Below are positions 1 to 64,000 of a DNA stretch of 64,000 nucleotides, piece by piece. Within the stretch, counting starts at the first letter, position 1. The number at the start of each line of letters is the position of its first letter. The position numbers were made by a program, and so were the translations under genes. The stretch is taken from positions 62,001-126,000 of the forward strand of contig JAVKFU010000020.1 in NCBI GenBank assembly GCA_040223695.1, in the 5' to 3' direction. Source of the stretch: Deltaproteobacteria bacterium (GTDB lineage: Bacteria; Desulfobacterota_D; UBA1144; Nemesobacterales; UBA2774). The notes below the pieces were generated by a model. It was given only the letters and a program-made list of their open reading frames with translations, was not told the DNA's origin and made no database searches.

Positions 1-117
1 TTTCTGCGCGGCGGAAAGCACCGCTTCCTCAACAGCGCTAACGATTTCGTCTTTTTCTATACCTTTGTCCTTGCATACAGAATCCATAACACGGGTTAAT
101 TCAGTCATATTTGCCAT
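1..117 (-). CDS. nusA: Transcription factor NusA, N-terminal fragment (cut by window edge)
   Basis: The 39 visible codons begin MANMTELTRVMDSVCKDKG, the usual start of the NusA N-terminal RNA-polymerase-binding domain. NusA is an elongation and termination factor that modulates pausing and intrinsic termination. I chose the ATG at 117 because an AGGGGG Shine-Dalgarno lies just upstream; a second in-frame ATG at 108 is less well placed. It lies 10 bp after rimP, the standard rimP-nusA order. The rest of the gene is beyond the left edge, so the S1 and KH domains cannot be judged. The call rests on the short match plus synteny. Confidence 0.87.
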   Translation of the reverse strand, partial: MANMTELTRVMDSVCKDKGIEKDEIVSAVEEAVLSAAQK

Positions 118-127
118 ATATGCCCCC

Positions 128-595
128 TTAAAAATCCAATTCCAAATTCGCTTTTTCTATCTCGCCGTAAGGTATAAGGTATTGAGCGCCGTCCGTTTCA
201 ATAGTCACCAGATCGTCCTTGAAATCGATTATGTTTCCTACAAATATTTTTTTCTTTTCGATATTATTTACGGTTTTTATCTTAGCTTTTCTTCCCCTGA
301 ATCGTAGAAAATCAGCGGGATTCCTGAGCGGCCTTGTAAGCCCCGGCGAAGACACCTCGAGCGTATATGAATCGGGGATTATGTCGTGAATGTCGAGCAG
401 GGTGCCTAGCTCCCTGCTTATATCGGCGCAATCATCTATCGTAACCCCTTCGTGCTTGTCTATGTACACCCTCAAGATACCTTTTTTGCCCTGTCCCCTG
501 AACTCTATGTCGAAAAGCTCCATATCCCTTTCCGCAAGCAGAGGATTCAACAACTCCTTCACATTAAAAATTAAATCATTTTCCCGAGTACTCAT
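128..595 (-). CDS. rimP: Ribosome maturation factor RimP
   Basis: This 155-residue protein is the usual RimP length. It carries the N-terminal alpha/beta domain with the signature LRVYIDKHEGVTIDDCA (residues 41-57) and LEVSSPGLTRPL (79-90), followed by an SH3-like C-terminal domain. RimP acts in 30S subunit maturation. An ATG at 649 would add 18 residues, but that stretch encodes a hairpin with a T-run, while the ATG at 595 has an AAGGG site a few bases upstream, so 595 is preferred. It is the first gene of the rimP-nusA operon. Only about 25 bases separate its start from the hairpin. Confidence 0.95.
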   Translation of the reverse strand: MSTRENDLIFNVKELLNPLLAERDMELFDIEFRGQGKKGILRVYIDKHEGVTIDDCADISRELGTLLDIHDIIPDSYTLEVSSPGLTRPLRNPADFLRFRGRKAKIKTVNNIEKKKIFVGNIIDFKDDLVTIETDGAQYLIPYGEIEKANLELDF

Positions 596-617
596 TCCAG
601 CCCTTTGCTCTACAACT

Positions 618-643
618 AAAAAAAGCGGGTCAGACCCGCTTTT
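618..643 (-). terminator. Perfect hairpin with T-run in the rimP leader (terminator or attenuator)
   Basis: On the minus strand a 10-bp perfect stem (634-643 with 621-630) and a 3-base loop end in seven T (624 to 618), the form of an intrinsic terminator. It lies only about 5-10 bases after the start site predicted from the promoter at 654-682 and about 25 bases before rimP. It could end transcription from the transglutaminase gene upstream, act as an attenuator on rimP-nusA, or be a protective 5-prime hairpin. The structure is seen directly; the role is inferred. Confidence 0.7.
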
Positions 644-653
644 AGTCATTAAG

Positions 654-682
654 ATTCTACCTTAATAGACCCGATAGGGCAA
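654..682 (-). promoter_or_regulatory. Predicted sigma-70 promoter for rimP-nusA
   Basis: Read on the minus strand: TTGCCC (682-677), a 17-base spacer and TAGAAT (659-654). The -10 matches five of six consensus bases and the -35 matches four. The start site would be near 647, giving a leader of about 50 bases that opens with the hairpin at 643-621. Confidence 0.55.
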
Positions 683-727
683 GCAAGCGCGTACGGTCTG
701 AAGGCGGGAAGGAAGAGGCGTATCCGG

Positions 728-2785
728 TCATTTTTTTATTGTCTTCAGCTTTACCAGCAGGTCTTTTAATTCGGCAATATCACGCTCATTTCCCGATTTG
801 CCGAATCTCAGGCCAAGATATTTATCCGTGAGAATGTTCATTACAGGGGCACCGGGCCATGCCCGGGCGCTCAGAAACTCCGCAAATTCCCTTGGGGTCA
901 TATATTCAGGTTTTCTATGGCCCCTTCCGGACATAAGTTTTAAAGCATCCCTGTAAACCCTGGATGCTTTGTTTTCGAGCCTGTTATCCCTCTTCAGGAA
1001 TAAGGGTTTTAGCTGAGGTCTCGTTACAATAATCCAGGCGAAGAATACAATTACGGCGGCAACCGCTATATATCTTTTGTCAAATCCGATTTTGAACTTC
1101 AGCGCGCTTGAGATCTTCCTGTTCTGCCACCTCCACTTATCTCGCACTCCGCTCAAGAGGCGGACTTGATCCCTCTGGCTAAAATCAATAACGTATCTGC
1201 TCCATCTGAATCTGAGATAGTCCATATAGGAAGAGACGGCTGAAAGCAATAAGTGCGTCCCCGCTTCACCCCCCTCGGGAGTCGGATCGAACGTAACCCA
1301 CCCGTACTCTGGGAACAGCACCTCTACCCATGAGTGCGCATCGCTCTCCCGTACCAGGAAAAATTCTCCGTGCTCGTTCCACTTGCCCCCGATAAAGCCG
1401 TTTACTATCCTTGCGGGAACTCCGGCTTCTCTTAAAAGAATCACCATAGCGGTTGCGAAGTACTCGCAGTGTCCTTCCTTTATCCCAAACAGAAAATCCT
1501 CGAGGGGAAAATCATCTGTTCCCTCCTCAAGCGTCCTCGTGTAATTATAATTCGTGACAAGATAACGCCTGACCGAGACCGCCCGGTCGTAATTGTTGCC
1601 GTCATTGGATGTAATCTCCATAGCCAGCTCCTTTACCCTTTCGCCAAGCTCCGGAAGCTGGAGATACTTCTTCAGCGCATCATCCGGGTAGCCGGAATTA
1701 TCATTCCGCAACTCTTCAGAGGATGGCACGCTCATTTCAGAAGACGCGAAATATTTTATTCTGTTCGTCATCCTGTCGGGCAGAATGTAGGAGTCGTTTA
1801 TAGACGCTACCCTTCCCCCGGGGACTGCCCTGTAGCCCGCGGGCATGTTCGCCGCGAACAGGACATCGGTATCTATAGGCTCGGTAATGATCTCCTGAAG
1901 CAGCTCATCTCTAATTTCATCCTTTATCACTACCCCGCCTCGGGGGGCAGCCCTGTATACCATGTAGCCCTGCTCCCCTGCCCTCCAGACGGCACCGTCG
2001 AACTCGTCGAGCGCTATCCCCCTCCAGTAAATGGGGTTCGGCACATCTTCTATACCGCGGCCGAGAATACTGACCATCATTACCGGGGAGCTGTCCAGCT
2101 TGATTTCCCCCACCCTTCCAAGTCTCACCTCGTCTGAAAAGCCGGTTCTGAGATCCGCCGCTTTCATGAAGTCCGCTTTTAAATAACTGCCCCCCAGCCT
2201 GGGTACGGAAACAAAGATCAGCGCGGCAATGAGAAAAATACAGAAGCCGACCACAAACGTCGTGCTTAGGAAAAGCGGTGTGATCAACTCCGGATCATCG
2301 CCCGGCAAGTTCTCGGCCTCGAGCGACTCCTTTCGCATCTGAAAAACCATAATCGCCCATATGGCAACCGCAATATATATGACGAAGGCAAAGGCATAGT
2401 AAAAGTTGACGGTGATTATTGTTCCCGCGAGAAACTGAAAAAAGCTCAGCACATATATCTGAACCACGTCTCTCATACTTTTTTTACTTAGAAGCTTTAT
2501 GATCTGGATGAAGATGAGAAAATCCAGTATCCCCTTAAACAGCTCTACTCCGAGAAGCAGCACGTTTATGGCGACGTAAATGACAAGGAAAATAGCAAGG
2601 ATGGTCGACAAGCCGCTTCCGAGGTAATAGTTCCTGTCGTATCTCTCGTTTATAAAACTGAGAATTATAGAGACGGAAAAGAGCAGTATTACCGGAAGGC
2701 CTACCTGAGCGGTTAATGAAATAGCCAGAAAACCGGTAAGAGCAATCAGATGGGTGAATACGGCAAGCGCATTTGATATTCTCAT
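728..2785 (-). CDS. TgpA-like membrane transglutaminase (DUF3488 / transglutaminase core / DUF4129)
   Basis: This 685-residue protein has about six N-terminal membrane helices (residues 5-195), a large extracytoplasmic transglutaminase-like domain, one more helix (about 572-590) and a short cytoplasmic tail. The catalytic triad is visible: C440 in EGHCEYFA, H484 in SDAHSWVE and D500 in VTFDPTPEG. The layout matches the TgpA family (DUF3488, transglutaminase core, DUF4129), whose Pseudomonas member is essential but whose natural substrate is not firmly known. It probably acts on periplasmic protein or peptide amides. It is a single gene, separated from the neighbouring operons by 267 bp upstream and by the hairpin at 618-643 downstream. 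In many genomes TgpA follows a MoxR ATPase and a DUF58 protein; neither is adjacent here. Confidence 0.9.
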   Translation of the reverse strand: MRISNALAVFTHLIALTGFLAISLTAQVGLPVILLFSVSIILSFINERYDRNYYLGSGLSTILAIFLVIYVAINVLLLGVELFKGILDFLIFIQIIKLLSKKSMRDVVQIYVLSFFQFLAGTIITVNFYYAFAFVIYIAVAIWAIMVFQMRKESLEAENLPGDDPELITPLFLSTTFVVGFCIFLIAALIFVSVPRLGGSYLKADFMKAADLRTGFSDEVRLGRVGEIKLDSSPVMMVSILGRGIEDVPNPIYWRGIALDEFDGAVWRAGEQGYMVYRAAPRGGVVIKDEIRDELLQEIITEPIDTDVLFAANMPAGYRAVPGGRVASINDSYILPDRMTNRIKYFASSEMSVPSSEELRNDNSGYPDDALKKYLQLPELGERVKELAMEITSNDGNNYDRAVSVRRYLVTNYNYTRTLEEGTDDFPLEDFLFGIKEGHCEYFATAMVILLREAGVPARIVNGFIGGKWNEHGEFFLVRESDAHSWVEVLFPEYGWVTFDPTPEGGEAGTHLLLSAVSSYMDYLRFRWSRYVIDFSQRDQVRLLSGVRDKWRWQNRKISSALKFKIGFDKRYIAVAAVIVFFAWIIVTRPQLKPLFLKRDNRLENKASRVYRDALKLMSGRGHRKPEYMTPREFAEFLSARAWPGAPVMNILTDKYLGLRFGKSGNERDIAELKDLLVKLKTIKK

Positions 2786-3052
2786 ATGTCATCCAGGGAC
2801 ATATACTCTCGTTCCGATTAGATTTATCTATTTACCGATGGAATCAAATAAATTCCGACCGAGTTTGCAAAAATAATATTTAATAGCGGTTTAATCGACC
2901 GGCATCACTCAGTCCGATTCTCATTTTTAATTTTATAGCCGGTTACCGATCCGGTAAACGACTCTGTATTTAAAGGGTGAAAATCTTTCCGAGTAATATA
3001 TTTAAATGGGACGGTCATGAAAACCGAATAAATAAACTATTACTGGTGGGGG

Positions 3053-3469
3053 TTAGCGGCTTCTGCCCTTATACCTCGCCTTGATATTATGCAATATGGC
3101 TTCCTGCTCCGGCGTAAGAACATTCTTTACCTTAAGATACATTTCGACTTTAATTCTTGTGAGCGAGGCCCTTATATCTTCAATATCATCTGTAATTTTC
3201 AAAACTTCTTCTCTCGTGCACTCAGGGTTTCTGAGCTTTTTAGAAAGCTCGGATTCCTTTCTCTTCAGGTCTTTTTGATATACGATAATATTCTTTTTAT
3301 ATGAGTTAAAGATCCTTTCTATCTGCTGGACCTGCTGATCACTGAGAGCCATTTCATTTATAATTCTGGGATTTTTCCACCATTTGTAATGGACCTCCCC
3401 GCTGAAAAAACCAAAAGCGTTTAAACTAAAAAGATATGTGAAAATAACAACTGCTAAAGATACTCTCAA
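3053..3469 (-). CDS. Periplasmic CpxP/Spy/CnrX-like (LTXXQ) sensor or chaperone
   Basis: This 138-residue protein has a signal peptide (residues 1-20, ending near NAFG) and a mostly helical body. It carries two LTxxQ-type motifs, LSDQQVQQI (42-50) and LTPEQEAIL (118-126), with a charged coiled helix between them, as in the CpxP/Spy/zinc-resistance-associated superfamily. The start is a TTG that overlaps the TGA of the anti-sigma gene and has GGAGG six bases upstream, so the two are probably translationally coupled. As third gene after an ECF sigma factor and its anti-sigma factor, it is probably the periplasmic sensing or chaperone partner. No obvious metal-binding cluster is visible, so the signal (metal or misfolded protein) is unknown. 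Confidence 0.8.
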   Translation of the reverse strand: MRVSLAVVIFTYLFSLNAFGFFSGEVHYKWWKNPRIINEMALSDQQVQQIERIFNSYKKNIIVYQKDLKRKESELSKKLRNPECTREEVLKITDDIEDIRASLTRIKVEMYLKVKNVLTPEQEAILHNIKARYKGRSR

Positions 3470-3972
3470 TTCATACCTCCATTACCGTTAATATTCACAG
3501 TATCTATGCCAGCGTCCCAGGGACCGTATATAGCCAGCACCTCGGCTGTTTCACTTGATGTAGCTCTGTCCAGTTCGAGTAGAATCAGCTCGTCGCGCTC
3601 ATCCGACGCAGTAAAAAGCCTGTTGCCGGAATCCAGGGAGAATATCGCAAACGTAAAGATGCCCACTATCAAAATCGAAGCAAAGGCGCCCGCTATGGCC
3701 CAATTAAACCTGAATTTTTTGAAAATACCTAAAAATCCTCCACGGCCGGCTTCTTCCCTTGAGACACGCTGCCAGAAATCGGCAACATACTCACTCCCGG
3801 GCTCTATTTCCTTCCACTCGTCCAGGAGATTCCACACCTCAGCGGACTGGGAGAGATAAAGACTGCATTCCCCGCACTCCTTCAGATGAGTTTCGACGAG
3901 GACTTTATCATCCCCGGATAGATCACCCGAATGATAGCCCACGATCAGCTGCTTGAAATCGCTACAATCCAT
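3466..3972 (-). CDS. Anti-sigma factor with zinc-finger (zf-HC2) domain and one membrane helix
   Basis: The 168 residues divide into a cytoplasmic zf-HC2 domain with the ZAS motif H29-x3-C33-x2-C36 (HLKECGEC), a linker, a single membrane helix (about 91-112) and a periplasmic tail of about 55 residues. Such proteins hold an ECF sigma factor at the membrane until a stress signal releases it. The start at 3972 follows GGAGGAGATT and overlaps the end of the sigma gene by 11 bp, a normal arrangement for a sigma/anti-sigma pair. The next gene overlaps its stop. The periplasmic tail is acidic and could be the contact for the CpxP-like protein; that contact is inference. Confidence 0.88.
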   Translation of the reverse strand: MDCSDFKQLIVGYHSGDLSGDDKVLVETHLKECGECSLYLSQSAEVWNLLDEWKEIEPGSEYVADFWQRVSREEAGRGGFLGIFKKFRFNWAIAGAFASILIVGIFTFAIFSLDSGNRLFTASDERDELILLELDRATSSETAEVLAIYGPWDAGIDTVNINGNGGMN

Positions 3973-4534
3973 AATCTCCTCCGTCTGTCAAAAAAGGTTT
4001 CAGCCTGTCTATCAATTTCATCCTGCCCCTGTGCACGTAGGCCTTGACAGCCCCTACGCTACATTCGAGCACCTGTGAGACCTCTTCATAGGATAAACCT
4101 TCGTATTTACAAAGCATAATAGCAATTTTTTCCCTTTCAGGCAAAGACTCCATAGCCTGAAATATAACGTCCTTAATTTCCTTTCTATATATTATATCGT
4201 CGGGAATCTCCAGTTCGGCGTCTCCGACTTCCCCGCTCTTCTCACTTATCTCATCGAGGCTCAGATTATTATTTTTCCTCTTTACATGAGTCAGGCTAAC
4301 GTTCGTAGCGATTTTATAGAGCCATGTGGAAAATTTTGCCTCGGGCCTGTACTGTTTGGCCGACCGGTACATCCTTAAAAATACCTCCTGCGCAAGGTCT
4401 TCCGAGTTGTCCTTCGTGTTAGTAAATCTATATATATAATTCACTACCCCTTTGTAATGCCTCCTCATGAGTTCGCTGAATGCACTGTCGTCCCCAGACT
4501 TTGTCCTCAACATAAGCTCTATGTCACTATCCAT
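3962..4534 (-). CDS. ECF-type RNA polymerase sigma factor (RpoE/SigW-like)
   Basis: This 190-residue group IV sigma factor shows region 2 at about residues 10-80, including EDLAQEVFLRMYRS and FSTWLYKIATN, a short acidic linker, and region 4 at about 125-175 with LPEREKIAIMLCKYEGLSY and the helix-turn-helix VSQVLECSVGAVKAYVHRGR. It directs RNA polymerase to stress promoters when freed from the anti-sigma factor encoded next. No strong Shine-Dalgarno precedes the ATG at 4534. Upstream, around 4575-4600, the minus strand reads TGTAACTTTTTT, which loosely resembles an ECF -35 element and might mean autoregulation; this is weak. Confidence 0.93.
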   Translation of the reverse strand: MDSDIELMLRTKSGDDSAFSELMRRHYKGVVNYIYRFTNTKDNSEDLAQEVFLRMYRSAKQYRPEAKFSTWLYKIATNVSLTHVKRKNNNLSLDEISEKSGEVGDAELEIPDDIIYRKEIKDVIFQAMESLPEREKIAIMLCKYEGLSYEEVSQVLECSVGAVKAYVHRGRMKLIDRLKPFLTDGGDYGL

Positions 4535-4730
4535 ATGAATGCCATGACAGCTTTATAAATTATTAACTCGCAAAATTGAAAAAAGTTACATGCAAGCTGC
4601 GGTTTTCTTTAAATATTCGGAGAATTCCTATGATTTGGATAACGGCCCGTGGATCCGGCTCCGAAATCTCTTTCTCAGGATCAAATCCCGGGACCAAGGA
4701 CGGCTGAGGAGGATTGAACATTCCATAAAA

Positions 4731-5303
4731 TTATTTCTTTTTGATCCTCTCGAGATACTCTCCCGTTCTTGTATCCACTTTTATAATATCGCCGATATCT
4801 ATGAACAGGGGGACCTGAATTGAGGCGCCCGTTTCCAGTATTGCGGGTTTTGTCGAACCCGATACGGTATCCCCCTTCACGCCGGGCTCCGTCTCATTGA
4901 CCTCAAGCTCAACGGCCGTAGGGAGCTCTACACCCGAAGGCTCGGCGTTGAAATAAAGTATGTTTACTTCCTGCTGCTCTTTTAAGAAGTCAGCGGCCTC
5001 GCCCACCTGCTCGGAAGTCAGGCTGTGCTGCTCAAAGGTTTCCATGTCCATAAAGTGAGATCCTATATCATCTCGATAGAGGAACTGCATGGTTTTTCTC
5101 TCCATATCGGGCACTCTGAATGTATCCCCGGACCTGAAGTTTTTCTCCTGAACGGCTCCTGTGGCCATATTTCTCAACTTGGTCTTCATTACAGCGCTCC
5201 TCTGAGCGACCTTCGAATGCCTGTATTCGATGATTTCCCAGATTTCACCCTCAAATTCGATTTTAAGCCCTTTGTGAAATTGATTTGTTTCAACTACTCC
5301 CAT
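4731..5303 (-). CDS. efp: Translation elongation factor P, with unusual tip loop
   Basis: This 190-residue, full-length EF-P has the KOW-like N-terminal domain and two OB domains, with typical KLRNMATGAVQEKNFRSGD after the tip loop and a C-terminal LFIDIGDIIKVDTRTGEYLER. EF-P relieves ribosome stalling at polyproline. The tip loop that normally carries the modified residue (Lys in KPGKG, Arg in the EarP type) reads RHSKVAQRSA (residues 28-37), with K31, Q34 and R35 as possible tip residues. It is the last gene of the mutL-gmhA-yacG-efp run and lies 42 bp after yacG. No EpmA, EarP or other EF-P modification enzyme is visible in the window. Confidence 0.95.
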   Translation of the reverse strand: MGVVETNQFHKGLKIEFEGEIWEIIEYRHSKVAQRSAVMKTKLRNMATGAVQEKNFRSGDTFRVPDMERKTMQFLYRDDIGSHFMDMETFEQHSLTSEQVGEAADFLKEQQEVNILYFNAEPSGVELPTAVELEVNETEPGVKGDTVSGSTKPAILETGASIQVPLFIDIGDIIKVDTRTGEYLERIKKK

Positions 5304-5345
5304 GTATAAAAAACCTCCTGATTGACTCTGAACCGTAACAGCGCC

Positions 5346-5549
5346 TCACTTCAGCAAATCGTCTTCATCGGGCAGTGAGCCGGGCTCCCGAGCTTCTTCC
5401 TCGCTTGACTCGCCGGAAATTTTATAACCCTCGGAAATCCAGGCGCCGAGATCCACCATCCTGCACCGCTCCGAGCAAAACGGCCTCCATTTATTATTCT
5501 CCCAGAGAACTTCTTTCCCACATTTGGGGCATTTTATCTTCATGACCAT
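5346..5549 (-). CDS. yacG: YacG-type zinc-binding protein (DNA gyrase inhibitor family)
   Basis: The 67 residues contain the YacG zinc knuckle C7-P-K-C10-G and FC25SERC29, followed by RMVDLGAWISEGYKI, the family hallmark, and an acidic tail. E. coli YacG binds GyrB and inhibits gyrase; whether that holds here is unknown. The start may be the ATG at 5549 or at 5543, since MVM is encoded. It sits between gmhA and efp in one transcription direction. Confidence 0.92.
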   Translation of the reverse strand: MVMKIKCPKCGKEVLWENNKWRPFCSERCRMVDLGAWISEGYKISGESSEEEAREPGSLPDEDDLLK

Positions 5550-5618
5550 AGAAATTATTTAACAGGAATTCAAGAATTCAAGGAGAGGAGAAAATTTAAC
5601 GGCTAAAGTTCCGCGCCG

Positions 5619-6224
5619 CTATTTGTCTTTTGTCTTCTCTTTTTTTGACTTCTTCTTGACCGCAAACGCTTCCTCTATCTGCTCACATATTATATGGGCA
5701 AGAGTTATTTGAAGCTCCTGTATTCTCGCGGTGGATTTAGATTGCACGCTGACACAGCAATCTGCCGCTTTTTCAAGCTTGCTCACATCATCGCCTGAAA
5801 ATGCTATCGTCTTCAGTCCCATCTCTTTTGCAGTCGTTAATGCATTTATTACATTGGCCGATTTTCCGCTTGTCGTAATGCCCCAGGCTATATCCCCTTT
5901 TTTCCCGAGAGCCTCTATCTGTCTTGAAAAAATCTCGTCGAAGGAACTGTCGTTTGCGATTGAGGTCAGAAGCGATGAATCCGTCGTAAGCGCCAAAGCC
6001 GCAAGTGCCTTTCTCTGCCTTGAGTACCTGTTCACGATTTCAGCCGCTATATGCTGGGCGTCGGCCGCGCTTCCGCCGTTTCCGAAAATCAGCACCTTTC
6101 CACCGGCCTTGAGTGCTTTTTGAATCATTGAGACCGCTTCCTCGATTTCCGAAATGGATTCCTTCGCGAAACGGAGCTTCAAATCCGCGCTCTCTCTTAA
6201 TATCGATATGATTTGTTCTTTCAT
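5619..6224 (-). CDS. gmhA: Phosphoheptose (sedoheptulose 7-phosphate) isomerase, SIS domain
   Basis: This 201-residue SIS-domain protein has the sugar-phosphate loop FGNGGSAADAQHIAAE (47-62), SSLLTSIANDSSFDEIF and a C-terminal ARIQELQITLAHIICEQIE. E62 and H177 align with the catalytic Glu and His of E. coli GmhA. It converts sedoheptulose 7-phosphate to heptose 7-phosphate for the LPS inner core. A Lys-rich tail (KKKSKKEKTKDK) extends past the domain. It starts 4 bp after the mutL stop, so the two genes are surely cotranscribed, although their functions are unrelated. A DiaA-like role in replication control is an alternative for this fold, but the residue pattern favours GmhA. Confidence 0.88.
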   Translation of the reverse strand: MKEQIISILRESADLKLRFAKESISEIEEAVSMIQKALKAGGKVLIFGNGGSAADAQHIAAEIVNRYSRQRKALAALALTTDSSLLTSIANDSSFDEIFSRQIEALGKKGDIAWGITTSGKSANVINALTTAKEMGLKTIAFSGDDVSKLEKAADCCVSVQSKSTARIQELQITLAHIICEQIEEAFAVKKKSKKEKTKDK

Positions 6225-6228
6225 AATA

Positions 6229-8043
6229 TCAAGTCCTCTTGAACATCCTCTCTATCTCCCCGTATGTAAGCTCGCGTGCGACAGGTCTTCCGTGCGGGCA
6301 GGAATGGGGGAACTCGGTCCTGTCGAGTTCAACCAGGAGAGCTTTCATTTTATCCGTATTCAGCTCGTTGCTGGCTCTCACCGAGGAATGACAGGCCATT
6401 GTAGAAATTACCCTATCTATTCTTTCACTCAAGCTCTCCTGCCTTCCCGACTCCGCTATCTCGTTCACTACGTCCTTTATTAGTCCCGGAAAATTCGAGT
6501 TTTTCAGTATCGCGGGGACCGATCTCAGAATGAAGGCGTTATCACCGAATTCCTCTATCCTTATTCCGAGTATGCGCAAATCTTCCTTATTTCCTCTGAG
6601 TAAATCCGTCTCAAACGGCGAGAGCTCGAGCACTTCGGGCACCAGCAGCTCCTGAGTATCGAGGCCCCCGTTTCCCGTATAGGCCTTTTTCAGCCTCTCG
6701 TAGTTGATTCTCTCATGCGCCGCGTGCTGATCGACAAGTATAATCCCGTGCCTGGAAGCGCATACGATATAAAGCTCGCCGAGCTGGCCCAGTATCCGGA
6801 GGCTCGAATACGTCCCCTGTTCTTCAAACAGGCCCGAGGCAGGAATATCTTCCGTCCCTACCCGAGAGCCCGGAGCCTGAATTTCTCCTGTCGTCCCTGA
6901 TGTATGCATATCAGCGTGCGGCATCCCGGGCCTTACGCCGCTTCCGGCTTCCGCGATCTCAGAATGATCAAAATTATAACCGCCGTACCGAGATTTACTT
7001 TCACCTGCACTCCGGAAGCCGCTTGCCGGCTCTTCGGCGCTATCCCGGTAGCTCCTGAGCCAGGGCGCCCCTTCGAGCATTCCAGTCACGGACTCTTTTA
7101 TGAGATCCCCGATGAGCCTTACATTTTGGAACCTGACTTCGTTTTTAGTGGGGTGTACGTTAACGTCGACACCCCCGGCAGGAAGGTCGAGGAACAGAAC
7201 ACCCTGGGGGAATTTCCCCTTTTCCAGCATCTTTCCGTACGAATCGATAACCATGCGAATAAGGAACCTGTCCCTCACGCTCCTTCCGTTCACATATGTG
7301 TAGAGTTTTTGTGTTGTGGATCTCGTATCCAGAGGACTGCCTAGAAAACCCGACACCCTTATTCCCTCCGCCTCGCCCCGGATTTGAAACAGCTCCGCGC
7401 GCGGGTAAATCTCCTTTATCCTGTCATAGGCATTTTCCCTCCGCGCCAGGCGAAGCAGCGTCCTTCCGCCGTGCTTTAGCTCAAATCCCACCCCGGGTCT
7501 CGGTATAGCCTCCCTCTCTACAATATCGATCACATTTGAAAGCTCGGTCTCCGTCTTTCTCATAAACTTCATTCTGGGAGGCGTATTGTAGAAGAGATCT
7601 CTGACCTCCACGATCGTTCCCCGTGGAGCTCCCGTTTCCTCAACATTTTTTACAAATCCGCCCTCCACCCTGATTACGATTCCGATTATATCATCGGGAG
7701 TCCTGGTGGTGATTTTAAATCTGGATACGCTCGCGATGCTGGGAATCGCCTCGCCCCTGAAGCCGAGCGAGCTTACCGAGAACAGGTCGTCAATGTCTTT
7801 TATCTTGCTAGTGGCATGACGCTCGAGCGAGAGAAGCGACTCATCCCTCGTCATCCCCTCTCCGTCATCGGACACTCTTATGAGTTTCTTTCCGCCCGAT
7901 TCCAGTTCTATTTCGATGAATGAGCTTCCGGCGTCGATAGAGTTTTCCAACAGCTCCTTTACAACCGAAGCCGGCCTTTCGACAATTTCCCCGGCGGCGA
8001 TTTTAGAGACAAGATTATCGGACAGTATCCTTATTTTACCCAT
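6229..8043 (-). CDS. mutL: DNA mismatch repair protein MutL with endonuclease motif
   Basis: The 604 residues show the GHKL ATPase domain (E32-N34 in LLENSIDAG, SDDGEGM at 58-64, GFRGEAI at 94-100), the transducer domain, a low-complexity linker (about 330-412) and a C-terminal dimerisation domain. The last domain holds the metal-binding endonuclease motif DQHA-x2-E-x4-E (438-449), ACHSSVRAS and CPHGRPV (582-588). MutL is therefore predicted to nick DNA itself, as in bacteria lacking MutH/Dam-directed repair. It is the first gene of a run with gmhA, yacG and efp. Confidence 0.97.
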   Translation of the reverse strand: MGKIRILSDNLVSKIAAGEIVERPASVVKELLENSIDAGSSFIEIELESGGKKLIRVSDDGEGMTRDESLLSLERHATSKIKDIDDLFSVSSLGFRGEAIPSIASVSRFKITTRTPDDIIGIVIRVEGGFVKNVEETGAPRGTIVEVRDLFYNTPPRMKFMRKTETELSNVIDIVEREAIPRPGVGFELKHGGRTLLRLARRENAYDRIKEIYPRAELFQIRGEAEGIRVSGFLGSPLDTRSTTQKLYTYVNGRSVRDRFLIRMVIDSYGKMLEKGKFPQGVLFLDLPAGGVDVNVHPTKNEVRFQNVRLIGDLIKESVTGMLEGAPWLRSYRDSAEEPASGFRSAGESKSRYGGYNFDHSEIAEAGSGVRPGMPHADMHTSGTTGEIQAPGSRVGTEDIPASGLFEEQGTYSSLRILGQLGELYIVCASRHGIILVDQHAAHERINYERLKKAYTGNGGLDTQELLVPEVLELSPFETDLLRGNKEDLRILGIRIEEFGDNAFILRSVPAILKNSNFPGLIKDVVNEIAESGRQESLSERIDRVISTMACHSSVRASNELNTDKMKALLVELDRTEFPHSCPHGRPVARELTYGEIERMFKRT

Positions 8044-8147
8044 CTAAAAATGCCAGTTTACATAATAGAAGAATACGAGTCAAAGTGAAGAAGTTTCCGT
8101 ATATACAATGCTAAAAATAAGGGGAGACCGTATATGAGCGGGCGTCT

Positions 8148-8306
8148 TCAAAAAAGCTTTAATACAAGCACGATCAGGAAAAAAAGAAGGGGCACCACTA
8201 TGCAGGCGATCGACAAAACGGTATATAGAGAAAGCGTTGTGCGGGCGCCCACGCCGTAGACGTCGTCCGAATGCTCTTTTAGAATCCTCAGATACTCCTT
8301 AAGCAT
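8148..8306 (-). CDS. Small single-helix membrane protein, unrecognised
   Basis: A 52-codon frame reads as a hydrophilic N-terminus (MLKEYLRILKEHSDDVYGVG) and one strongly hydrophobic helix (residues 25-49, containing CIVVPLLFFLIVLVLK). This amphiphilic layout is typical of small inner-membrane proteins, and a random frame would not be expected to show such a clean split. The start at 8306 lacks a strong Shine-Dalgarno. It lies upstream of mutL (same strand, about 100 bp away) and divergent from the secreted three-repeat protein. Function unknown; expression is not proven. Confidence 0.5.
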   Translation of the reverse strand: MLKEYLRILKEHSDDVYGVGARTTLSLYTVLSIACIVVPLLFFLIVLVLKLF

Positions 8307-8498
8307 AAGAGCTAAATATAACCAACAGTATGGTCAATAAAAATAGCACAGGCTTGAATTTGCTCAATCTCTAAAAAAATCGGAGCCCACGGGTTTTTGC
8401 CGGTCAGTTATATTTATCGACTGATTCGGTATAGACTTCTACCACAAAACCGAAAAATCTATTATATTTAGGATGCTACTATTTGAACTCTAATTATG

Positions 8499-8504
8499 TA
8501 TAAT
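8499..8504 (+). promoter_or_regulatory. Possible -10 element (TATAAT) before the three-repeat secreted protein
   Basis: A perfect TATAAT preceded by TG lies about 37 bases before the ATG at 8541. No good -35 hexamer is found at 16-18 bases, so only the -10 is offered. Confidence 0.35.
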
Positions 8505-8540
8505 CTTATCCTGATCTCACGTCAGAATTAAGGAGACAAG

Positions 8541-9986
8541 ATGCGCCATATGTCCGGAAACAGAGGAATAACTTCATATATCACAAGCACTCCCGCAAAA
8601 ATAATTCCGCTAATGCTTATTATTTTATTCACCGTGGGTGTCTTACGCGAAGGGGCGAAAGCTCAAGACACAAAACTGGAATCGCCAAAGAGGGTAATAG
8701 CCGTAAAGGACTACAAATGGGCCTCTGGGGGTATGGGAAGGCCGGCCATAATGAGGGAAATCACCCTCGAGAACAGGGGCAAATACGATTACGAGAATAT
8801 AGCGATAGAGGTGGATTTATACACCACGAACGACATTCCTCTGGGATCGCTCAGGGCTTCGATACCTGAAATTCTTCCCGCCGGGAGCGAAAAGACATTC
8901 TACAATCTCAAATTCGGAATTATGCACGCCGAGCTCAAGAATACGGTTGCGAGGGTAGTAAATGCGGACCTTATCGAAAAGGGAACCCCGTTTCAGGCCA
9001 AGGATCTTATCCAGGTCAAAAACTGGGAATGGAGCGGCGGCCAGTACGGCACCGAGGGTATTTTAAAGGAAATAACCCTCGTTAACAGGAGCCAGGAAAA
9101 CTGGAAGGATATAAAGGTCCGAGTCGATTTCCTGGGAATACCGGGCGGTAAAGTGGGCATCAGGGGGTTTACCAGCAGAGCGGTAATACACGACATCCTC
9201 CCGGCAGGGAGTGAAAAAACATACTACGACATCAACGTTGGATTCAGGCATCCCGATGCCAGGAAAGTCGATATGAGCGTCATGGGCGCAAAGCCCATTT
9301 CCGAGAAGGAAGTCAAGATAAAGCAGGCCAAAAAAGAGGGTAAAAAAGCCAGGAAGAAAAAGAAGAAAAGGGCTCCGGGCGATACTTCATCCGGAGTGGA
9401 TGAGGACGGCATGGTTTTTACCCAAAAGGAAAAGAAGTTGTCCCTTTCTGAAAGATACAAACAGAAGCTCGCCGAAGAGAAGGGCGAGCCCTTTGAAAGC
9501 ACCGAAAGCGGCGTGGATACTCCTTCAGCGCCCGGCGATGTCGCCATGTCGGAAACAGAACCCGGAGGAGAGGAAAAATCGGCGAAGGGATCCACGGCGG
9601 ATATAGAAACGGCCCAGGGAGACGAGGTAACAGAAGACTCGGAAGAGGAATACGAATACGAGTATGAGGAGGAAGTCCCCCTGCCCGAGGAAGATATAGT
9701 GGTGGAGGATTTTAAATGGGGAGGCGGAGTTACCGGGACCATAGGAAGAATTGATGAAATCACACTCCGGAATTTAAGCGGCATCACATATACCAAAATA
9801 GAGCTCAAGATAGAGTTCTACTCGTTTAAAGAAGAGACCCCCATGTTCTCAAACAGGGTCACCATTTTCGATGTGCTGCCCGCCGACAGCAAGAAGACGT
9901 TTAAGGACTTGAAGGCGGGCTACTTAAACGCCATTCCCCAGGAAGTGAGGATAGTAGTGCTTACGGCTATTCCGTTTAATCAGTAG
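8541..9986 (+). CDS. Secreted protein with three copies of an FxLYD-like domain, unrecognised
   Basis: This 481-residue protein starts after AAGGAG (8530-8535). It has a signal peptide with hydrophobic core IIPLMLIILFTVGVL and a cleavage site near AKA-QD (residue 41). Three copies of a domain of about 90 residues follow: 55-143, 158-252 and 387-477. Each contains a V-K/E-x-aromatic-x-W-x-x-G-G opening, an EITLxN strand, a D-I/V-LPAxSxKTF/Y turn and a conserved end. The pattern resembles FxLYD/DUF3426-type beta domains. Between copies 2 and 3 lies a low-complexity linker of about 130 residues, first basic (KKEGKKARKKKKKR) and then very acidic (EEEYEYEYEEE). It is alone on its strand and ends at a hairpin. 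Likely a periplasmic binding or scaffold protein; the role is unknown. Confidence 0.75.
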   Translation: MRHMSGNRGITSYITSTPAKIIPLMLIILFTVGVLREGAKAQDTKLESPKRVIAVKDYKWASGGMGRPAIMREITLENRGKYDYENIAIEVDLYTTNDIPLGSLRASIPEILPAGSEKTFYNLKFGIMHAELKNTVARVVNADLIEKGTPFQAKDLIQVKNWEWSGGQYGTEGILKEITLVNRSQENWKDIKVRVDFLGIPGGKVGIRGFTSRAVIHDILPAGSEKTYYDINVGFRHPDARKVDMSVMGAKPISEKEVKIKQAKKEGKKARKKKKKRAPGDTSSGVDEDGMVFTQKEKKLSLSERYKQKLAEEKGEPFESTESGVDTPSAPGDVAMSETEPGGEEKSAKGSTADIETAQGDEVTEDSEEEYEYEYEEEVPLPEEDIVVEDFKWGGGVTGTIGRIDEITLRNLSGITYTKIELKIEFYSFKEETPMFSNRVTIFDVLPADSKKTFKDLKAGYLNAIPQEVRIVVLTAIPFNQ

Positions 9987-9997
9987 CAAATTAGAAA

Positions 9998-10037
9998 AGG
10001 CCGGGACAAAAAGACAGGAAATTCCGTACTCCGGCCT
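9998..10037. terminator. Stem-loop between convergent genes
   Basis: AGGCCGG (9998-10004) pairs perfectly with CCGGCCT (10031-10037) across a 26-base loop, in the gap between the secreted protein (+) and the radical SAM gene (-). The T-rich stretch after it on the plus strand is weak, so this is a probable but not strong bidirectional terminator. Confidence 0.45.
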
Positions 10038-10062
10038 ATATATCTTTATAGAGTTTATAGGG

Positions 10063-11118
10063 TTAGAATAATTCCAGCTGGCTGCCCCCGGGCCTTTTGA
10101 AATGCTCGGTCGAGAGTTCGACCTTTTCCCCCGCTATTCCTGCTTTTCTGCAGGCGACCTGAAAGAGGTCCCTTACCTGCTCTGCGTAAATTCCCTTCCC
10201 CTTCATCCGGTCATAAAACTCGGCGCTGTTCAGTCTCCCGCCCCTTACGGACTTTATCCTGTTCAGCACTTTGCTTTTCCTGTCGGGGAAATATCTCTCG
10301 AGCCAGGCCGTAAAAATCTCCGAGACCCCGTAGGGGAGCCTGAGCATTATAAAACCGGCGCTGACCGCCCCCGCAGAGGCGGCGCTCTTTATAATATTCG
10401 GGATCTCATGGTCGGTGAGTCCCGGTATAACGGGCGCTACCATGACTATTACGGGAATACCCTCCCCGGAGAGCTTTTCTATCGCGCGGAGCCTCATTTG
10501 AGGAGAGGAGGTCCTGGGCTCCATTTTCCTTCTGAGTCCGGGGTCGAGCGTAGTCACGGATACAGCCACAACTACACCGTTCCACTCGGAGAATTCTTTT
10601 AATATGTCTATGTCGCGCGTAACGAGGTAGTTTTTGGTAACGATACCCACGGGGTTCCTAAATTCCGAGAGCACCCCCAGGCACCCGCGTGTGAGACGGA
10701 AGTGCCGCTCTGCCGGCTGATAGCAATCCGTATTGCCGCTTATGGCGATTGCCTGAGGGACATACTTCCGGGAAGTAAGCTCCTTTCTCAGGAGGGAAGG
10801 CGCGTCTTCCTTGACGAATATCTTTGTCTCGAAATCGAGTCCGAGCGACAGACCGAGAAACTCGTGAGTGGGTCTCGCATAACAGTAGATGCAGCCGTGC
10901 TCGCATCCCCTGTAGGGATTGATTCCGGCGTTAAAGCCTACGTCCGGGCTGTCGTTATATGTGATAATCGATTTTGAGGTATCTCTGTAAAAAACCGTCC
11001 TGGGTGAGAGCCCTTCTGCAACTTCTTCCTGAGAGGGCTCAAACTCGATTTTCTCGAACCGGTTTGCGGGATTCCGAGCCGCAGCCCTGCCCTTTATACC
11101 GTTAATTTTACGATTCAT
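10063..11118 (-). CDS. Radical SAM protein, PA0069/SplB-related family
   Basis: The 351 residues carry the SAM [4Fe-4S] motif C72-x3-C76-x2-C79 in GCEHGCIYCYARPTHEF, which matches the PA0069/Rv2578c-like radical SAM family (distantly related to spore photoproduct lyase). Further family features are FETKIFVKEDAPSLLRKEL, ISGNTDCYQPAE and VIVMVAPVIPGLTDHEIP. The substrate of this family is not established. It stands alone, 160 bp from ispG. The N-terminal part (RFEKIEFEP...SPRTVFYRDTSKSII) is typical, so the start at 11118 is credible. Confidence 0.9.
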   Translation of the reverse strand: MNRKINGIKGRAAARNPANRFEKIEFEPSQEEVAEGLSPRTVFYRDTSKSIITYNDSPDVGFNAGINPYRGCEHGCIYCYARPTHEFLGLSLGLDFETKIFVKEDAPSLLRKELTSRKYVPQAIAISGNTDCYQPAERHFRLTRGCLGVLSEFRNPVGIVTKNYLVTRDIDILKEFSEWNGVVVAVSVTTLDPGLRRKMEPRTSSPQMRLRAIEKLSGEGIPVIVMVAPVIPGLTDHEIPNIIKSAASAGAVSAGFIMLRLPYGVSEIFTAWLERYFPDRKSKVLNRIKSVRGGRLNSAEFYDRMKGKGIYAEQVRDLFQVACRKAGIAGEKVELSTEHFKRPGGSQLELF

Positions 11119-11279
11119 AATTTATTACCCCTTCCGCAACACGAGACTCCTTCCTCACAACTAAATTATAAAATACGGGGGGTGACAATTAAACGAGCTT
11201 TTTAGTGTTTTGGAGAGTTTAAATCATCAAAGAAGAGAGCATGACTCAGGATAGAGCAATTTCAGTCGGATAAGAAAGT

Positions 11280-12341
11280 TTATTGAGGCCCGGCGAAAGT
11301 CTCAAGCTCCTTTACGAGCTCGTCCACTATTTTCGCTTCTTTAAAGGAACGGACAAGCTTCCCGTCCTTGTATAGCATGCCCTTACCGCGTCCGCCCGCT
11401 ATTCCTATGTCGGCCTCCGAGGCCTCTCCCGGACCGTTTACGACGCATCCCAGAATAGCGACTTTGATCGGTCTCGGAAGCTCGATGCCGGATATCCTAT
11501 CCTCAACGTCTTTGACAAGCTTCATCAGGTCGATCTCGAGTCTCCCGCATCCGGGACAGGAAATGAGCTCTATACCGTTTCTCCTGAGCCCTAGAGACCT
11601 CAGAATATTAAGCCCCACTTTAATTTCGTCAACCGGGTCCCCGGTGAGTGAAACCCTTATCGTATCCCCTATCCCGTCCGCAAGCAGTGTGCCTATTCCG
11701 ATCGAGGATTTTATGGTCCCCATCTCATACGTCCCGGCCTCGGTAACGCCCAGATGGAGAGCGTACTCGGTCTCGGCCAGAATGCGGTATGCCTCTATCA
11801 TCTTTTTTACGTCGGTCGATTTAACAGAGATCTTTATGTCCCTGAAATCAAGGTCCTCGAGTATGGAAACATGCCTCAATGCGCTTTCCGCAAGCGCCTC
11901 GGGCGTGGGAGAGCCGTGTTTTTTCAGAATATCTTTCTCGAGTGAGCCTGAATTAACGCCGATTCTTATAGGAATTCCTCTTTCCCTGACCGCGTCGACA
12001 ACGGCTTTTATTCTGTACTTGGCCCCTATGTTTCCGGGATTGATCCTCATGCCTTCCACCCCCTGCTTTACCGATTCAAGCGCAAGGCGGTAGTCAAAAT
12101 GTATATCGGAAACAATCGGGATGTTAGTCTGCTTTATTATTTCGCCGAGAGACTTTGCCGCATCCATATCAGGCACAGCAAGACGCACTATATCGCACCC
12201 GGCTTCCTCAAGGCTTCTTATCTGCGCCACTGTGGCGGGTACGTCCCTGGTATCGGTCTTTGTCATGGACTGGACGGTGACGGGCGCTCCCCCGCCCACT
12301 TTAACCCCGCCCAAACTTATCTGCCTGGAATGTCTTTCCAT
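11280..12341 (-). CDS. ispG: 4-hydroxy-3-methylbut-2-enyl diphosphate synthase (IspG/GcpE)
   Basis: The 353-residue protein has the TIM barrel and C-terminal iron-sulfur domain of bacterial IspG. Cluster ligands C262 and C265 (SCPGCGR), C299 (LGCVVNGPGEA) and E306 are present. It converts methylerythritol cyclodiphosphate to HMBPP in the MEP isoprenoid pathway. Motifs VTVQSMTKTDTRDV and RINPGNIG are typical. It follows topA by 88 bp on the same strand and may be cotranscribed. The start at 12341 (MERHSRQISLGG) gives the usual N-terminus. Confidence 0.97.
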   Translation of the reverse strand: MERHSRQISLGGVKVGGGAPVTVQSMTKTDTRDVPATVAQIRSLEEAGCDIVRLAVPDMDAAKSLGEIIKQTNIPIVSDIHFDYRLALESVKQGVEGMRINPGNIGAKYRIKAVVDAVRERGIPIRIGVNSGSLEKDILKKHGSPTPEALAESALRHVSILEDLDFRDIKISVKSTDVKKMIEAYRILAETEYALHLGVTEAGTYEMGTIKSSIGIGTLLADGIGDTIRVSLTGDPVDEIKVGLNILRSLGLRRNGIELISCPGCGRLEIDLMKLVKDVEDRISGIELPRPIKVAILGCVVNGPGEASEADIGIAGGRGKGMLYKDGKLVRSFKEAKIVDELVKELETFAGPQ

Positions 12342-12429
12342 ATTCGGTCTTCCGCGTAACTAGAGTATTTAATATATCCCTCGTGTCAACATCGGTTTTT
12401 CAAGATTAGGGACGTGTGAAGAAACAAAA

Positions 12430-14709
12430 TTATTTAATCGCCGCGGTCTTCTCGTTTTCTTTTTTTCCGCCGCCCGCCTTATCGTTTTCTTTTGATTCGG
12501 CCACGTTTCCATTCTCGTCGATACCCTTTATGTTTCTGCACCCGGGATATCCCGTGCAGCCCAGAAACTTCCCGAACCTCCCTTTCCTGACGGCCATGGG
12601 TTTACCGCATTTCTCGCATTTTATATCTTCCCTTATTTCGGGCTCGGCCTTCTCTATTATTTTAATATTGCCGTCGGGACCGTATTCGAACGCCTTAGCG
12701 TTCTTGCAGTCCGGATAGCGCGTGCACGCTATAAACTCGCCTCTCCTGCTTTTCTTTATAGCCATAGGGGCGCCGCACTTGTCGCATTTTATGTCCTCTC
12801 TTACAACAGGCTCAGCCCTCTCAATCACCTTGATATTACCGTCGGGATCGTATTCAAACGCCTTAGCGTTCTTGCAGTCCGGGTACCTGGAGCACGAAAG
12901 AAATTCACCGTTCCTGCCCCATTTTATTATCATTTTGGCTCCGCAGTTATCACAGTCTATGTCGGTCGGAAGCCCGTCCCTCTTGAGGCTCTTCATCGTG
13001 TCCTGCGCTTTATCGAGGCGAGTGGAAAAATCCTGATAGAAAGCCTTCAGAAGCTCGACCCAGTTGACGTTTCCTTCCTCCACGTTATCCAGCTTCTCCT
13101 CCATGTCAGCCGTGAACTGAACGTCCATGATCTCGGGAAAGCCATCGATCAGGAGATCGTTTACCGAGCAGCCGAGCAAGGTGGGCTTCAGTCTGTTCTT
13201 CTCCTTGTTGACGTACTGACGATCCTGGATTGTGGAAAGGATAGAGGCATACGTCGACGGCCTTCCCACCCCCTTCTCCTCAAGCTCCTTTACAAGCGAG
13301 CTTTCAGTGAATCTGGGCGGGGGCTGGGTAAAATGCTGTTTGCCCTCCAGGTTGATAAGGTCAAGCGCCTCATCCTTTGAGACGTCCGGGAGCTTCCTCA
13401 TTTCCTCCTTCTCTTTCTGCTCCTCCTCCTCTTCCTTGCCCTCCAGATAGACGGCGGAAAACCCCGGGAATTTTACTATCGATCCGGTGGCGCGAAAAAC
13501 ACCCTTTCCGGCCCTGATTTCAAACGTAGTCTGATCGTAGATAACGGGCTTCATCTGGGAGGCCACAAATCTTTGCCACACCAGTTTGTAAAGCTGGTAT
13601 TCGTCGCCGGAAAGATACTCCTTAATGGAGTCCGGATGCTTGGCCGCGTATGTGGGCCTTATAGCCTCATGCGCGTCCTGAGCTGATTTCTTTACCTTGA
13701 ACGTATTCGCTTTTGAGGGCAGATATTCATTTCCGTATGTTTCCTTTATAAGCGCTCTTGCCTCTTTGAGCGCGTTGTCGGAGATCCTTACAGAGTCCGT
13801 TCTCATATAGGTAATAAGACCGACGGGTCCTTCCTCTCCCAGGTCTTTACCCTCATAGAGCTTTTGTGCCACTGACATCGTTTTCTTTACGGGAAACCTC
13901 AGTTTTCTCGAGGCTTCCTGTTGAAGAGTGCTTGTAATAAACGGGGGGAGAGCGTTCTTTTTCCGCTCCTTTCGTTCTATTGAATCAACTATGAATGCTT
14001 CATTTTTCAGCGCTTCGACAATTGAGTTAGCCTCCGACTCACCTGAAATCGAAACCTTTTCCCCGTCGAATCTTGAAAGATTGGCTATAAAAGAAGAATC
14101 CGGCTCATCCTGAGAACGTTTTAATTCGGACTCGATTGTCCAGTACTCTTCGGTTTTAAAGGCCTCTATCTTCCGTTCCCTTTCGACTACCACCCTGAGC
14201 GCAACACTCTGCACCCGCCCGGCGCTGAGGCCCTTTCTGACCTTTCTCCAGAGAATGGGACTAACCTGATATCCCACAAGGCGGTCGAGTACTCTCCTTG
14301 CCTGCTGGGCTTCAAACCTGTCCTGGCTCAGTGTTGTGGGGTTGTTAATAGAATCCTTTACCGCGTTTTCGGTGATTTCATGGATAAGAATTCTGTGGGA
14401 TTTATCCCTTATTTTGAGTTTATCTGCTATATGCCACGCTATCGCCTCACCCTCACGGTCGGGGTCGGAAGCCAGATACACCTTTTCGGCGTCCTTGGCG
14501 GCTTTCTTGAGCTGATTTAGATATTTACTCTTACCCTTTATAACCACGTATTGGGGATTGAAATCGTTTTCTATATCCACACCCAGCTTGCTGCTCGGTA
14601 GGTCTATAAGATGTCCCGAAGACGCTTCTACATCAAAGCTCTTTCCCAGAAATTTCTTTATGGTCTTGGCCTTGGCAGGGGATTCCACAATTACAAGAGA
14701 CTTAGCCAT
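12430..14709 (-). CDS. topA: DNA topoisomerase I with three C-terminal zinc ribbons
   Basis: The 759-residue type IA topoisomerase starts with Toprim (VIVESPAKAKTIKKFLG; acidic SDPDREGEAIAWH at 81-93). It has the active-site tyrosine Y301 in LITYMRTDSVRIS and the conserved RPSTYASIL region. Three C4 zinc ribbons follow at about 586-613, 642-669 and 698-725, then a Lys/Glu-rich tail. It relaxes negative supercoils. The ATG at 14709 has AGGAGG four bases upstream. The first two ribbons plus linker are near-identical tandem copies of 56 codons, described separately. Confidence 0.97.
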   Translation of the reverse strand: MAKSLVIVESPAKAKTIKKFLGKSFDVEASSGHLIDLPSSKLGVDIENDFNPQYVVIKGKSKYLNQLKKAAKDAEKVYLASDPDREGEAIAWHIADKLKIRDKSHRILIHEITENAVKDSINNPTTLSQDRFEAQQARRVLDRLVGYQVSPILWRKVRKGLSAGRVQSVALRVVVERERKIEAFKTEEYWTIESELKRSQDEPDSSFIANLSRFDGEKVSISGESEANSIVEALKNEAFIVDSIERKERKKNALPPFITSTLQQEASRKLRFPVKKTMSVAQKLYEGKDLGEEGPVGLITYMRTDSVRISDNALKEARALIKETYGNEYLPSKANTFKVKKSAQDAHEAIRPTYAAKHPDSIKEYLSGDEYQLYKLVWQRFVASQMKPVIYDQTTFEIRAGKGVFRATGSIVKFPGFSAVYLEGKEEEEEQKEKEEMRKLPDVSKDEALDLINLEGKQHFTQPPPRFTESSLVKELEEKGVGRPSTYASILSTIQDRQYVNKEKNRLKPTLLGCSVNDLLIDGFPEIMDVQFTADMEEKLDNVEEGNVNWVELLKAFYQDFSTRLDKAQDTMKSLKRDGLPTDIDCDNCGAKMIIKWGRNGEFLSCSRYPDCKNAKAFEYDPDGNIKVIERAEPVVREDIKCDKCGAPMAIKKSRRGEFIACTRYPDCKNAKAFEYGPDGNIKIIEKAEPEIREDIKCEKCGKPMAVRKGRFGKFLGCTGYPGCRNIKGIDENGNVAESKENDKAGGGKKENEKTAAIK
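12619..12954 (-). repeat. Tandem 168-bp duplication inside topA (zinc-ribbon module)
   Basis: Two 168-bp units (12787-12954 and 12619-12786) encode a zinc ribbon plus its linker. Stretches such as CRYPDC/CTRYPDC-KNAKAFEY and DGNIK are shared, and DNA identity is visible, e.g. ccttagcgttcttgcagtcc at both 12693 and 12861 (168 apart). The third ribbon (12535-12618) is more diverged. The high DNA identity suggests a fairly recent duplication or gene conversion. Confidence 0.85.
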
Positions 14710-14892
14710 TCAACCTCCTTTTTGTCCCAATCGCTTTATTTTCTAAAAATGTAATCATAATCGGCTCCGTGTCAATCACGATTAACGGTAATTAAGGCAT
14801 TGTACCTGAATTTATTCTTATGCAAATTCCATCCGCTGCGTAAAAGGGCGCTCCGAGATAGCCGAGCCCCTATTTATAAAAGTTCTACTAAG

Positions 14893-14928
14893 TATGTCAA
14901 TTTCATGGCATATCAAATTCATGACATA
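14893..14928. promoter_or_regulatory. Three TATGTCA-type half-sites (possible activator site) in the 435-bp topA-luxR gap
   Basis: TATGTCA (14893-14899), its near-inverted copy TGGCATA (14906-14912) and an exact inverted copy TGACATA (14922-14928) lie in a cluster; the latter two also form an 11-base near-direct repeat (TTCATGrCATA) 16 bases apart. This lies 200-240 bp upstream of the start site predicted for the LuxR gene at 15145, a normal distance for a sigma-54 activator site. The rest of the gap 14710-15104 shows no gene and no further clear signal. The function is inferred. Confidence 0.45.
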
Positions 14929-15104
14929 ATTTGTAACATTCTCCCCAGATTTGTCCTACTTTCAGGGTGAATATTCAAAATTTAAATTATTCTTAATTAT
15001 CCGCTGTCAAGCGCGGCTTCAAACTTTCACGCGTAACTATCTCTCAATCAACGATATTCTCATCGCATTCCATAATCCTCATCTGGTATTTAAAAATGAT
15101 TCTC

Positions 15105-15121
15105 CCGGCACAATAATTGCA
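15105..15121 (+). promoter_or_regulatory. Sigma-54-type -24/-12 promoter before the luxR-type gene
   Basis: The sequence CCGGCACAATAATTGCA has GG (15107-15108) and GC (15119-15120) exactly 10 bases apart and resembles the consensus TGGCACG-N4-TTGCW, with TTGCA intact and mismatches at the first T and last G of the -24 box. The predicted start near 15132 leaves a 13-base leader that contains the AGGAG of the gene. Confidence 0.5.
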
Positions 15122-15144
15122 CTTTTGATTTTACAGGAGAAATC

Positions 15145-15759
15145 ATGCCCGAAAATAATATTAAACTTCTAATAGCATCCAACTCCAAGCTTTTTCTGGA
15201 TGGAATACGGAAGGTCCTGGAGAATGAAGACAATATTGAAATAATAGCGGAAACTTTAAATATAAAAGAATTAAACCGTTTGCTTAAAGATTACAGCCCC
15301 GAAGTCGTATTCATAGATAACAGAGAGTTTAAGCTCAACATCGAAAAACTGCTGCGCTCAAGAATTATAAAGAACAACCAAGTCAGGATTATCCTCTTTA
15401 CACAGGGAAATGCAGAGGGCCAGGATTCACCGAACCTGGTAAACGTAAATCATGAAACGACTACTTCGGAGCTCGTAAGCATAATTAAATGCGGAACCGG
15501 AGAGAAAAAAGACTCGGGCGGCGCGGGGCAGGATAAAATTGAATATCAAAATATTACAAAAATGGAACACAGGATTATAAAATTTATTGCCGCGGGCGAC
15601 AGCAATAAAGAGATAGCCGAGAAGCTCTCGATCAGTGAAAAGACGGTTAAGGCTCACGTATCCAGCATATTTGAAAAACTAAATATTAATAACAGGTATC
15701 AGCTTATGGTGTTCGGGAGGAGAAACAAGAAGAATCTGGAAATGTATGTTCAGGTATGA
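15145..15759 (+). CDS. LuxR/NarL-type regulator with degenerate receiver domain
   Basis: The 204 residues have a receiver-like domain (1-120) and a C-terminal LuxR helix-turn-helix (about 138-195) with GDSNKEIAEKLSISEKTVKA. The acidic Mg-binding pair after strand 1 is replaced (A11-S12-N13 in place of the usual ADD), and the conserved Lys of strand 5 is absent, though an Asp (D58) sits at the phospho-acceptor place. Phosphorylation by a normal kinase is therefore unlikely. AGGAG precedes the ATG. The gene ends inside the end of ugd (10-bp convergent overlap). It sits behind a sigma-54-like promoter, and no histidine kinase is nearby. Confidence 0.85.
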   Translation: MPENNIKLLIASNSKLFLDGIRKVLENEDNIEIIAETLNIKELNRLLKDYSPEVVFIDNREFKLNIEKLLRSRIIKNNQVRIILFTQGNAEGQDSPNLVNVNHETTTSELVSIIKCGTGEKKDSGGAGQDKIEYQNITKMEHRIIKFIAAGDSNKEIAEKLSISEKTVKAHVSSIFEKLNINNRYQLMVFGRRNKKNLEMYVQV

Positions 15760-17054
15760 ATCCCCACACCGTGATATTTAAAACCCGCTTCTTCGAGCTT
15801 TTTCGGATCATAAAGATTTCTGCCGTCAAAGATTACATAATCTTCCATGAGTTCTTTCATTTTGAGAAAGTCCGGCTGTCTGTACTCGCTCCATTCCGTG
15901 CTTATCACAAGGGCGTGCGACCCCTGACAGCTATCGTAATTCGATTCAGCGTAACCGACCTTGTCACCGAAATAGCTCCTCGCGTTATCCATTGCCACCG
16001 GGTCGTGCACCACTACCTGAGCCCCGTGAGAGATAAGCTTGTCGATAATATATAAAGAAGGCGCTTCCCTTATATCGTCCGTCTGGGGTTTGAAAGACAG
16101 TCCCCAGACCCCGACTTTCTTGCCGCCAAGCTCGCCGCCGAAATGATTTTTGATTTTTTCCCAGAATAGCTCTTTCTGTCGAGTGTTCACTTCGTCAGTC
16201 GCTTTGCATACCTTCAAATCATATCCGAGGCCCGAGGCTGTGCTGAGCAGCGCCTTTACGTCCTTGGGGAAGCAGGACCCGCCGTAACCTATGCCGGGGA
16301 ATAGGAAATGACGCCCTATTCTCGAGTCCGAACCTATCGCTACCCTTATCTCCGATATATCAGCTCCTACAAGCTCGCACAGGTTAGCGACGTCGTTCAT
16401 AAACGAAATCCTGGTTGCCAGCATTGCGTTCGCGGTATATTTCGCCAGCTCGGATGATCTGATAGAAACAACGATCGCCCTGTCGCCCGATCTCATGAAG
16501 GCCGAATAAAGCTCCTTCAGTATCCCGCCGACCGCGGGCTTATCGACCCCTATTATCACTCTGTCGGGCTTCATGAAATCCTCGACGGCGGCCCCTTCTT
16601 TTAAAAACTCGGGATTTGACGCCACATCGAACTCCGTGTCGGTAGTTTTCCTGATTTCCTCGCGAATCATCTCTGTTGTTCCCACGGGGACGGTACTCTT
16701 CGTAACCACAATTTTATAGTCATTAAGGTTTTCTCCGATGGACCGGGCGACACTGACCACCGCGTCCATGTTCGCTGAGCCGTCCTGGTTAGGAGGCGTG
16801 CCCACCGCGATGAAAACGATAAAAGAATTTCTTATCGCGGAGCCGATATCGGTCGTAAAATGCAGCCTGGACTCCTTCACGTTCTTCTTTACAATATCCT
16901 CGAGCCCGGGCTCATAAAACGGGATGCGGCCGTTTTTCAGGCTTTCTATTTTTTCCTCGTCTATATCCACGCAAATTACATTATTACCGCTTCCAGCCAG
17001 GCATGCTCCGGTGACCAGTCCTACGTAGCCTGTTCCGATTACGCTCAGATTCAT
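15750..17054 (-). CDS. ugd: UDP-glucose 6-dehydrogenase
   Basis: The 434 residues show the N-terminal NAD site (VIGTGYVGLVTG, 5-16), the central domain and the catalytic cysteine C261 in GIGYGGSCFPKD, plus SNPEFLKEG and the C-terminal GLSFKPQTDDIREAPS. It oxidises UDP-glucose to UDP-glucuronate for polysaccharide or LPS sugars. The start follows AGGAGA. It is a single gene flanked by two LuxR-type regulators, which might control exopolysaccharide production; that link is only positional. No glycosyltransferase genes are adjacent. A GDP-mannose or UDP-ManNAc dehydrogenase is less likely given the motif set. Confidence 0.93.
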   Translation of the reverse strand: MNLSVIGTGYVGLVTGACLAGSGNNVICVDIDEEKIESLKNGRIPFYEPGLEDIVKKNVKESRLHFTTDIGSAIRNSFIVFIAVGTPPNQDGSANMDAVVSVARSIGENLNDYKIVVTKSTVPVGTTEMIREEIRKTTDTEFDVASNPEFLKEGAAVEDFMKPDRVIIGVDKPAVGGILKELYSAFMRSGDRAIVVSIRSSELAKYTANAMLATRISFMNDVANLCELVGADISEIRVAIGSDSRIGRHFLFPGIGYGGSCFPKDVKALLSTASGLGYDLKVCKATDEVNTRQKELFWEKIKNHFGGELGGKKVGVWGLSFKPQTDDIREAPSLYIIDKLISHGAQVVVHDPVAMDNARSYFGDKVGYAESNYDSCQGSHALVISTEWSEYRQPDFLKMKELMEDYVIFDGRNLYDPKKLEEAGFKYHGVGIHT

Positions 17055-17088
17055 ACTAAACTCTCCTGTTCATATATTTGGAAGAAAT

Positions 17089-17094
17089 ATTATA
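17089..17094 (-). promoter_or_regulatory. Perfect -10 (TATAAT) for ugd
   Basis: TATAAT on the minus strand ends about 35 bases before the ugd ATG at 17054. No convincing -35 lies 16-18 bases upstream, which could mean activator dependence. Confidence 0.4.
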
Positions 17095-17182
17095 GGTTAC
17101 CATAAGGGAAATTTTGTGTCCCGAGAAAAAGGTGACTGCTTAATTTAGTCGTTTTTTGATACTTATTCAATAAAGGCCGAGG

Positions 17183-17198
17183 CGTTTTCCGGAAAACG
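17183..17198 (-). terminator. Palindromic hairpin after the second luxR-type gene
   Basis: CGTTTTCCGGAAAACG is a perfect 16-base palindrome lying about 20 bases past the stop of the LuxR gene at 17220. The minus-strand sequence after it is only moderately T-rich. Probable terminator, possibly an operator for ugd. Confidence 0.4.
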
Positions 17199-17219
17199 GG
17201 AATTTTTCGGGATTTGTAA

Positions 17220-17903
17220 TTAACTCACCAATCCGTGGCGGAATCCGAACAGGATGAGCTCGGACCTGTTCTTAACCTTGAGCTTTCTGAATACCTTATA
17301 CAGATGAAACTTGACCGTCTTCTCGCTTATATACAGCTCATTCGCGACGTCTTTATTCGTGTAGCCGTTAAGAACCAGTTTTACAATCTTTATTTCGGTT
17401 TCGGTGAGATCGTATATCTCCCCTTTGCCTTTAATCCCCTTTGTCGAATATGTCGTGCCGTCAAGCACCTTGCCCATCAACTTTCTCTCGACCCAAAGCT
17501 CTCCGTTATAGACCGAATTTACGGCTTTTATCAGATGATTCGAATCGGTGTCTTTGACAAGGTAGCCCCTGACGCCGGATCTAATGGCGTTTATGAGCAG
17601 GTTTTCGTTGTAGTCACTATCTATTATTAATATAACCTTCGCTTCCCTGTTCTTTTTCATCAAGCCCAGTATCCTGTTCAGGTTCAGGCCCTTGATTTCC
17701 ACATCGAGAAGCAGGATATCGAAGACCGATTCCTCGCAGGACTGAATCAGGTCAATCAGGTTGGAAACCCTGGAAACGACGTCTATGCTCTGATTCTCTT
17801 CCAGTATCTTTGAAATTCCCTCCCTCAACAACGGGAAATTACACGCCACCGCCGTCTTTATGGATTCGGCATTATTGTTCGAAGCTGCTTTCTGCTGTGA
17901 CAT
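17220..17903 (-). CDS. LuxR/NarL-type response regulator with altered acidic pocket
   Basis: The 227 residues have a receiver domain (about 15-135) with phospho-acceptor D67 (ILLLDVEI) and K117 (GYLVKDT), and a LuxR helix-turn-helix (about 165-222) with GYTNKDVANELYISEKTVKFH. The acidic pair normally at ADDH is replaced by A20-C21-N22, so Mg binding should be impaired although Asp and Lys remain. The HTH closely resembles that of the regulator at 15145 (NKxxAxxLxISEKTVKxH), suggesting paralogues. A strong promoter with an overlapping inverted repeat lies upstream. No histidine kinase is nearby. Confidence 0.88.
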   Translation of the reverse strand: MSQQKAASNNNAESIKTAVACNFPLLREGISKILEENQSIDVVSRVSNLIDLIQSCEESVFDILLLDVEIKGLNLNRILGLMKKNREAKVILIIDSDYNENLLINAIRSGVRGYLVKDTDSNHLIKAVNSVYNGELWVERKLMGKVLDGTTYSTKGIKGKGEIYDLTETEIKIVKLVLNGYTNKDVANELYISEKTVKFHLYKVFRKLKVKNRSELILFGFRHGLVS

Positions 17904-17998
17904 TCCCGTTTGCCCCCCGCCGCATGTAATATGAACAAGGTCGAAAAATCAAATATTCATAGGATGCTGCGAGTCATATTTCATGAGGTTTTAAATAT

Positions 17999-18038
17999 AT
18001 TACAATACCAAAGTTTTAAAATGTCAACATACTTTGGT
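17999..18038 (-). promoter_or_regulatory. Sigma-70 promoter overlapped by an inverted-repeat operator, for the luxR-type gene at 17220
   Basis: On the minus strand a perfect TTGACA (18027-18022) is followed by exactly 17 bases and TGTAAT (18004-17999). A perfect 8-bp inverted repeat ACCAAAGT (18007-18014) / ACTTTGGT (18031-18038) with a 16-base centre brackets the -35 box. One arm is in the spacer, so a bound protein should block polymerase. The predicted leader is about 90 bases. Confidence 0.65.
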
Positions 18039-18076
18039 TAGAAAGCCTGTATCGCGGCGTTCCGAATTGTGAAAAA

Positions 18077-19180
18077 TCATATCTTTCGGCAAAAATTCTT
18101 CCCGGGGCATTGGGTTACAAAACCGTTAAGCTCAAGGGACAACAGAAGAGAGAGAACATTGGATGACTCAAGACCCGTAAGTTTTATAATATTGTCAACA
18201 TGTATCGCTTCTGCGCCCAGAACCGAATACACGGCCTTTTCCTTATCGGAAAGTAAAGGCAGAACCGCCTCCGGGCGCTCGCCGGATTCCCCGCTTTTGA
18301 GATTTTTCAATATCTCGATCTCGCCGAGGACATCATCCACCGTTTCCACAAGCTTGGCGCCTTTCTTAAGAAGCCAGTTAGTACCGCGGCTAAGCTTCCT
18401 GTCTATGTTGCCCGGAACGGCGAATACTTCCTTGTTCTGATCAATCGCGAATGAAGCGCTTATAAGGGAGCCGCTCTTCTCAGATGCCTGAACCACCAGC
18501 ACGCCGAGCGAGATACCGCTTATAATTCTGTTTCTCCGCGGGAAATTCTGGGCAATGGGCGGTGTGCCTATAAGAAATTCCGACAGCAGCGCGCCCTTCT
18601 CGGATATATCCTTGTAAAGCTTTTTGTTCTCAGGCGGATACACTACGTCCAGACCGGAGCCCAGAACCGCGATTGTGCGCCCGCCCCTCTTTAGGGCTTC
18701 TTCCTGAGCAATCGAATCTATTCCCCGGGCCATTCCGCTCACCACGGTGACTCCGAGCGACGCGAGCTCGCCCGCGATTGATTCCGTAACCATCCTTCCG
18801 TATCTGTCGGGGAGTCGCGAACCCACAATCGCGATTGAGACTTGATCCTCGGGAATCATTTCCCCCTTCATGTAGAGAAAAGGCGGCGGGTTATATGTTT
18901 GAATGAGAGGCTTGGGGTAACGGGGATCATTCAGCGGAAGAAACGAAAATCCCGATTTCTTATATTTTTCTAACTCGCTTTCTACCCTATCCCAGTCACT
19001 GAATCCATAAATAGCGTCTACAATCTTTTCTCCTATACCCTCGATGCCTGTCAGCTCTTTCTTTGAGGCCTTAAATACGGATTCGGCGCTATCGAATCTG
19101 GTGAACAGGCTCTTAGTAAGGACGTCGCCCAATCCGTTAACCAAGTTGAGAGCAAGCCAGTATCTCATGTCTCTTTGCAT
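18077..19180 (-). CDS. dprA: DNA-processing protein DprA (Smf)
   Basis: The 367 residues show an N-terminal helix-hairpin-helix region (LTGIEGIGEKIVDAI), the Rossmann DprA core with IVGSRLPDRYG, GMARGIDSIAQEEAL and VLGSGLDVVYPPEN, plus FPRRNRIISGIS and SGSLISASFA, and a C-terminal winged-helix domain. DprA loads RecA on incoming single-stranded DNA in natural transformation and is widespread even where competence is unknown. The start could be 19180 or the in-frame ATG at 19168 (MRYWLALNLV). No other competence gene is in the window. Confidence 0.95.
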   Translation of the reverse strand: MQRDMRYWLALNLVNGLGDVLTKSLFTRFDSAESVFKASKKELTGIEGIGEKIVDAIYGFSDWDRVESELEKYKKSGFSFLPLNDPRYPKPLIQTYNPPPFLYMKGEMIPEDQVSIAIVGSRLPDRYGRMVTESIAGELASLGVTVVSGMARGIDSIAQEEALKRGGRTIAVLGSGLDVVYPPENKKLYKDISEKGALLSEFLIGTPPIAQNFPRRNRIISGISLGVLVVQASEKSGSLISASFAIDQNKEVFAVPGNIDRKLSRGTNWLLKKGAKLVETVDDVLGEIEILKNLKSGESGERPEAVLPLLSDKEKAVYSVLGAEAIHVDNIIKLTGLESSNVLSLLLSLELNGFVTQCPGKNFCRKI

Positions 19181-19242
19181 TGAGAAAGAAGTATTAACAC
19201 CATTTACCGAGTTCAGTCAAGAAAGAGGCGCGTCAGCTTACC

Positions 19243-19542
19243 TCAGCCCTCACCGAGCTTCTCATCAAGGCTCTTCATCTTTCCTTCCATCGTGTAGGGC
19301 TTGTCGGTCCTCTCGCTCAGCCTGAGCGAGGTGCTTATTCTCTCTACTCCCTTTCCCTTGAGAGCGTCATGACATTTCTTAACGAGCGGAATAATATCCT
19401 CCCACCCGCACTCGATATTAGTGCCCATGGAGTGGGATTCATACCTGAGGCCGCTCTCTTTAATAACCCTCATGACTTCCGCCACGTAATCCGAGAGCGA
19501 GGTCCCGACCCCTATCGGTATTATGCTCAGCTCTATAATCAT
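19243..19542 (-). CDS. MTH1187/YkoF-type thiamine-binding protein (DUF77)
   Basis: The 99 residues match the MTH1187 family: IIELSIIPIGVGTSLSDYVAEV at the start, the YESHSMGTNIEC strand-turn, and VERISTSLRLSERTDKP near the end. Members form beta-alpha tetramers and are linked to thiamine or hydroxymethylpyrimidine binding. GGGGAG lies before the ATG. It is divergent from a YjbQ gene 133 bp away, itself linked to thiamine phosphate synthase activity. No TPP riboswitch is visible between them. Confidence 0.85.
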   Translation of the reverse strand: MIIELSIIPIGVGTSLSDYVAEVMRVIKESGLRYESHSMGTNIECGWEDIIPLVKKCHDALKGKGVERISTSLRLSERTDKPYTMEGKMKSLDEKLGEG

Positions 19543-19675
19543 CGGTTTCTCCCCTTTGCCTGCCTGGTTTTAAGAAAATGATACTCCGTAAAGTCCCTTT
19601 TTGCATAAACCTATACATTCGCTAATCTTTTTAAGAGGGTATGTACAGCCAAAAACCGGATAAAGGGGGTCGAAC

Positions 19676-20089
19676 ATGAAAAGTTTTACCGAGTATCTGT
19701 GGTTCAACACAAAAAAGAGAAGGGAAATTGTTCATATTACGGATACGGTGAGGGAGATCGTCCGCAAAAGCGGGGTAGAAGAGGGTTTTGTGCTCGTATC
19801 CGCAATGCATATTACAGCCGCCGTTTATGTAAACGACCTCGAGGACGGGCTCATTGAGGATATTTGGGAATGGCTCGAGCAGCTCGCGCCCTACCGCACT
19901 GACTACAGACACCACAAAACCGGGGAAGACAACGGAGACGCCCATCTTAAAAACCTCATAATGCACCATCAGGTAATGGTGCCTATCACTGAGGGAGACC
20001 TTGACCTCGGTCCCTGGCAGAGGGTGTTCTACGCGGAATTCGACGGGCAGCGGAAGAAAAGACTCGTGGTTAAGGTGCTGGGTGAATAA
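19676..20089 (+). CDS. YjbQ-family protein (secondary thiamine-phosphate synthase activity)
   Basis: The 137 residues carry the UPF0047/YjbQ pattern: [20 protein letters not shown], the His-rich [20 protein letters not shown], and [15 protein letters not shown] near the end. E. coli YjbQ can weakly replace ThiE; the natural role is uncertain. AGGGGG precedes the ATG. Divergent partner of the thiamine-binding-type gene at 19243. Confidence 0.9.
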
Positions 20090-20135
20090 TTAAAAAACAG
20101 AGGGATATCCGCGCTGAATCCTATATACTGAGAAT

Positions 20136-20591
20136 ATGGGCATGGACAAAGATAAAGAAAAAATTAAATACAGATTCTTCATAGACAAAAGGGGTAACTG
20201 GTTTCAGGACGGAATAAAGATTCAGCACAGACTGACCTACCTTTACAATAACAGGCTTCTCGACCGGGACGGGCAAGGGAGGTATTACGTCGATGAAGGA
20301 AGCGGCAAGCTGTACGTAGAGGTCGAGGATACGCCTTATGTAGTGAAAATGGTCAATAAACGGGGAGAGGACATCTATTTAATCTTAAACGACGAAACGG
20401 AAGAAAGACTCGATTTCGGAAATTTGTATATCAACGGTGAAAACATACCCTACACGAAAGTCAAAAACGGGAGATTCGAGGCCAGGTTCCTGAGGCCCGC
20501 TTACTACGAGCTTATGAAATACGCAAAAAAGGATGGCGGCGAATACTTTATCGAGCTCGGCGACTCGAAAAACTATTTAAAAAGAGAATAA
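20136..20591 (+). CDS. DUF1285-like protein
   Basis: The 151 residues begin with a pattern typical of DUF1285: RFFIDKRGNWFQDGIKIQHR, followed by the acidic VEVEDTPYVVKMV and a second beta-rich half. No catalytic motif or signal peptide is seen, so it is cytoplasmic with unknown function. It is 46 bp after the YjbQ gene on the same strand and may be cotranscribed. The start at 20136 lacks a strong Shine-Dalgarno; MDKDKEK at 20142 is an alternative. Family assignment is from memory of the motif and moderately sure. Confidence 0.65.
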   Translation: MGMDKDKEKIKYRFFIDKRGNWFQDGIKIQHRLTYLYNNRLLDRDGQGRYYVDEGSGKLYVEVEDTPYVVKMVNKRGEDIYLILNDETEERLDFGNLYINGENIPYTKVKNGRFEARFLRPAYYELMKYAKKDGGEYFIELGDSKNYLKRE

Positions 20592-20597
20592 AAGTCG

Positions 20598-21755
20598 CTA
20601 CTCAAGGGAGCTTATCAATCTCACTATTATCTCATCGGATAAAAGCGCCCCTTTTTTGGTCAGGCGTATCGTTTCATCAGTAAATTCGACGAAACCGTCC
20701 TCACAGAGGGATTTCATCCGTTCCCTGCCGGGCGCAACTCCGTACTTCCCGCTCAGAGAAGGGATATCAATACCCTCATTCAGTCTGAACCCCATTATGA
20801 TCTCATCTTGAAGAGCCTCCTCCCGGCTAAGCTCCTCGGTGAAATCAAGCGGCATTTTACCCTCTCCGACTGCCTTCATATAAAGGGCCGGACTTCTCAG
20901 ATTCGCCCATCTCCTCCCCCACAGGGAAGGTCCTGAACTCTTCATGTGAGAATGGGCGCCAGCCCCGATACCCAGATAATCCTCTCCCTTCCAGTAGAGC
21001 AAATTGTGCCTGCACTCGTATCCGGCTCTGGCGTAGTTCGATATTTCGTACTGTCCGTAGCCCGAATCCTCGAGAAAATCGGTCGTGTAGCTTATGAATC
21101 GGGAAAGGGCTCCCTCCGCGGGCAATCTCAATTTCCCGGCTCTGAACTGTCTGCCGAACTCGGTGCCGTTCTCAATGGTCAGGCAATAAGCCGAAATATG
21201 AGTCGACCCGAAACGTACCGCCTCCCTCAGGTCCTCATCCCATTCAGCTAAGGTCTCGCCTCTCGTGCCGTACATGAGGTCCAGGTTATAATTCCCGAAA
21301 CCCGCCCGAACGACGTCCTCGAGAATTCTCCTCGAATCCCGGGGGGAGTTTATTCTGCCCAGAAATTCCAGCTTCCTTTCGGAAAACGACTGTACACCGA
21401 CGCTTATCCTGTTTACGCCCGCTCGACGAAGATTCCTTAGCTTCTCCCCGTCGGCGGTCTTGGGATTAACCTCGAGGGAAATCTCAATATCCCCGGAGGG
21501 TGAAGCCGTTTCAAGGATTTTCAATATAATTTTTTCTATATTGCGCGGATCGAACAGAGACGGAGTGCCGCCCCCGAAAAAGATCGAAGTCAATCTTGTG
21601 CCCCGAAGCTCCTTCTCGTACAATTCAATCTCGCGAAGAAGGGTTTCGGTGTATTCTTTCTCCGGGAAGCGGTCCCCTACTCCGTATGAATTAAAATCGC
21701 AGTAAGGGCACTTTTTCACGCAGTAGGGAATGTGAATATACAAGCCTAAAGCCAT
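20598..21755 (-). CDS. hemW: Radical SAM heme chaperone HemW
   Basis: The 385 residues contain C12-x3-C16-x2-C19-x-F21 (YCVKKCPYCDFNS). The Phe at the position where HemN has a fourth Cys marks HemW rather than coproporphyrinogen dehydrogenase. FFGGGTPSLF, GVNRISVGVQSF, NLDLMYGTRGET and the C-terminal HemN_C domain follow. HemW binds heme and delivers it to respiratory enzymes. It converges with the DUF1285-like gene (6 bp gap) and diverges from the efflux operon. Confidence 0.93.
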   Translation of the reverse strand: MALGLYIHIPYCVKKCPYCDFNSYGVGDRFPEKEYTETLLREIELYEKELRGTRLTSIFFGGGTPSLFDPRNIEKIILKILETASPSGDIEISLEVNPKTADGEKLRNLRRAGVNRISVGVQSFSERKLEFLGRINSPRDSRRILEDVVRAGFGNYNLDLMYGTRGETLAEWDEDLREAVRFGSTHISAYCLTIENGTEFGRQFRAGKLRLPAEGALSRFISYTTDFLEDSGYGQYEISNYARAGYECRHNLLYWKGEDYLGIGAGAHSHMKSSGPSLWGRRWANLRSPALYMKAVGEGKMPLDFTEELSREEALQDEIIMGFRLNEGIDIPSLSGKYGVAPGRERMKSLCEDGFVEFTDETIRLTKKGALLSDEIIVRLISSLE

Positions 21756-21839
21756 TTTGGTATTTTACGGGAGTGGATTAAATGTTGCAACGAATATATT
21801 TTAGAGTCATATTATTGCTTTAGATTGAAGGATCCGAGA

Positions 21840-23078
21840 ATGAAAAAGGGCTTTGTTATGTTATTTGCAATCTTAAGCCTCCTGGCGGGCTCAATCTCAG
21901 ACGCTCAGGAGAAAAAGTTACTGAGCCTGGAAGAAGCCATAAACACCGCGCTTGAAAATAACCCCGGAATAACCGTCTCTAACGCCGATATAGAAATATC
22001 CAGGGCGCTGGTCAGAAACTCGAAGGCGCCATATTACCCCGAGATAAAATCCAGAATTGTAGTCCCGTTTATCGGAAGGGAATCCGGATTTTTCCTCGAT
22101 CAGATGATCTGGGATTTCGGTCGGACCTCGAACAGGGTCAAATCGAGCAAGGCTCAATTGAAATCATCCAGATACAACAAGGAAACCACAAAGGACAATA
22201 TAATTCTCAATACCATAACGAGCTACTACACTGTGCTCTCACAAAAACACTTGAAGGAAGCTTATGAAAAGAAGGTAACGGAGTTTGAAAAACGACTCGA
22301 CCGCGCAGAAGGATTTTTAAAGGCCGGCAGGGCCTCCCAAATAGAGGTTACAAAGGCGGAGGTCAGCCTCGGGAATGCCCGGCTTGAGTTGCTGGCGGCG
22401 GAAAACGACCTTGAAACGGCCAAACTCAACCTGATGGCCGCTATGGGAATAGAAGGAGACTTCGACTTTGAGCTTGCCGATTCTGTAAAATACGGAACGG
22501 AGGAATTTAACTTGCGGGACTCGATCGATAAAGCGCTTGAATCAAGATCCGAATTAAAAAGCCTGGAGGCCCGGGAAGCGGCAATGAGGGCGAATCTGGA
22601 CGCCGCCAAAAAGGAATTTTATCCCCTCATATTCGGGAGGACAGCATACAGGTTTGAGGGAGAAGGCGCGGAAACACCCGGTTTTATAGCCGGTATCGGC
22701 CTTCAATTCCCCATATTCGAGGGCTTTTCGAGGTTCGCGGACGTGCAGGACGCGAGGGCTAATTTAACACGCGTGAGCGCGGAGATTGAGAAAGCCAGGA
22801 CTGATATTCTGTCCGAGGTTAAACAGTTGCACCTTGAACTGAATCTGGCCGAAGAAAATATTGAGGTAACGGAGAGAACCAGAAACTCCACTCAGGAGAG
22901 CCTTATGCTGGCGAGGGAAAGATACAGGCTCGACAGGGCTTCCGAGGTAGAGCTTGCCGAAGCGGAATCCCTCTACGCGTCAACCAACGCGACGTACATG
23001 CAGGCCCTGTACAATTTTAATATTACCGCTGCCAGGCTTGAGCGGGCCATAGGTGATTTCGATGAGTATGATAAATAA
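21840..23078 (+). CDS. TolC-family outer-membrane efflux channel
   Basis: The 412 residues have a signal peptide (MKKGFVMLFAILSLLAGSISDAQ) and the duplicated helical TolC/OEP domain with long coiled stretches and LSLEEAINTALENNPGI at the start. The ATG at 21840 is preferred over a TTG at 21825 because AAGGA sits seven bases before it. It is the first gene of a four-gene operon with a membrane-fusion protein, an ABC ATPase and a permease, so it is the outer-membrane exit of a tripartite MacAB-type exporter. The substrate is unknown. Confidence 0.92.
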   Translation: MKKGFVMLFAILSLLAGSISDAQEKKLLSLEEAINTALENNPGITVSNADIEISRALVRNSKAPYYPEIKSRIVVPFIGRESGFFLDQMIWDFGRTSNRVKSSKAQLKSSRYNKETTKDNIILNTITSYYTVLSQKHLKEAYEKKVTEFEKRLDRAEGFLKAGRASQIEVTKAEVSLGNARLELLAAENDLETAKLNLMAAMGIEGDFDFELADSVKYGTEEFNLRDSIDKALESRSELKSLEAREAAMRANLDAAKKEFYPLIFGRTAYRFEGEGAETPGFIAGIGLQFPIFEGFSRFADVQDARANLTRVSAEIEKARTDILSEVKQLHLELNLAEENIEVTERTRNSTQESLMLARERYRLDRASEVELAEAESLYASTNATYMQALYNFNITAARLERAIGDFDEYDK

Positions 23079-24210
23079 AAAGACAGTTGCGGCGATAGTG
23101 ATAATCGCGTTATTGGGAATATTTCTTGTCCCACGCTTATTCAGGAGCAATAACACCGGCATAACTTACAGAACGGCCGAAGTCGACAGAGACGACGTTA
23201 TTTCCCTCATCACGGCCTCGGGTACGATTAACCCCCTTACCACAATTGAGGTCGGAACGCATACCCCGGGGACGATAAAAAATATTTACGTAGATTTCAA
23301 TTCGGAGGTAAGCGCGGGAGAGCCGCTTGCGGAAATAGACCCCGCTGCGCTCAAGACGGAGCTTAAGAGGGCGGAGGCCAGCAATAAAAAGGCTCAGGCG
23401 GATTTCAACATTGCCGACTCGCTCTACAGGACTAACAAGGAGCTCTACGAAAAAAGGCTGATTCCAAAAGAGGAGTTTGATGCGTCCCGGGCGGGCTATT
23501 CATCCGCTCTTGCCGCTTACGAGCAGACGAAGGTCGCTCAGGAGATTGCGCAATCGAATCTGGACAACACGACAATCAGGTCCCCCATAGACGGCATAAT
23601 CCTGTCGAAAAACGTAAATCCGGGAGAGGCTGTCACTCCAGGCGGTAAGCCCCTTTTCGTCGTCGCGGAAAGACTGGACGACATGAAAATAGACACCAGG
23701 GTGAGCGAGGCGGATATAGGAATAGTGAGCAGCGGCCAAAGGGCGTTTTTCAAGGTTGACGCGTACCCCAACGAAACCTTCGAGGGAGAGGTCAGTCAGG
23801 TTAGAAACGACCCCGTAATCAACAATAACGTGGTGACCTACAACGTGGTCGTGCTCACCGAGAATAAAGGACTCAAGTTAAAACCGGGCATGACGGCTGA
23901 TGTAAGGATAGTGGTAGCGGACAAAAAAGACGTCCTCAGGGTTCCCACTTCCGCGCTCAGATTCATCCCGCCCTCCTCCGCGAATATAAAGGAAAGGCCC
24001 GACGAGCTGACCGAATCTTCTTTTGTCTGGATCCCTCTCGGCGAGGGACAGATAGGAGCGGTACAGGTCACGCCCGGCGTGAGCGACGATACCTACACGG
24101 AGATCGTAGGGGGCGATTTAAAAGAGGGCCAGAATGTAATCATCGAAGCCGGGTCCGGCGCAAAATCGGGGAGCAACTCATCCCTTCTTCCGCAGCCCAG
24201 GAGATTCTGA
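23062..24210 (+). CDS. Membrane-fusion (HlyD/MacA-type) adaptor
   Basis: About 382 residues: an N-terminal membrane anchor (AAIVIIALLGIFLVPRLF), a lipoyl-like half (VGTHTPGTIKNIYVDFNSEV), a helical hairpin rich in Ala, Lys and Glu, the second lipoyl half (RSPIDGIILSKNVNPGEAV) and a beta-barrel with GLKLKPGMTADVRIVV. This is the RND/MacA-type adaptor order. The ATG at 23062 with AGGTGA five bases upstream is chosen over the GTG at 23053. It overlaps the TolC gene by 17 bp, implying coupling. Confidence 0.92.
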   Translation: MSMINKKTVAAIVIIALLGIFLVPRLFRSNNTGITYRTAEVDRDDVISLITASGTINPLTTIEVGTHTPGTIKNIYVDFNSEVSAGEPLAEIDPAALKTELKRAEASNKKAQADFNIADSLYRTNKELYEKRLIPKEEFDASRAGYSSALAAYEQTKVAQEIAQSNLDNTTIRSPIDGIILSKNVNPGEAVTPGGKPLFVVAERLDDMKIDTRVSEADIGIVSSGQRAFFKVDAYPNETFEGEVSQVRNDPVINNNVVTYNVVVLTENKGLKLKPGMTADVRIVVADKKDVLRVPTSALRFIPPSSANIKERPDELTESSFVWIPLGEGQIGAVQVTPGVSDDTYTEIVGGDLKEGQNVIIEAGSGAKSGSNSSLLPQPRRF

Positions 24211-24213
24211 AGG

Positions 24214-24918
<705 letters not shown>

Positions 24919-24951
24919 AATAGTCAGGATTTACTCTCGACCGTAAAACAA

Positions 24952-26154
24952 ATGAATTTCCTAGCAGCCCTTAAGGTTTCGTACAGAGCCATAAAAACCA
25001 ATAAAATCAGGTCGATGCTTACGACTCTGGGAATAATAATAGGAGTCGCCGCAGTCATATCCTTAGTAGCTCTCACGCAGGGCGCAAACAGGATGATAGA
25101 AGAGCAGCTTACCAGCCTCGGGGGCAAATCGCTTTTTATCAACCCGGGGAAAAGGGGCGTCGGGGTGCAGGAAAGCGCGATCACGCTTACGGCCGATGAC
25201 GCCAGGGCCATAGAAGAATTGAGCACGGTGAAATACGTCTCCCCCATGCTAGATGCGCCGGAGCAAATTGTATGGGGCAACAGGGACTGGTTTACGGTCG
25301 TCGTCGGAACATCCCCGGACTTCGTATTTATAAACGACTGGTACACGGAATCGGGCGTTTTCTTCAACCATGAAGACGTAGAAAGGGTAGAAAACGTTTG
25401 CGTACTCGGAAAAACCGTAGTCAATAACCTGTTCGGATACAGAGACCCTGTCGGAAAGACGGTGAGAATAGGTAAAAACTCCTTCAGGGTAATAGGGGTT
25501 ATGAGCTCCCTCGGACAGACGACAGGGGGAAGGGATCAGGATGACATAGTTCTCGTTCCCTACACGACGTTTCAAAAAAGAGTCCTGGGTACAGACAGCC
25601 TGGAAACGATATCCGTGTCGGTGCAGAAGCCCGCAGACATTCCGGTCGCCGAGTCCCAGATCAAGGTTCTTCTCAGGCAGAGGCATAAAATCGGCCCCGA
25701 GGAAGAAGATAATTTCTATATAAAATCCCAATTCAGCGTAATTCAGAGAATTTTCACGATTTCAAACATAATGACGGTTCTTCTCGGAAGCATAGCTTCG
25801 ATTTCCCTCATAGTGGGCGGGATAGGGATCATGAATATTATGCTCGTCTCGGTAGGCGAAAGAACAAGGGAAATCGGTATCAGGATGGCGGTAGGAGCTA
25901 AACAGAGAGATATACTGGCTCAGTTTCTAATCGAGGCGATAATGTTATCGCTTGTGGGGGGACTGATAGGTATTTCAGTCGGGGTAGTAGGTTCTAAAAT
26001 CGCTTCTTCGTTTACGGGATGGCAGAGCGTGATATCGATTGAGTCCGTATTACTATCCTTCGGATTCGCCGCGCTGATCGGGATTTTCTTCGGCATATAC
26101 CCCGCGCGCAAGGCCTCGAAGCTCGATCCGATAGAGGCTCTGAGGTATGAGTAG
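24952..26154 (+). CDS. MacB/FtsX-type permease
   Basis: The 400 residues have one N-terminal helix (SMLTTLGIIIGVAAVISLVA), a MacB periplasmic core domain (about 45-260) and an FtsX domain with three C-terminal helices. The cytoplasmic coupling helix is marked by VGERTREIGIRMAVGAKQRDILAQF, and the end by GIYPARKASKLDPIEALRYE. It completes a tripartite exporter with the three genes before it. Export of a macrolide, peptide or lipid is possible; the sequence does not decide. Confidence 0.95.
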   Translation: MNFLAALKVSYRAIKTNKIRSMLTTLGIIIGVAAVISLVALTQGANRMIEEQLTSLGGKSLFINPGKRGVGVQESAITLTADDARAIEELSTVKYVSPMLDAPEQIVWGNRDWFTVVVGTSPDFVFINDWYTESGVFFNHEDVERVENVCVLGKTVVNNLFGYRDPVGKTVRIGKNSFRVIGVMSSLGQTTGGRDQDDIVLVPYTTFQKRVLGTDSLETISVSVQKPADIPVAESQIKVLLRQRHKIGPEEEDNFYIKSQFSVIQRIFTISNIMTVLLGSIASISLIVGGIGIMNIMLVSVGERTREIGIRMAVGAKQRDILAQFLIEAIMLSLVGGLIGISVGVVGSKIASSFTGWQSVISIESVLLSFGFAALIGIFFGIYPARKASKLDPIEALRYE

Positions 26155-26182
26155 AAGACATTCTTCCGCTATTTCGCAATCC

Positions 26183-28000
26183 TCAGTAGTCGATCTGCAT
26201 AAATCCTTCACCGCCGACGCCGAAGTCATCCAGCTGGTCTCCGTTGACATCCCTTAGACCCTCGAACACAATGCCGAAATCGGAATCGCCTTCACCGCCT
26301 GTAAGAACAATATCGGCTTCCCCCGCGGATACAACCGCGGGAAAATCATCGCGTCCGAAGAATACAAAAGCTGCTCCCGGCGGGCTGCCCGGCGCGCCGA
26401 CTCCAAAATCCGCATTGCTTATCTCGAACTCAAGAACGATCGCCGTATCTCTCTGTTTTTCCACAATCTCAGGGGTAAGAGTGGGAATTACGCTTACCGA
26501 AAATCCGAACATGTCGCCCGGGCCGCTTCCGGTAAATTCGGTTTCGACTGTCGGTTCCGTACCGTTTTCAAAAGACTCTCTCAATACCTCTCCGGAGTAC
26601 AGGAACACGGAACCACTACCCATATCGGTTGAAGGTGCTCCCACTATAACATCCGGTATTCCCTCGCCGTCCTCATCGATATCGCCGTTGCCGGAAATGC
26701 TGAACCCGAATTCATCCCCGGCGCTTCCTTCGAGTATCAACACATCTGTCGTATCCGTGGCAAGGTCTCTGCTTTGAAGATCATTTCTTCCCTTTATCAC
26801 GTAAGCTCTTCCGAGACCCGGAGCCCCTATGCCGAATTCGTTTCTACTGTTGGTGTCGATTCTTCCCAGAAGGGCCAGAGAAAAACCGAATAGTCCGCCC
26901 GCGGACTGTCCCGTGAACGTAGCCGTTGCCGTCGAGGCGGGATTCTCGATATTCTGTTGCAAATCAGGCCCTTTGAAGACGTATGCTTTTCCGGTAGAGG
27001 CATTGAAAAAAGGCGCGCCCACTATGATGACCCCCGATCCGTTTAGAATTCCTGCCCCGCTCTGTACCGAAAATCCGAAGTTATCCCCGGGATTTTCTCC
27101 GACTACCTCAAGATGGTCCACGTCGCCGCCTACAAGATCTATAACGCTCGGAAGATCTCTGCTTCCGAAGACATAATAAACCTTGCCCCTTCCGCCGTCG
27201 AACTCGGGGGCGCCTACAACAAGCTCATCCGCCCTCGGGTCCCCTTCGAAATCGGGTGTGCTTGCGAGCGACGCGCCGAACCCGTCAGCGGGATTGCCTA
27301 TGACGGTAACGTCCGCGTTCGAAACGTCGATCACGGTGCTTCCATCCTCCGTTAAGTCGTTCTGACCGAAGAATATATACACCCTTCCCGCGCAGGGGTC
27401 GCCTACGGCTATATCGTTTATTTCTAAATTCTGGTCGTCCAGGTCTCCGTTAAAGTTAGCGCCGGTTACGGATGCTCCGAGGCAGCTTCCCGGTTCCTGG
27501 TTTACATACGTAATGTCCTGAAGAGGAGTTGTGAGTTCTGCGACATTCGAAGGTTTCGATGAATTACCAACCTCGTCATTCGTTCGTATTGAATAGAAAT
27601 ATGAGGTCTCACCGCTTATATCCAGCCTGGGCGTCAGAAAGGTTTCCGGGCTTCCTGCGGGCTCGGGTTGCTCAAAATCGGGCACCTGAGTTGCATCATC
27701 GAAATTTTCTATTACCGCGGCTTCGATCTCTACGAACGGAACGCCGTCCAGGTTAGGCACGCCCAGTATTTCGGCCACCTGCTCGTCATCCAAAAATCTC
27801 GGGAAGTAGATTGTGGCCCTTCCGCTGTTTCCGTTATCGCCGGGCGCAGTCCAGCTGAGAACTCTGGTAACAACATCGGAGGTAAGGTCGGTTATCCTGG
27901 CGGGCGGGGTATCGTCGCCTATGGCGCATGAAGTTATAAGTAAAATTAAAGTCAACAGGGTAACACGGTATCTGGATTTCAAATTCCGAATAATTCTCAT
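26183..28000 (-). CDS. Lipoprotein with Fn3-like domain and seven FG-GAP-like repeats (beta-propeller)
   Basis: The 605 residues start with a lipoprotein signal (lipobox ITSC, Cys 25). A fibronectin-III-like segment (PARITDLTSD...LSWTAPGDNGNSG...) is broken by an insert of about 70 residues and ends near NVAELTT. Then come seven repeats of the form FG-x-S/A-x...G-x-GAP...G-x-A/V-Y/F-x-x-G, with Asp-rich calcium-type loops (e.g. GDIDEDGEGIPD, RDVNGDQLDD). Seven fits a closed integrin-alpha-like propeller. It is surface- or periplasm-anchored, convergent with the efflux operon. Likely adhesive or binding; ligand unknown. Confidence 0.85.
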   Translation of the reverse strand: MRIIRNLKSRYRVTLLTLILLITSCAIGDDTPPARITDLTSDVVTRVLSWTAPGDNGNSGRATIYFPRFLDDEQVAEILGVPNLDGVPFVEIEAAVIENFDDATQVPDFEQPEPAGSPETFLTPRLDISGETSYFYSIRTNDEVGNSSKPSNVAELTTPLQDITYVNQEPGSCLGASVTGANFNGDLDDQNLEINDIAVGDPCAGRVYIFFGQNDLTEDGSTVIDVSNADVTVIGNPADGFGASLASTPDFEGDPRADELVVGAPEFDGGRGKVYYVFGSRDLPSVIDLVGGDVDHLEVVGENPGDNFGFSVQSGAGILNGSGVIIVGAPFFNASTGKAYVFKGPDLQQNIENPASTATATFTGQSAGGLFGFSLALLGRIDTNSRNEFGIGAPGLGRAYVIKGRNDLQSRDLATDTTDVLILEGSAGDEFGFSISGNGDIDEDGEGIPDVIVGAPSTDMGSGSVFLYSGEVLRESFENGTEPTVETEFTGSGPGDMFGFSVSVIPTLTPEIVEKQRDTAIVLEFEISNADFGVGAPGSPPGAAFVFFGRDDFPAVVSAGEADIVLTGGEGDSDFGIVFEGLRDVNGDQLDDFGVGGEGFMQIDY

Positions 28001-28200
28001 ATAATTTTCCCTTGTGAATTTTATTTGAAATAGAAGATTTTACCGAACTAATGCCATATTTCCAACTGGGATAAAAAGGGATTCAAAAATAACCGGACCC
28101 GGATAATCCGGCGAGAAAAATAAACAGTGTTTACCCGTCCTGTGAACTTAGATTGACACGAAAGAACTATTTATTTGATAGGTCCCGACTCCTATGGTAA

Positions 28201-29511
<1,311 letters not shown>

Positions 29512-29597
29512 GTTCGTCCCGGTCGCCGAGCACGCCCGACTTGAAAATCCGATGTCGGTACTTATTTTAGATTCAAGCAGAACTTACGAGTGCCGGT

Positions 29598-29625
29598 CTA
29601 ACAGTCACTCTTTATCATGTATAAT
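29598..29625 (+). promoter_or_regulatory. Predicted sigma-70 promoter for leuCD
   Basis: CTAACA (29598-29603), a 16-base spacer and a perfect TATAAT (29620-29625) preceded by TG. The predicted leader to the leuC ATG is about 30 bases, so no leader-peptide attenuator is visible. Confidence 0.5.
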
Positions 29626-29660
29626 TTTAAAATCAGGATAAAATAAAAAAGGTAACAAAA

Positions 29661-31085
29661 ATGGCATCCAGAACACTATTTGACAAGATTTGGCAATCCC
29701 ATGTGGTCTTTGAGGAAGAGGGTCAGCCCACTCTCCTCTACATCGATCTGCACCTCGTTCACGAGGTTACTTCCCCGCAGGCTTTCGAAGGCCTCAGGCT
29801 ATCCGATCGTATAGTAAGAAGACCGGATTTGACCTTCGCGACAAAAGACCATAACGTCCCTACGACAGACAGGTCCCTTCCTGTAGAGGACCCTGTTTCG
29901 GCCCAGCAGATGGAGGTGCTCAGGAAAAACTGCGAGGAATTCGGCATAACCCTCTTCGGGCTTACAGTGAACAGAGAGATGCAGGGTATAGTCCATGTAA
30001 TAGGCCCTGAGCTCGGCCTTACAAAACCCGGAATGACAATTGTCTGCGGTGACAGCCATACCTCAACGCACGGGGCGTTCGGCTCTCTTGCTTTCGGGAT
30101 CGGAACAAGCGAGGTCGAGCACGTACTGGCGACCCAGTGCCTGAGACAAACCCGTCCGAAGGAATTTGAGGTGCGCGTGGAGGGAGAGAGAGGATACGGC
30201 GTTACAGCCAAGGATATCATTTTAAGCATAATAGGCCGCATCGGCACCGCAGGCGCAACGGGCACGGTGGTTGAATACCGCGGCTCAGCCATAGAAGACC
30301 TGAGCATGGAAGAAAGAATGACCATATGCAATATGTCAATAGAGGCCGGCGCCAGGGCGGGTATGATCTCTCCGGACGAAAAAACCTTCGAATACGTAAA
30401 GGGACGCAGGTACGCCCCCGAAGGAGAGGAATTCGACGAAGCAGTAAAGGCCTGGAGAGAGCTCAGTACCGATGAGGGCGCCGTATTCGACAAATCCATA
30501 ACTCTCGACGCCTCGAAAATGGCCCCCCAGGTGAGCTGGGGAACGAATCCGGGGATGGTAACAGACGTCACGGGGGCTGTGCCTGACCCGGCTAGAATGG
30601 ATGACGAAAACACAAGGAAGGCCACCGTGAGCGCGCTTGAATACATGGGGCTTCGTCCCGGAACGCCGATTCAGGATATCAAAATTGACAGGGTGTTTAT
30701 AGGATCGTGCACCAATGCCCGTATTCAGGACCTAACGGCGTCGGCAAGAATCGTCAAGGGAAAAAGGGTTGCGCCAGGCGTAAGCGCCATGGTCGTCCCG
30801 GGCTCTCAGCTCGTAAAGAGGGAAGCCGAAAAACTGGGTATAGACAAGATTTTCAAGGATGCCGGATTTGAGTGGAGAGAAGCCGGTTGCAGCATGTGCC
30901 TCGGCATGAACCCGGATATCCTTCAGCCGGGAGAAAGATGCGCCAGCACTTCCAACAGAAACTTCGAAGGCAGACAGGGAAAAGGCGGAAGGACGCATCT
31001 GGTGAGCCCGGTCATGGCGGCGGCGGCGGCAATCGAAGGCCATTTCGTTGATATAAGGGAATGGGAGCTGGAAAAGGAAATTTAA
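29661..31085 (+). CDS. leuC: 3-isopropylmalate dehydratase large subunit
   Basis: The 474 residues are the proteobacterial-type Leu[29 protein letters not shown], the cluster cysteines in [12 protein letters not shown] and [12 protein letters not shown], and substrate loop [18 protein letters not shown]. With LeuD it isomerises 2-isopropylmalate in leucine synthesis. leuD follows after 13 bp. leuA and leuB are not in the window. Confidence 0.97.
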
Positions 31086-31098
31086 AGAGGTGATATGA

Positions 31099-31722
31099 AT
31101 GGAACCGCTTGAAAGAGTTACCGGAGTCGTAGCCCCGCTTGACAGGATGAATGTAGATACTGACCAGATAATACCGAAGCAGTTCTTAAAGAGGATCGAG
31201 CGGACGGGATTCGGGGAGTTTTTATTCTTCGACTGGCGCTACAAAGAAGACGGCACGCCGAACCCCGACTTCGAATTAAATAAAGAACATTATCAAGGAG
31301 CTAAAATACTTTTGGCCGGTCATAATTTCGGAAGCGGGAGCTCCCGTGAGCATGCCCCCTGGGCGCTCAGGGAATATGGCTTTCAGGTGATAATAGCACC
31401 TTCTTTCGCAGATATCTTCTACAACAACTGTTTTAAGAACGCCATACTTCCGATCGTTCTTCCGGAGGATCTTGTGAAAGAGCTCTTTTCAAAAGTTAAT
31501 TCTAAAAAAGGGTACACACTCACAGTAGACCTGGATTCTCAGAGTATTACAGATGAAGAAGGATGGTCCGCCCATTTTGATATAGACCCCTTCAAGAAGA
31601 AGAGCCTTCTGGAGGGGCTCGACGATATTGCTCACTCTCTTCAGCATGAGGACAAAATTACCCGCTACGAGAGTCTGATGTCCAGGCAAAGAAGCTGGGC
31701 TGCGCCTTCCCGGGAGCACTAA
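31099..31722 (+). CDS. leuD: 3-isopropylmalate dehydratase small subunit
   Basis: The 207 residues carry the swivelling-domain motif GHNFGSGSSREHAPWALREYG and DTDQIIPKQFLKRIERTGFG, the longer proteobacterial LeuD form. AGAGGTGAT precedes the ATG. Partner of LeuC directly upstream; the gene converges with the DUF2905 gene 12 bp away. Confidence 0.97.
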   Translation: MEPLERVTGVVAPLDRMNVDTDQIIPKQFLKRIERTGFGEFLFFDWRYKEDGTPNPDFELNKEHYQGAKILLAGHNFGSGSSREHAPWALREYGFQVIIAPSFADIFYNNCFKNAILPIVLPEDLVKELFSKVNSKKGYTLTVDLDSQSITDEEGWSAHFDIDPFKKKSLLEGLDDIAHSLQHEDKITRYESLMSRQRSWAAPSREH

Positions 31723-31734
31723 GAGGTATAACCC

Positions 31735-31959
31735 TTATTTTCCCCTCCATATAAAACTCAGGACTAATGTGAGAATTACGCTTAGGATTATGGATGTGGC
31801 GAGCGGAAAATAGAATGAAAAATTACCGCGCTTGAAATAAAAGTCCCCCGGCAATCTGCCGATAAACGGTATTTTCGGCGCGAAAAGGATTAAAGCCCCG
31901 ATGATAGTGATAAATAATCCGACTATTATAATTATTTTTCCAGGGTTATGAAAATCCAT
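31735..31959 (-). CDS. DUF2905 small membrane protein
   Basis: The 74 residues form two membrane helices (about 8-28 and 49-70) around the conserved loop PKIPFIGRLPGDFYFKRGN, diagnostic for DUF2905. Function unknown. It converges on leuD and diverges from rpoN. Confidence 0.85.
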   Translation of the reverse strand: MDFHNPGKIIIIVGLFITIIGALILFAPKIPFIGRLPGDFYFKRGNFSFYFPLATSIILSVILTLVLSFIWRGK

Positions 31960-32118
31960 TTTAATTATCCGACTCAGTCAAAAAAAAATAAGTATATACG
32001 GACGAAATTTCATAACAAATTTGTATAGGATTATCCTTTTATAATGTACAATTAAACCGGGCTCGTGAATCTGCGGGGTTTAGACAAACAGATATTATGA
32101 TTGTAGAATATTCATGAA

Positions 32119-32134
32119 TGGCACGAATTTTGAT
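32119..32134 (+). promoter_or_regulatory. Sigma-54-like -24/-12 element before rpoN
   Basis: TGGCACG-AATT-TTGAT matches the sigma-54 consensus TGGCACG-N4-TTGCW perfectly in the -24 box; the -12 box differs only in having GA for the invariant GC. It would start transcription about 20 bases before the rpoN ATG (32167), suggesting autoregulation or a sigma-54 holoenzyme roadblock. The missing C lowers confidence. Confidence 0.4.
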
Positions 32135-32166
32135 GGGTTTTTAAAATTAAATAAAAAGAGCTTATT

Positions 32167-33699
32167 ATGAGTACGAATTTAAGCCAGACTACTTCACAAA
32201 GGCAGGTACTTCAGCAGCGGCTCATCCTGACGCAGGAGCTTCAGCTTTTCCTCAAGCTCATTCAGATGAATACACTTGAGCTTAAGGATTACCTGGAGGA
32301 ACAGCTAATCGAAAATCCCACCCTAGAGGAAACGCAGGAAACCGAAGACAATAAGGAAAACGGCTCAGCAGACGATGAAATCGACCTCGGGAAATTAGCC
32401 GAGGACCGCCTGTTCAAGGATCAAAGCAGCGACGTACCCCACTACGCCTCGAAAGAATTCGCAGACGACAGCGATGATTCTGCCACCTGGGAGAACAGAG
32501 TAAGCTCGACGGATTCGCTGACCGACCACCTGAGGTGGCAGCTGGAGGTTTCGGATTTTACCCATGAAGAAAAAAAGATAGCATCGATAATTATAGGCAA
32601 TACGAATGAAGACGGATATCTTGAGCTGGATATCGACGGCATTGCGGATATCTATCTGGAAGAGACGAAAAACCAGGATAGCGAATCCGAGCATAAACCC
32701 CAGGAAGATGAAAACGGGAAGAGCCGGGATACCGAAACAATTACTGACAGGCAGATGCTGGAGGAAAAAATCAAAGAGGTCCTGTACACTATTCAATCCA
32801 CATTTGATCCCACCGGAACGTGCTCAAGAAGCCTCGGGGAGTGCCTGAGGATGCAGGCGCTGGATTTGGGATATAAAGAGGACAGCGTCGAGCTAAATCT
32901 GATTGATAACTGTTTAGAGGATATGGATAAAAATGGCTTGCCCGAAATGGCGGAAAGGCTCGGACTGCCCGTAGAAAAAGTTAAAGACGCGTTTTCAGTC
33001 ATCTCCTCTCTAGAGCCCCGACCCGGCAGGCCGTTTTTTAAAAGAGACGCGGAGAAATATATTGTCGCCGACTTCTATGTGTACAAAATGGGCAACGAGC
33101 TTCAGGTGCAGCTCAACCGCGACTTCCCGAAGGTCAGGATCAGCAACTACTACAGAAATCTACTGAAAAAGGAAAAGACCCTGCCCCCGGACGCCAAACA
33201 GTTCATAAGGGAGAAGATCGAAGCCGCGCAGAGGATAATGAAGTGTCTTGACGAAAGGGAAGCCGCCGTAAAGAAAATCATCACAAAAATTGTCGACGTC
33301 CAGAAAGATTTTTTTGAACATGGGAAGGAGCATATAAAACCCCTTATCCTCAAAGACGTAGCTCAGGCTGTGGGCGTTCACGAGTCAACTGTCAGTCGTA
33401 TTACAAGCAGAAGGTATATACAGACACCGCAGGGCACAATCGAGCTTAAGTCGCTCTTCTCAAGAAAGATAGAGACATCGCACGGCAAGGAAGTATCGTT
33501 CGAAAAAGTAAAAGCGGTGATAAAGGAAATCATTGCCGGTGAAATGCCCGAAAGCCCCTATTCGGATGAAGATATATCAAAAATCCTTGAGAGAAGAAAT
33601 ATTAAAGTCGCCAGAAGGACTGTTGCAAAATACAGAAAAACACTTAAAATACCTTCTTCCTCGGTCAGAGCAAACCAGAAAAGGAAAAAAAACAGATGA
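32167..33699 (+). CDS. rpoN: RNA polymerase sigma-54 factor
   Basis: The 510 residues show region I, Gln/Leu-rich (QLFLKLIQMNTLELKDYLEEQLIENP), an acidic region II, the core-binding domain, the helix-turn-helix DVAQAVGVHESTVSRITSRRY and the RpoN box ARRTVAKYRK (482-491). It directs transcription from -24/-12 promoters with enhancer-binding ATPases, none of which is encoded here. It starts the rpoN-hpf-ptsN-hprK-rapZ cluster and overlaps hpf by 4 bp (ATGA). Confidence 0.98.
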   Translation: MSTNLSQTTSQRQVLQQRLILTQELQLFLKLIQMNTLELKDYLEEQLIENPTLEETQETEDNKENGSADDEIDLGKLAEDRLFKDQSSDVPHYASKEFADDSDDSATWENRVSSTDSLTDHLRWQLEVSDFTHEEKKIASIIIGNTNEDGYLELDIDGIADIYLEETKNQDSESEHKPQEDENGKSRDTETITDRQMLEEKIKEVLYTIQSTFDPTGTCSRSLGECLRMQALDLGYKEDSVELNLIDNCLEDMDKNGLPEMAERLGLPVEKVKDAFSVISSLEPRPGRPFFKRDAEKYIVADFYVYKMGNELQVQLNRDFPKVRISNYYRNLLKKEKTLPPDAKQFIREKIEAAQRIMKCLDEREAAVKKIITKIVDVQKDFFEHGKEHIKPLILKDVAQAVGVHESTVSRITSRRYIQTPQGTIELKSLFSRKIETSHGKEVSFEKVKAVIKEIIAGEMPESPYSDEDISKILERRNIKVARRTVAKYRKTLKIPSSSVRANQKRKKNR

Positions 33700-34247
33700 A
33701 AGTGACTGTGACCACTAGACACATCGGCAATAACCAGGACCCGGAAAAACTCAAAGATTACGCGATAAAAAAATCCAAAAGAATTGAAAGATATCTGAAG
33801 TCCGACAAGAATAGCTGCGAGGTTAAGTTTGTACTGTGGTCGGAGAAATTCAGAGACACGGCAGAGATATCGATTAACAGCAAAAGCCTGAAAACCACCA
33901 GTTCTTTTGAAACAACCGAAATGTACACCGCTATAGACAGCGCTATAGATATAATAATAAAGCAGCTTAAAAAGGAAACGGACAAAAAGATAACTTCCAA
34001 GCGGAGAACCGGCGCCAAAACCAAAGAAGAGGCTACACAGGCGAAAATCGAGCTCGACCCGGGTACGGGCTCGCTGACTAATATCAGAATTCAAAAACTG
34101 CCTAAAAAACCTATGGCCGTCGAAGAGGCCTCCCTGCAGCTTAAAGTGTCGGATGCAAATTTCGTTGCCTTTAGAAATAGCGCGAATGACACGATGAACA
34201 TTGTTTATATCGACAGAAGAGGGCAAATCACCCTGATCGAACCCTAA
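33696..34247 (+). CDS. hpf: Ribosome hibernation promoting factor, long form
   Basis: The 183 residues comprise the N-terminal S30AE/YfiA domain (about 1-100) and a C-terminal dimerisation domain (about 125-183, EEASLQLKVSDANFVAFRNS...IVYIDRRGQITLIEP). Long HPF alone makes 100S ribosome dimers in stationary phase. The start overlaps the rpoN stop (ATGA), with AAGGA upstream. Confidence 0.95.
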   Translation: MKVTVTTRHIGNNQDPEKLKDYAIKKSKRIERYLKSDKNSCEVKFVLWSEKFRDTAEISINSKSLKTTSSFETTEMYTAIDSAIDIIIKQLKKETDKKITSKRRTGAKTKEEATQAKIELDPGTGSLTNIRIQKLPKKPMAVEEASLQLKVSDANFVAFRNSANDTMNIVYIDRRGQITLIEP

Positions 34248-34256
34248 ATTTACAAA

Positions 34257-34718
34257 ATGAAAATTTCCGATGTGCTGGAACGCAACGCAGTAATCCCGAA
34301 CCTCAATGCTCAAACTAAACCCGGCGTAATAAAAGAACTCGCGGAAAAGATTACGACCGTTTATCCGAATATAAACGCTGACAGACTGGTAGAGGTTCTT
34401 ATGGAGCGAGAGAAGCTCTGCAGCACCGCTGTCGACTCGGGTGTAGCCATTCCACACGCGAAGCTGAGCGGCATTTCTGAAATCATATCATGTTTCGGAA
34501 GAAGCATAGCGGGAATTGATTTCGATTCTCTTGATTTAAAGAAGACACATCTGTTTGTAGTCCTTATCGCTCCCGAAAATTCCGTAGGCTCTCATATTCA
34601 GCTTCTGGCGAGAATTTCGAAAGTCTTTAGAAATCCCGAGATGCGAGCAGATTTAATGAGCGCCGTATCCGTGGATGAGATATACGAATCAATAATCTTG
34701 GAAGATGCGAAATTTTAA
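34257..34718 (+). CDS. ptsN: PTS IIA-like nitrogen regulatory protein (EIIA-Ntr)
   Basis: The 153-residue EIIA domain has the phosphorylatable histidine H67 in GVAIPHAKL and the family loops EREKLCSTAVDSG and SHIQLLARISKVF. EIIA-Ntr relays PTS phosphorylation state to potassium and nitrogen regulation without sugar transport. It is 9 bp after hpf and overlaps the hprK start. Its usual donors (EI-Ntr, NPr/HPr) are not in the window. Confidence 0.95.
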   Translation: MKISDVLERNAVIPNLNAQTKPGVIKELAEKITTVYPNINADRLVEVLMEREKLCSTAVDSGVAIPHAKLSGISEIISCFGRSIAGIDFDSLDLKKTHLFVVLIAPENSVGSHIQLLARISKVFRNPEMRADLMSAVSVDEIYESIILEDAKF

Positions 34719-35628
34719 GATGGTAAACGAGCTCCGGGTCGGGGAGCTATTCAAGACCTGGGAACAGGAACTCCAGCTAAAGATAATTGCGGGCCGGAAA
34801 GGCCTTAGCCGTGAAATTAAGTCCGACAGAATACAAAAACCCGGCCTCAGATTGCTGGATCCGGACTTAAAGCTGGATAACGGGACCATACAAATACTGG
34901 GCAAGACCGAAATATCTTACTTCGTGAAACTTAAGGATGAGGAAAAAATAAAGGTTACAACGAGCCTTTCGACTCAGGATGTACCCTGTTTCATCGTATC
35001 TAAGGAGCTAAATCCGGACGATAAATTCATCGCCTCCTGCAATAAAAGAAAAATGCCCCTTTTTACCACAGAACTCTACACGGGAAAACTTATCTCACTG
35101 CTGCAGGAAATTCTCGAAGAAAGACTGGCCCCGTTCGCTACAGCCCACGGAGCGTTGATGGACATACACCGTCTCGGCGTTCTGATACTCGGGAAGAGCG
35201 GCATAGGCAAAAGCGAATGCGCCCTTGACTTAATTAACAGAGGTTCTAAACTCATCTCAGATGACATTGTGGAAATAAGGAAAGTTGGATCATCAAATCT
35301 GGTAGGAAGCGGGCCTGAACGAACTAAACACCTGATGGAAATAAGGGGTGTGGGTATAATTAATATAAAAGATTTATTCGGTACAACCTCTGTAATGGAT
35401 AAGAGAGAAATCGACATGGTGATCGAACTCGTTCATTGGGACCCTGAGGCCGAATATGACAGGCTGGGTCTTGACGACAGCAATTACAAGGTCCTTGGAG
35501 TCGAGCTTCCCTATTTAGTAATTCCCGTAAGTCCGGGCAGGAACACAGCCACTATAATAGAAGTTGCGGCCAGAAATCAACTATTGAAGCTGAGCGGCGT
35601 TCATTCGGCCCGAAAATTTCAAATTTGA
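34705..35628 (+). CDS. hprK: HPr kinase/phosphorylase
   Basis: The 307 residues have the N-terminal domain and the C-terminal kinase domain with Walker A GKSGIGKS (163-170), the SDD metal site (LISDDIVEI) and the family signature EIRGVGIINIKDLFG (212-226). It phosphorylates HPr on serine. The start is either 34705, overlapping ptsN by 14 bp, or ATG 34720 (MVNELRVGEL); neither has a good Shine-Dalgarno. The target HPr is not in the window. Confidence 0.95.
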   Translation: MRNFKMVNELRVGELFKTWEQELQLKIIAGRKGLSREIKSDRIQKPGLRLLDPDLKLDNGTIQILGKTEISYFVKLKDEEKIKVTTSLSTQDVPCFIVSKELNPDDKFIASCNKRKMPLFTTELYTGKLISLLQEILEERLAPFATAHGALMDIHRLGVLILGKSGIGKSECALDLINRGSKLISDDIVEIRKVGSSNLVGSGPERTKHLMEIRGVGIINIKDLFGTTSVMDKREIDMVIELVHWDPEAEYDRLGLDDSNYKVLGVELPYLVIPVSPGRNTATIIEVAARNQLLKLSGVHSARKFQI

Positions 35629-35663
35629 TCTCTGAAATCAACTCCGACCTGACAGGGAATTAT

Positions 35664-36515
35664 ATGACAAATCTGGTTATTATAAGCGGCGTTTCGGGCT
35701 CGGGAAAGAGTACTGCTATGAATGTTCTGGAAGACCTGGGTTATTATTGCATCGACAATCTACCGCTTACCCTCCTGCCTAAATTCATAGAACTGTGCGA
35801 GGATTCACAAAAAGACATAAATAAAGTCGCGCTCGCGATTGATATTCGTGAGGGAATATTTTTCGACAGGGCGCCTGAAGAAATCAAAAAACTCAAAGAA
35901 AAAGGTTACCCTATTGACTTGATATTCCTCGATTCATCCGACAGCACCCTTGTAAAGAGATACAAGGAAACGCGCAGAAAACATCCGCTTTCGGAAGACG
36001 GCAACATTCTTGAGGGGATATCCAGGGAAAGAGAAATGCTAAAGGAATTAAAGGACCTCGCGACTTATAATATAGACACTTCAGACTTCAACGTACACGA
36101 GTTAAAAGAGCTGATCAAAAATAAATTCGACAAATCAACTTCCCGGAATCTAATGGTCAATATTCTCTCCTTCGGATACAAACATGGATTTCCCTACGAT
36201 GCAGACATGATATTCGACGTCAGATTTTTACCGAACCCGTATTTCATCGAAGAACTCAAAGACCTGACTGGGCATGATAAGCGAATAGAGGAATTCATTA
36301 TCGATAAAGAAGATACCCGAGAATTTATCGAAAAACTTACGGAATTCCTTGCGTTTCTCATACCGAAATATGAGAAGGAAGGCAAGGCTTATCTGACGAT
36401 AGCGATCGGATGCACGGGCGGAAAACACAGATCGGTTGTCATAGCAAACAAGATATCGGAGTACTTTCAGCACCTTTCACCGAATATAAGACACAGGGAT
36501 ATATCAAAGAGTTGA
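35664..36515 (+). CDS. rapZ: RNase adapter protein RapZ (YvcJ)
   Basis: The 283-residue protein has Walker A GVSGSGKST (9-17), LGYYCIDNLPLTLLP, the PD.RFLPNPYF region and C-terminal AIGCTGGKHRSVVIANK. RapZ controls amino-sugar synthesis through small RNA decay in enterobacteria and binds nucleotides or UDP-GlcNAc elsewhere. The ATG at 35664 with AGGGA six bases upstream gives the usual length; a TTG at 35625 would extend it by 13 residues. Confidence 0.96.
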   Translation: MTNLVIISGVSGSGKSTAMNVLEDLGYYCIDNLPLTLLPKFIELCEDSQKDINKVALAIDIREGIFFDRAPEEIKKLKEKGYPIDLIFLDSSDSTLVKRYKETRRKHPLSEDGNILEGISREREMLKELKDLATYNIDTSDFNVHELKELIKNKFDKSTSRNLMVNILSFGYKHGFPYDADMIFDVRFLPNPYFIEELKDLTGHDKRIEEFIIDKEDTREFIEKLTEFLAFLIPKYEKEGKAYLTIAIGCTGGKHRSVVIANKISEYFQHLSPNIRHRDISKS

Positions 36516-36528
36516 GGAGAATTGAGGA

Positions 36529-36942
36529 ATGGTAGGTATTGTGGTGGTAACACATGGAGAGTTGGCAAAAGAGCTCATCGCGGCTGTAAACTTCGTACTT
36601 TCATCCAGCCCATCGGTAAAAATGGAAGGGGTTTGCCTTGACCCGAGCAGGGAATTCGAAACCTTTAAGCAAGAAATCAAAAATGCGATAAAGAAAGTAA
36701 AGGGAAAAGACGGCATACTTCTCGTAACGGATATGTTCGGCGGCACGCCTTCCAATATAAGCCTTACATTCCTGGATAACAATAATATAGAGGTAGTCTC
36801 AGGGGTAAACCTGCCGATGCTGCTCAAGCTCGCAACACTTTCAGACAAGATAACCCTGAGCGAAGCCGTTAAAATAGCCGAATCCGCCGGAAGGGATAAT
36901 ATCATCGTCGCCAGTAAACTCCTTCAAGACAGAAACAGCTGA
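36529..36942 (+). CDS. PTS mannose-family EIIA domain protein
   Basis: The 137 residues form a stand-alone EIIA(Man) domain with active-site H9 in VVVTHGELAKEL and TDMFGGTPSN. It follows rapZ by 13 bp. In this gene order such a protein is usually regulatory, since no EIIB, C or D components are near. In many related genomes HPr and EI come next; here an unrelated small gene does. Confidence 0.92.
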   Translation: MVGIVVVTHGELAKELIAAVNFVLSSSPSVKMEGVCLDPSREFETFKQEIKNAIKKVKGKDGILLVTDMFGGTPSNISLTFLDNNNIEVVSGVNLPMLLKLATLSDKITLSEAVKIAESAGRDNIIVASKLLQDRNS

Positions 36943-37013
36943 ACAATATTCTGCCCGGGACTACACGACGACAGTCCCTACCTTGATTTGAAAACCCGCT
37001 TATCTCGTACTTG

Positions 37014-37370
37014 ATGAACACCGGTATAAACGGTTACAATATAAAGATGGATAAAGAAGATATAGAAAAAATAATCGAGGCGTGGAAAAATCACCTGCTT
37101 GTAGGCCCGCTCGAAGGATATGAGCTTGAAATCGATGATAAGATTCCCCGTTCATTCGCCGCAATAGCACTTTATCTGGACTCCAGAACGGTTAAAGCAG
37201 CGGGAGAGATTGAAGAATTCTACGAAGGTTACAGGCAGGCAGCTGTGGATGTTTTAAACCTGATCGGCGTTGAGATTTCGCAGGACGATCAGATGAAGGT
37301 AATATCGCTTTATAAAAAAGAAAGCGACGACTCAAAACAAGAGGAACTGAAAAAACATATCTGGGGTTAA
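37014..37370 (+). CDS. Conserved-looking hypothetical protein, soluble and helical
   Basis: About 118 residues, charged and mostly helical (MDKEDIEKIIEAWKNHLLVG, FYEGYRQAAVDVLNLIGVE), with no signal peptide and no motif I recognise. The start is unsure: ATG 37014 or ATG 37047 (MDKEDIEK); neither has a strong Shine-Dalgarno. It sits between EIIA(Man) and a HAD phosphatase, in the place where HPr might be expected, but lacks the HPr active-site pattern around His-15 (GLHARP). Confidence 0.6.
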   Translation: MNTGINGYNIKMDKEDIEKIIEAWKNHLLVGPLEGYELEIDDKIPRSFAAIALYLDSRTVKAAGEIEEFYEGYRQAAVDVLNLIGVEISQDDQMKVISLYKKESDDSKQEELKKHIWG

Positions 37371-37441
37371 TAATTACTCTTTTAAGCCCGCCCAAATATA
37401 CGATATTCAACAGAGCTTTTTTCCGGCGCATATAAAACCAA

Positions 37442-38269
37442 ATGAAACTGGCTGACTTATTCGACTGTTTTCTTATAGATCTGGACGGGGTGGTCTATGT
37501 AGGGGAAAAGCCCACCGGGGGCTCGGCTGAAACTATCAATACGCTAAAAAAAATGGGAAAACTGGTTATCTTCATAACCAACGACCCCCGAAGAACGGCG
37601 TCCGAATACTCGAAGAAACTGAGAGATATGGGAATCCTTACAAAACCCGGAGATTTAGTAACCTCGGGCATGGCGATCGCCTATCATATCAAGTCGGAAT
37701 ACGATGATCTGGGAAATAAGAAAGCGTACGTTATAGGAAGCCGGGCCCTTAAAGACGAGATCGAGCTTACGGGACTTAAACTCGCTCGTGGTGAGGAGGC
37801 GAAGAAGGCGGATTTTGTCATAATGGGCGGACACCCCGAGTTCCATTACGAAGAAATCAAGCTGGCCACGCTCGCCATAGGAAACGGAGCGCTTTTTTTC
37901 GCCACTAACCGTGACCCGGCTTATCCGACCGAGGAAGGACTCGTTCCGGCGACAGGAGCGATGCTGGCGTGTATTGAGACCGCATCAGGCAAGAAGGCCG
38001 TTGTAGCGGGCAAGCCGGAAATTATAATGTTCGAGGTGGCGCTCGCGGAGAATCTCCACAGAGACAAGCACAGATTAGCGATCATCGGCGACCGCCTCGA
38101 CACCGACATCGAGGGCGGAAAGAATGCGGGCATTTCCACGATACTGGCCCTTTCCGGATCGACAGACGAGAAAGAGGCATCGGAGTCCGAAATTAAACCC
38201 GACTATATAATTAAAGACCTGAGAGACCTTCTGAAGGAAGTTGCCGGGGCTCAAAAATTCAATGCCTAG
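37442..38269 (+). CDS. HAD-IIA family phosphatase (NagD-like)
   Basis: The 275 residues show HAD motif I D13-L-D15-G (FLIDLDGVVYVGE), motif II (FITNDPRRTASEYS), the class II cap and motif IV (IIGDRLDTDIEGG). It resembles NagD, PGP or 4-nitrophenylphosphatase types that act on sugar or nucleotide phosphates. It overlaps the next gene by 8 bp, so the two are coupled. Confidence 0.9.
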   Translation: MKLADLFDCFLIDLDGVVYVGEKPTGGSAETINTLKKMGKLVIFITNDPRRTASEYSKKLRDMGILTKPGDLVTSGMAIAYHIKSEYDDLGNKKAYVIGSRALKDEIELTGLKLARGEEAKKADFVIMGGHPEFHYEEIKLATLAIGNGALFFATNRDPAYPTEEGLVPATGAMLACIETASGKKAVVAGKPEIIMFEVALAENLHRDKHRLAIIGDRLDTDIEGGKNAGISTILALSGSTDEKEASESEIKPDYIIKDLRDLLKEVAGAQKFNA

Positions 38270-39062
38270 AGTCAAAATAAACTCCGTTAGTCTCAACTAT
38301 GAGCTAACCGGCAGGGGACCTATCGTGGTATTTATTAACGGCCTGACTATGGATTTAAACGGCTGGCTGCTTCAGGTAGACCCGTTCGGCGGAAAATACT
38401 CCGTTCTGAGATACGACTGCAGGGGCCAGGGCCTCTCCGATAAGCCCGACAGTCCTTATTCCCAGGAAATGCACGCGGAGGACCTGCGAAATCTTCTTCA
38501 AAAGCTGGACATTCCAAAGGCCCACATCATCGGCTTATCGAACGGCGGCATGATCGCGCAGCACTTCGCCCTTCTTTGTCCTGAAAAAATAGGCGCGCTT
38601 GTGCTCGTGGACACATGCAGTTACGTGGGCAAGCTCCTTGAGCTTACTATAGAGTCGTGGATTAGAGCCGCGGAGGAGGGAGGCGGCAGCCTCAGATACG
38701 ACGCGGCCCTCCCCTATCTCTTTTCGGAGGCATTTACGAAAAAAAATATCGATAAAATCCTCGTCATGAAAGAAGTGAGTATACAAAACAATCCTGTAAA
38801 AACGTTTATCAATCTCGCAAAGGCGAGCATGAGGCACGACCTGAGTGAACGGATTTCAGATATCAGCTGCCCCACACTTATAATAGCGGGAGAGGAGGAC
38901 ATCCTCATCCCACCGAGGTATTCAAGAATATTGACGCAGAGTATAAAGAACTCGAAGCTTGTCATTCTTAAGAACTGCGGCCATGTCCCGCCTATAGAAA
39001 TACCCGAGCAATTTAACAAAACGGTAATGAATTTTCTCGCAGAGCATGACGGACTCATCTGA
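38262..39062 (+). CDS. Alpha/beta-fold hydrolase
   Basis: The 266 residues have nucleophile S93 in GLSNGGMIAQ, the oxyanion region (VVFINGLTMDLNGW), Asp in GEEDILIPPRYS and the His in KNCGHVPPIEIPEQF. It is of the 3-oxoadipate enol-lactonase/esterase type. The ATG at 38262 overlaps the HAD stop; a TTG at 38241 would lengthen it. The substrate cannot be told; the tight coupling to a phosphatase suggests a shared pathway. Confidence 0.88.
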   Translation: MPRVKINSVSLNYELTGRGPIVVFINGLTMDLNGWLLQVDPFGGKYSVLRYDCRGQGLSDKPDSPYSQEMHAEDLRNLLQKLDIPKAHIIGLSNGGMIAQHFALLCPEKIGALVLVDTCSYVGKLLELTIESWIRAAEEGGGSLRYDAALPYLFSEAFTKKNIDKILVMKEVSIQNNPVKTFINLAKASMRHDLSERISDISCPTLIIAGEEDILIPPRYSRILTQSIKNSKLVILKNCGHVPPIEIPEQFNKTVMNFLAEHDGLI

Positions 39063-39272
39063 ATCGATGTCCCGTATAATAATCCGCACGCTCTTTTATC
39101 CTCGATCCGTCGGATTCAGGCTGTCTTGCGCATAAATAGCAAATATAACGCCCCCGACGTTGTTCAGGTAAAATATTAATAATATTCCGGTAATCACTTT
39201 ATATATTCCTCTTTCAGACACTAAAAATAAAATTAACCGCTGGAAGAAGCAAGGGTTGGTACTGGAAACTCT

Positions 39273-40223
39273 ATGAAGAACGAATTGTCCGCGAACAAGA
39301 CAGGCTTTCTCGGCAGATCGAATAACAAGGGAATCCTGTGGATGGTATTGGGCGGCTTCGCTTTCTCCACAATGGCGGCGCTGGCCCACGAGCTGGGGCA
39401 ACAATGTGATTGGCTTATTATCGTCTTTGTACGGATGTTCATATCATTCGTAATCGCGTTCGGACTTGCGCTCAGGGCGGGATTAAACCCGTTTCTTCTA
39501 AACAGACCGCTGCTCTGGGTAAGAAGCCTCGTCGGAAGCTCGGCAATGCTGGCGACCTTTTACGCGATAACCATGTTACCCATCTCGGACGTTGCGGTAA
39601 TCACGGAAACGCGACCCATATGGGTCGCGATACTGGCGGGCTATCTAATAGGGGAATTCACCGGCAAAAGGATATGGCTTTCGATTATCTTCGGTATGGC
39701 TGGGGTTATATTGGTTGAGCACCCGCACATAGCCGAACATAATTTTGCGGGACTGGTCGCTCTATACGCCGCGTTTGCAGGCTCTATCGTTATGATCTGC
39801 CTTCGCAAACTGCGGGATATCGATCTGAGGGTGATAGTAACCCATTTTTCAGGCACGGCCACGATCGTGAGCTTAATATCAATTTTTATGCTGCGGGAAA
39901 GCGTCGACGTGACTCTCCTCAACAATACCACCGTAATTGCTATGCTGCTGGGTGTCGGCATATTCGGAACAATAGGGCAGCTGGCAATGACGAAGGCTTT
40001 TTCCATAGGGGAGGCGCCCAGCGTAGCATCGGCAGGATACATCAAGGTAGGTTTCGCCTCGGGATACGATCTGATAATCTGGAATCACGTGTTCGAGTTG
40101 CCCACGCTTTTGGGCATGGCGCTCATTTTCTTGTCTACCGGATGGCTTTTGAAGCTCAACGGAAATAAACGGGAAGAGACATTAAGCGAAAAGCCGCAAA
40201 GACTCGCGTCTGAAGAGGAATAG
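39273..40223 (+). CDS. EamA/DMT-family inner-membrane transporter
   Basis: The 316 residues contain about ten membrane helices in two EamA repeats (about 20-150 and 165-300), e.g. SSAMLATFYAITMLPISDVAVI and TIGQLAMTKAFSIGEAPSV. Members export amino acids or other metabolites; specificity is unknown. It stands alone, 210 bp after the hydrolase and convergent with the WG-repeat gene. Confidence 0.9.
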   Translation: MKNELSANKTGFLGRSNNKGILWMVLGGFAFSTMAALAHELGQQCDWLIIVFVRMFISFVIAFGLALRAGLNPFLLNRPLLWVRSLVGSSAMLATFYAITMLPISDVAVITETRPIWVAILAGYLIGEFTGKRIWLSIIFGMAGVILVEHPHIAEHNFAGLVALYAAFAGSIVMICLRKLRDIDLRVIVTHFSGTATIVSLISIFMLRESVDVTLLNNTTVIAMLLGVGIFGTIGQLAMTKAFSIGEAPSVASAGYIKVGFASGYDLIIWNHVFELPTLLGMALIFLSTGWLLKLNGNKREETLSEKPQRLASEEE

Positions 40224-40237
40224 AGCGTCAATAAAAA

Positions 40238-41245
40238 TCAATCGAAGGATTTCCAGACAAAGTCCCCATTCCTGTCTATATAAGCCCACTTTCCGCCCCC
40301 AAGCTCCACTATTGAGAGTCCGTTGGAAAAGCTCACTGCAGTCCGGAACCGGGGCTCGATCACAATCTCGCCTCTCTTGTTGACGAACCCCCATTTATCC
40401 CCCGTCCTCACGCTTGCGAGACCCTCGGAGAAATCCCCAGTCTCATCAAATTCAGGCTGCACTATAATCACCCCCTCTTTATTAATGAAACCGTATTTGC
40501 CGTTCTTCATAATTGCGGCGGCGCCCTCTTTAAAATGCCTCGCCCCTTCAAAGTCCGTCTCGAGCCTGACCTCTCCGAACCTGTCCAGATAAACGTATTT
40601 CCCGTCGGAAAATACACACGCCAGCCCCTCTGAGAATCCCTCGGCCCAATCGTACCCCGGTTCGATGAAGACATTCCCGTTCTTTTTTATATAACCGCCC
40701 TTGCCTTCGACGACCACAAGCGCCAGCCCGTCCGAGAACCCGAACGCCCTGTCATACCCGGGATCGATCACCATTTTGCCCTCTTTGTTTATGTAACCCC
40801 ATCTGCCGTTCACTTTCACACTGGCGAGTCCCTCGGAAAACGGCTCCGCTTTTTCAAACAGGGGATCAGCGACAACCTTACCAACCCTGTCTATGTATCC
40901 GTACCGTCCGTCCACCTTCACGTGGGCGAGCCCTTCCGAGAAAGTATGGGCCTCCTTATACTCGGGCGTTATCACCATGACATCGAATTCATTTATGTAA
41001 CCCCATTTCCCGTCCTTTTTGACAAGCGCCCTGTCTTCCGAAAAATCGACGGCCCCTTCGTATTTCAGCGGAATTACGATGTCGCCCTTTTTATCTATAA
41101 ATCCCCACTTGTTCTCTCTCTCGACAGGAAAAAGAGCGACGCCCCCCGAATCACCCCCGTACCGGGAGCCGGAAGTAGCGCATGATATGACTGCAAGCAG
41201 AAAAAATATCAAAGCAAATACATAATGACGTTTCAAACGAATCAC
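40238..41245 (-). CDS. WG-repeat lipoprotein
   Basis: The 335 residues begin with a lipoprotein signal (FALIFFLLAVISC, Cys 22). Eight complete and one terminal WG repeats of about 34 residues follow (KWGFIDKKGDIVIPLKYE and variants), each with the FSEGLA linker. Repeats 5 and 6 are eroded (KGGYIK, KYVYLD). The annotated start is GTG 41245, but TTG 41236 has a better-spaced AAGGGTGA. Probably surface or periplasmic binding; function unknown. Confidence 0.9.
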   Translation of the reverse strand: MIRLKRHYVFALIFFLLAVISCATSGSRYGGDSGGVALFPVERENKWGFIDKKGDIVIPLKYEGAVDFSEDRALVKKDGKWGYINEFDVMVITPEYKEAHTFSEGLAHVKVDGRYGYIDRVGKVVADPLFEKAEPFSEGLASVKVNGRWGYINKEGKMVIDPGYDRAFGFSDGLALVVVEGKGGYIKKNGNVFIEPGYDWAEGFSEGLACVFSDGKYVYLDRFGEVRLETDFEGARHFKEGAAAIMKNGKYGFINKEGVIIVQPEFDETGDFSEGLASVRTGDKWGFVNKRGEIVIEPRFRTAVSFSNGLSIVELGGGKWAYIDRNGDFVWKSFD

Positions 41246-41374
41246 CCTTTTTTATTTCATATGAACGATTTATACCGACTAAAATAAATTTCCCGGGGAA
41301 TAATCTTAAACAATAATCGAGTTTTTTTAAAGAAAAGCCGGATATATAATATACCGGTAGCCAGTATATCCTTT

Positions 41375-41424
41375 GGGGCCTGATGCAAAGCTAGACATGG
41401 GTTCTGCAAATTGCCCCGCAGAAC
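41375..41424. other. Structured intergenic element with possible pseudoknot
   Basis: GTTCTGC (41401-41407) and GCAGAAC (41418-41424) form a perfect 7-bp hairpin whose 10-base loop ends in GCCCC (41413-41417). GGGGC at 41375-41379 is exactly complementary to that loop segment, so a pseudoknot is possible on either strand. It lies between the WG-repeat gene and the adh terminator, and upstream of the WG-repeat gene. A leader RNA or small RNA is possible; no known riboswitch class was recognised. Confidence 0.35.
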
Positions 41425-41471
41425 AAGAGTAACAATATTACTACGCCGCGAATTTTATATAATAAACATAG

Positions 41472-41508
41472 AATAAAAATAGACGGGACCGGGTTTGATT
41501 CCGGCCCC
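41472..41508 (-). terminator. Intrinsic terminator after the alcohol dehydrogenase gene
   Basis: On the minus strand GGGGCCGG (41508-41501) pairs with CCGGTCCC (41492-41485) with one G-U pair and an 8-base loop, followed by a T-rich run (CTATTTTTATTC). The G-U pair would be an A-C mismatch on the plus strand, which supports minus-strand use. It begins 15 bases after the stop at 41523. Confidence 0.75.
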
Positions 41509-41522
41509 TTGAGATTTCAGGT

Positions 41523-42578
41523 TCAGGTTTCGATAACAACCTTGATGGCGTTATCTATCCTCTGGTCCATCATTTCATAACCCCTGGCGCATTCCTCAAG
41601 CGGGAGCCTGTGAGAGATAACGTGTGTCGGGTCCAGCTTCCCCTCCTCGACCAGCTTCATCAGCCGGGGTATGTACGCCCTTGAAGGCGCCACTCCGCCG
41701 CTCAGATGCAGGTTCCTCAGGAAAAAATCGGTCATGTTCATCGGATACGGCTCCCAGAACAGTCCGGTTATGGAAACAGTGCCCCCGGGCCTGACGATTT
41801 CAAAGCAGGATTGCAGGGAATCCGTATTACCTACACATTCAATAACAACATTAGCGCCGAGACCGTTCGTAATTTCTCTTATCATCTCCCCGGGGTCCTC
41901 ATTCTTCGAGTTTATAACGGTCGTCGCGCCGTATTTTTTCGCTATATCGAGCCTGTAGTCATGATGTCCTACGGTGATGACGTTTGAGGGATCAAAAAGA
42001 GTGGCGCCATAGGTGGCAAACAGTCCGACAGCGCCGTCCCCGAGGACGACCACCGTATCCCCCGGCTGTATGTTGCCGGAATTGGCACCGTGGTATCCCG
42101 TGGAGACGTTATCGCCGAGGAAAAGCGTTCTTTCGTCCTCGCTGTCGTCGGATAAACTCTCGGGTGTCTTTACCAGGGTACCCTCGGCATGGGGGACCTT
42201 TATATAGTCTGCCTGACAGCCGCCGTGCCCGCCGAGTATATCCCCGAAGCCGAAACATCCCCCCTTCACGCAGGATGTATGAAGACCCTTTTCACAGTAA
42301 TGACAGTCGCCGCAGCTTATCCAGAACGGTCCTATCACCTTGTCCCCTTTTTTTAGAGACTTGACGCCGCTTCCCACCTCCTCGACGCGGCCCACAAACT
42401 CGTGTCCCAGCGTATCGCCTTCATTGAGCTCGAAATGCCCCCTGTAAATATGAAGATCAGAACCGCATATGCCCCCTTTTGTTATTTTCACTATAACGTC
42501 TGACGGCTCCTTTATTACCGGGTCGGGGACATCTTCCACCCTTACGTCCTTAAGTCCATGGTAAACAGCTGCTTTCAT
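41523..42578 (-). CDS. Zinc-dependent medium-chain alcohol dehydrogenase
   Basis: The 351 residues have catalytic zinc ligands C38, H59 and E60 (ICGSDLH; TLGHEFVG), structural zinc cysteines C89, C92, C95 and C103, and a Rossmann loop VLGDGAVGLFATYGA. It is an NAD(P)-dependent MDR enzyme of the threonine/sorbitol/formaldehyde dehydrogenase group; substrate unknown. The start is ATG 42578 with GGAGG upstream; an open frame runs 71 codons further but has no family similarity. Promoter and terminator indicate a one-gene unit. Confidence 0.93.
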   Translation of the reverse strand: MKAAVYHGLKDVRVEDVPDPVIKEPSDVIVKITKGGICGSDLHIYRGHFELNEGDTLGHEFVGRVEEVGSGVKSLKKGDKVIGPFWISCGDCHYCEKGLHTSCVKGGCFGFGDILGGHGGCQADYIKVPHAEGTLVKTPESLSDDSEDERTLFLGDNVSTGYHGANSGNIQPGDTVVVLGDGAVGLFATYGATLFDPSNVITVGHHDYRLDIAKKYGATTVINSKNEDPGEMIREITNGLGANVVIECVGNTDSLQSCFEIVRPGGTVSITGLFWEPYPMNMTDFFLRNLHLSGGVAPSRAYIPRLMKLVEEGKLDPTHVISHRLPLEECARGYEMMDQRIDNAIKVVIET

Positions 42579-42632
42579 ATTGCCTCCATTTAGTTGATTA
42601 CGTATGCCGAAATTAATCTTATCTCGTTTTTT

Positions 42633-42661
42633 ATTGCAACACGCAGCGTAGTAAAAGTCAA
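42633..42661 (-). promoter_or_regulatory. Predicted sigma-70 promoter for the alcohol dehydrogenase gene
   Basis: On the minus strand TTGACT (42661-42656), a 17-base spacer and TGCAAT (42638-42633). The -35 has five consensus bases and the -10 four. The leader would be about 48 bases. Confidence 0.5.
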
Positions 42662-42831
42662 ATTCAATAGAACTTGCACTCTTTCCCTGAATATACAATA
42701 ATCTCAATATCGGTTTCACCGATGTGGAATTCAATTCGTTTTGATAGGTATTTACATAATGGTAGTATTTTAAGCTGAACTGAATTATCAATTGAAATTA
42801 TTGGTTTATATGCCCAGGGAGAGGACTACTA

Positions 42832-45270
42832 ATGAGAAAGGTACAGAAATTAAAAGCGTCGCAGGTTTACCGTGAATGCGATTTAAGCCCACTAAATTTC
42901 AACACCACAGAGGACCTTGAGCCGTGTACGGAATTTATCGGACAAAAAAGAGCGGTAGATGCAATTAATTTCGGACTCGGCATGGAGTTCGGCGAATACA
43001 ATATATTCCTTGTCGGCCCCACAGGCGTAGGGAAGACCACGACCATAGAAAATATATTGTCTAAAGTTGCCGGGGAAGAGCCCACACCGAACGACTGGTG
43101 CTATGTGTACAATTTCCAGGATTCTAATGAGTCGAAGGCAATCGAACTGCCCACCGGCAAGGGAAAGCTCTTCAAAAAGGATATGGATGATTTTCTGCAA
43201 GTGCTCAAGACAGATATTCCCCGCGCGTTTGAAAGCAAGGACTTTGAAGATGAGAAACAAAATATAATGAATGAGTTTCAGAAGAGAAAAAACGAGCTTT
43301 TCGAGCAGCTTCAGAAGAAGGCCGCCGGGGAAAATATCCAGGTTCAGTTCTCTCCGACGGGGATTATCACGATTCCTCTTATCGAGGGCAAGCCGGTCAC
43401 TCAGGAGAACTATAATGCGCTTGACGATAAAACAAAAGAGGAAATCAAGGCCAGGAAAGAGAAGATTGACAACGAGGTAGCGGATGCCTTAAAAGCCAGC
43501 AGAAAGCTCGAAAGTGAAGCCGGTGAAAAATTGAAGGAACTCGAAAAGAGGGTGGCGCTTTTCTCGGTTCGGGACCTCATAGAAAATCTCCGTGAGAAAT
43601 ACAAAATATATCCCGAGATAATAGACCACCTCGATCAGCTGCAAAAGCATATACTAGAGAACATCGATCACTTCCTACCTGATAAGGGAATGCAGGCGGG
43701 CGGCGGTGTTATGCCGTTCAGAATGCCGCAGCAGCAGCCGGAATTCACTGAGTACAAGGTGAACGTTTTCATAGACAATTCGAAGACCCAAGGCGCGCCT
43801 GTTATATTTGAAACCCACCCCACATATACGAACCTGTTCGGATCAATTGAAAAGGAGGTCAGATTCGGCGCCCTTATTACCGATTTCACGATGATCAGAG
43901 CAGGGTCGATTGCAAAGGCCAACGGGGGTTATGTGGTTCTTGAAATCCTGGATTTGTTCAAATACCCCTTTGTTTGGGACGCTCTCAAAAAAGCGCTCGA
44001 AAACGAGGAATTACGAATAGAAGACGTGTATCAGCAGTACGGGTTCTCAAGCACCGTAGGGATAAGACCCGAGCCCATCAAGCTCGATGTAAAAGTCATT
44101 CTGGCGGGAAATTCCTATATCTATCATATGCTGTATGCATATGATGAGGACTTCAGGAAACTGTTCAAAGTAAAAGCCGATTTCGACTCGGTAGTGGACA
44201 GAAACGACGTCACGTTATCGCAGTATTCGTGCTTTATAAAATCCATCAGCGACAGAGACGGACTCGCGCCGTTTGACAGAAGCGGCGTGGAGGCCCTGAT
44301 CGAGTACTCGTCGCGACTGGCGGGAGACCAGAATAAACTATCCGTTCAACTCGGCTCAATTACGAAAATCCTGAAGGAGGCCGATTACTGGGCGAAGGCG
44401 GAAGGAGATAACGGGCTGACTGAAAGAAAGCACGTCGAGAAGGCGATAGAGGAAAAGATATACAGATCAAACATGATCGAAGAGAAGATCCGCGAGCTTA
44501 TAACGAAGGGGATTATTCTGGTTGACACCGAGGGCATGGTAACGGGGCAGATAAACGGCCTTGCCGTCTACAATATGGGAGATTATGCGTTCGGAAAACC
44601 GTCCCGTATTACATGCGAGACCTATATGGGAACTGAAGGGGTTGTCAATATCGAGAGGAAATCCAGACTGAGCGGAAATATACACGACAAAGGCGTGCTC
44701 ATTCTGAACGGCTACATAGGGAATAACCACGCGCAGGAAAAACCCCTCAGCCTTTCCGCCAGTATAGGGTTCGAGCAGAGCTACGAGATGATAGACGGCG
44801 ACAGCGCCTCCGCCGCGGAACTGGTGGCCCTTCTATCTAGCCTGTCTGAAGTGCCGATAAAACAGAGTTTCGCGATTACAGGCTCGGTCAATCAAAAAGG
44901 CCAAATACAGCCGATCGGGGGCGTGAATGAAAAAGTGGAAGGATTTTACGCCGTATGCAAGGCAAAGGGCCTGACAGGCGAGCAGGGAGCAGTTATCCCC
45001 TATCAGAACGTAAAGAACCTGATGCTGAAGAAGGAAATTGTCGACGCTGTAAAAAAGGGGACATTTAACATATATCCGGTTGAAACAATTGACCAGGCAG
45101 TCGAGGTACTTACCGGCAGGGAAGCGGGCAAAAGGGGCGCGAGCGGAAAGTACAAGCGCGGCACCGTTAATTACCTCGTAGACAAGAAGCTCAGAGAATT
45201 CGCGGAAAATTACAGAAAGTTCGGAAGACAGCAGGGCTCGAAAAAGACAAACGATACTAACGGAAAATGA
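42832..45270 (+). CDS. Lon-type AAA+ protease (LonB/YcbZ group)
   Basis: The 812 residues have an N-terminal AAA region with Walker A VGPTGVGKTTT (61-71), a long helical insert (about 130-270), the rest of the AAA module, and the Lon protease domain. The Ser-Lys dyad is S658 (GDSASAAE) and K701 (VNEKVEGF), 43 residues apart as in E. coli Lon. The N-terminal Lon substrate domain is absent, placing it with the LonB/YcbZ-like group. It begins after GGAGAGGA and stands alone. It probably degrades damaged or specific proteins. Confidence 0.92.
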   Translation: MRKVQKLKASQVYRECDLSPLNFNTTEDLEPCTEFIGQKRAVDAINFGLGMEFGEYNIFLVGPTGVGKTTTIENILSKVAGEEPTPNDWCYVYNFQDSNESKAIELPTGKGKLFKKDMDDFLQVLKTDIPRAFESKDFEDEKQNIMNEFQKRKNELFEQLQKKAAGENIQVQFSPTGIITIPLIEGKPVTQENYNALDDKTKEEIKARKEKIDNEVADALKASRKLESEAGEKLKELEKRVALFSVRDLIENLREKYKIYPEIIDHLDQLQKHILENIDHFLPDKGMQAGGGVMPFRMPQQQPEFTEYKVNVFIDNSKTQGAPVIFETHPTYTNLFGSIEKEVRFGALITDFTMIRAGSIAKANGGYVVLEILDLFKYPFVWDALKKALENEELRIEDVYQQYGFSSTVGIRPEPIKLDVKVILAGNSYIYHMLYAYDEDFRKLFKVKADFDSVVDRNDVTLSQYSCFIKSISDRDGLAPFDRSGVEALIEYSSRLAGDQNKLSVQLGSITKILKEADYWAKAEGDNGLTERKHVEKAIEEKIYRSNMIEEKIRELITKGIILVDTEGMVTGQINGLAVYNMGDYAFGKPSRITCETYMGTEGVVNIERKSRLSGNIHDKGVLILNGYIGNNHAQEKPLSLSASIGFEQSYEMIDGDSASAAELVALLSSLSEVPIKQSFAITGSVNQKGQIQPIGGVNEKVEGFYAVCKAKGLTGEQGAVIPYQNVKNLMLKKEIVDAVKKGTFNIYPVETIDQAVEVLTGREAGKRGASGKYKRGTVNYLVDKKLREFAENYRKFGRQQGSKKTNDTNGK

Positions 45271-45279
45271 GCATTCGGC

Positions 45280-46026
45280 CTACCTCGAAGGAAGGGTTTT
45301 TCGTTTCTTTCTGAAACCGAATAAATTTATGAAGCCCCCGAATGTCCTGTCGCTTAAATCTTTGAGACGGTCGATATATTCCGGTGTTTCCAATCTGATT
45401 TTTTCGGGGTCTATTTTTCCGTTTGTCCGTTCTATCTCATCCCGGTTCTGGGGAATACCGAGCCAGCGCTCCACCATCGGCTCATCGACCTCCAGGTGGA
45501 ACTGAAAACCGTAAACATTGTCCCGGTAGCGAAAGGCCTGGTTCCCGCACAATTCGGAGGAGGCAAGAAGCTCCGCGCCTTCGGGTAAATCAAACGTATC
45601 CCCGTGCCAGTGGAAAATCTTTTCCACCTCGGAGAAATTGGAAACGAGCGGGTCGGCTTTTCCCCGAGCGGTAGGACGAACATCGTACCATCCTATCTCC
45701 TTTTCGCTGTTTCTATTTACCTTGGCATCCAGAGCCTTGGCGATTAGCTGGGAGCCGAGACATATACCGAGTATGGGCATCCCTTCCCCTATGGCCTCTC
45801 TTATCACTTCAACTTCCGTATTCAGATGAGGATACTCGCCTGTTTCATCGACATTCATAGGACCGCCCAGGACTATCAGTCCGTCGTATCCCCCCAGACT
45901 TGGCACGAAGCCCGGATGCCTTTCGAAATTAACGTATTTGATTCTGAACCCGGAGCCTCTGAGCAATGGGTCAAGGGTTCCGAGAATCTCATATGCTACA
46001 TGTTGAAATACCAAAAGTCTCGGCAT
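45280..46026 (-). CDS. Class I glutamine amidotransferase-like protein
   Basis: The 248 residues form a GATase1 fold with nucleophile Cys in ILGICLGSQLIAKAL, an oxyanion GGPMNV and the His-x-Glu pair in FQFHLEVDE. It resembles stand-alone GMP-synthase-like amidotransferases, including gamma-glutamyl hydrolases that split glutamyl amides. No synthase partner is adjacent. It converges on the Lon-type gene (9 bp). Confidence 0.88.
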   Translation of the reverse strand: MPRLLVFQHVAYEILGTLDPLLRGSGFRIKYVNFERHPGFVPSLGGYDGLIVLGGPMNVDETGEYPHLNTEVEVIREAIGEGMPILGICLGSQLIAKALDAKVNRNSEKEIGWYDVRPTARGKADPLVSNFSEVEKIFHWHGDTFDLPEGAELLASSELCGNQAFRYRDNVYGFQFHLEVDEPMVERWLGIPQNRDEIERTNGKIDPEKIRLETPEYIDRLKDLSDRTFGGFINLFGFRKKRKTLPSR

Positions 46027-46226
46027 GAGTTACAGGCCTTTAATATTTCGGGGAGTTTTAAATCGATACACTGTAATTTACCCATTTAATCCGGATTTTG
46101 GTACTGTAAACGGATAAAAACCACTACTTAAAACTATACAACAATCCTCTTCAAGGGATTTAAGAATCCGTGAGAATATACTGGAGGCGTATGTCAAGAA
46201 CTTACCTTGAGATCGGAAAGGAGCGA

Positions 46227-46248
46227 GAGACGGCCTCACGGCCGTCTC
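46227..46248 (-). terminator. Strong hairpin downstream of the nucleotidyltransferase gene
   Basis: GAGACGGCC (46227-46235) pairs perfectly with GGCCGTCTC (46240-46248) over a 4-base loop, 32 bases past the stop of the gene at 46281. The minus-strand tail (TCGCTCCTTTCC) is only partly T-rich, so it may be an imperfect terminator. The rest of the gap 46027-46280 shows nothing clear. Confidence 0.5.
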
Positions 46249-46280
46249 AATCCTGTTGTACCGGGAATGTACGCGGGGTA

Positions 46281-46739
46281 TCATTCTCCCTTGAGGTAAC
46301 TCACAACATCTTCCTGTATTGATTCGTCAACCAGCTCTCTCCAGTCGTCATTTCCGTCGGCCACGGCACTTCTAATCTTGGTAGCCGAAATCCAGCCTAT
46401 ATCCTCGGGCGGGAAATACTCATTCATCTCGTACCCGACTCCCCTGCCCCAGTTAACCGACTCGATATCGGGGATTATCATCACTACCACGTCATCCCCC
46501 TTGCTCTCGTGATACTTTTTAATCATGCTGACCGTCTGCTCGGTCGTGAACGGGTTCTTGGGGTCGGGCGGAATATCCCTTACCATAATCAGACACGGAA
46601 CCCCTTTATCCAGTTTCTGCCTCACCAGACTCACATGCCCCATATGATAGGGCTGGTACCTACCTATGAATATGGCCCTTTTGCTGGCAGAGGGTTCGAT
46701 ATCGGGATGTCCGTGGTTTGTAACCTTCCATTCGCTCAT
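46281..46739 (-). CDS. NadM-type nicotinamide-nucleotide adenylyltransferase-like protein
   Basis: The 152 residues have the nucleotidyltransferase motifs GRYQPYHMGH (26-35) and ISATKIR (117-123), the archaeal NadM arrangement of GRFQPFHxGH and ISxTxIR. It probably adenylylates nicotinamide mononucleotide or a related phosphate. An extra 20 residues precede the core. AAGGAGG precedes the ATG. Archaeal-type NadM in bacteria is less common than NadD and suggests NAD salvage or old transfer. Another cytidylyl- or adenylyltransferase substrate remains possible. Confidence 0.78.
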   Translation of the reverse strand: MSEWKVTNHGHPDIEPSASKRAIFIGRYQPYHMGHVSLVRQKLDKGVPCLIMVRDIPPDPKNPFTTEQTVSMIKKYHESKGDDVVVMIIPDIESVNWGRGVGYEMNEYFPPEDIGWISATKIRSAVADGNDDWRELVDESIQEDVVSYLKGE

Positions 46740-46874
46740 TATAAGCCTCCTTGTATTCAGTAAAATTGATCGTCGTCTAATGGAATTTTATCTAATCGGT
46801 CAGCTATATTTCTTGTGAACCGAGTTCATTATACATGCAGCAGGGCAATTTTCAATTATTGCGCGCCGGCGGGG

Positions 46875-47513
46875 TTATATATTAAAACCAGGCATATCTT
46901 TTACTAATTCTTTTATACCTATCGCGAGGTTTCCGTGCTCTTGCTCATCCAGATGAACACCGTCAATTTTGCTCGCTTTTACGTATTTTGATGAATCGAG
47001 GAACCTGCTTCCCGCAGCTTCAGACGCTTTCCTGCACTCCTTTCCAAGCTGTCTGGATACGGTTCCCCTCCCCTCGAAATAAAATTTCATGAACTGAGAC
47101 AGCCTGCCGAGCGGGTAAGGCGCGATAAATATAATTTCAGGCACGCCCAATCCGGGCCCCGCCATGCTTTTCTGTACTGTCCAGACGAGGGACATGCAGG
47201 AGGCTGCAATATCTGAAGCGCTTAACTCAAATCCCTTCCATAGGTCATTGGTGCCGAGCATGAATATAAAAATATCTACAGGAGCGTGAGTCTCGAGTAC
47301 CATGGGGAGCGACTTGCGCCCGTTCCGGTCCGGCAGAAAGGGACTGTCCCAGTTAGTTGTGCGTCCGGGAAGGGCTTCTTCCATCACTCTCACGGAATCG
47401 CCGAGTTCCATCTGTAAAACTCCGGGCCAGCGTTTCTCAAAAGGGAATCTGGTCCCGTCGGCGGGATTATAACCCCAGGTAATAGAATCGCCGTAACATA
47501 AAATCGATTTCAT
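46875..47513 (-). CDS. SGNH/GDSL-family hydrolase
   Basis: The 212 residues have block I CYGDSITWGYNP, the Asn block (MLGTNDLWKG) and the catalytic Asp-x-x-His in DGVHLDEQEH. It is cytoplasmic by sequence (no signal) and probably an esterase, arylesterase or acyltransferase-type enzyme. The ATG at 47513 with AGGGAG eight bases upstream gives a domain-fitting start. Substrate unknown. Confidence 0.9.
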   Translation of the reverse strand: MKSILCYGDSITWGYNPADGTRFPFEKRWPGVLQMELGDSVRVMEEALPGRTTNWDSPFLPDRNGRKSLPMVLETHAPVDIFIFMLGTNDLWKGFELSASDIAASCMSLVWTVQKSMAGPGLGVPEIIFIAPYPLGRLSQFMKFYFEGRGTVSRQLGKECRKASEAAGSRFLDSSKYVKASKIDGVHLDEQEHGNLAIGIKELVKDMPGFNI

Positions 47514-47578
47514 CTTTCCATCTCCCTGTAAAGTCAATCTGCTTGTAATATACGCAATTCGTGGCCGGGAAAGGAATT

Positions 47579-48286
47579 TCAGAGACGATCTTTCCTTAAA
47601 GCAGGCGCATCATCCCAGCTCCCCTTTATCGTTTTCTTATCAAGGGCATCCCCCAGTTTTAAGAGAAAGGTCTCCCTGGATATTTCCCTGCCTCCCATAC
47701 GCTTCATATGATCGTTCGACACCTGTGAGTCGATAAAATCGAAGTCCCATTTTCTGAGCTTCCGAACGAGATAATACAAAGCGACTTTGGAAGAATCACT
47801 CATCAGGTGAAACATCGATTCCCCGAAAAAAGCCCCTCCCAGGGATAGACCGTATAAACCGCCGACGAGCCTGCCCTCATAATATGTCTCGACAGAGTGG
47901 GCGTATCCTTCCTGATGAAGCTCGATATAGGCATCGATCATATCATCGGTTATCCATGTGCCGTCCTGCCCCTTCCGGCTCGCATTCGCGCACAGCGTAA
48001 TCACTTCCTCAAATGAATTATCGTATCTTACGTCAAAGGTGTTTGCCCTGATGAGTTTCCTCAGCTTCGTTGATACATAAAGATCGGACAGAGCCAGCAC
48101 AAGCCGCGGGTCGGGGGAAAACCACATAATAGGGTCGCCTTCTGAATACCACGGGAAAATTCCGTTTCGATATGCGAGGAGGAGCCTCTCGACGCTAAGG
48201 TCGCCTCCCACCGCGAGAAGCCCGCCGGGCTCGGCGTTCATCGGGTGAGGAAAAATCAGCGACTCGTTCAGTAGATATACTGGCAT
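47579..48286 (-). CDS. aat: Leucyl/phenylalanyl-tRNA-protein transferase
   Basis: The 235 residues match Aat throughout: FPHPMNAEPGGLLAVGGDLS, GIFPWYSEGDPIMWFSPDPR, GLYGLSLGGAFFGESMFH and DFIDSQVSNDHMKRMGGREI. It adds Leu or Phe to proteins with basic N-termini for degradation by the ClpS/ClpAP N-end rule. No clpS or clpA is in the window. Confidence 0.96.
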   Translation of the reverse strand: MPVYLLNESLIFPHPMNAEPGGLLAVGGDLSVERLLLAYRNGIFPWYSEGDPIMWFSPDPRLVLALSDLYVSTKLRKLIRANTFDVRYDNSFEEVITLCANASRKGQDGTWITDDMIDAYIELHQEGYAHSVETYYEGRLVGGLYGLSLGGAFFGESMFHLMSDSSKVALYYLVRKLRKWDFDFIDSQVSNDHMKRMGGREISRETFLLKLGDALDKKTIKGSWDDAPALRKDRL

Positions 48287-48367
48287 AGGGAAATATTATA
48301 CATTTATCACAGTTTCTAAAGCTTATTCAGGTGATTAATATAACCGAACACACTATTACCCCTCGTT

Positions 48368-48646
48368 TTATTTATCCGAATGTCCGAGCGTTTTTTCAGG
48401 CGCGATACGGTCCCTCACACACTGTTTTAACTCCCTGATATCGGGAAAGCGGCCTTTCTCTTCTCTGGACCACACGAGTGCGCCGTTAACACTGACCTCG
48501 AAAATGCCCCCCGTCCCCGGAACGAGAGCTACTTCGCCGATTTCCTCGTCGAAAGTCGTGAGCAGCTCCTGCGCCATCCAGGTTGCCCTGAGTAACCACC
48601 GGCATTGTCTGCAATATGTAATCTCAACACGGTTTTGACTTTTCAT
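48368..48646 (-). CDS. SelT/SelW/SelH-family (Rdx) protein, cysteine form
   Basis: The 92 residues start with the thioredoxin-like Rdx motif C12-x-x-C15 (EITYCRQCRWLLRA) and continue with FEVSVNGALVWSREEKGRFP, the standard SelW-type pattern. The second motif position is Cys, so no selenocysteine is needed. Such proteins are thought to work in thiol redox. It is divergent from mscL. Confidence 0.9.
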   Translation of the reverse strand: MKSQNRVEITYCRQCRWLLRATWMAQELLTTFDEEIGEVALVPGTGGIFEVSVNGALVWSREEKGRFPDIRELKQCVRDRIAPEKTLGHSDK

Positions 48647-48731
48647 CGGAACAATTGAGCTGAATTCAGGAATATTTTATCAGTCCTTTTTTCGTGAGTC
48701 CAACCGTTAACAATATCTACGAAATCCGGCA

Positions 48732-48759
48732 TTGATATTTCAAACCGATGTGTGATAAT
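48732..48759 (+). promoter_or_regulatory. Predicted extended -10 sigma-70 promoter for mscL
   Basis: TTGATA (48732-48737), 16 bases and GATAAT (48754-48759) with a TGT extension just upstream. Five of six bases match in both boxes. The leader to the ATG is about 25 bases and holds GTGGAG. Confidence 0.6.
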
Positions 48760-48790
48760 AGAAACCAATAGATTCCTGTGGAGATGAACA

Positions 48791-49219
48791 ATGCTTAAAG
48801 AATTCAAAGAATTTGCCATGCGCGGGAATGTGGTCGATATGGCTGTCGGTATCATAATCGGAGCAGCCTTCGGGACAATCGTTCAATCCCTTGTGAATGA
48901 CGTTGTCATGCCGCCCATAGGTCTTATTCTTGGAAACGTGGATTTTTCCAACCTGTTTCTAGTACTCAAGGAAGGGACGCCGCCGGGTCCTTACGCCGCC
49001 CTGATAGACGCCAAAGACGCCGGTGCCGTCACGATAAACTACGGGGCATTCATAAATACTGTCATCAGCTTTCTAATTGTCGCGCTCGCGGTATTTGTAC
49101 TCGTGCGCGCTATCAATCAGATGAAGAGAAAAGAAGAGGCTAAGCCCGAGGCGCCGCCCGAACCGTCGAACGAAGAAAAGCTGCTAGCCGAAATACGGGA
49201 TATTCTGAAAAAAAAATAG
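48791..49219 (+). CDS. mscL: Large-conductance mechanosensitive channel
   Basis: The 142 residues show the MscL N-terminal helix and first membrane helix ([25 protein letters not shown]), the periplasmic loop, the second helix ([23 protein letters not shown]) and a cytoplasmic bundle ([15 protein letters not shown]). It opens on osmotic downshock to release solutes. GGAG precedes the ATG. Confidence 0.97.
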
Positions 49220-49250
49220 CTCTGATTCTTATGATAAACAAATAGACGGG

Positions 49251-49268
49251 TTACTCTTTTTGGAGTAA
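49251..49268 (+). terminator. Possible terminator after mscL
   Basis: TTACTC (49251-49256) and GAGTAA (49263-49268) form a 6-bp stem over TTTTTG; a run of six T follows some 10 bases later. Weak but located between convergent genes. Confidence 0.35.
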
Positions 49269-49331
49269 GCGCGGAGATTTTTTCAATGAAAAGTGAGACC
49301 GGGACCCGAAAGTAAATACGGCAAAATACCG

Positions 49332-52300
49332 TTACTCCTTTTCATTCTCATTCGTATCCCCTTTTGATTTATCTTTGTTCTTAAGCGGTTTTATCAATGT
49401 TACAGGAATATTCAGGGTCTGCTTTATAATACCCAGGAGTCCGAATCTAAGCGCCGAAGGGGATAGCTCCTCGATCTTGGGGTCGGATATATCCCCCGTG
49501 ACCTTAACCGGGATGGAAACATACTTGTCGCCAAGGACGTAACCGACGAGGGGTATCTTATCAATCACGGAATCTACCGCCATTACAGGTATTACGAGAA
49601 CCTGGAGATCGAGCTTTTTGAGCACCAGGTCTATGTAACCCTCACAGACGATCTTGAGGGACGGGCCGTCCATAGCGGCCTCGGTAATCTTAACCCTGCC
49701 GTCTTTAATATCGGCCTTCGCTACCAGGTTGTCATATCGAAACCCTTCCTTGTCGAAATCCGGCGAGTCTCCTCGAAACAGCTCTCCGAAGTTAAGATAT
49801 GAGAAAAATTTCGCAACCCCGCCGTACTTTTTCACCCGACCGTTACTGGACGTGAGCTCCACACCGCCTTCGAGCGAGTTGGTCACCTCGCCGAATTCGC
49901 TTTGGGAAGAAACTTTACCGTTAAAATCGAAATCCCCTGAGATTATCCCGGCTTTGTCTAAAAGACATTCGAGCACGTTTGCCAAACTATCGTTTCGGGT
50001 GAAGGGCCGGAATTCAAAGCTGAGACTCGGAGGAGAGATATTGAGCAAGCCGGGTGTTGAGATACCGCACAGGTTTGCCTCATTTATGTCGATATCGATG
50101 CTATTATCAAGAAAAGAAATCATCGCGTCGAGGGAGTCCCAGTTTAAACCCTTGAATTTGAAGCTTTCGGACTTCACGCTGACCCTGCCGCCAAGAGGTG
50201 AATTCCATCCGTTCCGCCTTTCAGTCTTAATTTCTTTCTCAATGGAATCCACCTTCTCGGAATCCTTCCATTCGAGAGCGTCCGCCCGGATGTTTACGTT
50301 CAAATCTATCTCATCCGCGGGGCGGTGATTTTGCGCGGCAGGCTCATTTACCGCCGGTTCGGCTCCGCCATTGCCGTTTTTCTTAAAAACCAGACTGGAG
50401 TCGGAAATCGATATCGGACCCGGAAATACGAGTTCCTCGGGGAGTTTCACGTGCTTTGACAGAAAATCCATGGCCGCGGGACCCAGAGTGCCCTCAAAAT
50501 CCATGTTCAGCTCAAAGAAGTTCGTAAAATAGTTGTTAAGAACCATTTCAACATTAACGGAACTGTCCTTTGAGGCGATAGCCGCTTTTGATACCGACAG
50601 TTCACCGCTGGTCGATTTAATTTCTGCAGTCGGGATGCTGATCGGGTGATCCAACCCGTCAATATTTATATCCACTCCGCTCACATTGCCCTCAGCATTA
50701 ATCTGCCAACCGGCAGGATCGGACAACGGACCTGTAAACGAGACGGAGGAAAAATATGCCGATCCCCCGGCGGATTCGATAATTGTGAGATGAGGCCTGA
50801 GTGACTCGATTGAAGAAAGCCAGAGGAATAATTCGCTCAAATCCGCTTTTGTATCTTTTGAGACCGCGTGAAGGGACTTTTCATTTTTCCATTTAAAAGA
50901 ACCCGAAAACCCAGGGGACGATAACTTGCCCGTTGTAACCTTTAGACCCTCTACATCGATTTTCTGGTCGGCATAATCAAATTTCCCGCCCTCTACGCTG
51001 AGCGGCTGAGGGAACCGGTCATAGTCGGCGGTAATATCGAATCCGGAAACATAGACCTCGGGGTCGGGGGATTCTTTCCGGTCCCCCAGAACAAATTTCC
51101 CCTTTGCCTTTCCGTTGACGTTTTTAATGCGGCGCATTTCATTTAAAAATATTTCATCATGCACGAACTGTTCGAGTATTGGAGGAACCTCGGCCGCATC
51201 CGCGTCAATCATAATCTCAAGGTTTAAGGGCCCCTCGGATCCGTCCGTGCCTATTAACAACGCGCCGTCGTAACCCAGGGAATTACCGAGTTTTCCGCTC
51301 AGATTGGTGCCTTTTAAAGTCCCGTCGCTAATAACGGCGTCACCTTCCGCCCCTACTATATCGAATTCGGCTACGGGAATATATATATTCCCGTTGACCA
51401 TGTTTCCCTCTATAACGAAGTTCCCCTGCCTCCAGAGGTCCCTGAAAGTACTCCCCGACGCCTCGAGAGTGATTTCAGGCACCGTACCTCCCCTGACAAC
51501 CTCAAAAATTATATCCACAATATCGTTCTCCCCTGCGACAAACAGGGCGCTTTCCCTCACCGACTCTGCATTTACATTGAGGCCCCTGAGAGACAATTTT
51601 TCGACTTCCGCCTTTTTATCAATTTCGTATCTACCGGATAGATTCAGCTCCGGATAAGTCAGATCGGCGTTATTTAGTTCCAATTCGATTCTATTTTCAT
51701 CAACATGCAATTCGGCACTGATATTTTCTCCACCAACTTTCAAATTCTCACTATGTTGAACCAGAGTGAGTCTCGGAACGGAGGCATCCAAGATAACGTC
51801 GAGAGTCCGGAGCCCCTCCGTTCTGTATCTCGTACGCAAATTAATAATGGAATCGGAAACAAGCTCTTTACCGGGAATCGAGAACTCCACTATTTTGTGG
51901 GGCTCCAATCCGTTCACAACCAATTCACCCTTTCCACTATAATCCTTGACGTTGATGCTGCCGTTCAGGGTAAGTTTCTTCCAGAAGCTCGAGTTGCTTG
52001 ACATTTTAACGATTAGTTCATCGTCTGGAAGTAACACTGAAGCATTTAAGCCGCTGAGCGAAAGGACGTCGGTTCCGTCCTTCTTGAGCACGACCACGCC
52101 GTTTTTGATCTCGGCATTGAGCCCCCGGTCGTCTGCCTCCAGATAACCAAGGGACCGCACAATATGTTGTTTTAAATCCTCAAACGAAAGGGCATACCCT
52201 TCGGTGCTTTCTCCCTCCTCGGGCTCATCTTTTATGTAAAGCTCTATTTTGGGCTTGTTAACCCGGAGTGTGGAGATTTCAACTTTCCCCTCCAGGAGCG

Positions 52301-52589
52301 GCAGAAGCTTGGGATAAACCACGAGGGTCTCAAAGCTCCCCTCGAGCTTATCGGGAACCGAAATTTTTCCGTTTTTTATATAGACGTGGGGCCAGTGAAA
52401 AAAACGAATATCAACGTTCTCAAATTCGACATCGCCGTCGATTCTATCCGAGAGGAAAGCCAGTATTTCCTCCTTCATATGCTCACGGTTAACGAACTTT
52501 TTGGCGAGAAGAAAGGAAACTGCAGCCAGAATCACAATTATCCCTATCCCCGAACCCAGCCAGTATGAAACCCTTTTTACGTTCTTCAC
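49332..52589 (-). CDS. AsmA-family (AsmA/YhdP/TAM-like) envelope protein
   Basis: The 1085 residues have an N-terminal membrane anchor (GSGIGIIVILAAVSFLLA), then very long repeating beta-strands of the AsmA type (DVDVRFFHWPHVYIKNGKI-like opening with FENVDIRFFHWP), and an AsmA C-terminal region (GGVAKFFSYLNFGELFRG, MDGPSLKIVCEGYIDLVLKKLDLQVL). A low-complexity Glu/Lys tail follows. Such proteins are predicted to form hydrophobic grooves that carry phospholipids to the outer membrane. The start is GTG 52589. It stands alone. Confidence 0.88.
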   Translation of the reverse strand: MKNVKRVSYWLGSGIGIIVILAAVSFLLAKKFVNREHMKEEILAFLSDRIDGDVEFENVDIRFFHWPHVYIKNGKISVPDKLEGSFETLVVYPKLLPLLEGKVEISTLRVNKPKIELYIKDEPEEGESTEGYALSFEDLKQHIVRSLGYLEADDRGLNAEIKNGVVVLKKDGTDVLSLSGLNASVLLPDDELIVKMSSNSSFWKKLTLNGSINVKDYSGKGELVVNGLEPHKIVEFSIPGKELVSDSIINLRTRYRTEGLRTLDVILDASVPRLTLVQHSENLKVGGENISAELHVDENRIELELNNADLTYPELNLSGRYEIDKKAEVEKLSLRGLNVNAESVRESALFVAGENDIVDIIFEVVRGGTVPEITLEASGSTFRDLWRQGNFVIEGNMVNGNIYIPVAEFDIVGAEGDAVISDGTLKGTNLSGKLGNSLGYDGALLIGTDGSEGPLNLEIMIDADAAEVPPILEQFVHDEIFLNEMRRIKNVNGKAKGKFVLGDRKESPDPEVYVSGFDITADYDRFPQPLSVEGGKFDYADQKIDVEGLKVTTGKLSSPGFSGSFKWKNEKSLHAVSKDTKADLSELFLWLSSIESLRPHLTIIESAGGSAYFSSVSFTGPLSDPAGWQINAEGNVSGVDINIDGLDHPISIPTAEIKSTSGELSVSKAAIASKDSSVNVEMVLNNYFTNFFELNMDFEGTLGPAAMDFLSKHVKLPEELVFPGPISISDSSLVFKKNGNGGAEPAVNEPAAQNHRPADEIDLNVNIRADALEWKDSEKVDSIEKEIKTERRNGWNSPLGGRVSVKSESFKFKGLNWDSLDAMISFLDNSIDIDINEANLCGISTPGLLNISPPSLSFEFRPFTRNDSLANVLECLLDKAGIISGDFDFNGKVSSQSEFGEVTNSLEGGVELTSSNGRVKKYGGVAKFFSYLNFGELFRGDSPDFDKEGFRYDNLVAKADIKDGRVKITEAAMDGPSLKIVCEGYIDLVLKKLDLQVLVIPVMAVDSVIDKIPLVGYVLGDKYVSIPVKVTGDISDPKIEELSPSALRFGLLGIIKQTLNIPVTLIKPLKNKDKSKGDTNENEKE

Positions 52590-52789
52590 TCACACATTCC
52601 GACAGCTAGTATAGTATGAATATTTAGCACCAATATTTACAGAGTTAAGAGTAACTAACGAAGTATCATTCCACAATCAATTTTTTAGTGATTATAATGG
52701 GATTAATGAAAAACCTGAGATAATACTTTCACGCGCGCCAGACCCGTATCGAGCCGTGCTAATTTGAGGCTAAAAGATCATGCTCCGAC

Positions 52790-54310
52790 TCAGCCGGACG
52801 GTTTTCTTTTATCCGATATGGCAAAAAAGCACAGTACGGCTCCGGTAGCAACCAAAAAAGCGGCGAAACCCAGCCCTGTTTCAATTCCTGTAACGAAAGC
52901 GTGATGGATATGGGTCAATACCTGCTGAAATTCTTCGGCCCCCAGTCCGTCAAGCAAAGCCTTCTTGCTCTCGCTTCCCAGAATAAAGCCTGTCACATCG
53001 GCTTGTTGAGAATCCGACAGGCTAACTCCCGCTCCCTTAATTCGGTTCAAAAGATCATTTTTCGCGAAGTCCGTAAAAATCGTAGTTATAACGGCGAGTC
53101 CCAAAGCCCCCCCAACGAGCTGAAACATATAAACTATTCCCCCCGCCAGGCTCGCCCTCGATTCCCGCACCGAACTCACCGCCGCAGTGGTAATCGAAGG
53201 CACCGCAAAACCGAGGCCGATTCCTGAAACGACCAAACCGGGCAAAAAACCGTAATAGCTGTTCCCAAAGGCCAAAAAAATGATGCCCAGTGTACCTGTA
53301 AACGTAAGTATCATACCTGCGAAAATCGAAAGCCTTGCCCCGATCAAATTATAAATCTTCCCGGAGATAGGGGCTACTATCGCGAACATAAATAACATTG
53401 GAACCAGTGAGGCCCCGGCGCGAAGGGGAGAGTAGTTAAGAAATTTCTCAAAATATTGCGGCATATAGAGAAGCATCGCAAAAAATGCCGGGATTAAAGT
53501 GAACATTATTGTCGCTGTTAGCATAAAGGGAATATTGGACATAACGTCAGGGGGTATAAGCCCGTCTTCGGTTTTTCTTTCAATCCGGACAAACAAAAAC
53601 ATAACTACAGCGAATATAAGAATAAGCGAAATCGTTCTGTAAGAACCCCACCCCCAGGATGTCGACTGATTTAAAGCGTACATTAATGAAACCAGCGAAA
53701 CTGTAATCGTTGTTATACCGAGGTAATCAACATATTTTTTGCCGCCCTCGACAGGCTGCTTGTCAACTTCCAGGTAGGTAAGAATACCGGCTATGACAGA
53801 TAACGGAACGTTTACGAAAAGTACCCAGCGCCAGGATGCGAATTCGGTCAAAAAACCCCCGATCAAAGGTCCTGCCGCATTTCCCACGCCTGCGGCTCCG
53901 AGTATGAGCCCGACTGCAAAGCCCTTTTGTGCATCCGAAACGGAGGAATATATGATTCCTAGGACCGACGGCCATAGTAAAGCGGCTCCGAATCCCTGCA
54001 CGACTCTGGAGCCTATTAAAACACCTGCGCTTTGAGATAATGCTCCGGTCAGTGAAGCCAGAGCGAAGATAATCAAGCCGATAAAAAATATTTTTCTGCG
54101 TCCGAAAGTATCCGCGAGTCTGCCGCACGTAACCATCAGCACGCCGAAAGAAAGGGCGTAGCCGTTCACTACCCACTGGATTGTACCGACTGTCGTCCTG
54201 AAATCCTTTTCAACGGCGGGCAGCGCGACATTTATCGCGGCTATATCTACCGCTATTACTCCCACCCCGATGCCCATTGCAATAAATGTGAGTATTTGTT
54301 TCCGTGTCAT
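52790..54310 (-). CDS. MFS drug exporter, DHA2/EmrB-QacA type
   Basis: The 506 residues give 14 membrane helices. MFS motif A is GRLADTFGRRK, and the antiporter motif C region GAAGVGNAAGPLIGG is present. The WRWVLFVNVPLSVIAGI block is typical of EmrB/QacA. It probably expels a drug or metabolite by proton antiport. No EmrA adaptor is adjacent. It diverges from the dienelactone hydrolase gene 113 bp away. Confidence 0.93.
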   Translation of the reverse strand: MTRKQILTFIAMGIGVGVIAVDIAAINVALPAVEKDFRTTVGTIQWVVNGYALSFGVLMVTCGRLADTFGRRKIFFIGLIIFALASLTGALSQSAGVLIGSRVVQGFGAALLWPSVLGIIYSSVSDAQKGFAVGLILGAAGVGNAAGPLIGGFLTEFASWRWVLFVNVPLSVIAGILTYLEVDKQPVEGGKKYVDYLGITTITVSLVSLMYALNQSTSWGWGSYRTISLILIFAVVMFLFVRIERKTEDGLIPPDVMSNIPFMLTATIMFTLIPAFFAMLLYMPQYFEKFLNYSPLRAGASLVPMLFMFAIVAPISGKIYNLIGARLSIFAGMILTFTGTLGIIFLAFGNSYYGFLPGLVVSGIGLGFAVPSITTAAVSSVRESRASLAGGIVYMFQLVGGALGLAVITTIFTDFAKNDLLNRIKGAGVSLSDSQQADVTGFILGSESKKALLDGLGAEEFQQVLTHIHHAFVTGIETGLGFAAFLVATGAVLCFFAISDKRKPSG

Positions 54311-54423
54311 ATGATGGTCAATCCTCTTTCGAAATCATATTATTACTCAATTTTCAGTTGACATCGAATATTTTATCATTTAATTATGGTAGATTGACAA
54401 TACCACACAGGGAGGAGATTTGT

Positions 54424-55224
54424 ATGAAAGTACTCAGCATTGTATTCATTTTGATATTCTCATTTTTCACCGTGGCATCCCAGGCCAAAATCGTGGGCGA
54501 AGAGGTTCAGTATAAAGCCGACGACGCCACTTTCAACGGCTATATGGCCTACGACGACAGCATCGAAGGCAAAAGGCCGGGCATTCTAGTAGTTCATGAA
54601 TGGTGGGGTCACAACGATTACGCCAGAAAAAGGGCGGATATGCTGGCCGGATTGGGTTATACCGCGCTCGCGGTAGATATGTACGGTGACGGCGAGACGG
54701 CCGACCATCCCGAAAAAGCGGGAGAGCTTTCGGGAAAGGTTATGTCCAATCTCGACGATGCAAAGAAACGGTTTCAGGCGGCTTTAACATTATTGAAGGA
54801 ACAGAAGACGGTTGATCCCGAGCACATCGCAGCCATAGGTTATTGTTTCGGGGGCGCGGTCGTCCTGAATATGGCTTTAAGGGGAGTCGACCTTGACGGT
54901 GTCGCGAGCTTTCACGGTATTCTTCCGACAAGCGCCCCGGAGAACGCCCAGGTTAAAGCCGATATAATAGTATTTCACGGCGGCGACGATCCGTTCGTAC
55001 CCCAGGATCAGCTGGACGCCTTCAAAAAGGTAATGGAGGACACTAACGCAAGCTACGATTTGGTGATATATCCCGGAGTAAAACACAGCTTCACCAACCC
55101 GTCAGCCGATGAAAAGGGGAAGAAGTTTGATCTCCCTCTAGAATACAACGAGCAGGCCGACAAGGATTCGTGGGAAAAATTCCAGGCTTTCCTGAAAAAG
55201 ATATTCCAGCCTGAAAACGACTGA
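54424..55224 (+). CDS. Secreted dienelactone hydrolase-family protein
   Basis: The 266 residues start with a signal peptide (MKVLSIVFILIFSFFTVASQA) and have the DLH triad C141 (GYCFGGAV), Asp 188/189 (FHGGDDPFVP) and H221 (VKHSFTNP), plus E59 (HEWWGHN). Periplasmic location is expected. GGGAGGAG precedes the ATG; a longer frame upstream to 54304 lacks support. A TTGACA at 54358-54363 could be a -35. Substrate unknown. Confidence 0.92.
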   Translation: MKVLSIVFILIFSFFTVASQAKIVGEEVQYKADDATFNGYMAYDDSIEGKRPGILVVHEWWGHNDYARKRADMLAGLGYTALAVDMYGDGETADHPEKAGELSGKVMSNLDDAKKRFQAALTLLKEQKTVDPEHIAAIGYCFGGAVVLNMALRGVDLDGVASFHGILPTSAPENAQVKADIIVFHGGDDPFVPQDQLDAFKKVMEDTNASYDLVIYPGVKHSFTNPSADEKGKKFDLPLEYNEQADKDSWEKFQAFLKKIFQPEND

Positions 55225-55243
55225 CAGCTAAACAGTGAGAATT

Positions 55244-55274
55244 ATGGGAGGGGGGTTAAACTCCTTCCTCCCAT
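55244..55274. terminator. Hairpin between convergent genes
   Basis: ATGGGAGG (55244-55251) and CCTCCCAT (55267-55274) pair perfectly, with extra wobble pairs inside, midway between the DLH gene (+) and the methyltransferase gene (-). There is no long T-run, so bidirectional terminator is probable but not certain. Confidence 0.5.
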
Positions 55275-55297
55275 GCTCCAATGTAAATTCAAATAAT

Positions 55298-56074
55298 CTA
55301 TTTCTCAGGCTTCCGCCCGGACGTAACTATAAAGGATATATTCATAGACCAGAAGCTGGGATCCTGAAGCAGCGCCAAGACATCATCCATAAGATTCTGT
55401 GTGACATAGTCTGTATCCACCAAATCAGCTCCCACTTCTTCTATAAACAGCTTGTAATATTCAGCCCCATCCGAGCCTCCGTTAAACAAAAGAGTCTCAC
55501 CGTGAGACTTAATATCCTCGATGCCGAGTTCCTGAAGCCTGGGCGCAACCTTTCTTCCTATATAATAATCCACGCCCTTTTCAGCCGCCCATGATGTAAT
55601 CCCCTCCCAGAAATCCCGCCATGTAGCGTTTTCGGCACACCCGGCAGGGTGAAAATCCGGTTCTTCGAGCACTATATAGCCTCCGGTCTTAACGGCTCCG
55701 GCCAATTTCCCGATAACGTCAAACCGGGAGGGAAGATGATGAAGTATCGCCCTTGCGAAGACAAGATCATAAGAGGATGTCTCTATTGCCTCGGATACTA
55801 TATCAAGTTTCCTGACCTCAAGGTTGGGCAGGTTGAGGCGCTCAAGGAAGTTCGTATCCATATCGGCTGAAACGACGCGTCCGCCGGGGCCGACTTTAGA
55901 CGCGAGCCAGTATGAGACGCTCCCGTTCCCTGCGCCGACCTCAAGGCAGCTCCACCCCCTTCTGACCCCCGTCTGCTCAATTCGAAAGCATGTATTCGGA
56001 TCGAGCAATCGAGACATAAGCGTAAGCCTTCTGTCCTCCTGCGGAATTGAATGCGGAAGAATATAAGACGGCAT
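55298..56074 (-). CDS. Class I SAM-dependent methyltransferase
   Basis: The 258 residues show motif I LEVGAGNGSVSYWLA (44-58), an acidic post-I (SADMD) and YDLVFARAILHHLPSR, followed by TGGYIVLEEPDFH. It is of the UbiE/small-molecule methyltransferase kind; acceptor unknown. It is 107 bp past the porin gene on the same strand. Confidence 0.9.
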   Translation of the reverse strand: MPSYILPHSIPQEDRRLTLMSRLLDPNTCFRIEQTGVRRGWSCLEVGAGNGSVSYWLASKVGPGGRVVSADMDTNFLERLNLPNLEVRKLDIVSEAIETSSYDLVFARAILHHLPSRFDVIGKLAGAVKTGGYIVLEEPDFHPAGCAENATWRDFWEGITSWAAEKGVDYYIGRKVAPRLQELGIEDIKSHGETLLFNGGSDGAEYYKLFIEEVGADLVDTDYVTQNLMDDVLALLQDPSFWSMNISFIVTSGRKPEK

Positions 56075-56181
56075 GCAGTTTACCTCCTGTAATTGTTATC
56101 GGATAGCCGGGCTGTCCGTTGATCTTAAACAATATAAATCATAACCTCCAGAACCTTGGTGCCTTATAACACAGGCCGAAC

Positions 56182-57447
56182 CTACAAATCGACCGACAGC
56201 ATCACCCCAACTACGAGTGCGTTCGGAATACTGCCGCTCCCTCCGGGGTGAACAATATATTGAACGTCCGGCTGTATATCGAGCCAGCGGGAAATCTGAA
56301 ATATATACGTCCCCTCAAGCGCTATCTCGAAGTCCTTTCCTTCGAGATCATTGCTCACCGCCCCGTAAGCCATCCCGAAAGCGGCATTGTCCTCGTCCCT
56401 CCCCGGAAAAAGTCCTTCATATACAAAACCCCACGAAAGAAAAAACGGGATTGTATTAATCTCTTCCTCCGGTGCTAGCGTTACGGTAGCCCAGGCGGTA
56501 AAACCCTCGCTTTCAGTCTCGGGTTCCCTGTAGAGCATCTGATCAATGACGACGTAAAACCCATAGTTGCCCCTGCGGCTTTTCTCCGTGTTTGCGAGTT
56601 CTTCGAACTTTCCCGTATCATAATAAGCGCCGAGCTTATATCCTCCCCGCAAGCCGCCCGAACCCTCTTCGGAATTAGGCATATAACCCGCCTCGGCAAT
56701 CAGAATAACACCGTTCCGAAAAGAGAAATCCAGTCCGTGGGTGCTGTCGCGTCCCACGCGGGGATTTGAGTTATAAGCGCCGGAGGCGAGGTAAAAATCA
56801 TCGGCGGGCTTTATTTTCATACGCGACCCCCAGCTTGCTTCAGGATTGGCGAAATACGCGGGGACGTTAATGTCTATTCCTACCGGATGCATATTGAAGG
56901 CATCGCTCACGTAATTACCGAATACCTCCGCGGTACTGAAATAATCGGCTACCCCCAAGCGGCCGGCAGCTACTGTAACCCTTTTATCCCAAAATTTCGT
57001 TTCAAGGAAAAGCTGGTAAAGCCGCACCGACCTGCCGCTAAAAATATTAGACACCGGGAAGAAGTTCCCGATATCCTCCTCACTCAGGCTCCCGCCCGAA
57101 GCCCATGAGCCAGACACCATAAACCTCGTCCCCCCGACATCCAGCAATCTTTCAAGATCTAAATCAAGATACAGGTTAAGGAGCCCGGCGTACTTTACCC
57201 CCTTTTTTTCTCCGCCTGTTGGGTTTCCAAGAACAGTTGTATCGTATGTAGCAGTGGGCCTGACTCCCCATTCAATCAGCCTGTCCCTGAATCCTCCCCA
57301 GCTGCCAGTCATATATTCGCGAGAAGTAAAACTCTTATAAAATGAATCGGGGTCGCCGCTTTCTACGGTCTCTTCCGCTGCGTATGGAGCATAAGTCCCA
57401 GTGAATAAATATAATATCAGGATGTAAATAATAAATTTCTTTATCAT
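56182..57447 (-). CDS. OprB-family carbohydrate-selective porin
   Basis: The 421 residues have a signal peptide (FIIYILILYLFTGTYAPYAA) and the OprB pattern: TGSWGGFRDRLIEWGV near the N-terminus, LFLETKFWDKRVTVAAGRLG in the middle, and a beta-strand end (NALVVGVMLSVDL) suited to BAM insertion. It should be an outer-membrane barrel for sugars. It is preceded by a likely promoter and is 145 bp after the carboxylesterase gene. Confidence 0.9.
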   Translation of the reverse strand: MIKKFIIYILILYLFTGTYAPYAAEETVESGDPDSFYKSFTSREYMTGSWGGFRDRLIEWGVRPTATYDTTVLGNPTGGEKKGVKYAGLLNLYLDLDLERLLDVGGTRFMVSGSWASGGSLSEEDIGNFFPVSNIFSGRSVRLYQLFLETKFWDKRVTVAAGRLGVADYFSTAEVFGNYVSDAFNMHPVGIDINVPAYFANPEASWGSRMKIKPADDFYLASGAYNSNPRVGRDSTHGLDFSFRNGVILIAEAGYMPNSEEGSGGLRGGYKLGAYYDTGKFEELANTEKSRRGNYGFYVVIDQMLYREPETESEGFTAWATVTLAPEEEINTIPFFLSWGFVYEGLFPGRDEDNAAFGMAYGAVSNDLEGKDFEIALEGTYIFQISRWLDIQPDVQYIVHPGGSGSIPNALVVGVMLSVDL

Positions 57448-57498
57448 AACGTAAGTTTGATTTTATGTATCTCGAAACTTAAATAAGCAGGTTCACAA

Positions 57499-57527
57499 AT
57501 TCTACTGCTTCGTATGGATAGCCGCAA
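57499..57527 (-). promoter_or_regulatory. Predicted promoter for the OprB-type porin
   Basis: On the minus strand TTGCGG (57527-57522), 17 bases, TAGAAT (57504-57499). It resembles the rimP promoter (same -10, similar -35). Leader about 45 bases. Confidence 0.45.
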
Positions 57528-57592
57528 ATAAAATATAAAAATGAAATACGGATTATATATTGCTCAATAAATACCGGCAGGCCGATGAGGGA

Positions 57593-59311
57593 TCAGAATA
57601 AACCCCAGAAAGAACCTGTGAGGTCGTAGCCGATCTTGTCCCAGAACTCGCAGTCCGCATTCTTCTCATCATCGGCTTTAATTTGGGCTACAGGTGTCAC
57701 GAAAACAAGCTTCATGGAGCCCGGCATGTAAGGCGGCCACTCGCTGCCCGACCGATCGGGGCGGAGATACTTTGCAAAATCTGTCCAGTAACCGACCATG
57801 AGATTGGAAAGGAGTTTTTCCTGCGGGGTAAAGCTATCCCCCCTTTCAGCAGCCGTGTGAAAAACATAGGGAAGCTCGTCACTGTGGCACACCGCATCTT
57901 TACAAGCCGGAACGGACGGCCAGAAATTAAAAGAGGAAACGTGGTCGAATAGATAGTACCAGGCACGTGAAGAGCCATCTGATGCTGCGTAATGGTTCGG
58001 GCAGGTAAACAGGTATTCGGTAATTATTTTTGAAATAATCTCCGCGTTTCGATCCTTGTTCGGCGGGTAGTTCTCATATATTTTTTCCCGGATTTCATTG
58101 TCGCGGAAGATAAAATCTATTGCAAGCCGGTACTCGAAGTCGGATATCTCCCCGACTTGAAGGGTGGATTTCGTCTTCTCGACAAAGAGCAGACCCTCAT
58201 TCCGGTTTGTCCCTACAATAATGGGCTTGTCCGTTGCGCCCTCTGTCAGCATTTCAAGCGGCTGGCCCTTTAAAAAATCCCTGTCTATGACCGGAGACCA
58301 GGCGAGAAGATCGCGCAAGCCGTTAAAAACCGAGGGCCATATCAGGTTTCTCTGCTGCTGCGCATACAGTACCACGGCGGGAAGCTTTCCCCTCATACAC
58401 TCTATATCGTCCTTCGGACACCCCAGGTTGTGAGCAAATCTTTTAGTAATCGATTCCGCGTTTTTGAGCGATTTATAAGGCACGCCGTAAGGATTGCTCC
58501 CCATTATGGCGGCCCTGAATAACTTACTCGTTTCAGGCCTGACCAGATGTATTCCTATGCTCATCGCGCCCGCGCTCTCGCCGTAAACCGTAATTTTTTC
58601 AGGGTCCCCGCCAAAAGCTTCAATATTCTCGCGCACCCATTTGAGGGCAAGAATCTGATCCTGCAGACCGAAGTTGCCGTTTATTTTCTCCCCCGTTCTT
58701 TTATCCTCGACCCCGGCTAAAAAACCGAGCGCCCCCAAACGGTAATTCATACTAACGACCACTACATCCCCATACGCCGCTGTGTATGCGCCGTCGTACG
58801 TCGGATCGCAGTTGGAACCGAACACGAAAGCGCCGCCGTATATAAAAACCATTACCGCCCTAGGGGTATCCGCACCGTTTAACGGGGTCCAGACGTTTAG
58901 ACTGAGACAGTCCTCGCTCTGCGGATAATCCAGGTCCGCATTCTGCGGGCATGAAGGTCCGAGCCGTGTCGCTCTCAGTACTCCGCTCCATCCCGCTTTG
59001 GGCACGGGCGCCCGCCAGCGGTTCCCTCCTCCGGTGGACTCGGCGTAGGGAATTCCCAGATAAGCGGCCGCCCCTTTGCCTCCGGAAGCGCCTATTTGAT
59101 TTCCGCAGAGTAAACCCTGCCCGACTTTAACAGAGGAAGTGGTGCACTCTGGTTTCTCAAATACAGATATATCTTCGTATATGTCAGGGAACCTTATTTC
59201 TTCCGAATACTCTCCGGGGGTTAAATTCAGTCTCTGCTGCCCGCATCCGACGAACGTGGGGAGCAGTAATATGAATATCGGCGCGAAAAGCCTGCTGTAG
59301 GAAAAAGTCAT
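57593..59311 (-). CDS. Type-B carboxylesterase, probable lipoprotein
   Basis: The 572 residues begin with a lipoprotein-like signal (FILLLPTFVGC, Cys 23) and form the carboxylesterase type-B fold: SEDCLSLNVWTP, YGGAFVFGS oxyanion hole, nucleophile S246 in GESAGAMS, and a His in CHSDELPYVF. It probably hydrolyses carboxylic esters at the outer membrane or periplasm. Its partner could be the porin next to it; the two may share an ester-bearing carbohydrate, which is conjecture. AGGAT precedes the ATG. Confidence 0.92.
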   Translation of the reverse strand: MTFSYSRLFAPIFILLLPTFVGCGQQRLNLTPGEYSEEIRFPDIYEDISVFEKPECTTSSVKVGQGLLCGNQIGASGGKGAAAYLGIPYAESTGGGNRWRAPVPKAGWSGVLRATRLGPSCPQNADLDYPQSEDCLSLNVWTPLNGADTPRAVMVFIYGGAFVFGSNCDPTYDGAYTAAYGDVVVVSMNYRLGALGFLAGVEDKRTGEKINGNFGLQDQILALKWVRENIEAFGGDPEKITVYGESAGAMSIGIHLVRPETSKLFRAAIMGSNPYGVPYKSLKNAESITKRFAHNLGCPKDDIECMRGKLPAVVLYAQQQRNLIWPSVFNGLRDLLAWSPVIDRDFLKGQPLEMLTEGATDKPIIVGTNRNEGLLFVEKTKSTLQVGEISDFEYRLAIDFIFRDNEIREKIYENYPPNKDRNAEIISKIITEYLFTCPNHYAASDGSSRAWYYLFDHVSSFNFWPSVPACKDAVCHSDELPYVFHTAAERGDSFTPQEKLLSNLMVGYWTDFAKYLRPDRSGSEWPPYMPGSMKLVFVTPVAQIKADDEKNADCEFWDKIGYDLTGSFWGLF

Positions 59312-59593
59312 TTTACGAATCCTGAGTCAGCACTGAATAGAAGACAAACAGCGGATTCAAATATACTGGATATTAATTAAAAAATATCCCCTGACGAATA
59401 ATGAAGATTATAGCCTATTTTGTCCTCGAAAGAGCAATGCGCCCAGGTTTTTAAATAGGGACACGTTTCTTCCCCGCGACCTTTCCGTCTTGAAATACTG
59501 TTTCCGAATCCGGTGAAGCATACGCATATTGAACCCGGAACACTCTCGGAATAGACAGGATTAAAGCAGGTTTGGATATACGGGTAATCCGCT

Positions 59594-59612
59594 TAATTAC
59601 TATATGTAATTA
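59594..59612. promoter_or_regulatory. Palindrome in the 340-bp gap 59312-59651
   Basis: TAATTAC-TATAT-GTAATTA is a perfect inverted repeat with 7-base arms. It lies 40 bases after the FmdB-type stop and 280 bases upstream of the carboxylesterase start, so it could be an operator or part of a terminator. The remaining gap (59312-59593 and 59613-59651) shows no gene or clear signal. Confidence 0.35.
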
Positions 59613-59651
59613 TGTAAGCTCTTTGCCCGTATGAATTTTGTACACCGAAAA

Positions 59652-60149
59652 TCATAGCTCATAGAGGGTCTCGTCAATTTCGGGTTTTGCATCGGCTTTC
59701 TTGCCGCGCTTCTTCTTTTTGGAATCGAATTTGAACGACTCGTCGTCCAGCAAATCGCCCATCTCCCTTTCTATCTCCTCCGGGTCATCGCCTTTTTCAA
59801 GCCGCGCTATGGCCTCTTCCATGCCCTCCCCCATGGAAATACCGGCCGCGTCTGTGAGCTTCCTCATCAAATCCGCGGCCTGCCGGGGGTCGTCCTCATC
59901 TATTCCCCGGGATTCTTTCTCCAGCAATTCAACCGCGCGCTCAAGCTTGGTCTCGTCTATATCGGGCATATCCGCTCCGGGACCGGAATCTTCGCCCTTG
60001 CTCCGAACTGTGGCGAATGAGGAAAAAACCCTTTCGAGCTTTGCCCTCCTGCATTTGGGGCATTTCGGAACAGTCGTGGTGTCTATTGTGCGCGAGAAGA
60101 ATTTATATATCGTATTACATTTTTTGCAGAAGAACTCATAAATCGGCAT
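59652..60149 (-). CDS. FmdB-family zinc ribbon protein with long acidic tail
   Basis: The 165 residues open with the FmdB zinc ribbon C8-x2-C11 and C30-x2-C33 (MPIYEFFCKKCNTIYKFF; CPKC). Most members are about 70-110 residues; this one adds about 100 acidic, helical residues (ERAVELLEKESRGIDEDDPR, EEIEREMGDLLDDES) and a Lys-rich patch. It is soluble, function unknown, and stands alone. Confidence 0.9.
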   Translation of the reverse strand: MPIYEFFCKKCNTIYKFFSRTIDTTTVPKCPKCRRAKLERVFSSFATVRSKGEDSGPGADMPDIDETKLERAVELLEKESRGIDEDDPRQAADLMRKLTDAAGISMGEGMEEAIARLEKGDDPEEIEREMGDLLDDESFKFDSKKKKRGKKADAKPEIDETLYEL

Positions 60150-60234
60150 ATACGCTTTCCGTGTGTATTAATTATACACAGTAGAAATATACCTTTTCCA
60201 TAAGCTCCGTAAGCTGATTCAGCAGTCCGGCAAA

Positions 60235-60981
60235 TCATCTGTGCTCCGGGTTCTCATAATCGAACCTGCATCCCGCATCCCACTCCGAGCGCTGGTTCCC
60301 GTGAGCGGGTATTCCGCCCGCGTCCTTAATCATTCTCGCCAGGTGGAGCAGGTTCCACGTCATGAAAGTAGTATTGCGGTTGGTAAAATCATTCTCCGGC
60401 CCCCCGGAGCCCGGATCGAGGTACGAAGGCCCCGGACCGGCCTCGCCAATCCATCCGGCGTCCGCCTGGGGAGGAATAACGTATCCCAAATGCTGAAGCG
60501 AATATAAAATATTCATCGAGCAGTGCTTCGCCCCGTCCTCGTTCCCGGTGATAAGACATCCCCCCACCTTGCCGTAATAGGCATACTGACCCTCATCGTT
60601 CAGCTGGCTCGAATTCGCGTACAGCCTTTCAACAATTTTTGTGCACACCGAGGACTTTTCCCCAAGCCATATAGGAGAACCGATAACCAGAATCTCAGCG
60701 GCCTGGACCTTTTCATAAATCCCGGGCCAGTCGTCCTTATCCCAGCCGTGCTCCGTCATATCCCCGTATACCCCGTATGCGATGTCGTAATCCACCGGAC
60801 GGAGCAGCTCAACCGAAACTCCGTTTTTTTCCATGATAGCTTTAGAGATAGTCATTAGTCCCTCGGTATGTGATAACCGGGGCGACTTTTTCAGTGTGCA
60901 GTTCAAAAACAGCGCTTTAAGGTCGGAAAAATCCCATTTGCTTTCTTCACACAACATCATCTGTATCTCATTCAATTCCAT
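60235..60981 (-). CDS. Flavodoxin-family NAD(P)H/FMN reductase
   Basis: The 248 residues show a flavodoxin-like fold: the FMN phosphate-binding opening (ALFLNCTLKKSPRLSHTEGL), ILVIGSPIWLGEKSSVCTKIVERLY, and GKVGGCLITGNEDGAKHC. It resembles multimeric flavodoxin (WrbA-type) reductases. AAGGAGG precedes the start. Substrate not determinable. Confidence 0.85.
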   Translation of the reverse strand: MELNEIQMMLCEESKWDFSDLKALFLNCTLKKSPRLSHTEGLMTISKAIMEKNGVSVELLRPVDYDIAYGVYGDMTEHGWDKDDWPGIYEKVQAAEILVIGSPIWLGEKSSVCTKIVERLYANSSQLNDEGQYAYYGKVGGCLITGNEDGAKHCSMNILYSLQHLGYVIPPQADAGWIGEAGPGPSYLDPGSGGPENDFTNRNTTFMTWNLLHLARMIKDAGGIPAHGNQRSEWDAGCRFDYENPEHR

Positions 60982-61117
60982 AACATATATCCTCCTTGAG
61001 TTTTAACCCGGCTAACAATATTAGAACGGACAGCCGAATAGTTGTTTATAATATTTTAAGACGTAATAGCGTGTAAAAAGATGCGCGGACGATTATCTAT
61101 TCGGATAAATATGCGCT

Positions 61118-62137
61118 TTAATGCCGCTCATCCAGCTCCTCACCGCGCAGCATTTTAAGAAAGGCGCGCCAATTATCCCCCGTAACATTCCTGTCATAGT
61201 CCGACATGCTCACGTGCTGATCTTCCCTATCCATATTTATTTCAATCCCCCAGAGCGGCTTGACACTGTTAGGCAAGAGGGAGTACCTGAGATCTCCCAG
61301 TACGTTCGGATAATCGGGGTGTATGACCAAATAACCGTCGGAGAAATGTTGAAAACGGAGTATGTCTTTGTAAAGGACCGAATTTTTATCAATGTCATGA
61401 AAATTATTCGTGAGTTCAACCGCCTCAAGCGAGCCGCCTTCATAAATTCCGGGTCCTGACAACAGGCCGGCTCTGACGGCGTCCACATAATACTCCCCCT
61501 CACTTTCGTATATCGATCGCCAGAGTACGAGATTGCCTATCGAGGGATGCACGGTGATACGCTCAACCTCATGGCCTCTGCCGTCGGCAATCGTCCTCAT
61601 AAAATCCTCCGCCCTTTCCCTCTGAAAAAGCCCGAAAAGAAGATAGAGAACGGCAAAGGCGAGTCCGGCCCGGGCGATATAACGCGAGTTTTTGAAAACA
61701 GCGATCACAACAAAGCAGGCCAGCATGAGCGTGAAGACGGGATCGATAATGGATATGACATTCCACCCTATTCTCCAATCCGAAAACGGCCACAGGAGCT
61801 GCGTGCCGTAATTGGTGCATGCGTCCAGAAGACCGGCGGTCGCGTATCCCAGGGTCGCGTAGAGATATACCTTCCCGAAACTCATGCGCTTTTTCATGAA
61901 GGGCCAGAGCAGCCCCGCCGCGACCAGACCGCCCACGGGAATAAATATCAGCGAATGGGTGAAGTGCCTGTGGTATTCGAGTACAAGAAGAGGGTCTTCC
62001 GAAGAACGGATAAGAACATCTATATCGGCAAGCACCCCGGACAGAAAACCGACAAGAGCCGCCAGCCGTATCTCCTTTTTGTTTGAAACGCTTTGAGGCA
62101 GGACCGCTCCCACCAGTCCCTGGCTTACAGGGTCCAT
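61118..62137 (-). CDS. YdjM/LexA-binding-type membrane-bound metal-dependent hydrolase
   Basis: The 339 residues start DPVSQGLVGAVLPQS, with GVLADIDVLIRS, the His motif YHRHFTHSLIF and several membrane helices (about five in residues 60-170), followed by a soluble region. This is the YdjM/DUF457 family (inner-membrane, predicted hydrolase). It precedes the SDR on the opposite flank with 36 bp spacing in the same direction. Confidence 0.88.
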   Translation of the reverse strand: MDPVSQGLVGAVLPQSVSNKKEIRLAALVGFLSGVLADIDVLIRSSEDPLLVLEYHRHFTHSLIFIPVGGLVAAGLLWPFMKKRMSFGKVYLYATLGYATAGLLDACTNYGTQLLWPFSDWRIGWNVISIIDPVFTLMLACFVVIAVFKNSRYIARAGLAFAVLYLLFGLFQRERAEDFMRTIADGRGHEVERITVHPSIGNLVLWRSIYESEGEYYVDAVRAGLLSGPGIYEGGSLEAVELTNNFHDIDKNSVLYKDILRFQHFSDGYLVIHPDYPNVLGDLRYSLLPNSVKPLWGIEINMDREDQHVSMSDYDRNVTGDNWRAFLKMLRGEELDERH

Positions 62138-62173
62138 ATCATTCCTTTTCTATCCGTTGTGGAATCAATTTCG

Positions 62174-62935
62174 CTAAAGCGTCGTCCATCCCCCGTCAAT
62201 CACAAGGTCGGAGCCAGTTACATACCTCGCTTCATCGCTTGCGAGATAGAGAACGGCGTGGCCGACCTCCACAGGCTCGGCGCGCCGCACGAGCGGAATC
62301 ATATCCGCGGCTATCTTATCGAGCTGCTCATCCGCGTCGGGAGGATTTCCCATAAACTCGGGGTCCATTTTGGTTTTTATATAGCCGGGGCAGACGGAAT
62401 TCACCCGGATATTGTCTTTGGCGTGGTCGAGCGCCATACTCCTGGTTATCTGTCTCACCGCTCCCTTGGACGCGTTATAGGCGACGCAGTTCTCCATTCC
62501 CACCATTCCGAGTACGGACGAGTTGTTTATTATCGAGCCGCCGCCGTGCTTGGCCATATAGGGAACCACGTATTTACTCACAAGGAAAACACCCTTTACG
62601 TTTATATTTATCGTCCTGTCCCACACATCCGCCGTAGTCGTAACCACCGTGCCTCCCTCGAGTATTCCGGCGTTGTTGAACAGTATATCGATCCTGCCGA
62701 ACTGTCCGTAAAAATCATCGACCGCACTTTTAACATCCTCTTCGACCGAGACGTCGCCTTCGAGTGCTACAATCTCTCCCGGCCCTTCAGCCGCCGAGAC
62801 CACCTCATCCAGCTTCGATTTCGTCCGCCCCATTATGCCCACTCTGGCGCCCTCTTCACAAAATAGTAGCGCCGTCGCCCGCCCTATGCCCTCCCCTCCT
62901 CCGGTTATGAACGCGGTTTTTCCTTCCAGTCTCAT
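62174..62935 (-). CDS. Short-chain dehydrogenase/reductase
   Basis: The 253 residues have the TGGGEGIGRA cofactor loop (11-20), NNAG (87-90), and the catalytic S140-Y153-K157. The downstream PG motif VNSVCPGYIKT and C-terminal GSDLVIDGGWTTL are normal for classical SDRs of the glucose dehydrogenase/FabG type. GGGAGGA precedes the ATG. Substrate unknown. Confidence 0.93.
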   Translation of the reverse strand: MRLEGKTAFITGGGEGIGRATALLFCEEGARVGIMGRTKSKLDEVVSAAEGPGEIVALEGDVSVEEDVKSAVDDFYGQFGRIDILFNNAGILEGGTVVTTTADVWDRTININVKGVFLVSKYVVPYMAKHGGGSIINNSSVLGMVGMENCVAYNASKGAVRQITRSMALDHAKDNIRVNSVCPGYIKTKMDPEFMGNPPDADEQLDKIAADMIPLVRRAEPVEVGHAVLYLASDEARYVTGSDLVIDGGWTTL

Positions 62936-63050
62936 ATCAGTTGATCCTCCCGTCTTTTCAAGTAGTTATTGGAAATTCTACTTAGATTGGGAATCCGAAA
63001 CAAATGAGTCGCTTATCAAAGGAGAAATTAAGCGGCTGTACTTACAAGCC

Positions 63051-64000
63051 TTAAATCCCCGGCCCGCATTCTATGCTGTCCTGGGAAAGGCCGGGACCCA
63101 TGTTTAGCTTTTCATTCGCGTCTCTCAAAGCGGTTCTGACTCCCTCTTCTATAACGGGGTGGTAAAAAGGCATATCGAGCATATCGCATATTGTCATCTT
63201 ATTCTCGAGCGACCACGCGAGCAAATGCCCTATGTGCTCGGCCCTCGGACCGAACATCTCGGCTCCCAGGAATAATCCGCTCCCGTATTCAGCGTATATA
63301 TGGAGCAAACCCCTGTTTTTAAGCATCACCCTGCTCCGGCCCTGATTCTCGAAAGAGACCTTACCCGTAACGAAGCAAAGATTTTCCCTTTCCTTGAGCT
63401 CATTATAACCCTGTCCCGTGATAGCTATCTGGGGCTCCGTGAAAACAATCGTAAGCGGCGTCGTTCTCCGCCCCGCCCTTATATCGGGGAAGGCGGCCGC
63501 GTTCTCCCCCGCAATATGCCCCTCGTCCGAGGCTTCGTGAAGTAACGGCAGGTGGTTGTCCGCGTCCCCTGCGATGAAAACAGAGCTTTCTCCGCACTGA
63601 AGCGTAAAACGGTCGTAGAGCGGAACCCCTCTCCCGTCAAGCTCAAGACCGGTGTTTTCAAGCCCTAGATTCTTTACGTTAGGCACTCTGCCCGTGGCCG
63701 CAAGCAGGTAATCAAAACTTTCGGTACGATCCCCGCCTTCGAGGTCCCTGAACTTCACAGAAATTTTATTCCCATTCTTTTCGACGCTGTAAACCAGGGC
63801 GTCGGTATCGACATAAAATTCTTCGGCGAAGGTCTTCGCGGCGTATTTTTTTATCTCGGGATGATTTAGCGGCCCGACGAGTCCGTCTTTGCTCAGTATT
63901 ATCGTCCGAACCCCCAGACGGTGGAGCGCCTGACCCAGTTCGAGACCTATTATTCCCGCGCCGAAGACGACCGCCGATTCGGGCAGATCGTTCCAGTAAA
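63051..64000 (-). CDS. Pyridine nucleotide-disulfide oxidoreductase (dihydrolipoyl dehydrogenase-like), C-terminal part
   Basis: The frame is open to the right edge, so the protein is truncated; 316 residues are visible. They include the NAD-binding loop VVFGAGIIGLELGQAL, the FAD loop ATGRVPN...VFIAGDAD, and the dimerisation domain ending in FYHPVIEEGVRTAL. The His-Pro-x-x-Glu unit matches the catalytic His-Glu of the class I family (Lpd, mercuric or glutathione reductase), although the usual HAHPT is FYHPV. The redox disulfide lies outside the window. It may be an Lpd paralogue rather than the dehydrogenase-complex E3. Confidence 0.88.
   Translation of the reverse strand, partial: YWNDLPESAVVFGAGIIGLELGQALHRLGVRTIILSKDGLVGPLNHPEIKKYAAKTFAEEFYVDTDALVYSVEKNGNKISVKFRDLEGGDRTESFDYLLAATGRVPNVKNLGLENTGLELDGRGVPLYDRFTLQCGESSVFIAGDADNHLPLLHEASDEGHIAGENAAAFPDIRAGRRTTPLTIVFTEPQIAITGQGYNELKERENLCFVTGKVSFENQGRSRVMLKNRGLLHIYAEYGSGLFLGAEMFGPRAEHIGHLLAWSLENKMTICDMLDMPFYHPVIEEGVRTALRDANEKLNMGPGLSQDSIECGPGI

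Follow-up and report, generated by a model that had tools for sequence, protein, structure and literature searches.

A pseudo-receiver is defined by the absence of key catalytic residues, and the same source calls the switching mechanisms of bacterial pseudo-receivers a mystery (PMC12632262). Two regulators of the biofilm matrix, VpsT and CsgD, are both classed as pseudo-receivers (PMC12632262). Regulators of this type share their NarL/FixJ-type architecture and degenerate receiver with the protein described here, LuxR1 from an uncultured member of the Dadabacteria with a genome of 3.03 Mb, and VpsT is the best sequence match to LuxR1 in the PDB, over the HTH only. A further likeness is a possible link to c-di-GMP and to polysaccharide genes, which in the present case would come about by co-regulation. 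LuxR1 differs from VpsT and CsgD in being preceded by a sigma-54 promoter and in lacking helix alpha-4 in its structural model. The c-di-GMP motif of VpsT is W[F/L/M][T/S]R; binding of c-di-GMP in the manner of VpsT is ruled out for LuxR1, as the protein has no Trp and hence no such motif. BldM and WhiI of Streptomyces are also orphan, atypical NarL-type regulators, and can form a heterodimer (PMC4125116).

With respect to promoter control, the closest parallel is the PilS-PilR/sigma-54 system of Pseudomonas, Geobacter and Myxococcus, in which pilS-pilR likewise lie beside pilBTC, sigma-54 promoters precede the prepilin genes and the regulon reaches beyond pili. Effects of PilR beyond pilA have been described, and 54 predicted loci are cited for Geobacter (PMC6058289). 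Unlike the known PilR regulons, the system described here has a TGACA-N5-TGTCA site, for which PilR is the presumptive reader, and its putative regulon extends to c-di-GMP functions, to a sigma-70-family factor and to a LuxR protein with a pseudo-receiver. A literature search found no account of the transcription control of pili in Dadabacteria.

From sequence comparison we infer that a conserved sigma-54 promoter drives luxR1, which is apparently co-expressed with genes for type IV pili, c-di-GMP and polysaccharide, and that LuxR1 probably contributes to the control of surface attachment by how much of it is present rather than by phosphorylation. Our main reading, to which we assign a probability of about 0.6, is that an EBP, most likely PilR, switches on luxR1 via sigma-54 and that LuxR1 acts through abundance.

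The luxR1 locus

The luxR1 gene (positions 15145-15759, forward strand) lies in a stretch of 64,000 nucleotides, hereafter the window, and encodes a 204-residue NarL/LuxR-type regulator with a pseudo-receiver at residues 1-115 and a GerE HTH at residues 133-196. Domain searches assign the HTH with an E-value of 3.8e-18, and the receiver reaches only 17 bits against Response_reg, which is under the cut-off. The topA gene for DNA topoisomerase I (12430-14709, reverse strand) is divergent from luxR1, and its putative promoter (GGCATTNTACCTGAAT...TGCAAAT, 14796-14827, reverse strand) is separate from the luxR1 elements. Convergent with luxR1, and overlapping it by 10 bp, is ugd (15750-17054, reverse strand), which encodes a nucleotide-sugar (UDP-glucose) dehydrogenase (TIGR03026, 460 bits). 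The UDP-sugar acids produced by such dehydrogenases serve polysaccharide; the tie of luxR1 to this gene is positional only. A second NarL/LuxR-type protein is encoded by luxR2 (17220-17903, reverse strand) and has lost the acidic pair (CN) while keeping the Asp and the Lys; luxR2 is still present in genomes without luxR1. The sigma-54 gene rpoN is encoded 17 kb from luxR1, as the earlier note had it (32167-33699, forward strand; TIGR02395, 390 bits, over the cut-off).

Relatives of the locus were found by an alignment-based search, a single-protein search of named genomes having given no match. Those with names are mostly Candidatus Dadabacteria MAGs; two more distant ones are Bacterium HR37 and, by its record, a Deltaproteobacteria MAG. 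The gene order topA-luxR1-ugd-luxR2-dprA is kept in relatives of the same family, among which luxR1 diverges faster than the adjacent genes, identities for topA, ugd and luxR2 being mostly 70-85%.

The receiver of LuxR1

In LuxR1 the acidic pair is replaced (DD by SN), as is the strand-5 Lys (by His), both of which had been read correctly from the sequence at the outset, and Asp58 and T86 are kept. Lacking key catalytic residues, LuxR1 is thus a pseudo-receiver by the published definition (PMC12632262). The initial description of the protein as receiver-dead is a good prediction, but it overlooks Asp58, which is invariant among 17 members of the family. In these members an invariant S-x-S replaces the acidic pair, an equally invariant D-x-R motif (D-N-R) is found at the phospho-acceptor, and the T and K positions vary, the Lys being kept in some relatives. 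Some members have an Asp as the middle residue of S-x-S, by which one metal ligand may survive. The receiver (31-47% identity) evolves faster than the HTH (57-69%), and LuxR1 has about eight residues fewer than LuxR2 between beta4 and beta5. An AlphaFold2 model of LuxR1 (pLDDT 79, pTM 0.54) lacks alpha-4, which is a usual allosteric helix. Foldseek searches initiated with this model retrieve LiaR, VraR and NarL with E-values down to 2e-10, the domain arrangement being uncertain at a pTM of 0.54. The features discussed above define a pseudo-receiver family in which alpha-4 and the metal ligands have been lost and the Asp has been kept.

The missing metal ligands speak against phosphotransfer by LuxR1. 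It may nevertheless be supposed that Asp58 is still phosphorylated, by a small phosphodonor or with the help of a partner, or that LuxR1 forms a heterodimer with phosphorylated LuxR2 or another NarL-type protein. The invariance of Asp58 and the Lys of some relatives would fit such a scheme, as would the BldM/WhiI pair, which indicates that NarL-type pseudo-receivers can heterodimerise (PMC4125116). We nonetheless regard continued phosphorylation as improbable, given that most members have neither Mg ligand (one Asp of the pair survives in some), that the T and K positions are variable, that the model is without alpha-4 and that D-N-R appears to fit a structural contact between Asp and Arg better. 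Control of LuxR1 through its abundance is the reading we retain.

A conserved sigma-54 promoter

The element CGGCACAATAATTGCA (15106-15121, forward strand) agrees with the -24/-12 consensus TGGCAC-N5-TTGCW at 10 of 11 specified positions, its GG (15107-15108) and GC (15119-15120) being separated by ten nucleotides exactly where the earlier note had placed them. From the geometry of the -12 element alone, transcription would start at position 15132 (forward strand) and give a 13-base leader that includes the Shine-Dalgarno sequence AGGAGA (15135-15140). Across the window, 13 matches to the -24/-12 pattern with at most two mismatches are seen against 16.6 expected, and one-mismatch matches arise by chance elsewhere in it. 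The match of CGGCACAATAATTGCA taken alone is therefore weak, and since neither the promoter nor the upstream dyads are commoner than chance in the window, conservation was used as the test; it is conservation that makes the case strong.

Orthologues of luxR1 linked to topA are found in 11 genomes of the order, that is, our own and G002, G003, G004, G006, G008, G010, G012, G018, G026 and G034. The contig of G012 stops just before luxR1, which leaves ten genomes with usable upstream DNA, our own included. A matching -24/-12 element precedes the gene in eight of the ten (our own, G002, G003, G006, G010, G018, G026 and G034) at 38-86 bp from the start codon, and the chance of finding one at the same place is 0 to 0.03 per orthologue. 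It takes the form CGGCAC-N5-TTGC in our genome and four relatives of its family; the other three genomes, which belong to a different family, have TGGYAT-N5-TTGCA. Alignment of the promoter in relatives, which the earlier note had proposed, thus finds GG-N10-GC conserved. In G004 and G008, both members of genus g5, luxR1 is kept, no -24/-12 element was found upstream of it, and the topA-luxR1 intergenic region is longer, with unrelated DNA inserted. In G004 (C247; L027, L085) the expected sigma-54 promoter region upstream of luxR1 is taken up by the last part of a gene that, read by eye, has an IPTL-CTERM-like sorting tail.

Seven genomes of genus g2, which belongs to the same family as our genome, lack luxR1 and keep rpoN and topA. 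In the six that are readable far enough, the dehydrogenase gene comes directly after topA and the topA promoter-like block is kept, with neither the upstream site of luxR1, discussed below, nor the -24/-12 element present. As these two elements are lost with luxR1 while the topA promoter stays, they belong to luxR1 and not to topA.

The absence of any excess over chance in the window, together with genus g5, where the gene persists without the element, might be taken to mean that the -24/-12 match is fortuitous and that a housekeeping sigma factor transcribes luxR1. We give this almost no credence, as the element keeps the same position in eight orthologues amid intergenic DNA that is for the most part diverged, and as it disappeared together with luxR1 in g2; a housekeeping promoter for luxR1 was rejected on the conservation of the -24/-12 element. 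Our genome encodes rpoN and 14 EBPs, and the sigma-54 pattern BGGCAYN5TTGCW has 54 matches in it as compared with 11 for the reversed control, which indicates that sigma-54 is in use. These comparisons support a sigma-54 promoter ahead of luxR1, a NarL/LuxR regulator that is probably incompetent for phosphorylation.

The putative upstream activator site

Three TATGTCA-type half-sites had been reported upstream of the promoter, and all of them are present (TATGTCA at 14893, TGGCATA at 14906 and TGACATA at 14922). As a trio they are not conserved, the third alone being kept: the dyad TATGTCA-N6-TGGCATA (14893-14912, forward strand) is lineage-specific and is not retained in relatives, and the dyad CATATCA-N6-TGACATA (14909-14928, forward strand) is conserved only in its right arm. 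Dyads in the window number three against 1.25 expected, which is not significant by count, and TATGTCA dyads are not enriched as such either in the window or before other sigma-54 promoters. The trio is thus not the conserved activator site; the site that is conserved is a variant of a palindrome, TGACA-N5-TGTCA, found at other sigma-54 promoters.

In a three-genome alignment the best-conserved blocks are TGACRTAATTTGT and ATTTGTCC, and the conserved element consists of TGACRTAWTTTGT and a half-site 20 bp further on. The candidate activator site, TGACATAATTTGTAA (14922-14936, forward strand), is a near-copy of the palindrome with 9 of its 10 specified bases, and is followed at 20 bp by a second, in-phase half-site, TCCCCAGATTTGTCC (14942-14956, forward strand), which has the same offset in G002, G006 and G010. 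A scoring matrix made from the palindrome sites at other promoters, with luxR1 left out, gives 14922-14936 the top score in the luxR1 intergenic region. In all five genomes of the family that have data, 184-191 bp separate the top-scoring site from the start of the -24/-12 16-mer downstream (p 0 to 0.01 by shuffling). It lies at 147 in G018 (p 0.001), and in G026 and G034 the two half-sites are kept at the same places, which is not significant for either genome singly (p 0.09 and 0.32). The upstream site is thus about 100-200 bp from the promoter, as expected for sigma-54 activators, and is a putative binding site for an EBP, though imperfect and more distant than the other palindrome sites, which lie at 87-134 bp.

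The palindrome and PilR

Beyond the window, our genome was surveyed by pattern searches and through the DNA around the matches. Searching it with the conserved luxR1 block gave matches that lie some 100 bp ahead of other sigma-54 promoters, and these revealed the palindrome TGACA-N5-TGTCA. In the form TGRCA-N5-TGYCA it occurs eight times in the 3.03 Mb; four of the eight are followed at 72-119 bp by a strict -24/-12 element, and another precedes TGGTATAAATATTGCA. Over the 44 genomes of the order, the palindrome followed at 72-102 bp by a -24/-12 element gives 23 matches in 14 genomes, as against zero for the reversed pattern. Prepilin genes carry such a promoter in three genera (our genome G000, G029 and G030), and TGACATTTTTTGTCA before the prepilin pair of our genome is the same kind of site as TGACATAATTTGTAA before luxR1. 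Other targets encode a hybrid PAS kinase, an RR-PAS-GGDEF protein, an MshEN-RR protein and a BcsA-like/PilZ synthase. Palindrome promoters also occur in genomes without luxR1 (G022, G028, G029 and G030), and are absent from the seven g2 genomes.

Since the TATGTCA/TGACATA sites lie between two divergent genes, and inverted 7-mers are typically used by many regulators, they could, instead of being EBP sites, be operators through which LuxR1 regulates its own gene, or operators for topA. We hold this to be very doubtful: the conserved form matches the palindrome at sigma-54 promoters in the four genomes just named, which have no luxR1, and in g2 the sites are missing although topA is still there with its promoter. 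An EBP site remains our reading of the palindrome.

As for the EBP concerned, our genome has a pilB-pilT-pilC-pilS-pilR cluster (L264 2996-10365) whose PilS has a 6TM_PilS domain. The comparison of EBP co-occurrence covered PilR, for which nearly every luxR1-bearing genome has an orthologue (67-88% identity); none was found in G004, whose sister G008 has one. The orthologue is missing from all seven g2 genomes, which are also without luxR1. Most genomes with a palindrome site have PilR, the exceptions being G022, G026 and G030, which have palindrome promoters and in which a search at E<=1e-120 detected no orthologue of PilR; another EBP may therefore read the site there. Prepilin genes are the classical target of PilR, and PilR is most likely the reader of the palindrome, being the leading candidate on these patterns of occurrence. 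The contig of luxR1 carries no EBP genes, and the locus thus has no linked activator gene.

The promoter and its sites could also be real and the activator another of the 14 EBPs, such as one with PAS or GAF domains or a 48%-identical PilR paralogue, which would place luxR1 under another stimulus. The three genomes with palindrome promoters and no detectable PilR orthologue would agree with this, as would the weaker and more remote site of luxR1. It seems to us unlikely, if a serious contender, in view of the palindrome before prepilin genes in three genera and of the joint absence of PilR and luxR1 from g2.

A proposed surface programme

In the scheme that we infer, for the activator and start site as for the phosphorylation independence of LuxR1 and its role in the surface state, an AAA+ EBP, most likely PilR, would bind 14922-14936 together with the in-phase half-site (14942-14956) and loop to E-sigma-54 at 15106-15121, and transcription of luxR1 would begin at about 15132. 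The same activator would turn on the prepilins, the sigma-70-family factor and the c-di-GMP and polysaccharide functions. LuxR1, without a Mg-dependent phosphotransfer switch, would act through its concentration, or through a partner or a ligand other than phosphate, and would regulate the surface-attached state from a second tier. That a pseudo-receiver may be switched by sigma-54 control of its synthesis is a concrete proposal, and the sequence evidence supplies it with a candidate activator site and a candidate sigma-54 regulon. A broader formulation, which we advance tentatively and at somewhat short of even odds, is that a PilR-sigma-54 surface programme in Dadabacteria controls both a lineage-specific pseudo-receiver LuxR family, which has grown to many copies in some genomes and has its activity set only by synthesis, and the sigma-70-family factor, in a two-tier cascade that connects c-di-GMP and matrix polysaccharide with type IV pili.

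Among targets of the palindrome with a -24/-12 element, the sigma-70-family factor is the most widely kept, in ten genomes (C2, L270:602-1900 in our own). This suggests a cascade from sigma-54 to a sigma-70-family factor in these genomes, and such a putative cascade resembles the Rrp2-RpoN-RpoS pathway of Borrelia.

Strict -24/-12 elements occur at 56 places in our genome, many of them before genes that look by eye to be related to stress or the envelope (CsbD-like, CBS-domain, YciE/DUF892-like and OsmC-like), and sigma-54 may run a broad stress programme there. In three EBPs of the response-regulator type the loop that contacts sigma-54 reads GAFTDA or GSFT where GAFTGA is expected (C15:106850, C19:213197 and C18:433782). 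A TGACATATTTTGTGG site at C18:509014 lies a few kb from a gene for a GAF/PAS-type EBP (L008). Paralogues of luxR1 have undergone lineage-specific expansion in G034 and G026 (L180-L192), with about eight in G034 and some of the G026 copies having internal stop codons; L180 and L181 are preceded by a perfect -24/-12 element and no palindrome, and most of the other paralogues in these two genomes have neither.

Follow-up and report, generated by a model that had tools for sequence, protein, structure and literature searches.

The receivers of LiaR, VraR, and NarL are phosphorylated, and DosR (DevR) of Mycobacterium has a working receiver and kinases. BldM and WhiI of Streptomyces are NarL/FixJ-type regulators. 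They are described as orphans among the atypical response regulators, whose pockets usually lack essential residues, and BldM recognizes a short palindromic site (16 bp in its Group I) that is common to several promoters (PMC4125116). By the definitions in PMC12632262, a typical response regulator has five residues (DD, D, T/S, and K), and an atypical response regulator has the receiver fold and lacks any one of the five. The same source names VpsT of Vibrio cholerae among the pseudo-receiver regulators and states that the mechanisms that activate these proteins "remain a mystery." VpsT is a FixJ/LuxR/CsgD-type activator of a polysaccharide operon and has a sixth receiver helix for dimerization (PMC3359988).

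Here we describe an atypical NarL/FixJ-type regulator, LuxR1, with a pseudo-receiver and a GerE helix-turn-helix (HTH). Its gene lies in a 64-kb stretch of DNA (the window) from a 3.03-Mb genome (G000; 95.6% complete). luxR1 (17220..17903, minus strand) is an ORF of 227 amino acids. As is expected for NarL/FixJ (GerE) regulators, LuxR1 has an N-terminal receiver fold and a C-terminal GerE HTH, both by Pfam (Response_reg, E = 1.2e-11, 45 bits; GerE, E = 1.4e-18, 67 bits) and by its Foldseek matches to LiaR, VraR, and NarL. Through the protein family of LuxR1 we found 18 named relatives, and eight of these, including the seven that are listed first, are labeled Candidatus Dadabacteria; the other 10 are labeled Deltaproteobacteria, Thermodesulfobacteria-like names, Proteobacteria, or Bacterium HR37. 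The host of luxR1 is an uncultured bacterium related to Candidatus Dadabacteria. LuxR1 had matches at E ≤ 0.001 in 31 of the 60 related genomes that we searched. Its own family, f1, comprises five genera (g1, which includes G000, to g5), and clear orthologs (60–100% identity) are present in 15 of the 16 f1 genomes, counting G000. The remaining genome (G007, 59% complete) does not have a clear ortholog and was left out of the 15.

Upstream of luxR1 and in the same direction is dprA (18077..19180, minus strand), which, as read by eye, adjoins luxR1 across f1 except in most of g2. Downstream and on the same strand is ugd (15750..17054, minus strand), which encodes a UDP-glucose/GDP-mannose dehydrogenase. 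The gap between luxR1 and ugd is 165 bp and contains none of the window's eight best matrix sites (see below), and the two genes may be co-transcribed. On the other side of ugd is another GerE regulator, LuxR2 (15145..15759, plus strand), with a degenerate N-terminal domain. The GerE domain of LuxR2 is present and its N-terminal part falls below the Pfam receiver model; this part is perhaps a further degenerated receiver. The initial annotation of this DNA had remarked that the two regulators have similar HTHs and that the pair flanks ugd. The HTHs are indeed alike (43% identity over 65 residues), and the arrangement is true of G000, but the LuxR2 partner is dispensable, as we found no full-length match to it in the seven g2 genomes, which keep the site described below.

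Three loci from another family, f4 (L151–L153), have the gene order dprA, a NusG-like gene, luxR1, a receiver-only gene, and a glmS-like gene, so that dprA is linked to luxR1 there as well, with the NusG-like gene between. The identities of dprA, the NusG-like gene, and the receiver-only gene were confirmed with Pfam, and in L151 a ugd-like gene follows the glmS-like gene. In another f4 locus (L150, G028:C45), three copies of the LuxR type lie together with a receiver-only gene and, as read by eye, a NusG-like ORF, in an apparent local expansion.

The promoter of luxR1 has the −35 box TTGACA (18022..18027, minus strand) and, after a 17-bp spacer, the −10 box TGTAAT (17999..18004, minus strand), and transcription would start near 17992. 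This promoter (18027–17999) had been rated among the best in the window, and, matching 11 of 12 bases, it is one of just three places there that match 11 or more; ten random windows had 0–3 such places. The base that matters most in the −10 box is the A at position 2. TGTAAT lacks this A, so the luxR1 promoter is not listed by a scan tool that demands it. Around the −35 box is a perfect 8-bp inverted repeat, ACCAAAGT-N16-ACTTTGGT (18007–18038), as the initial annotation had reported. By itself the repeat is at chance level: with loops of 0–30, the window has 46 perfect 8-bp inverted repeats, and five random windows have 33, 37, 49, 30, and 46. Outside evidence was therefore required, and it is conservation that gives the repeat significance. 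A genome-wide search, as had been proposed, found that this is the sole exact copy (spacer 10–22) in the 3.03-Mb genome. The single copy suggested a private operator, but that idea was superseded once we adopted a looser view, with sites of 14 bp.

The arms of the repeat are better described as the cores of two opposite 14-bp sites than as half-sites of one operator. The aligned copies form a quasi-palindrome with the consensus CATACT-WW-AGTATG, and AC at positions 4–5 and GT at positions 10–11 are kept in nearly all of the 25 aligned sites (some of which were turned to the other strand). We rejected the half-site view because AC and GT are symmetric about the center of the 14-mer and because single copies stand alone elsewhere. 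Site B (CTAACCAAAGTATG; 18028..18041, minus strand) lies directly upstream of the −35 box, and site C (AAAACTTTGGTATT; 18004..18017, minus strand) lies 24 bp from B, in the spacer between the −35 and −10 boxes. The 8-bp core of this word is identical to the core, ACTWWAGT, of the DosR box TTSGGGACTWWAGTCCCSAA, but the flanks are CAT/ATG instead of GGG/CCC (PMC2275270). LuxR1 is also related to DosR in sequence (DevR chain 3c3w, E = 3.6e-15), although the targets of DosR are unlike those that we predict for LuxR1.

Conservation in relatives had been set as the test of the repeat, and the motif is conserved. The word ACYAAAGTATG is found upstream of luxR1 in all 15 f1 orthologs, and in all 15 site B abuts the −35 position, so each ortholog has a conserved site before its own gene, as expected of an autoregulator. 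Of the 15 orthologs, 11 have an additional site, A, 22–24 bp farther upstream than B; G000 is not among them. Site C is at +24 in all six genomes of g1, g3, and g4 (with 7–8 of the 8 arm bases). In the seven g2 genomes it is below threshold (6.5; 3–6 of 8 arm matches), and a TATGGT- or TGTGGT-like half remains at its position in six of them. Both g5 genomes have a site at +44 (44 bp downstream of B) in place of C. TTGACA is present at luxR1 in exactly the six g1, g3, and g4 genomes that have C inside the core promoter, and in all six the −10 box lacks A at position 2. The −35 boxes of g2 are mostly poor (GCTCAT, GCAAGC, TAGAAT, or GTCTAA), and B persists there. Weaker intergenic sites (8.7–13.4) are found in f4, upstream of both the NusG-like and the receiver-only gene; at the luxR locus of G034, a distance of 23 bp separates the sites in each of these two places. 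The f4 match that scores highest for the word, CAAACTAAAGTATG (17.7), is inside the NusG-like coding sequence (L151:5395, L152:4677, and L153:4079), where it probably reflects conserved codons.

To scan the window, we used a matrix of 32 hand-picked luxR1-promoter sites from 14 other genomes. C ranked first (15.2), B ranked second (13.7), and the third place scored just 9.6, but this ranking depends on shared ancestry, as the training promoters are orthologous, and the training sites were picked with an earlier matrix that had included G000. A 14-mer model had no match in the window at E ≤ 10, not even B or C; this model is too short for E-values, which is why we used the matrix scan instead.

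We also searched the 16 f1 genomes with a 14-mer model trained on luxR1 and exopolysaccharide (EPS) sites (150 candidates scored per genome, E ≤ 6). The matches listed include 22 distinct sites: nine at luxR1, four at the EPS operon, four at a small gene, two at a BtrH_N gene, and three elsewhere. Hence 19 of the 22 sites among the matches listed fall at these four genes, and outside the two training classes, 6 of the 9 sites among the matches listed are at the small gene or the BtrH_N gene. For 5 of the 16 genomes, there was no site among the matches listed. The word itself has little power. There are 40 exact copies of ATACTWWAGTAT, compared to 23 for the reversed control, so lone copies mean little and are mostly background. 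A loose pattern with one mismatch had 39 matches in G000, compared to 148 for the reversed control, so it is unfit to define a regulon. We rejected TACTAAAGTATG at G000:C7:11923, which is inside a zinc-dehydrogenase ORF, and set aside further exact 12-mers that fell within ORFs or in one genome only.

The EPS site (CATACTAAAGTATT at G000:C20:143745) is on the same contig as luxR1, about 18 kb past the right end of the window. It precedes an operon whose first gene is of unknown function and is followed by Wza/Poly_export, Wzc-like kinase, TPR, and Wzy_C genes. Among 42 genomes searched, gene 1 has orthologs in 6 of the 16 f1 genomes and in one f4 genome. All six f1 orthologs are preceded by a site (score 18.9–19.6), and five of the six sites begin precisely 70 bp upstream of the −35 box in a TTGACT-17-TATAMT promoter; some of these loci have weaker copies of the site at +32 and +55. 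We were unable to match the sixth locus (G004) to this promoter layout, and the f4 ortholog (G022) is without a good site. We infer the link between luxR1 and exopolysaccharide from gene content. We also considered the type-2 wza paralogs of f1 (our grouping, ~41–43% identity) and rejected them: with the first matrix, five of seven loci lack a site of at least 10, and the other two score 10.0.

The BtrH_N/DUF4872 gene was found in 10 of the 16 f1 genomes. It has a site in all five cases from g1 and g3 (score 15.5–19.0), and in none of the five from g2 does the site score above 10.6. EPS gene 1 was also not detected in g2, which indicates that the regulon differs among genera. Right before the start of the BtrH_N/DUF4872 gene (L146:2600-3810, G000:C13; L174–L183) are conserved TATGGTA-like and TTTATA-like stretches, so its promoter looks like a leaderless one or one with a very short leader.

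The remaining target is a new small gene (G000:C9:142113-142388, in L131 and L194; homologs in L189–L201). It first came to our notice in five genomes through an exact 12-mer located beyond an SDR gene (22–31 bp from its 3' end in four genomes and 201 bp in G000). Downstream of the 12-mer are a stretch that resembles a promoter, another that is conserved, and an intrinsic terminator; the pairing of the terminator stem survives changes on both sides in some pairs of genomes. A model restricted to the 3' part (R2) identified the small gene in 13 of the 16 f1 genomes, eight of them new, with E-values no higher than 1.2e-9. Outside f1, R2 had a single weak match in 26 genomes. Of the six weak matches (L202–L207), the three that we checked for a site (L202–L204) do not have one. 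In all 13 small genes, a site that scores 12.5 or higher stands precisely at −60 or −74 relative to the −35 box. For the first five genes this is partly due to selection, but the eight new ones were found independently of the word. Each of these eight has a site that reaches 12.5 and lies precisely at −60, several have a second at −74, and none of 1097 control stretches from the same loci reached that.

In 8 of the 13 cases, from g1, g3, g4, and g5, the small gene contains an ORF of 26–34 residues (depending on the start codon), and the end of the ORF is a conserved peptide, membrane-like and about 26 residues long, [KN][TS]YG[FY]-x-D[LI]AL... The pairwise differences at the three codon positions number 200, 87, and 382, which is the pattern of real coding sequence. 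We did not find the peptide ORF in the five g2 members. A 19-base CU-rich stretch, TTGCCTTTTGCTTCTCTTA, is unchanged in all 13 small genes, including those of g2. The small gene has no match in Pfam (E ≤ 1), NCBIfam (E ≤ 0.01), or Rfam (E ≤ 1, five loci).

Based on these comparisons of sequence, LuxR1 is, with good probability, an autoregulator that activates its own gene through B and A, brakes it through C, and activates the EPS operon, the small gene, and the BtrH_N gene in trans. A dimer of LuxR1 would bind each 14-bp dyad, CATACT-WW-AGTATG (CATACTAAAGTATG). At low levels, LuxR1 would probably activate its own gene through B (and A), and at high levels it would probably block it through C. 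In G000, where A is missing, B and C would make up the pair that was earlier read as an inverted repeat. In trans, LuxR1 would most likely activate the operon for EPS export and polymerization (Wza-, Wzc-, TPR-, and Wzy-like proteins), and most likely the small gene and the BtrH_N/DUF4872 gene as well. The sign of regulation is read from site positions alone. A site just upstream of the −35 box is in a position typical of activators. That B is always kept, even with the poor −35 boxes of g2, supports activation; the −10 box TGTAAT, without A at position 2, suggests a promoter that needs help; and braking is supported by C, which lies within the core promoter only in the six TTGACA genomes.

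The initial annotation took the repeat to imply repression. This stands in part, as C would block the core promoter, but the position of B suits an activator and B persists in g2. Could LuxR1 act by negative autoregulation only, with the arms forming one operator that, when occupied, masks the −35 box and turns the promoter off? G000 itself is compatible with this, since it lacks A and just B and C remain, flanking the −35 box. The other TTGACA genomes of g1, g3, and g4 likewise have C, with 7–8 of 8 arm bases, and the strong g5 site lies downstream of B. However, pure repression does not account for the retention of B in g2, where the −35 box is often poor and C is weak, or for the sites at the EPS operon and the small gene, which are upstream of the −35 box and off the core promoter. 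A −10 box that seems to need help does not fit it well either. Pure repression is unlikely, although it deserves to be taken seriously.

Activation through B with a brake at C assumes that LuxR1 is the protein that binds. LuxR1 very likely binds the word at its own promoter, judging from the genomes compared. In G013 (90% complete) and G015 (83% complete), luxR1 is the sole GerE gene that we detected and B is intact, which makes self-binding the best reading. The suggestion that the protein acts on its own promoter is thus well supported by comparison (these two genomes, and B in 15 of 15 orthologs), and binding is deduced from it. It is improbable that another regulator, such as LuxR2 or a non-GerE protein, binds the sites and that luxR1 is merely a target. 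Room for such a binder comes from the other GerE genes in 14 of the 16 genomes (G000 has five GerE matches) and from the incompleteness of G013 and G015; also, a regulator from another family could bind. But the sites are present at the f4 luxR locus too, and LuxR2 in particular is a poor candidate. Matches that span most of LuxR2 are present in 8 of the 16 f1 genomes, always on the same contig as luxR1. We found no full-length LuxR2 in G007 or in the seven g2 genomes, all of which keep B, and we rejected it as the binder for the latter reason. There is no site of at least 8 in the 400 bp upstream of LuxR2 in G000. Among the eight LuxR2 loci, the upstream DNA is shorter than 30 bp in three, and a weak site (9.9) lies 400 bp upstream in one.

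If LuxR1 is the regulator, its receiver is not of the usual kind. The initial annotation was correct that LuxR1 has ACN in place of ADD (the first acidic residue is Cys and the second is Asn) and that it retains the Asp and the Lys (Asp67 and Lys117), but it overlooked a further loss: the Thr/Ser position is Ile94. We aligned 21 sequences of the LuxR1 family (alignment A1). This alignment leaves out matches with under 40% identity and the close copies from f4 (G026:C2, 64%; G034:C5, 56%; and G028:C45, 55% and 51%); the G026:C2 copy is in alignment A2 (L089). Neither position of the acidic pair is acidic in any of the 21 sequences, and none has Thr or Ser at the T/S position, whereas the Asp is present in 19 and the Lys in 20. 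The first acidic position is Cys in 18 of 21 and Ser, Phe, or Val in the other three, and the position after it varies freely. By the definitions given above, LuxR1 is an atypical response regulator, with a pseudo-receiver, and not a typical (phosphorylatable) one. In contrast to LiaR, VraR, and NarL, LuxR1 lacks the acidic pair and the Thr/Ser. From these substitutions, metal binding and normal phosphorylation seem unlikely for LuxR1, but because the Asp and Lys are mostly kept, it could still be phosphorylated. LuxR1 is probably an orphan, phosphorylation-independent NarL/FixJ-type regulator. The idea that it may need another signal fits with a pocket that is degenerate in all 21 sequences; the signal itself is presumed.

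One candidate for the signal is redox state, with the receiver as a thiol switch and Cys21 (codon at 17841–17843) as the sensor. Redox-regulated pseudo-receivers that use other cysteines have been described (PMC12632262). The predominance of Cys where true receivers have an acidic residue, next to a position that varies freely, would fit such a switch, but the three sequences with Ser, Phe, or Val do not, and we would be somewhat surprised if it proved right.

VpsT-type regulators bear the c-di-GMP motif W[FLM][TS]R, and W..R at that position is widespread in the regulator family. LuxR1 might be a c-di-GMP-gated matrix regulator of the VpsT/CsgD type, given that VpsT, too, activates a polysaccharide operon, that VpsT is among both the sequence and the fold matches of LuxR1, and that Trp137 and Arg140 are invariant in all 21 sequences. 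But all 21 have W-[VATL]-[ED]-R, which is not the VpsT motif, and NarL and VraR/LiaR outscore VpsT. In a Foldseek search with the AlphaFold2 model of LuxR1 (mean pLDDT 80.7, pTM 0.59), LiaR and VraR were the best matches, NarL ranked 6, and VpsT ranked 22. LiaR/VraR and NarL are the best matches both by fold and by sequence, along almost all of the protein. With regard to a sixth receiver helix, residues 140–147 of the model form a helix after the receiver, beside a low-confidence linker. Gating by c-di-GMP is quite improbable.

Finally, a chance repeat near a chance promoter would agree with the random-level count of 46 perfect repeats in the window, but we give it almost no credence, as the sites are conserved in 15 orthologs and reused at three other genes, and the matrix ranking across 64 kb and the small-gene control (0/1097) contradict it.

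With LuxR1 as an autoregulator with a small regulon, what might the small gene do? It could have a dual function, with both a peptide and a base-pairing RNA (TTGCCTTTTGCTTCTCTTA and the terminator), and in g2 with the RNA only; a Cys-gated LuxR1 would then switch on this RNA along with exopolysaccharide. This is speculative, and we rather doubt it. A ranking of potential base-pairing targets among 72 start regions was uninformative (luxR1 was 6th, and EPS gene 1, by a non-preferred start, was 58th).

Like BldM and WhiI, LuxR1 appears to be an orphan atypical response regulator, and like BldM it has a short palindromic site that is common to several promoters. The site sequence differs (TCACcCgnncGgGTGA for LuxR1 versus CATACTWWAGTATG), and the targets described for BldM and WhiI are development genes, unlike those of LuxR1; we found no evidence here for a heterodimer. 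In the literature that we searched, no paper joins "Dadabacteria" and "LuxR," so regulation in Candidatus Dadabacteria appears to be little explored, and for "Dadabacteria" and "exopolysaccharide" none of the titles found treats the LuxR1 regulon. The kind of regulator, an atypical member of the NarL/FixJ type, is known; the putative operator and the small predicted regulon in a little-studied lineage are new. The small gene is the part that least resembles anything in the libraries that we searched. The DNA word is now defined, and with its four predicted targets and its conserved layout it offers a system that can be tested. Through its predicted ties with polymer export and a new small gene, a regulator whose pocket is dead would provide a readout for what switches pseudo-receivers.
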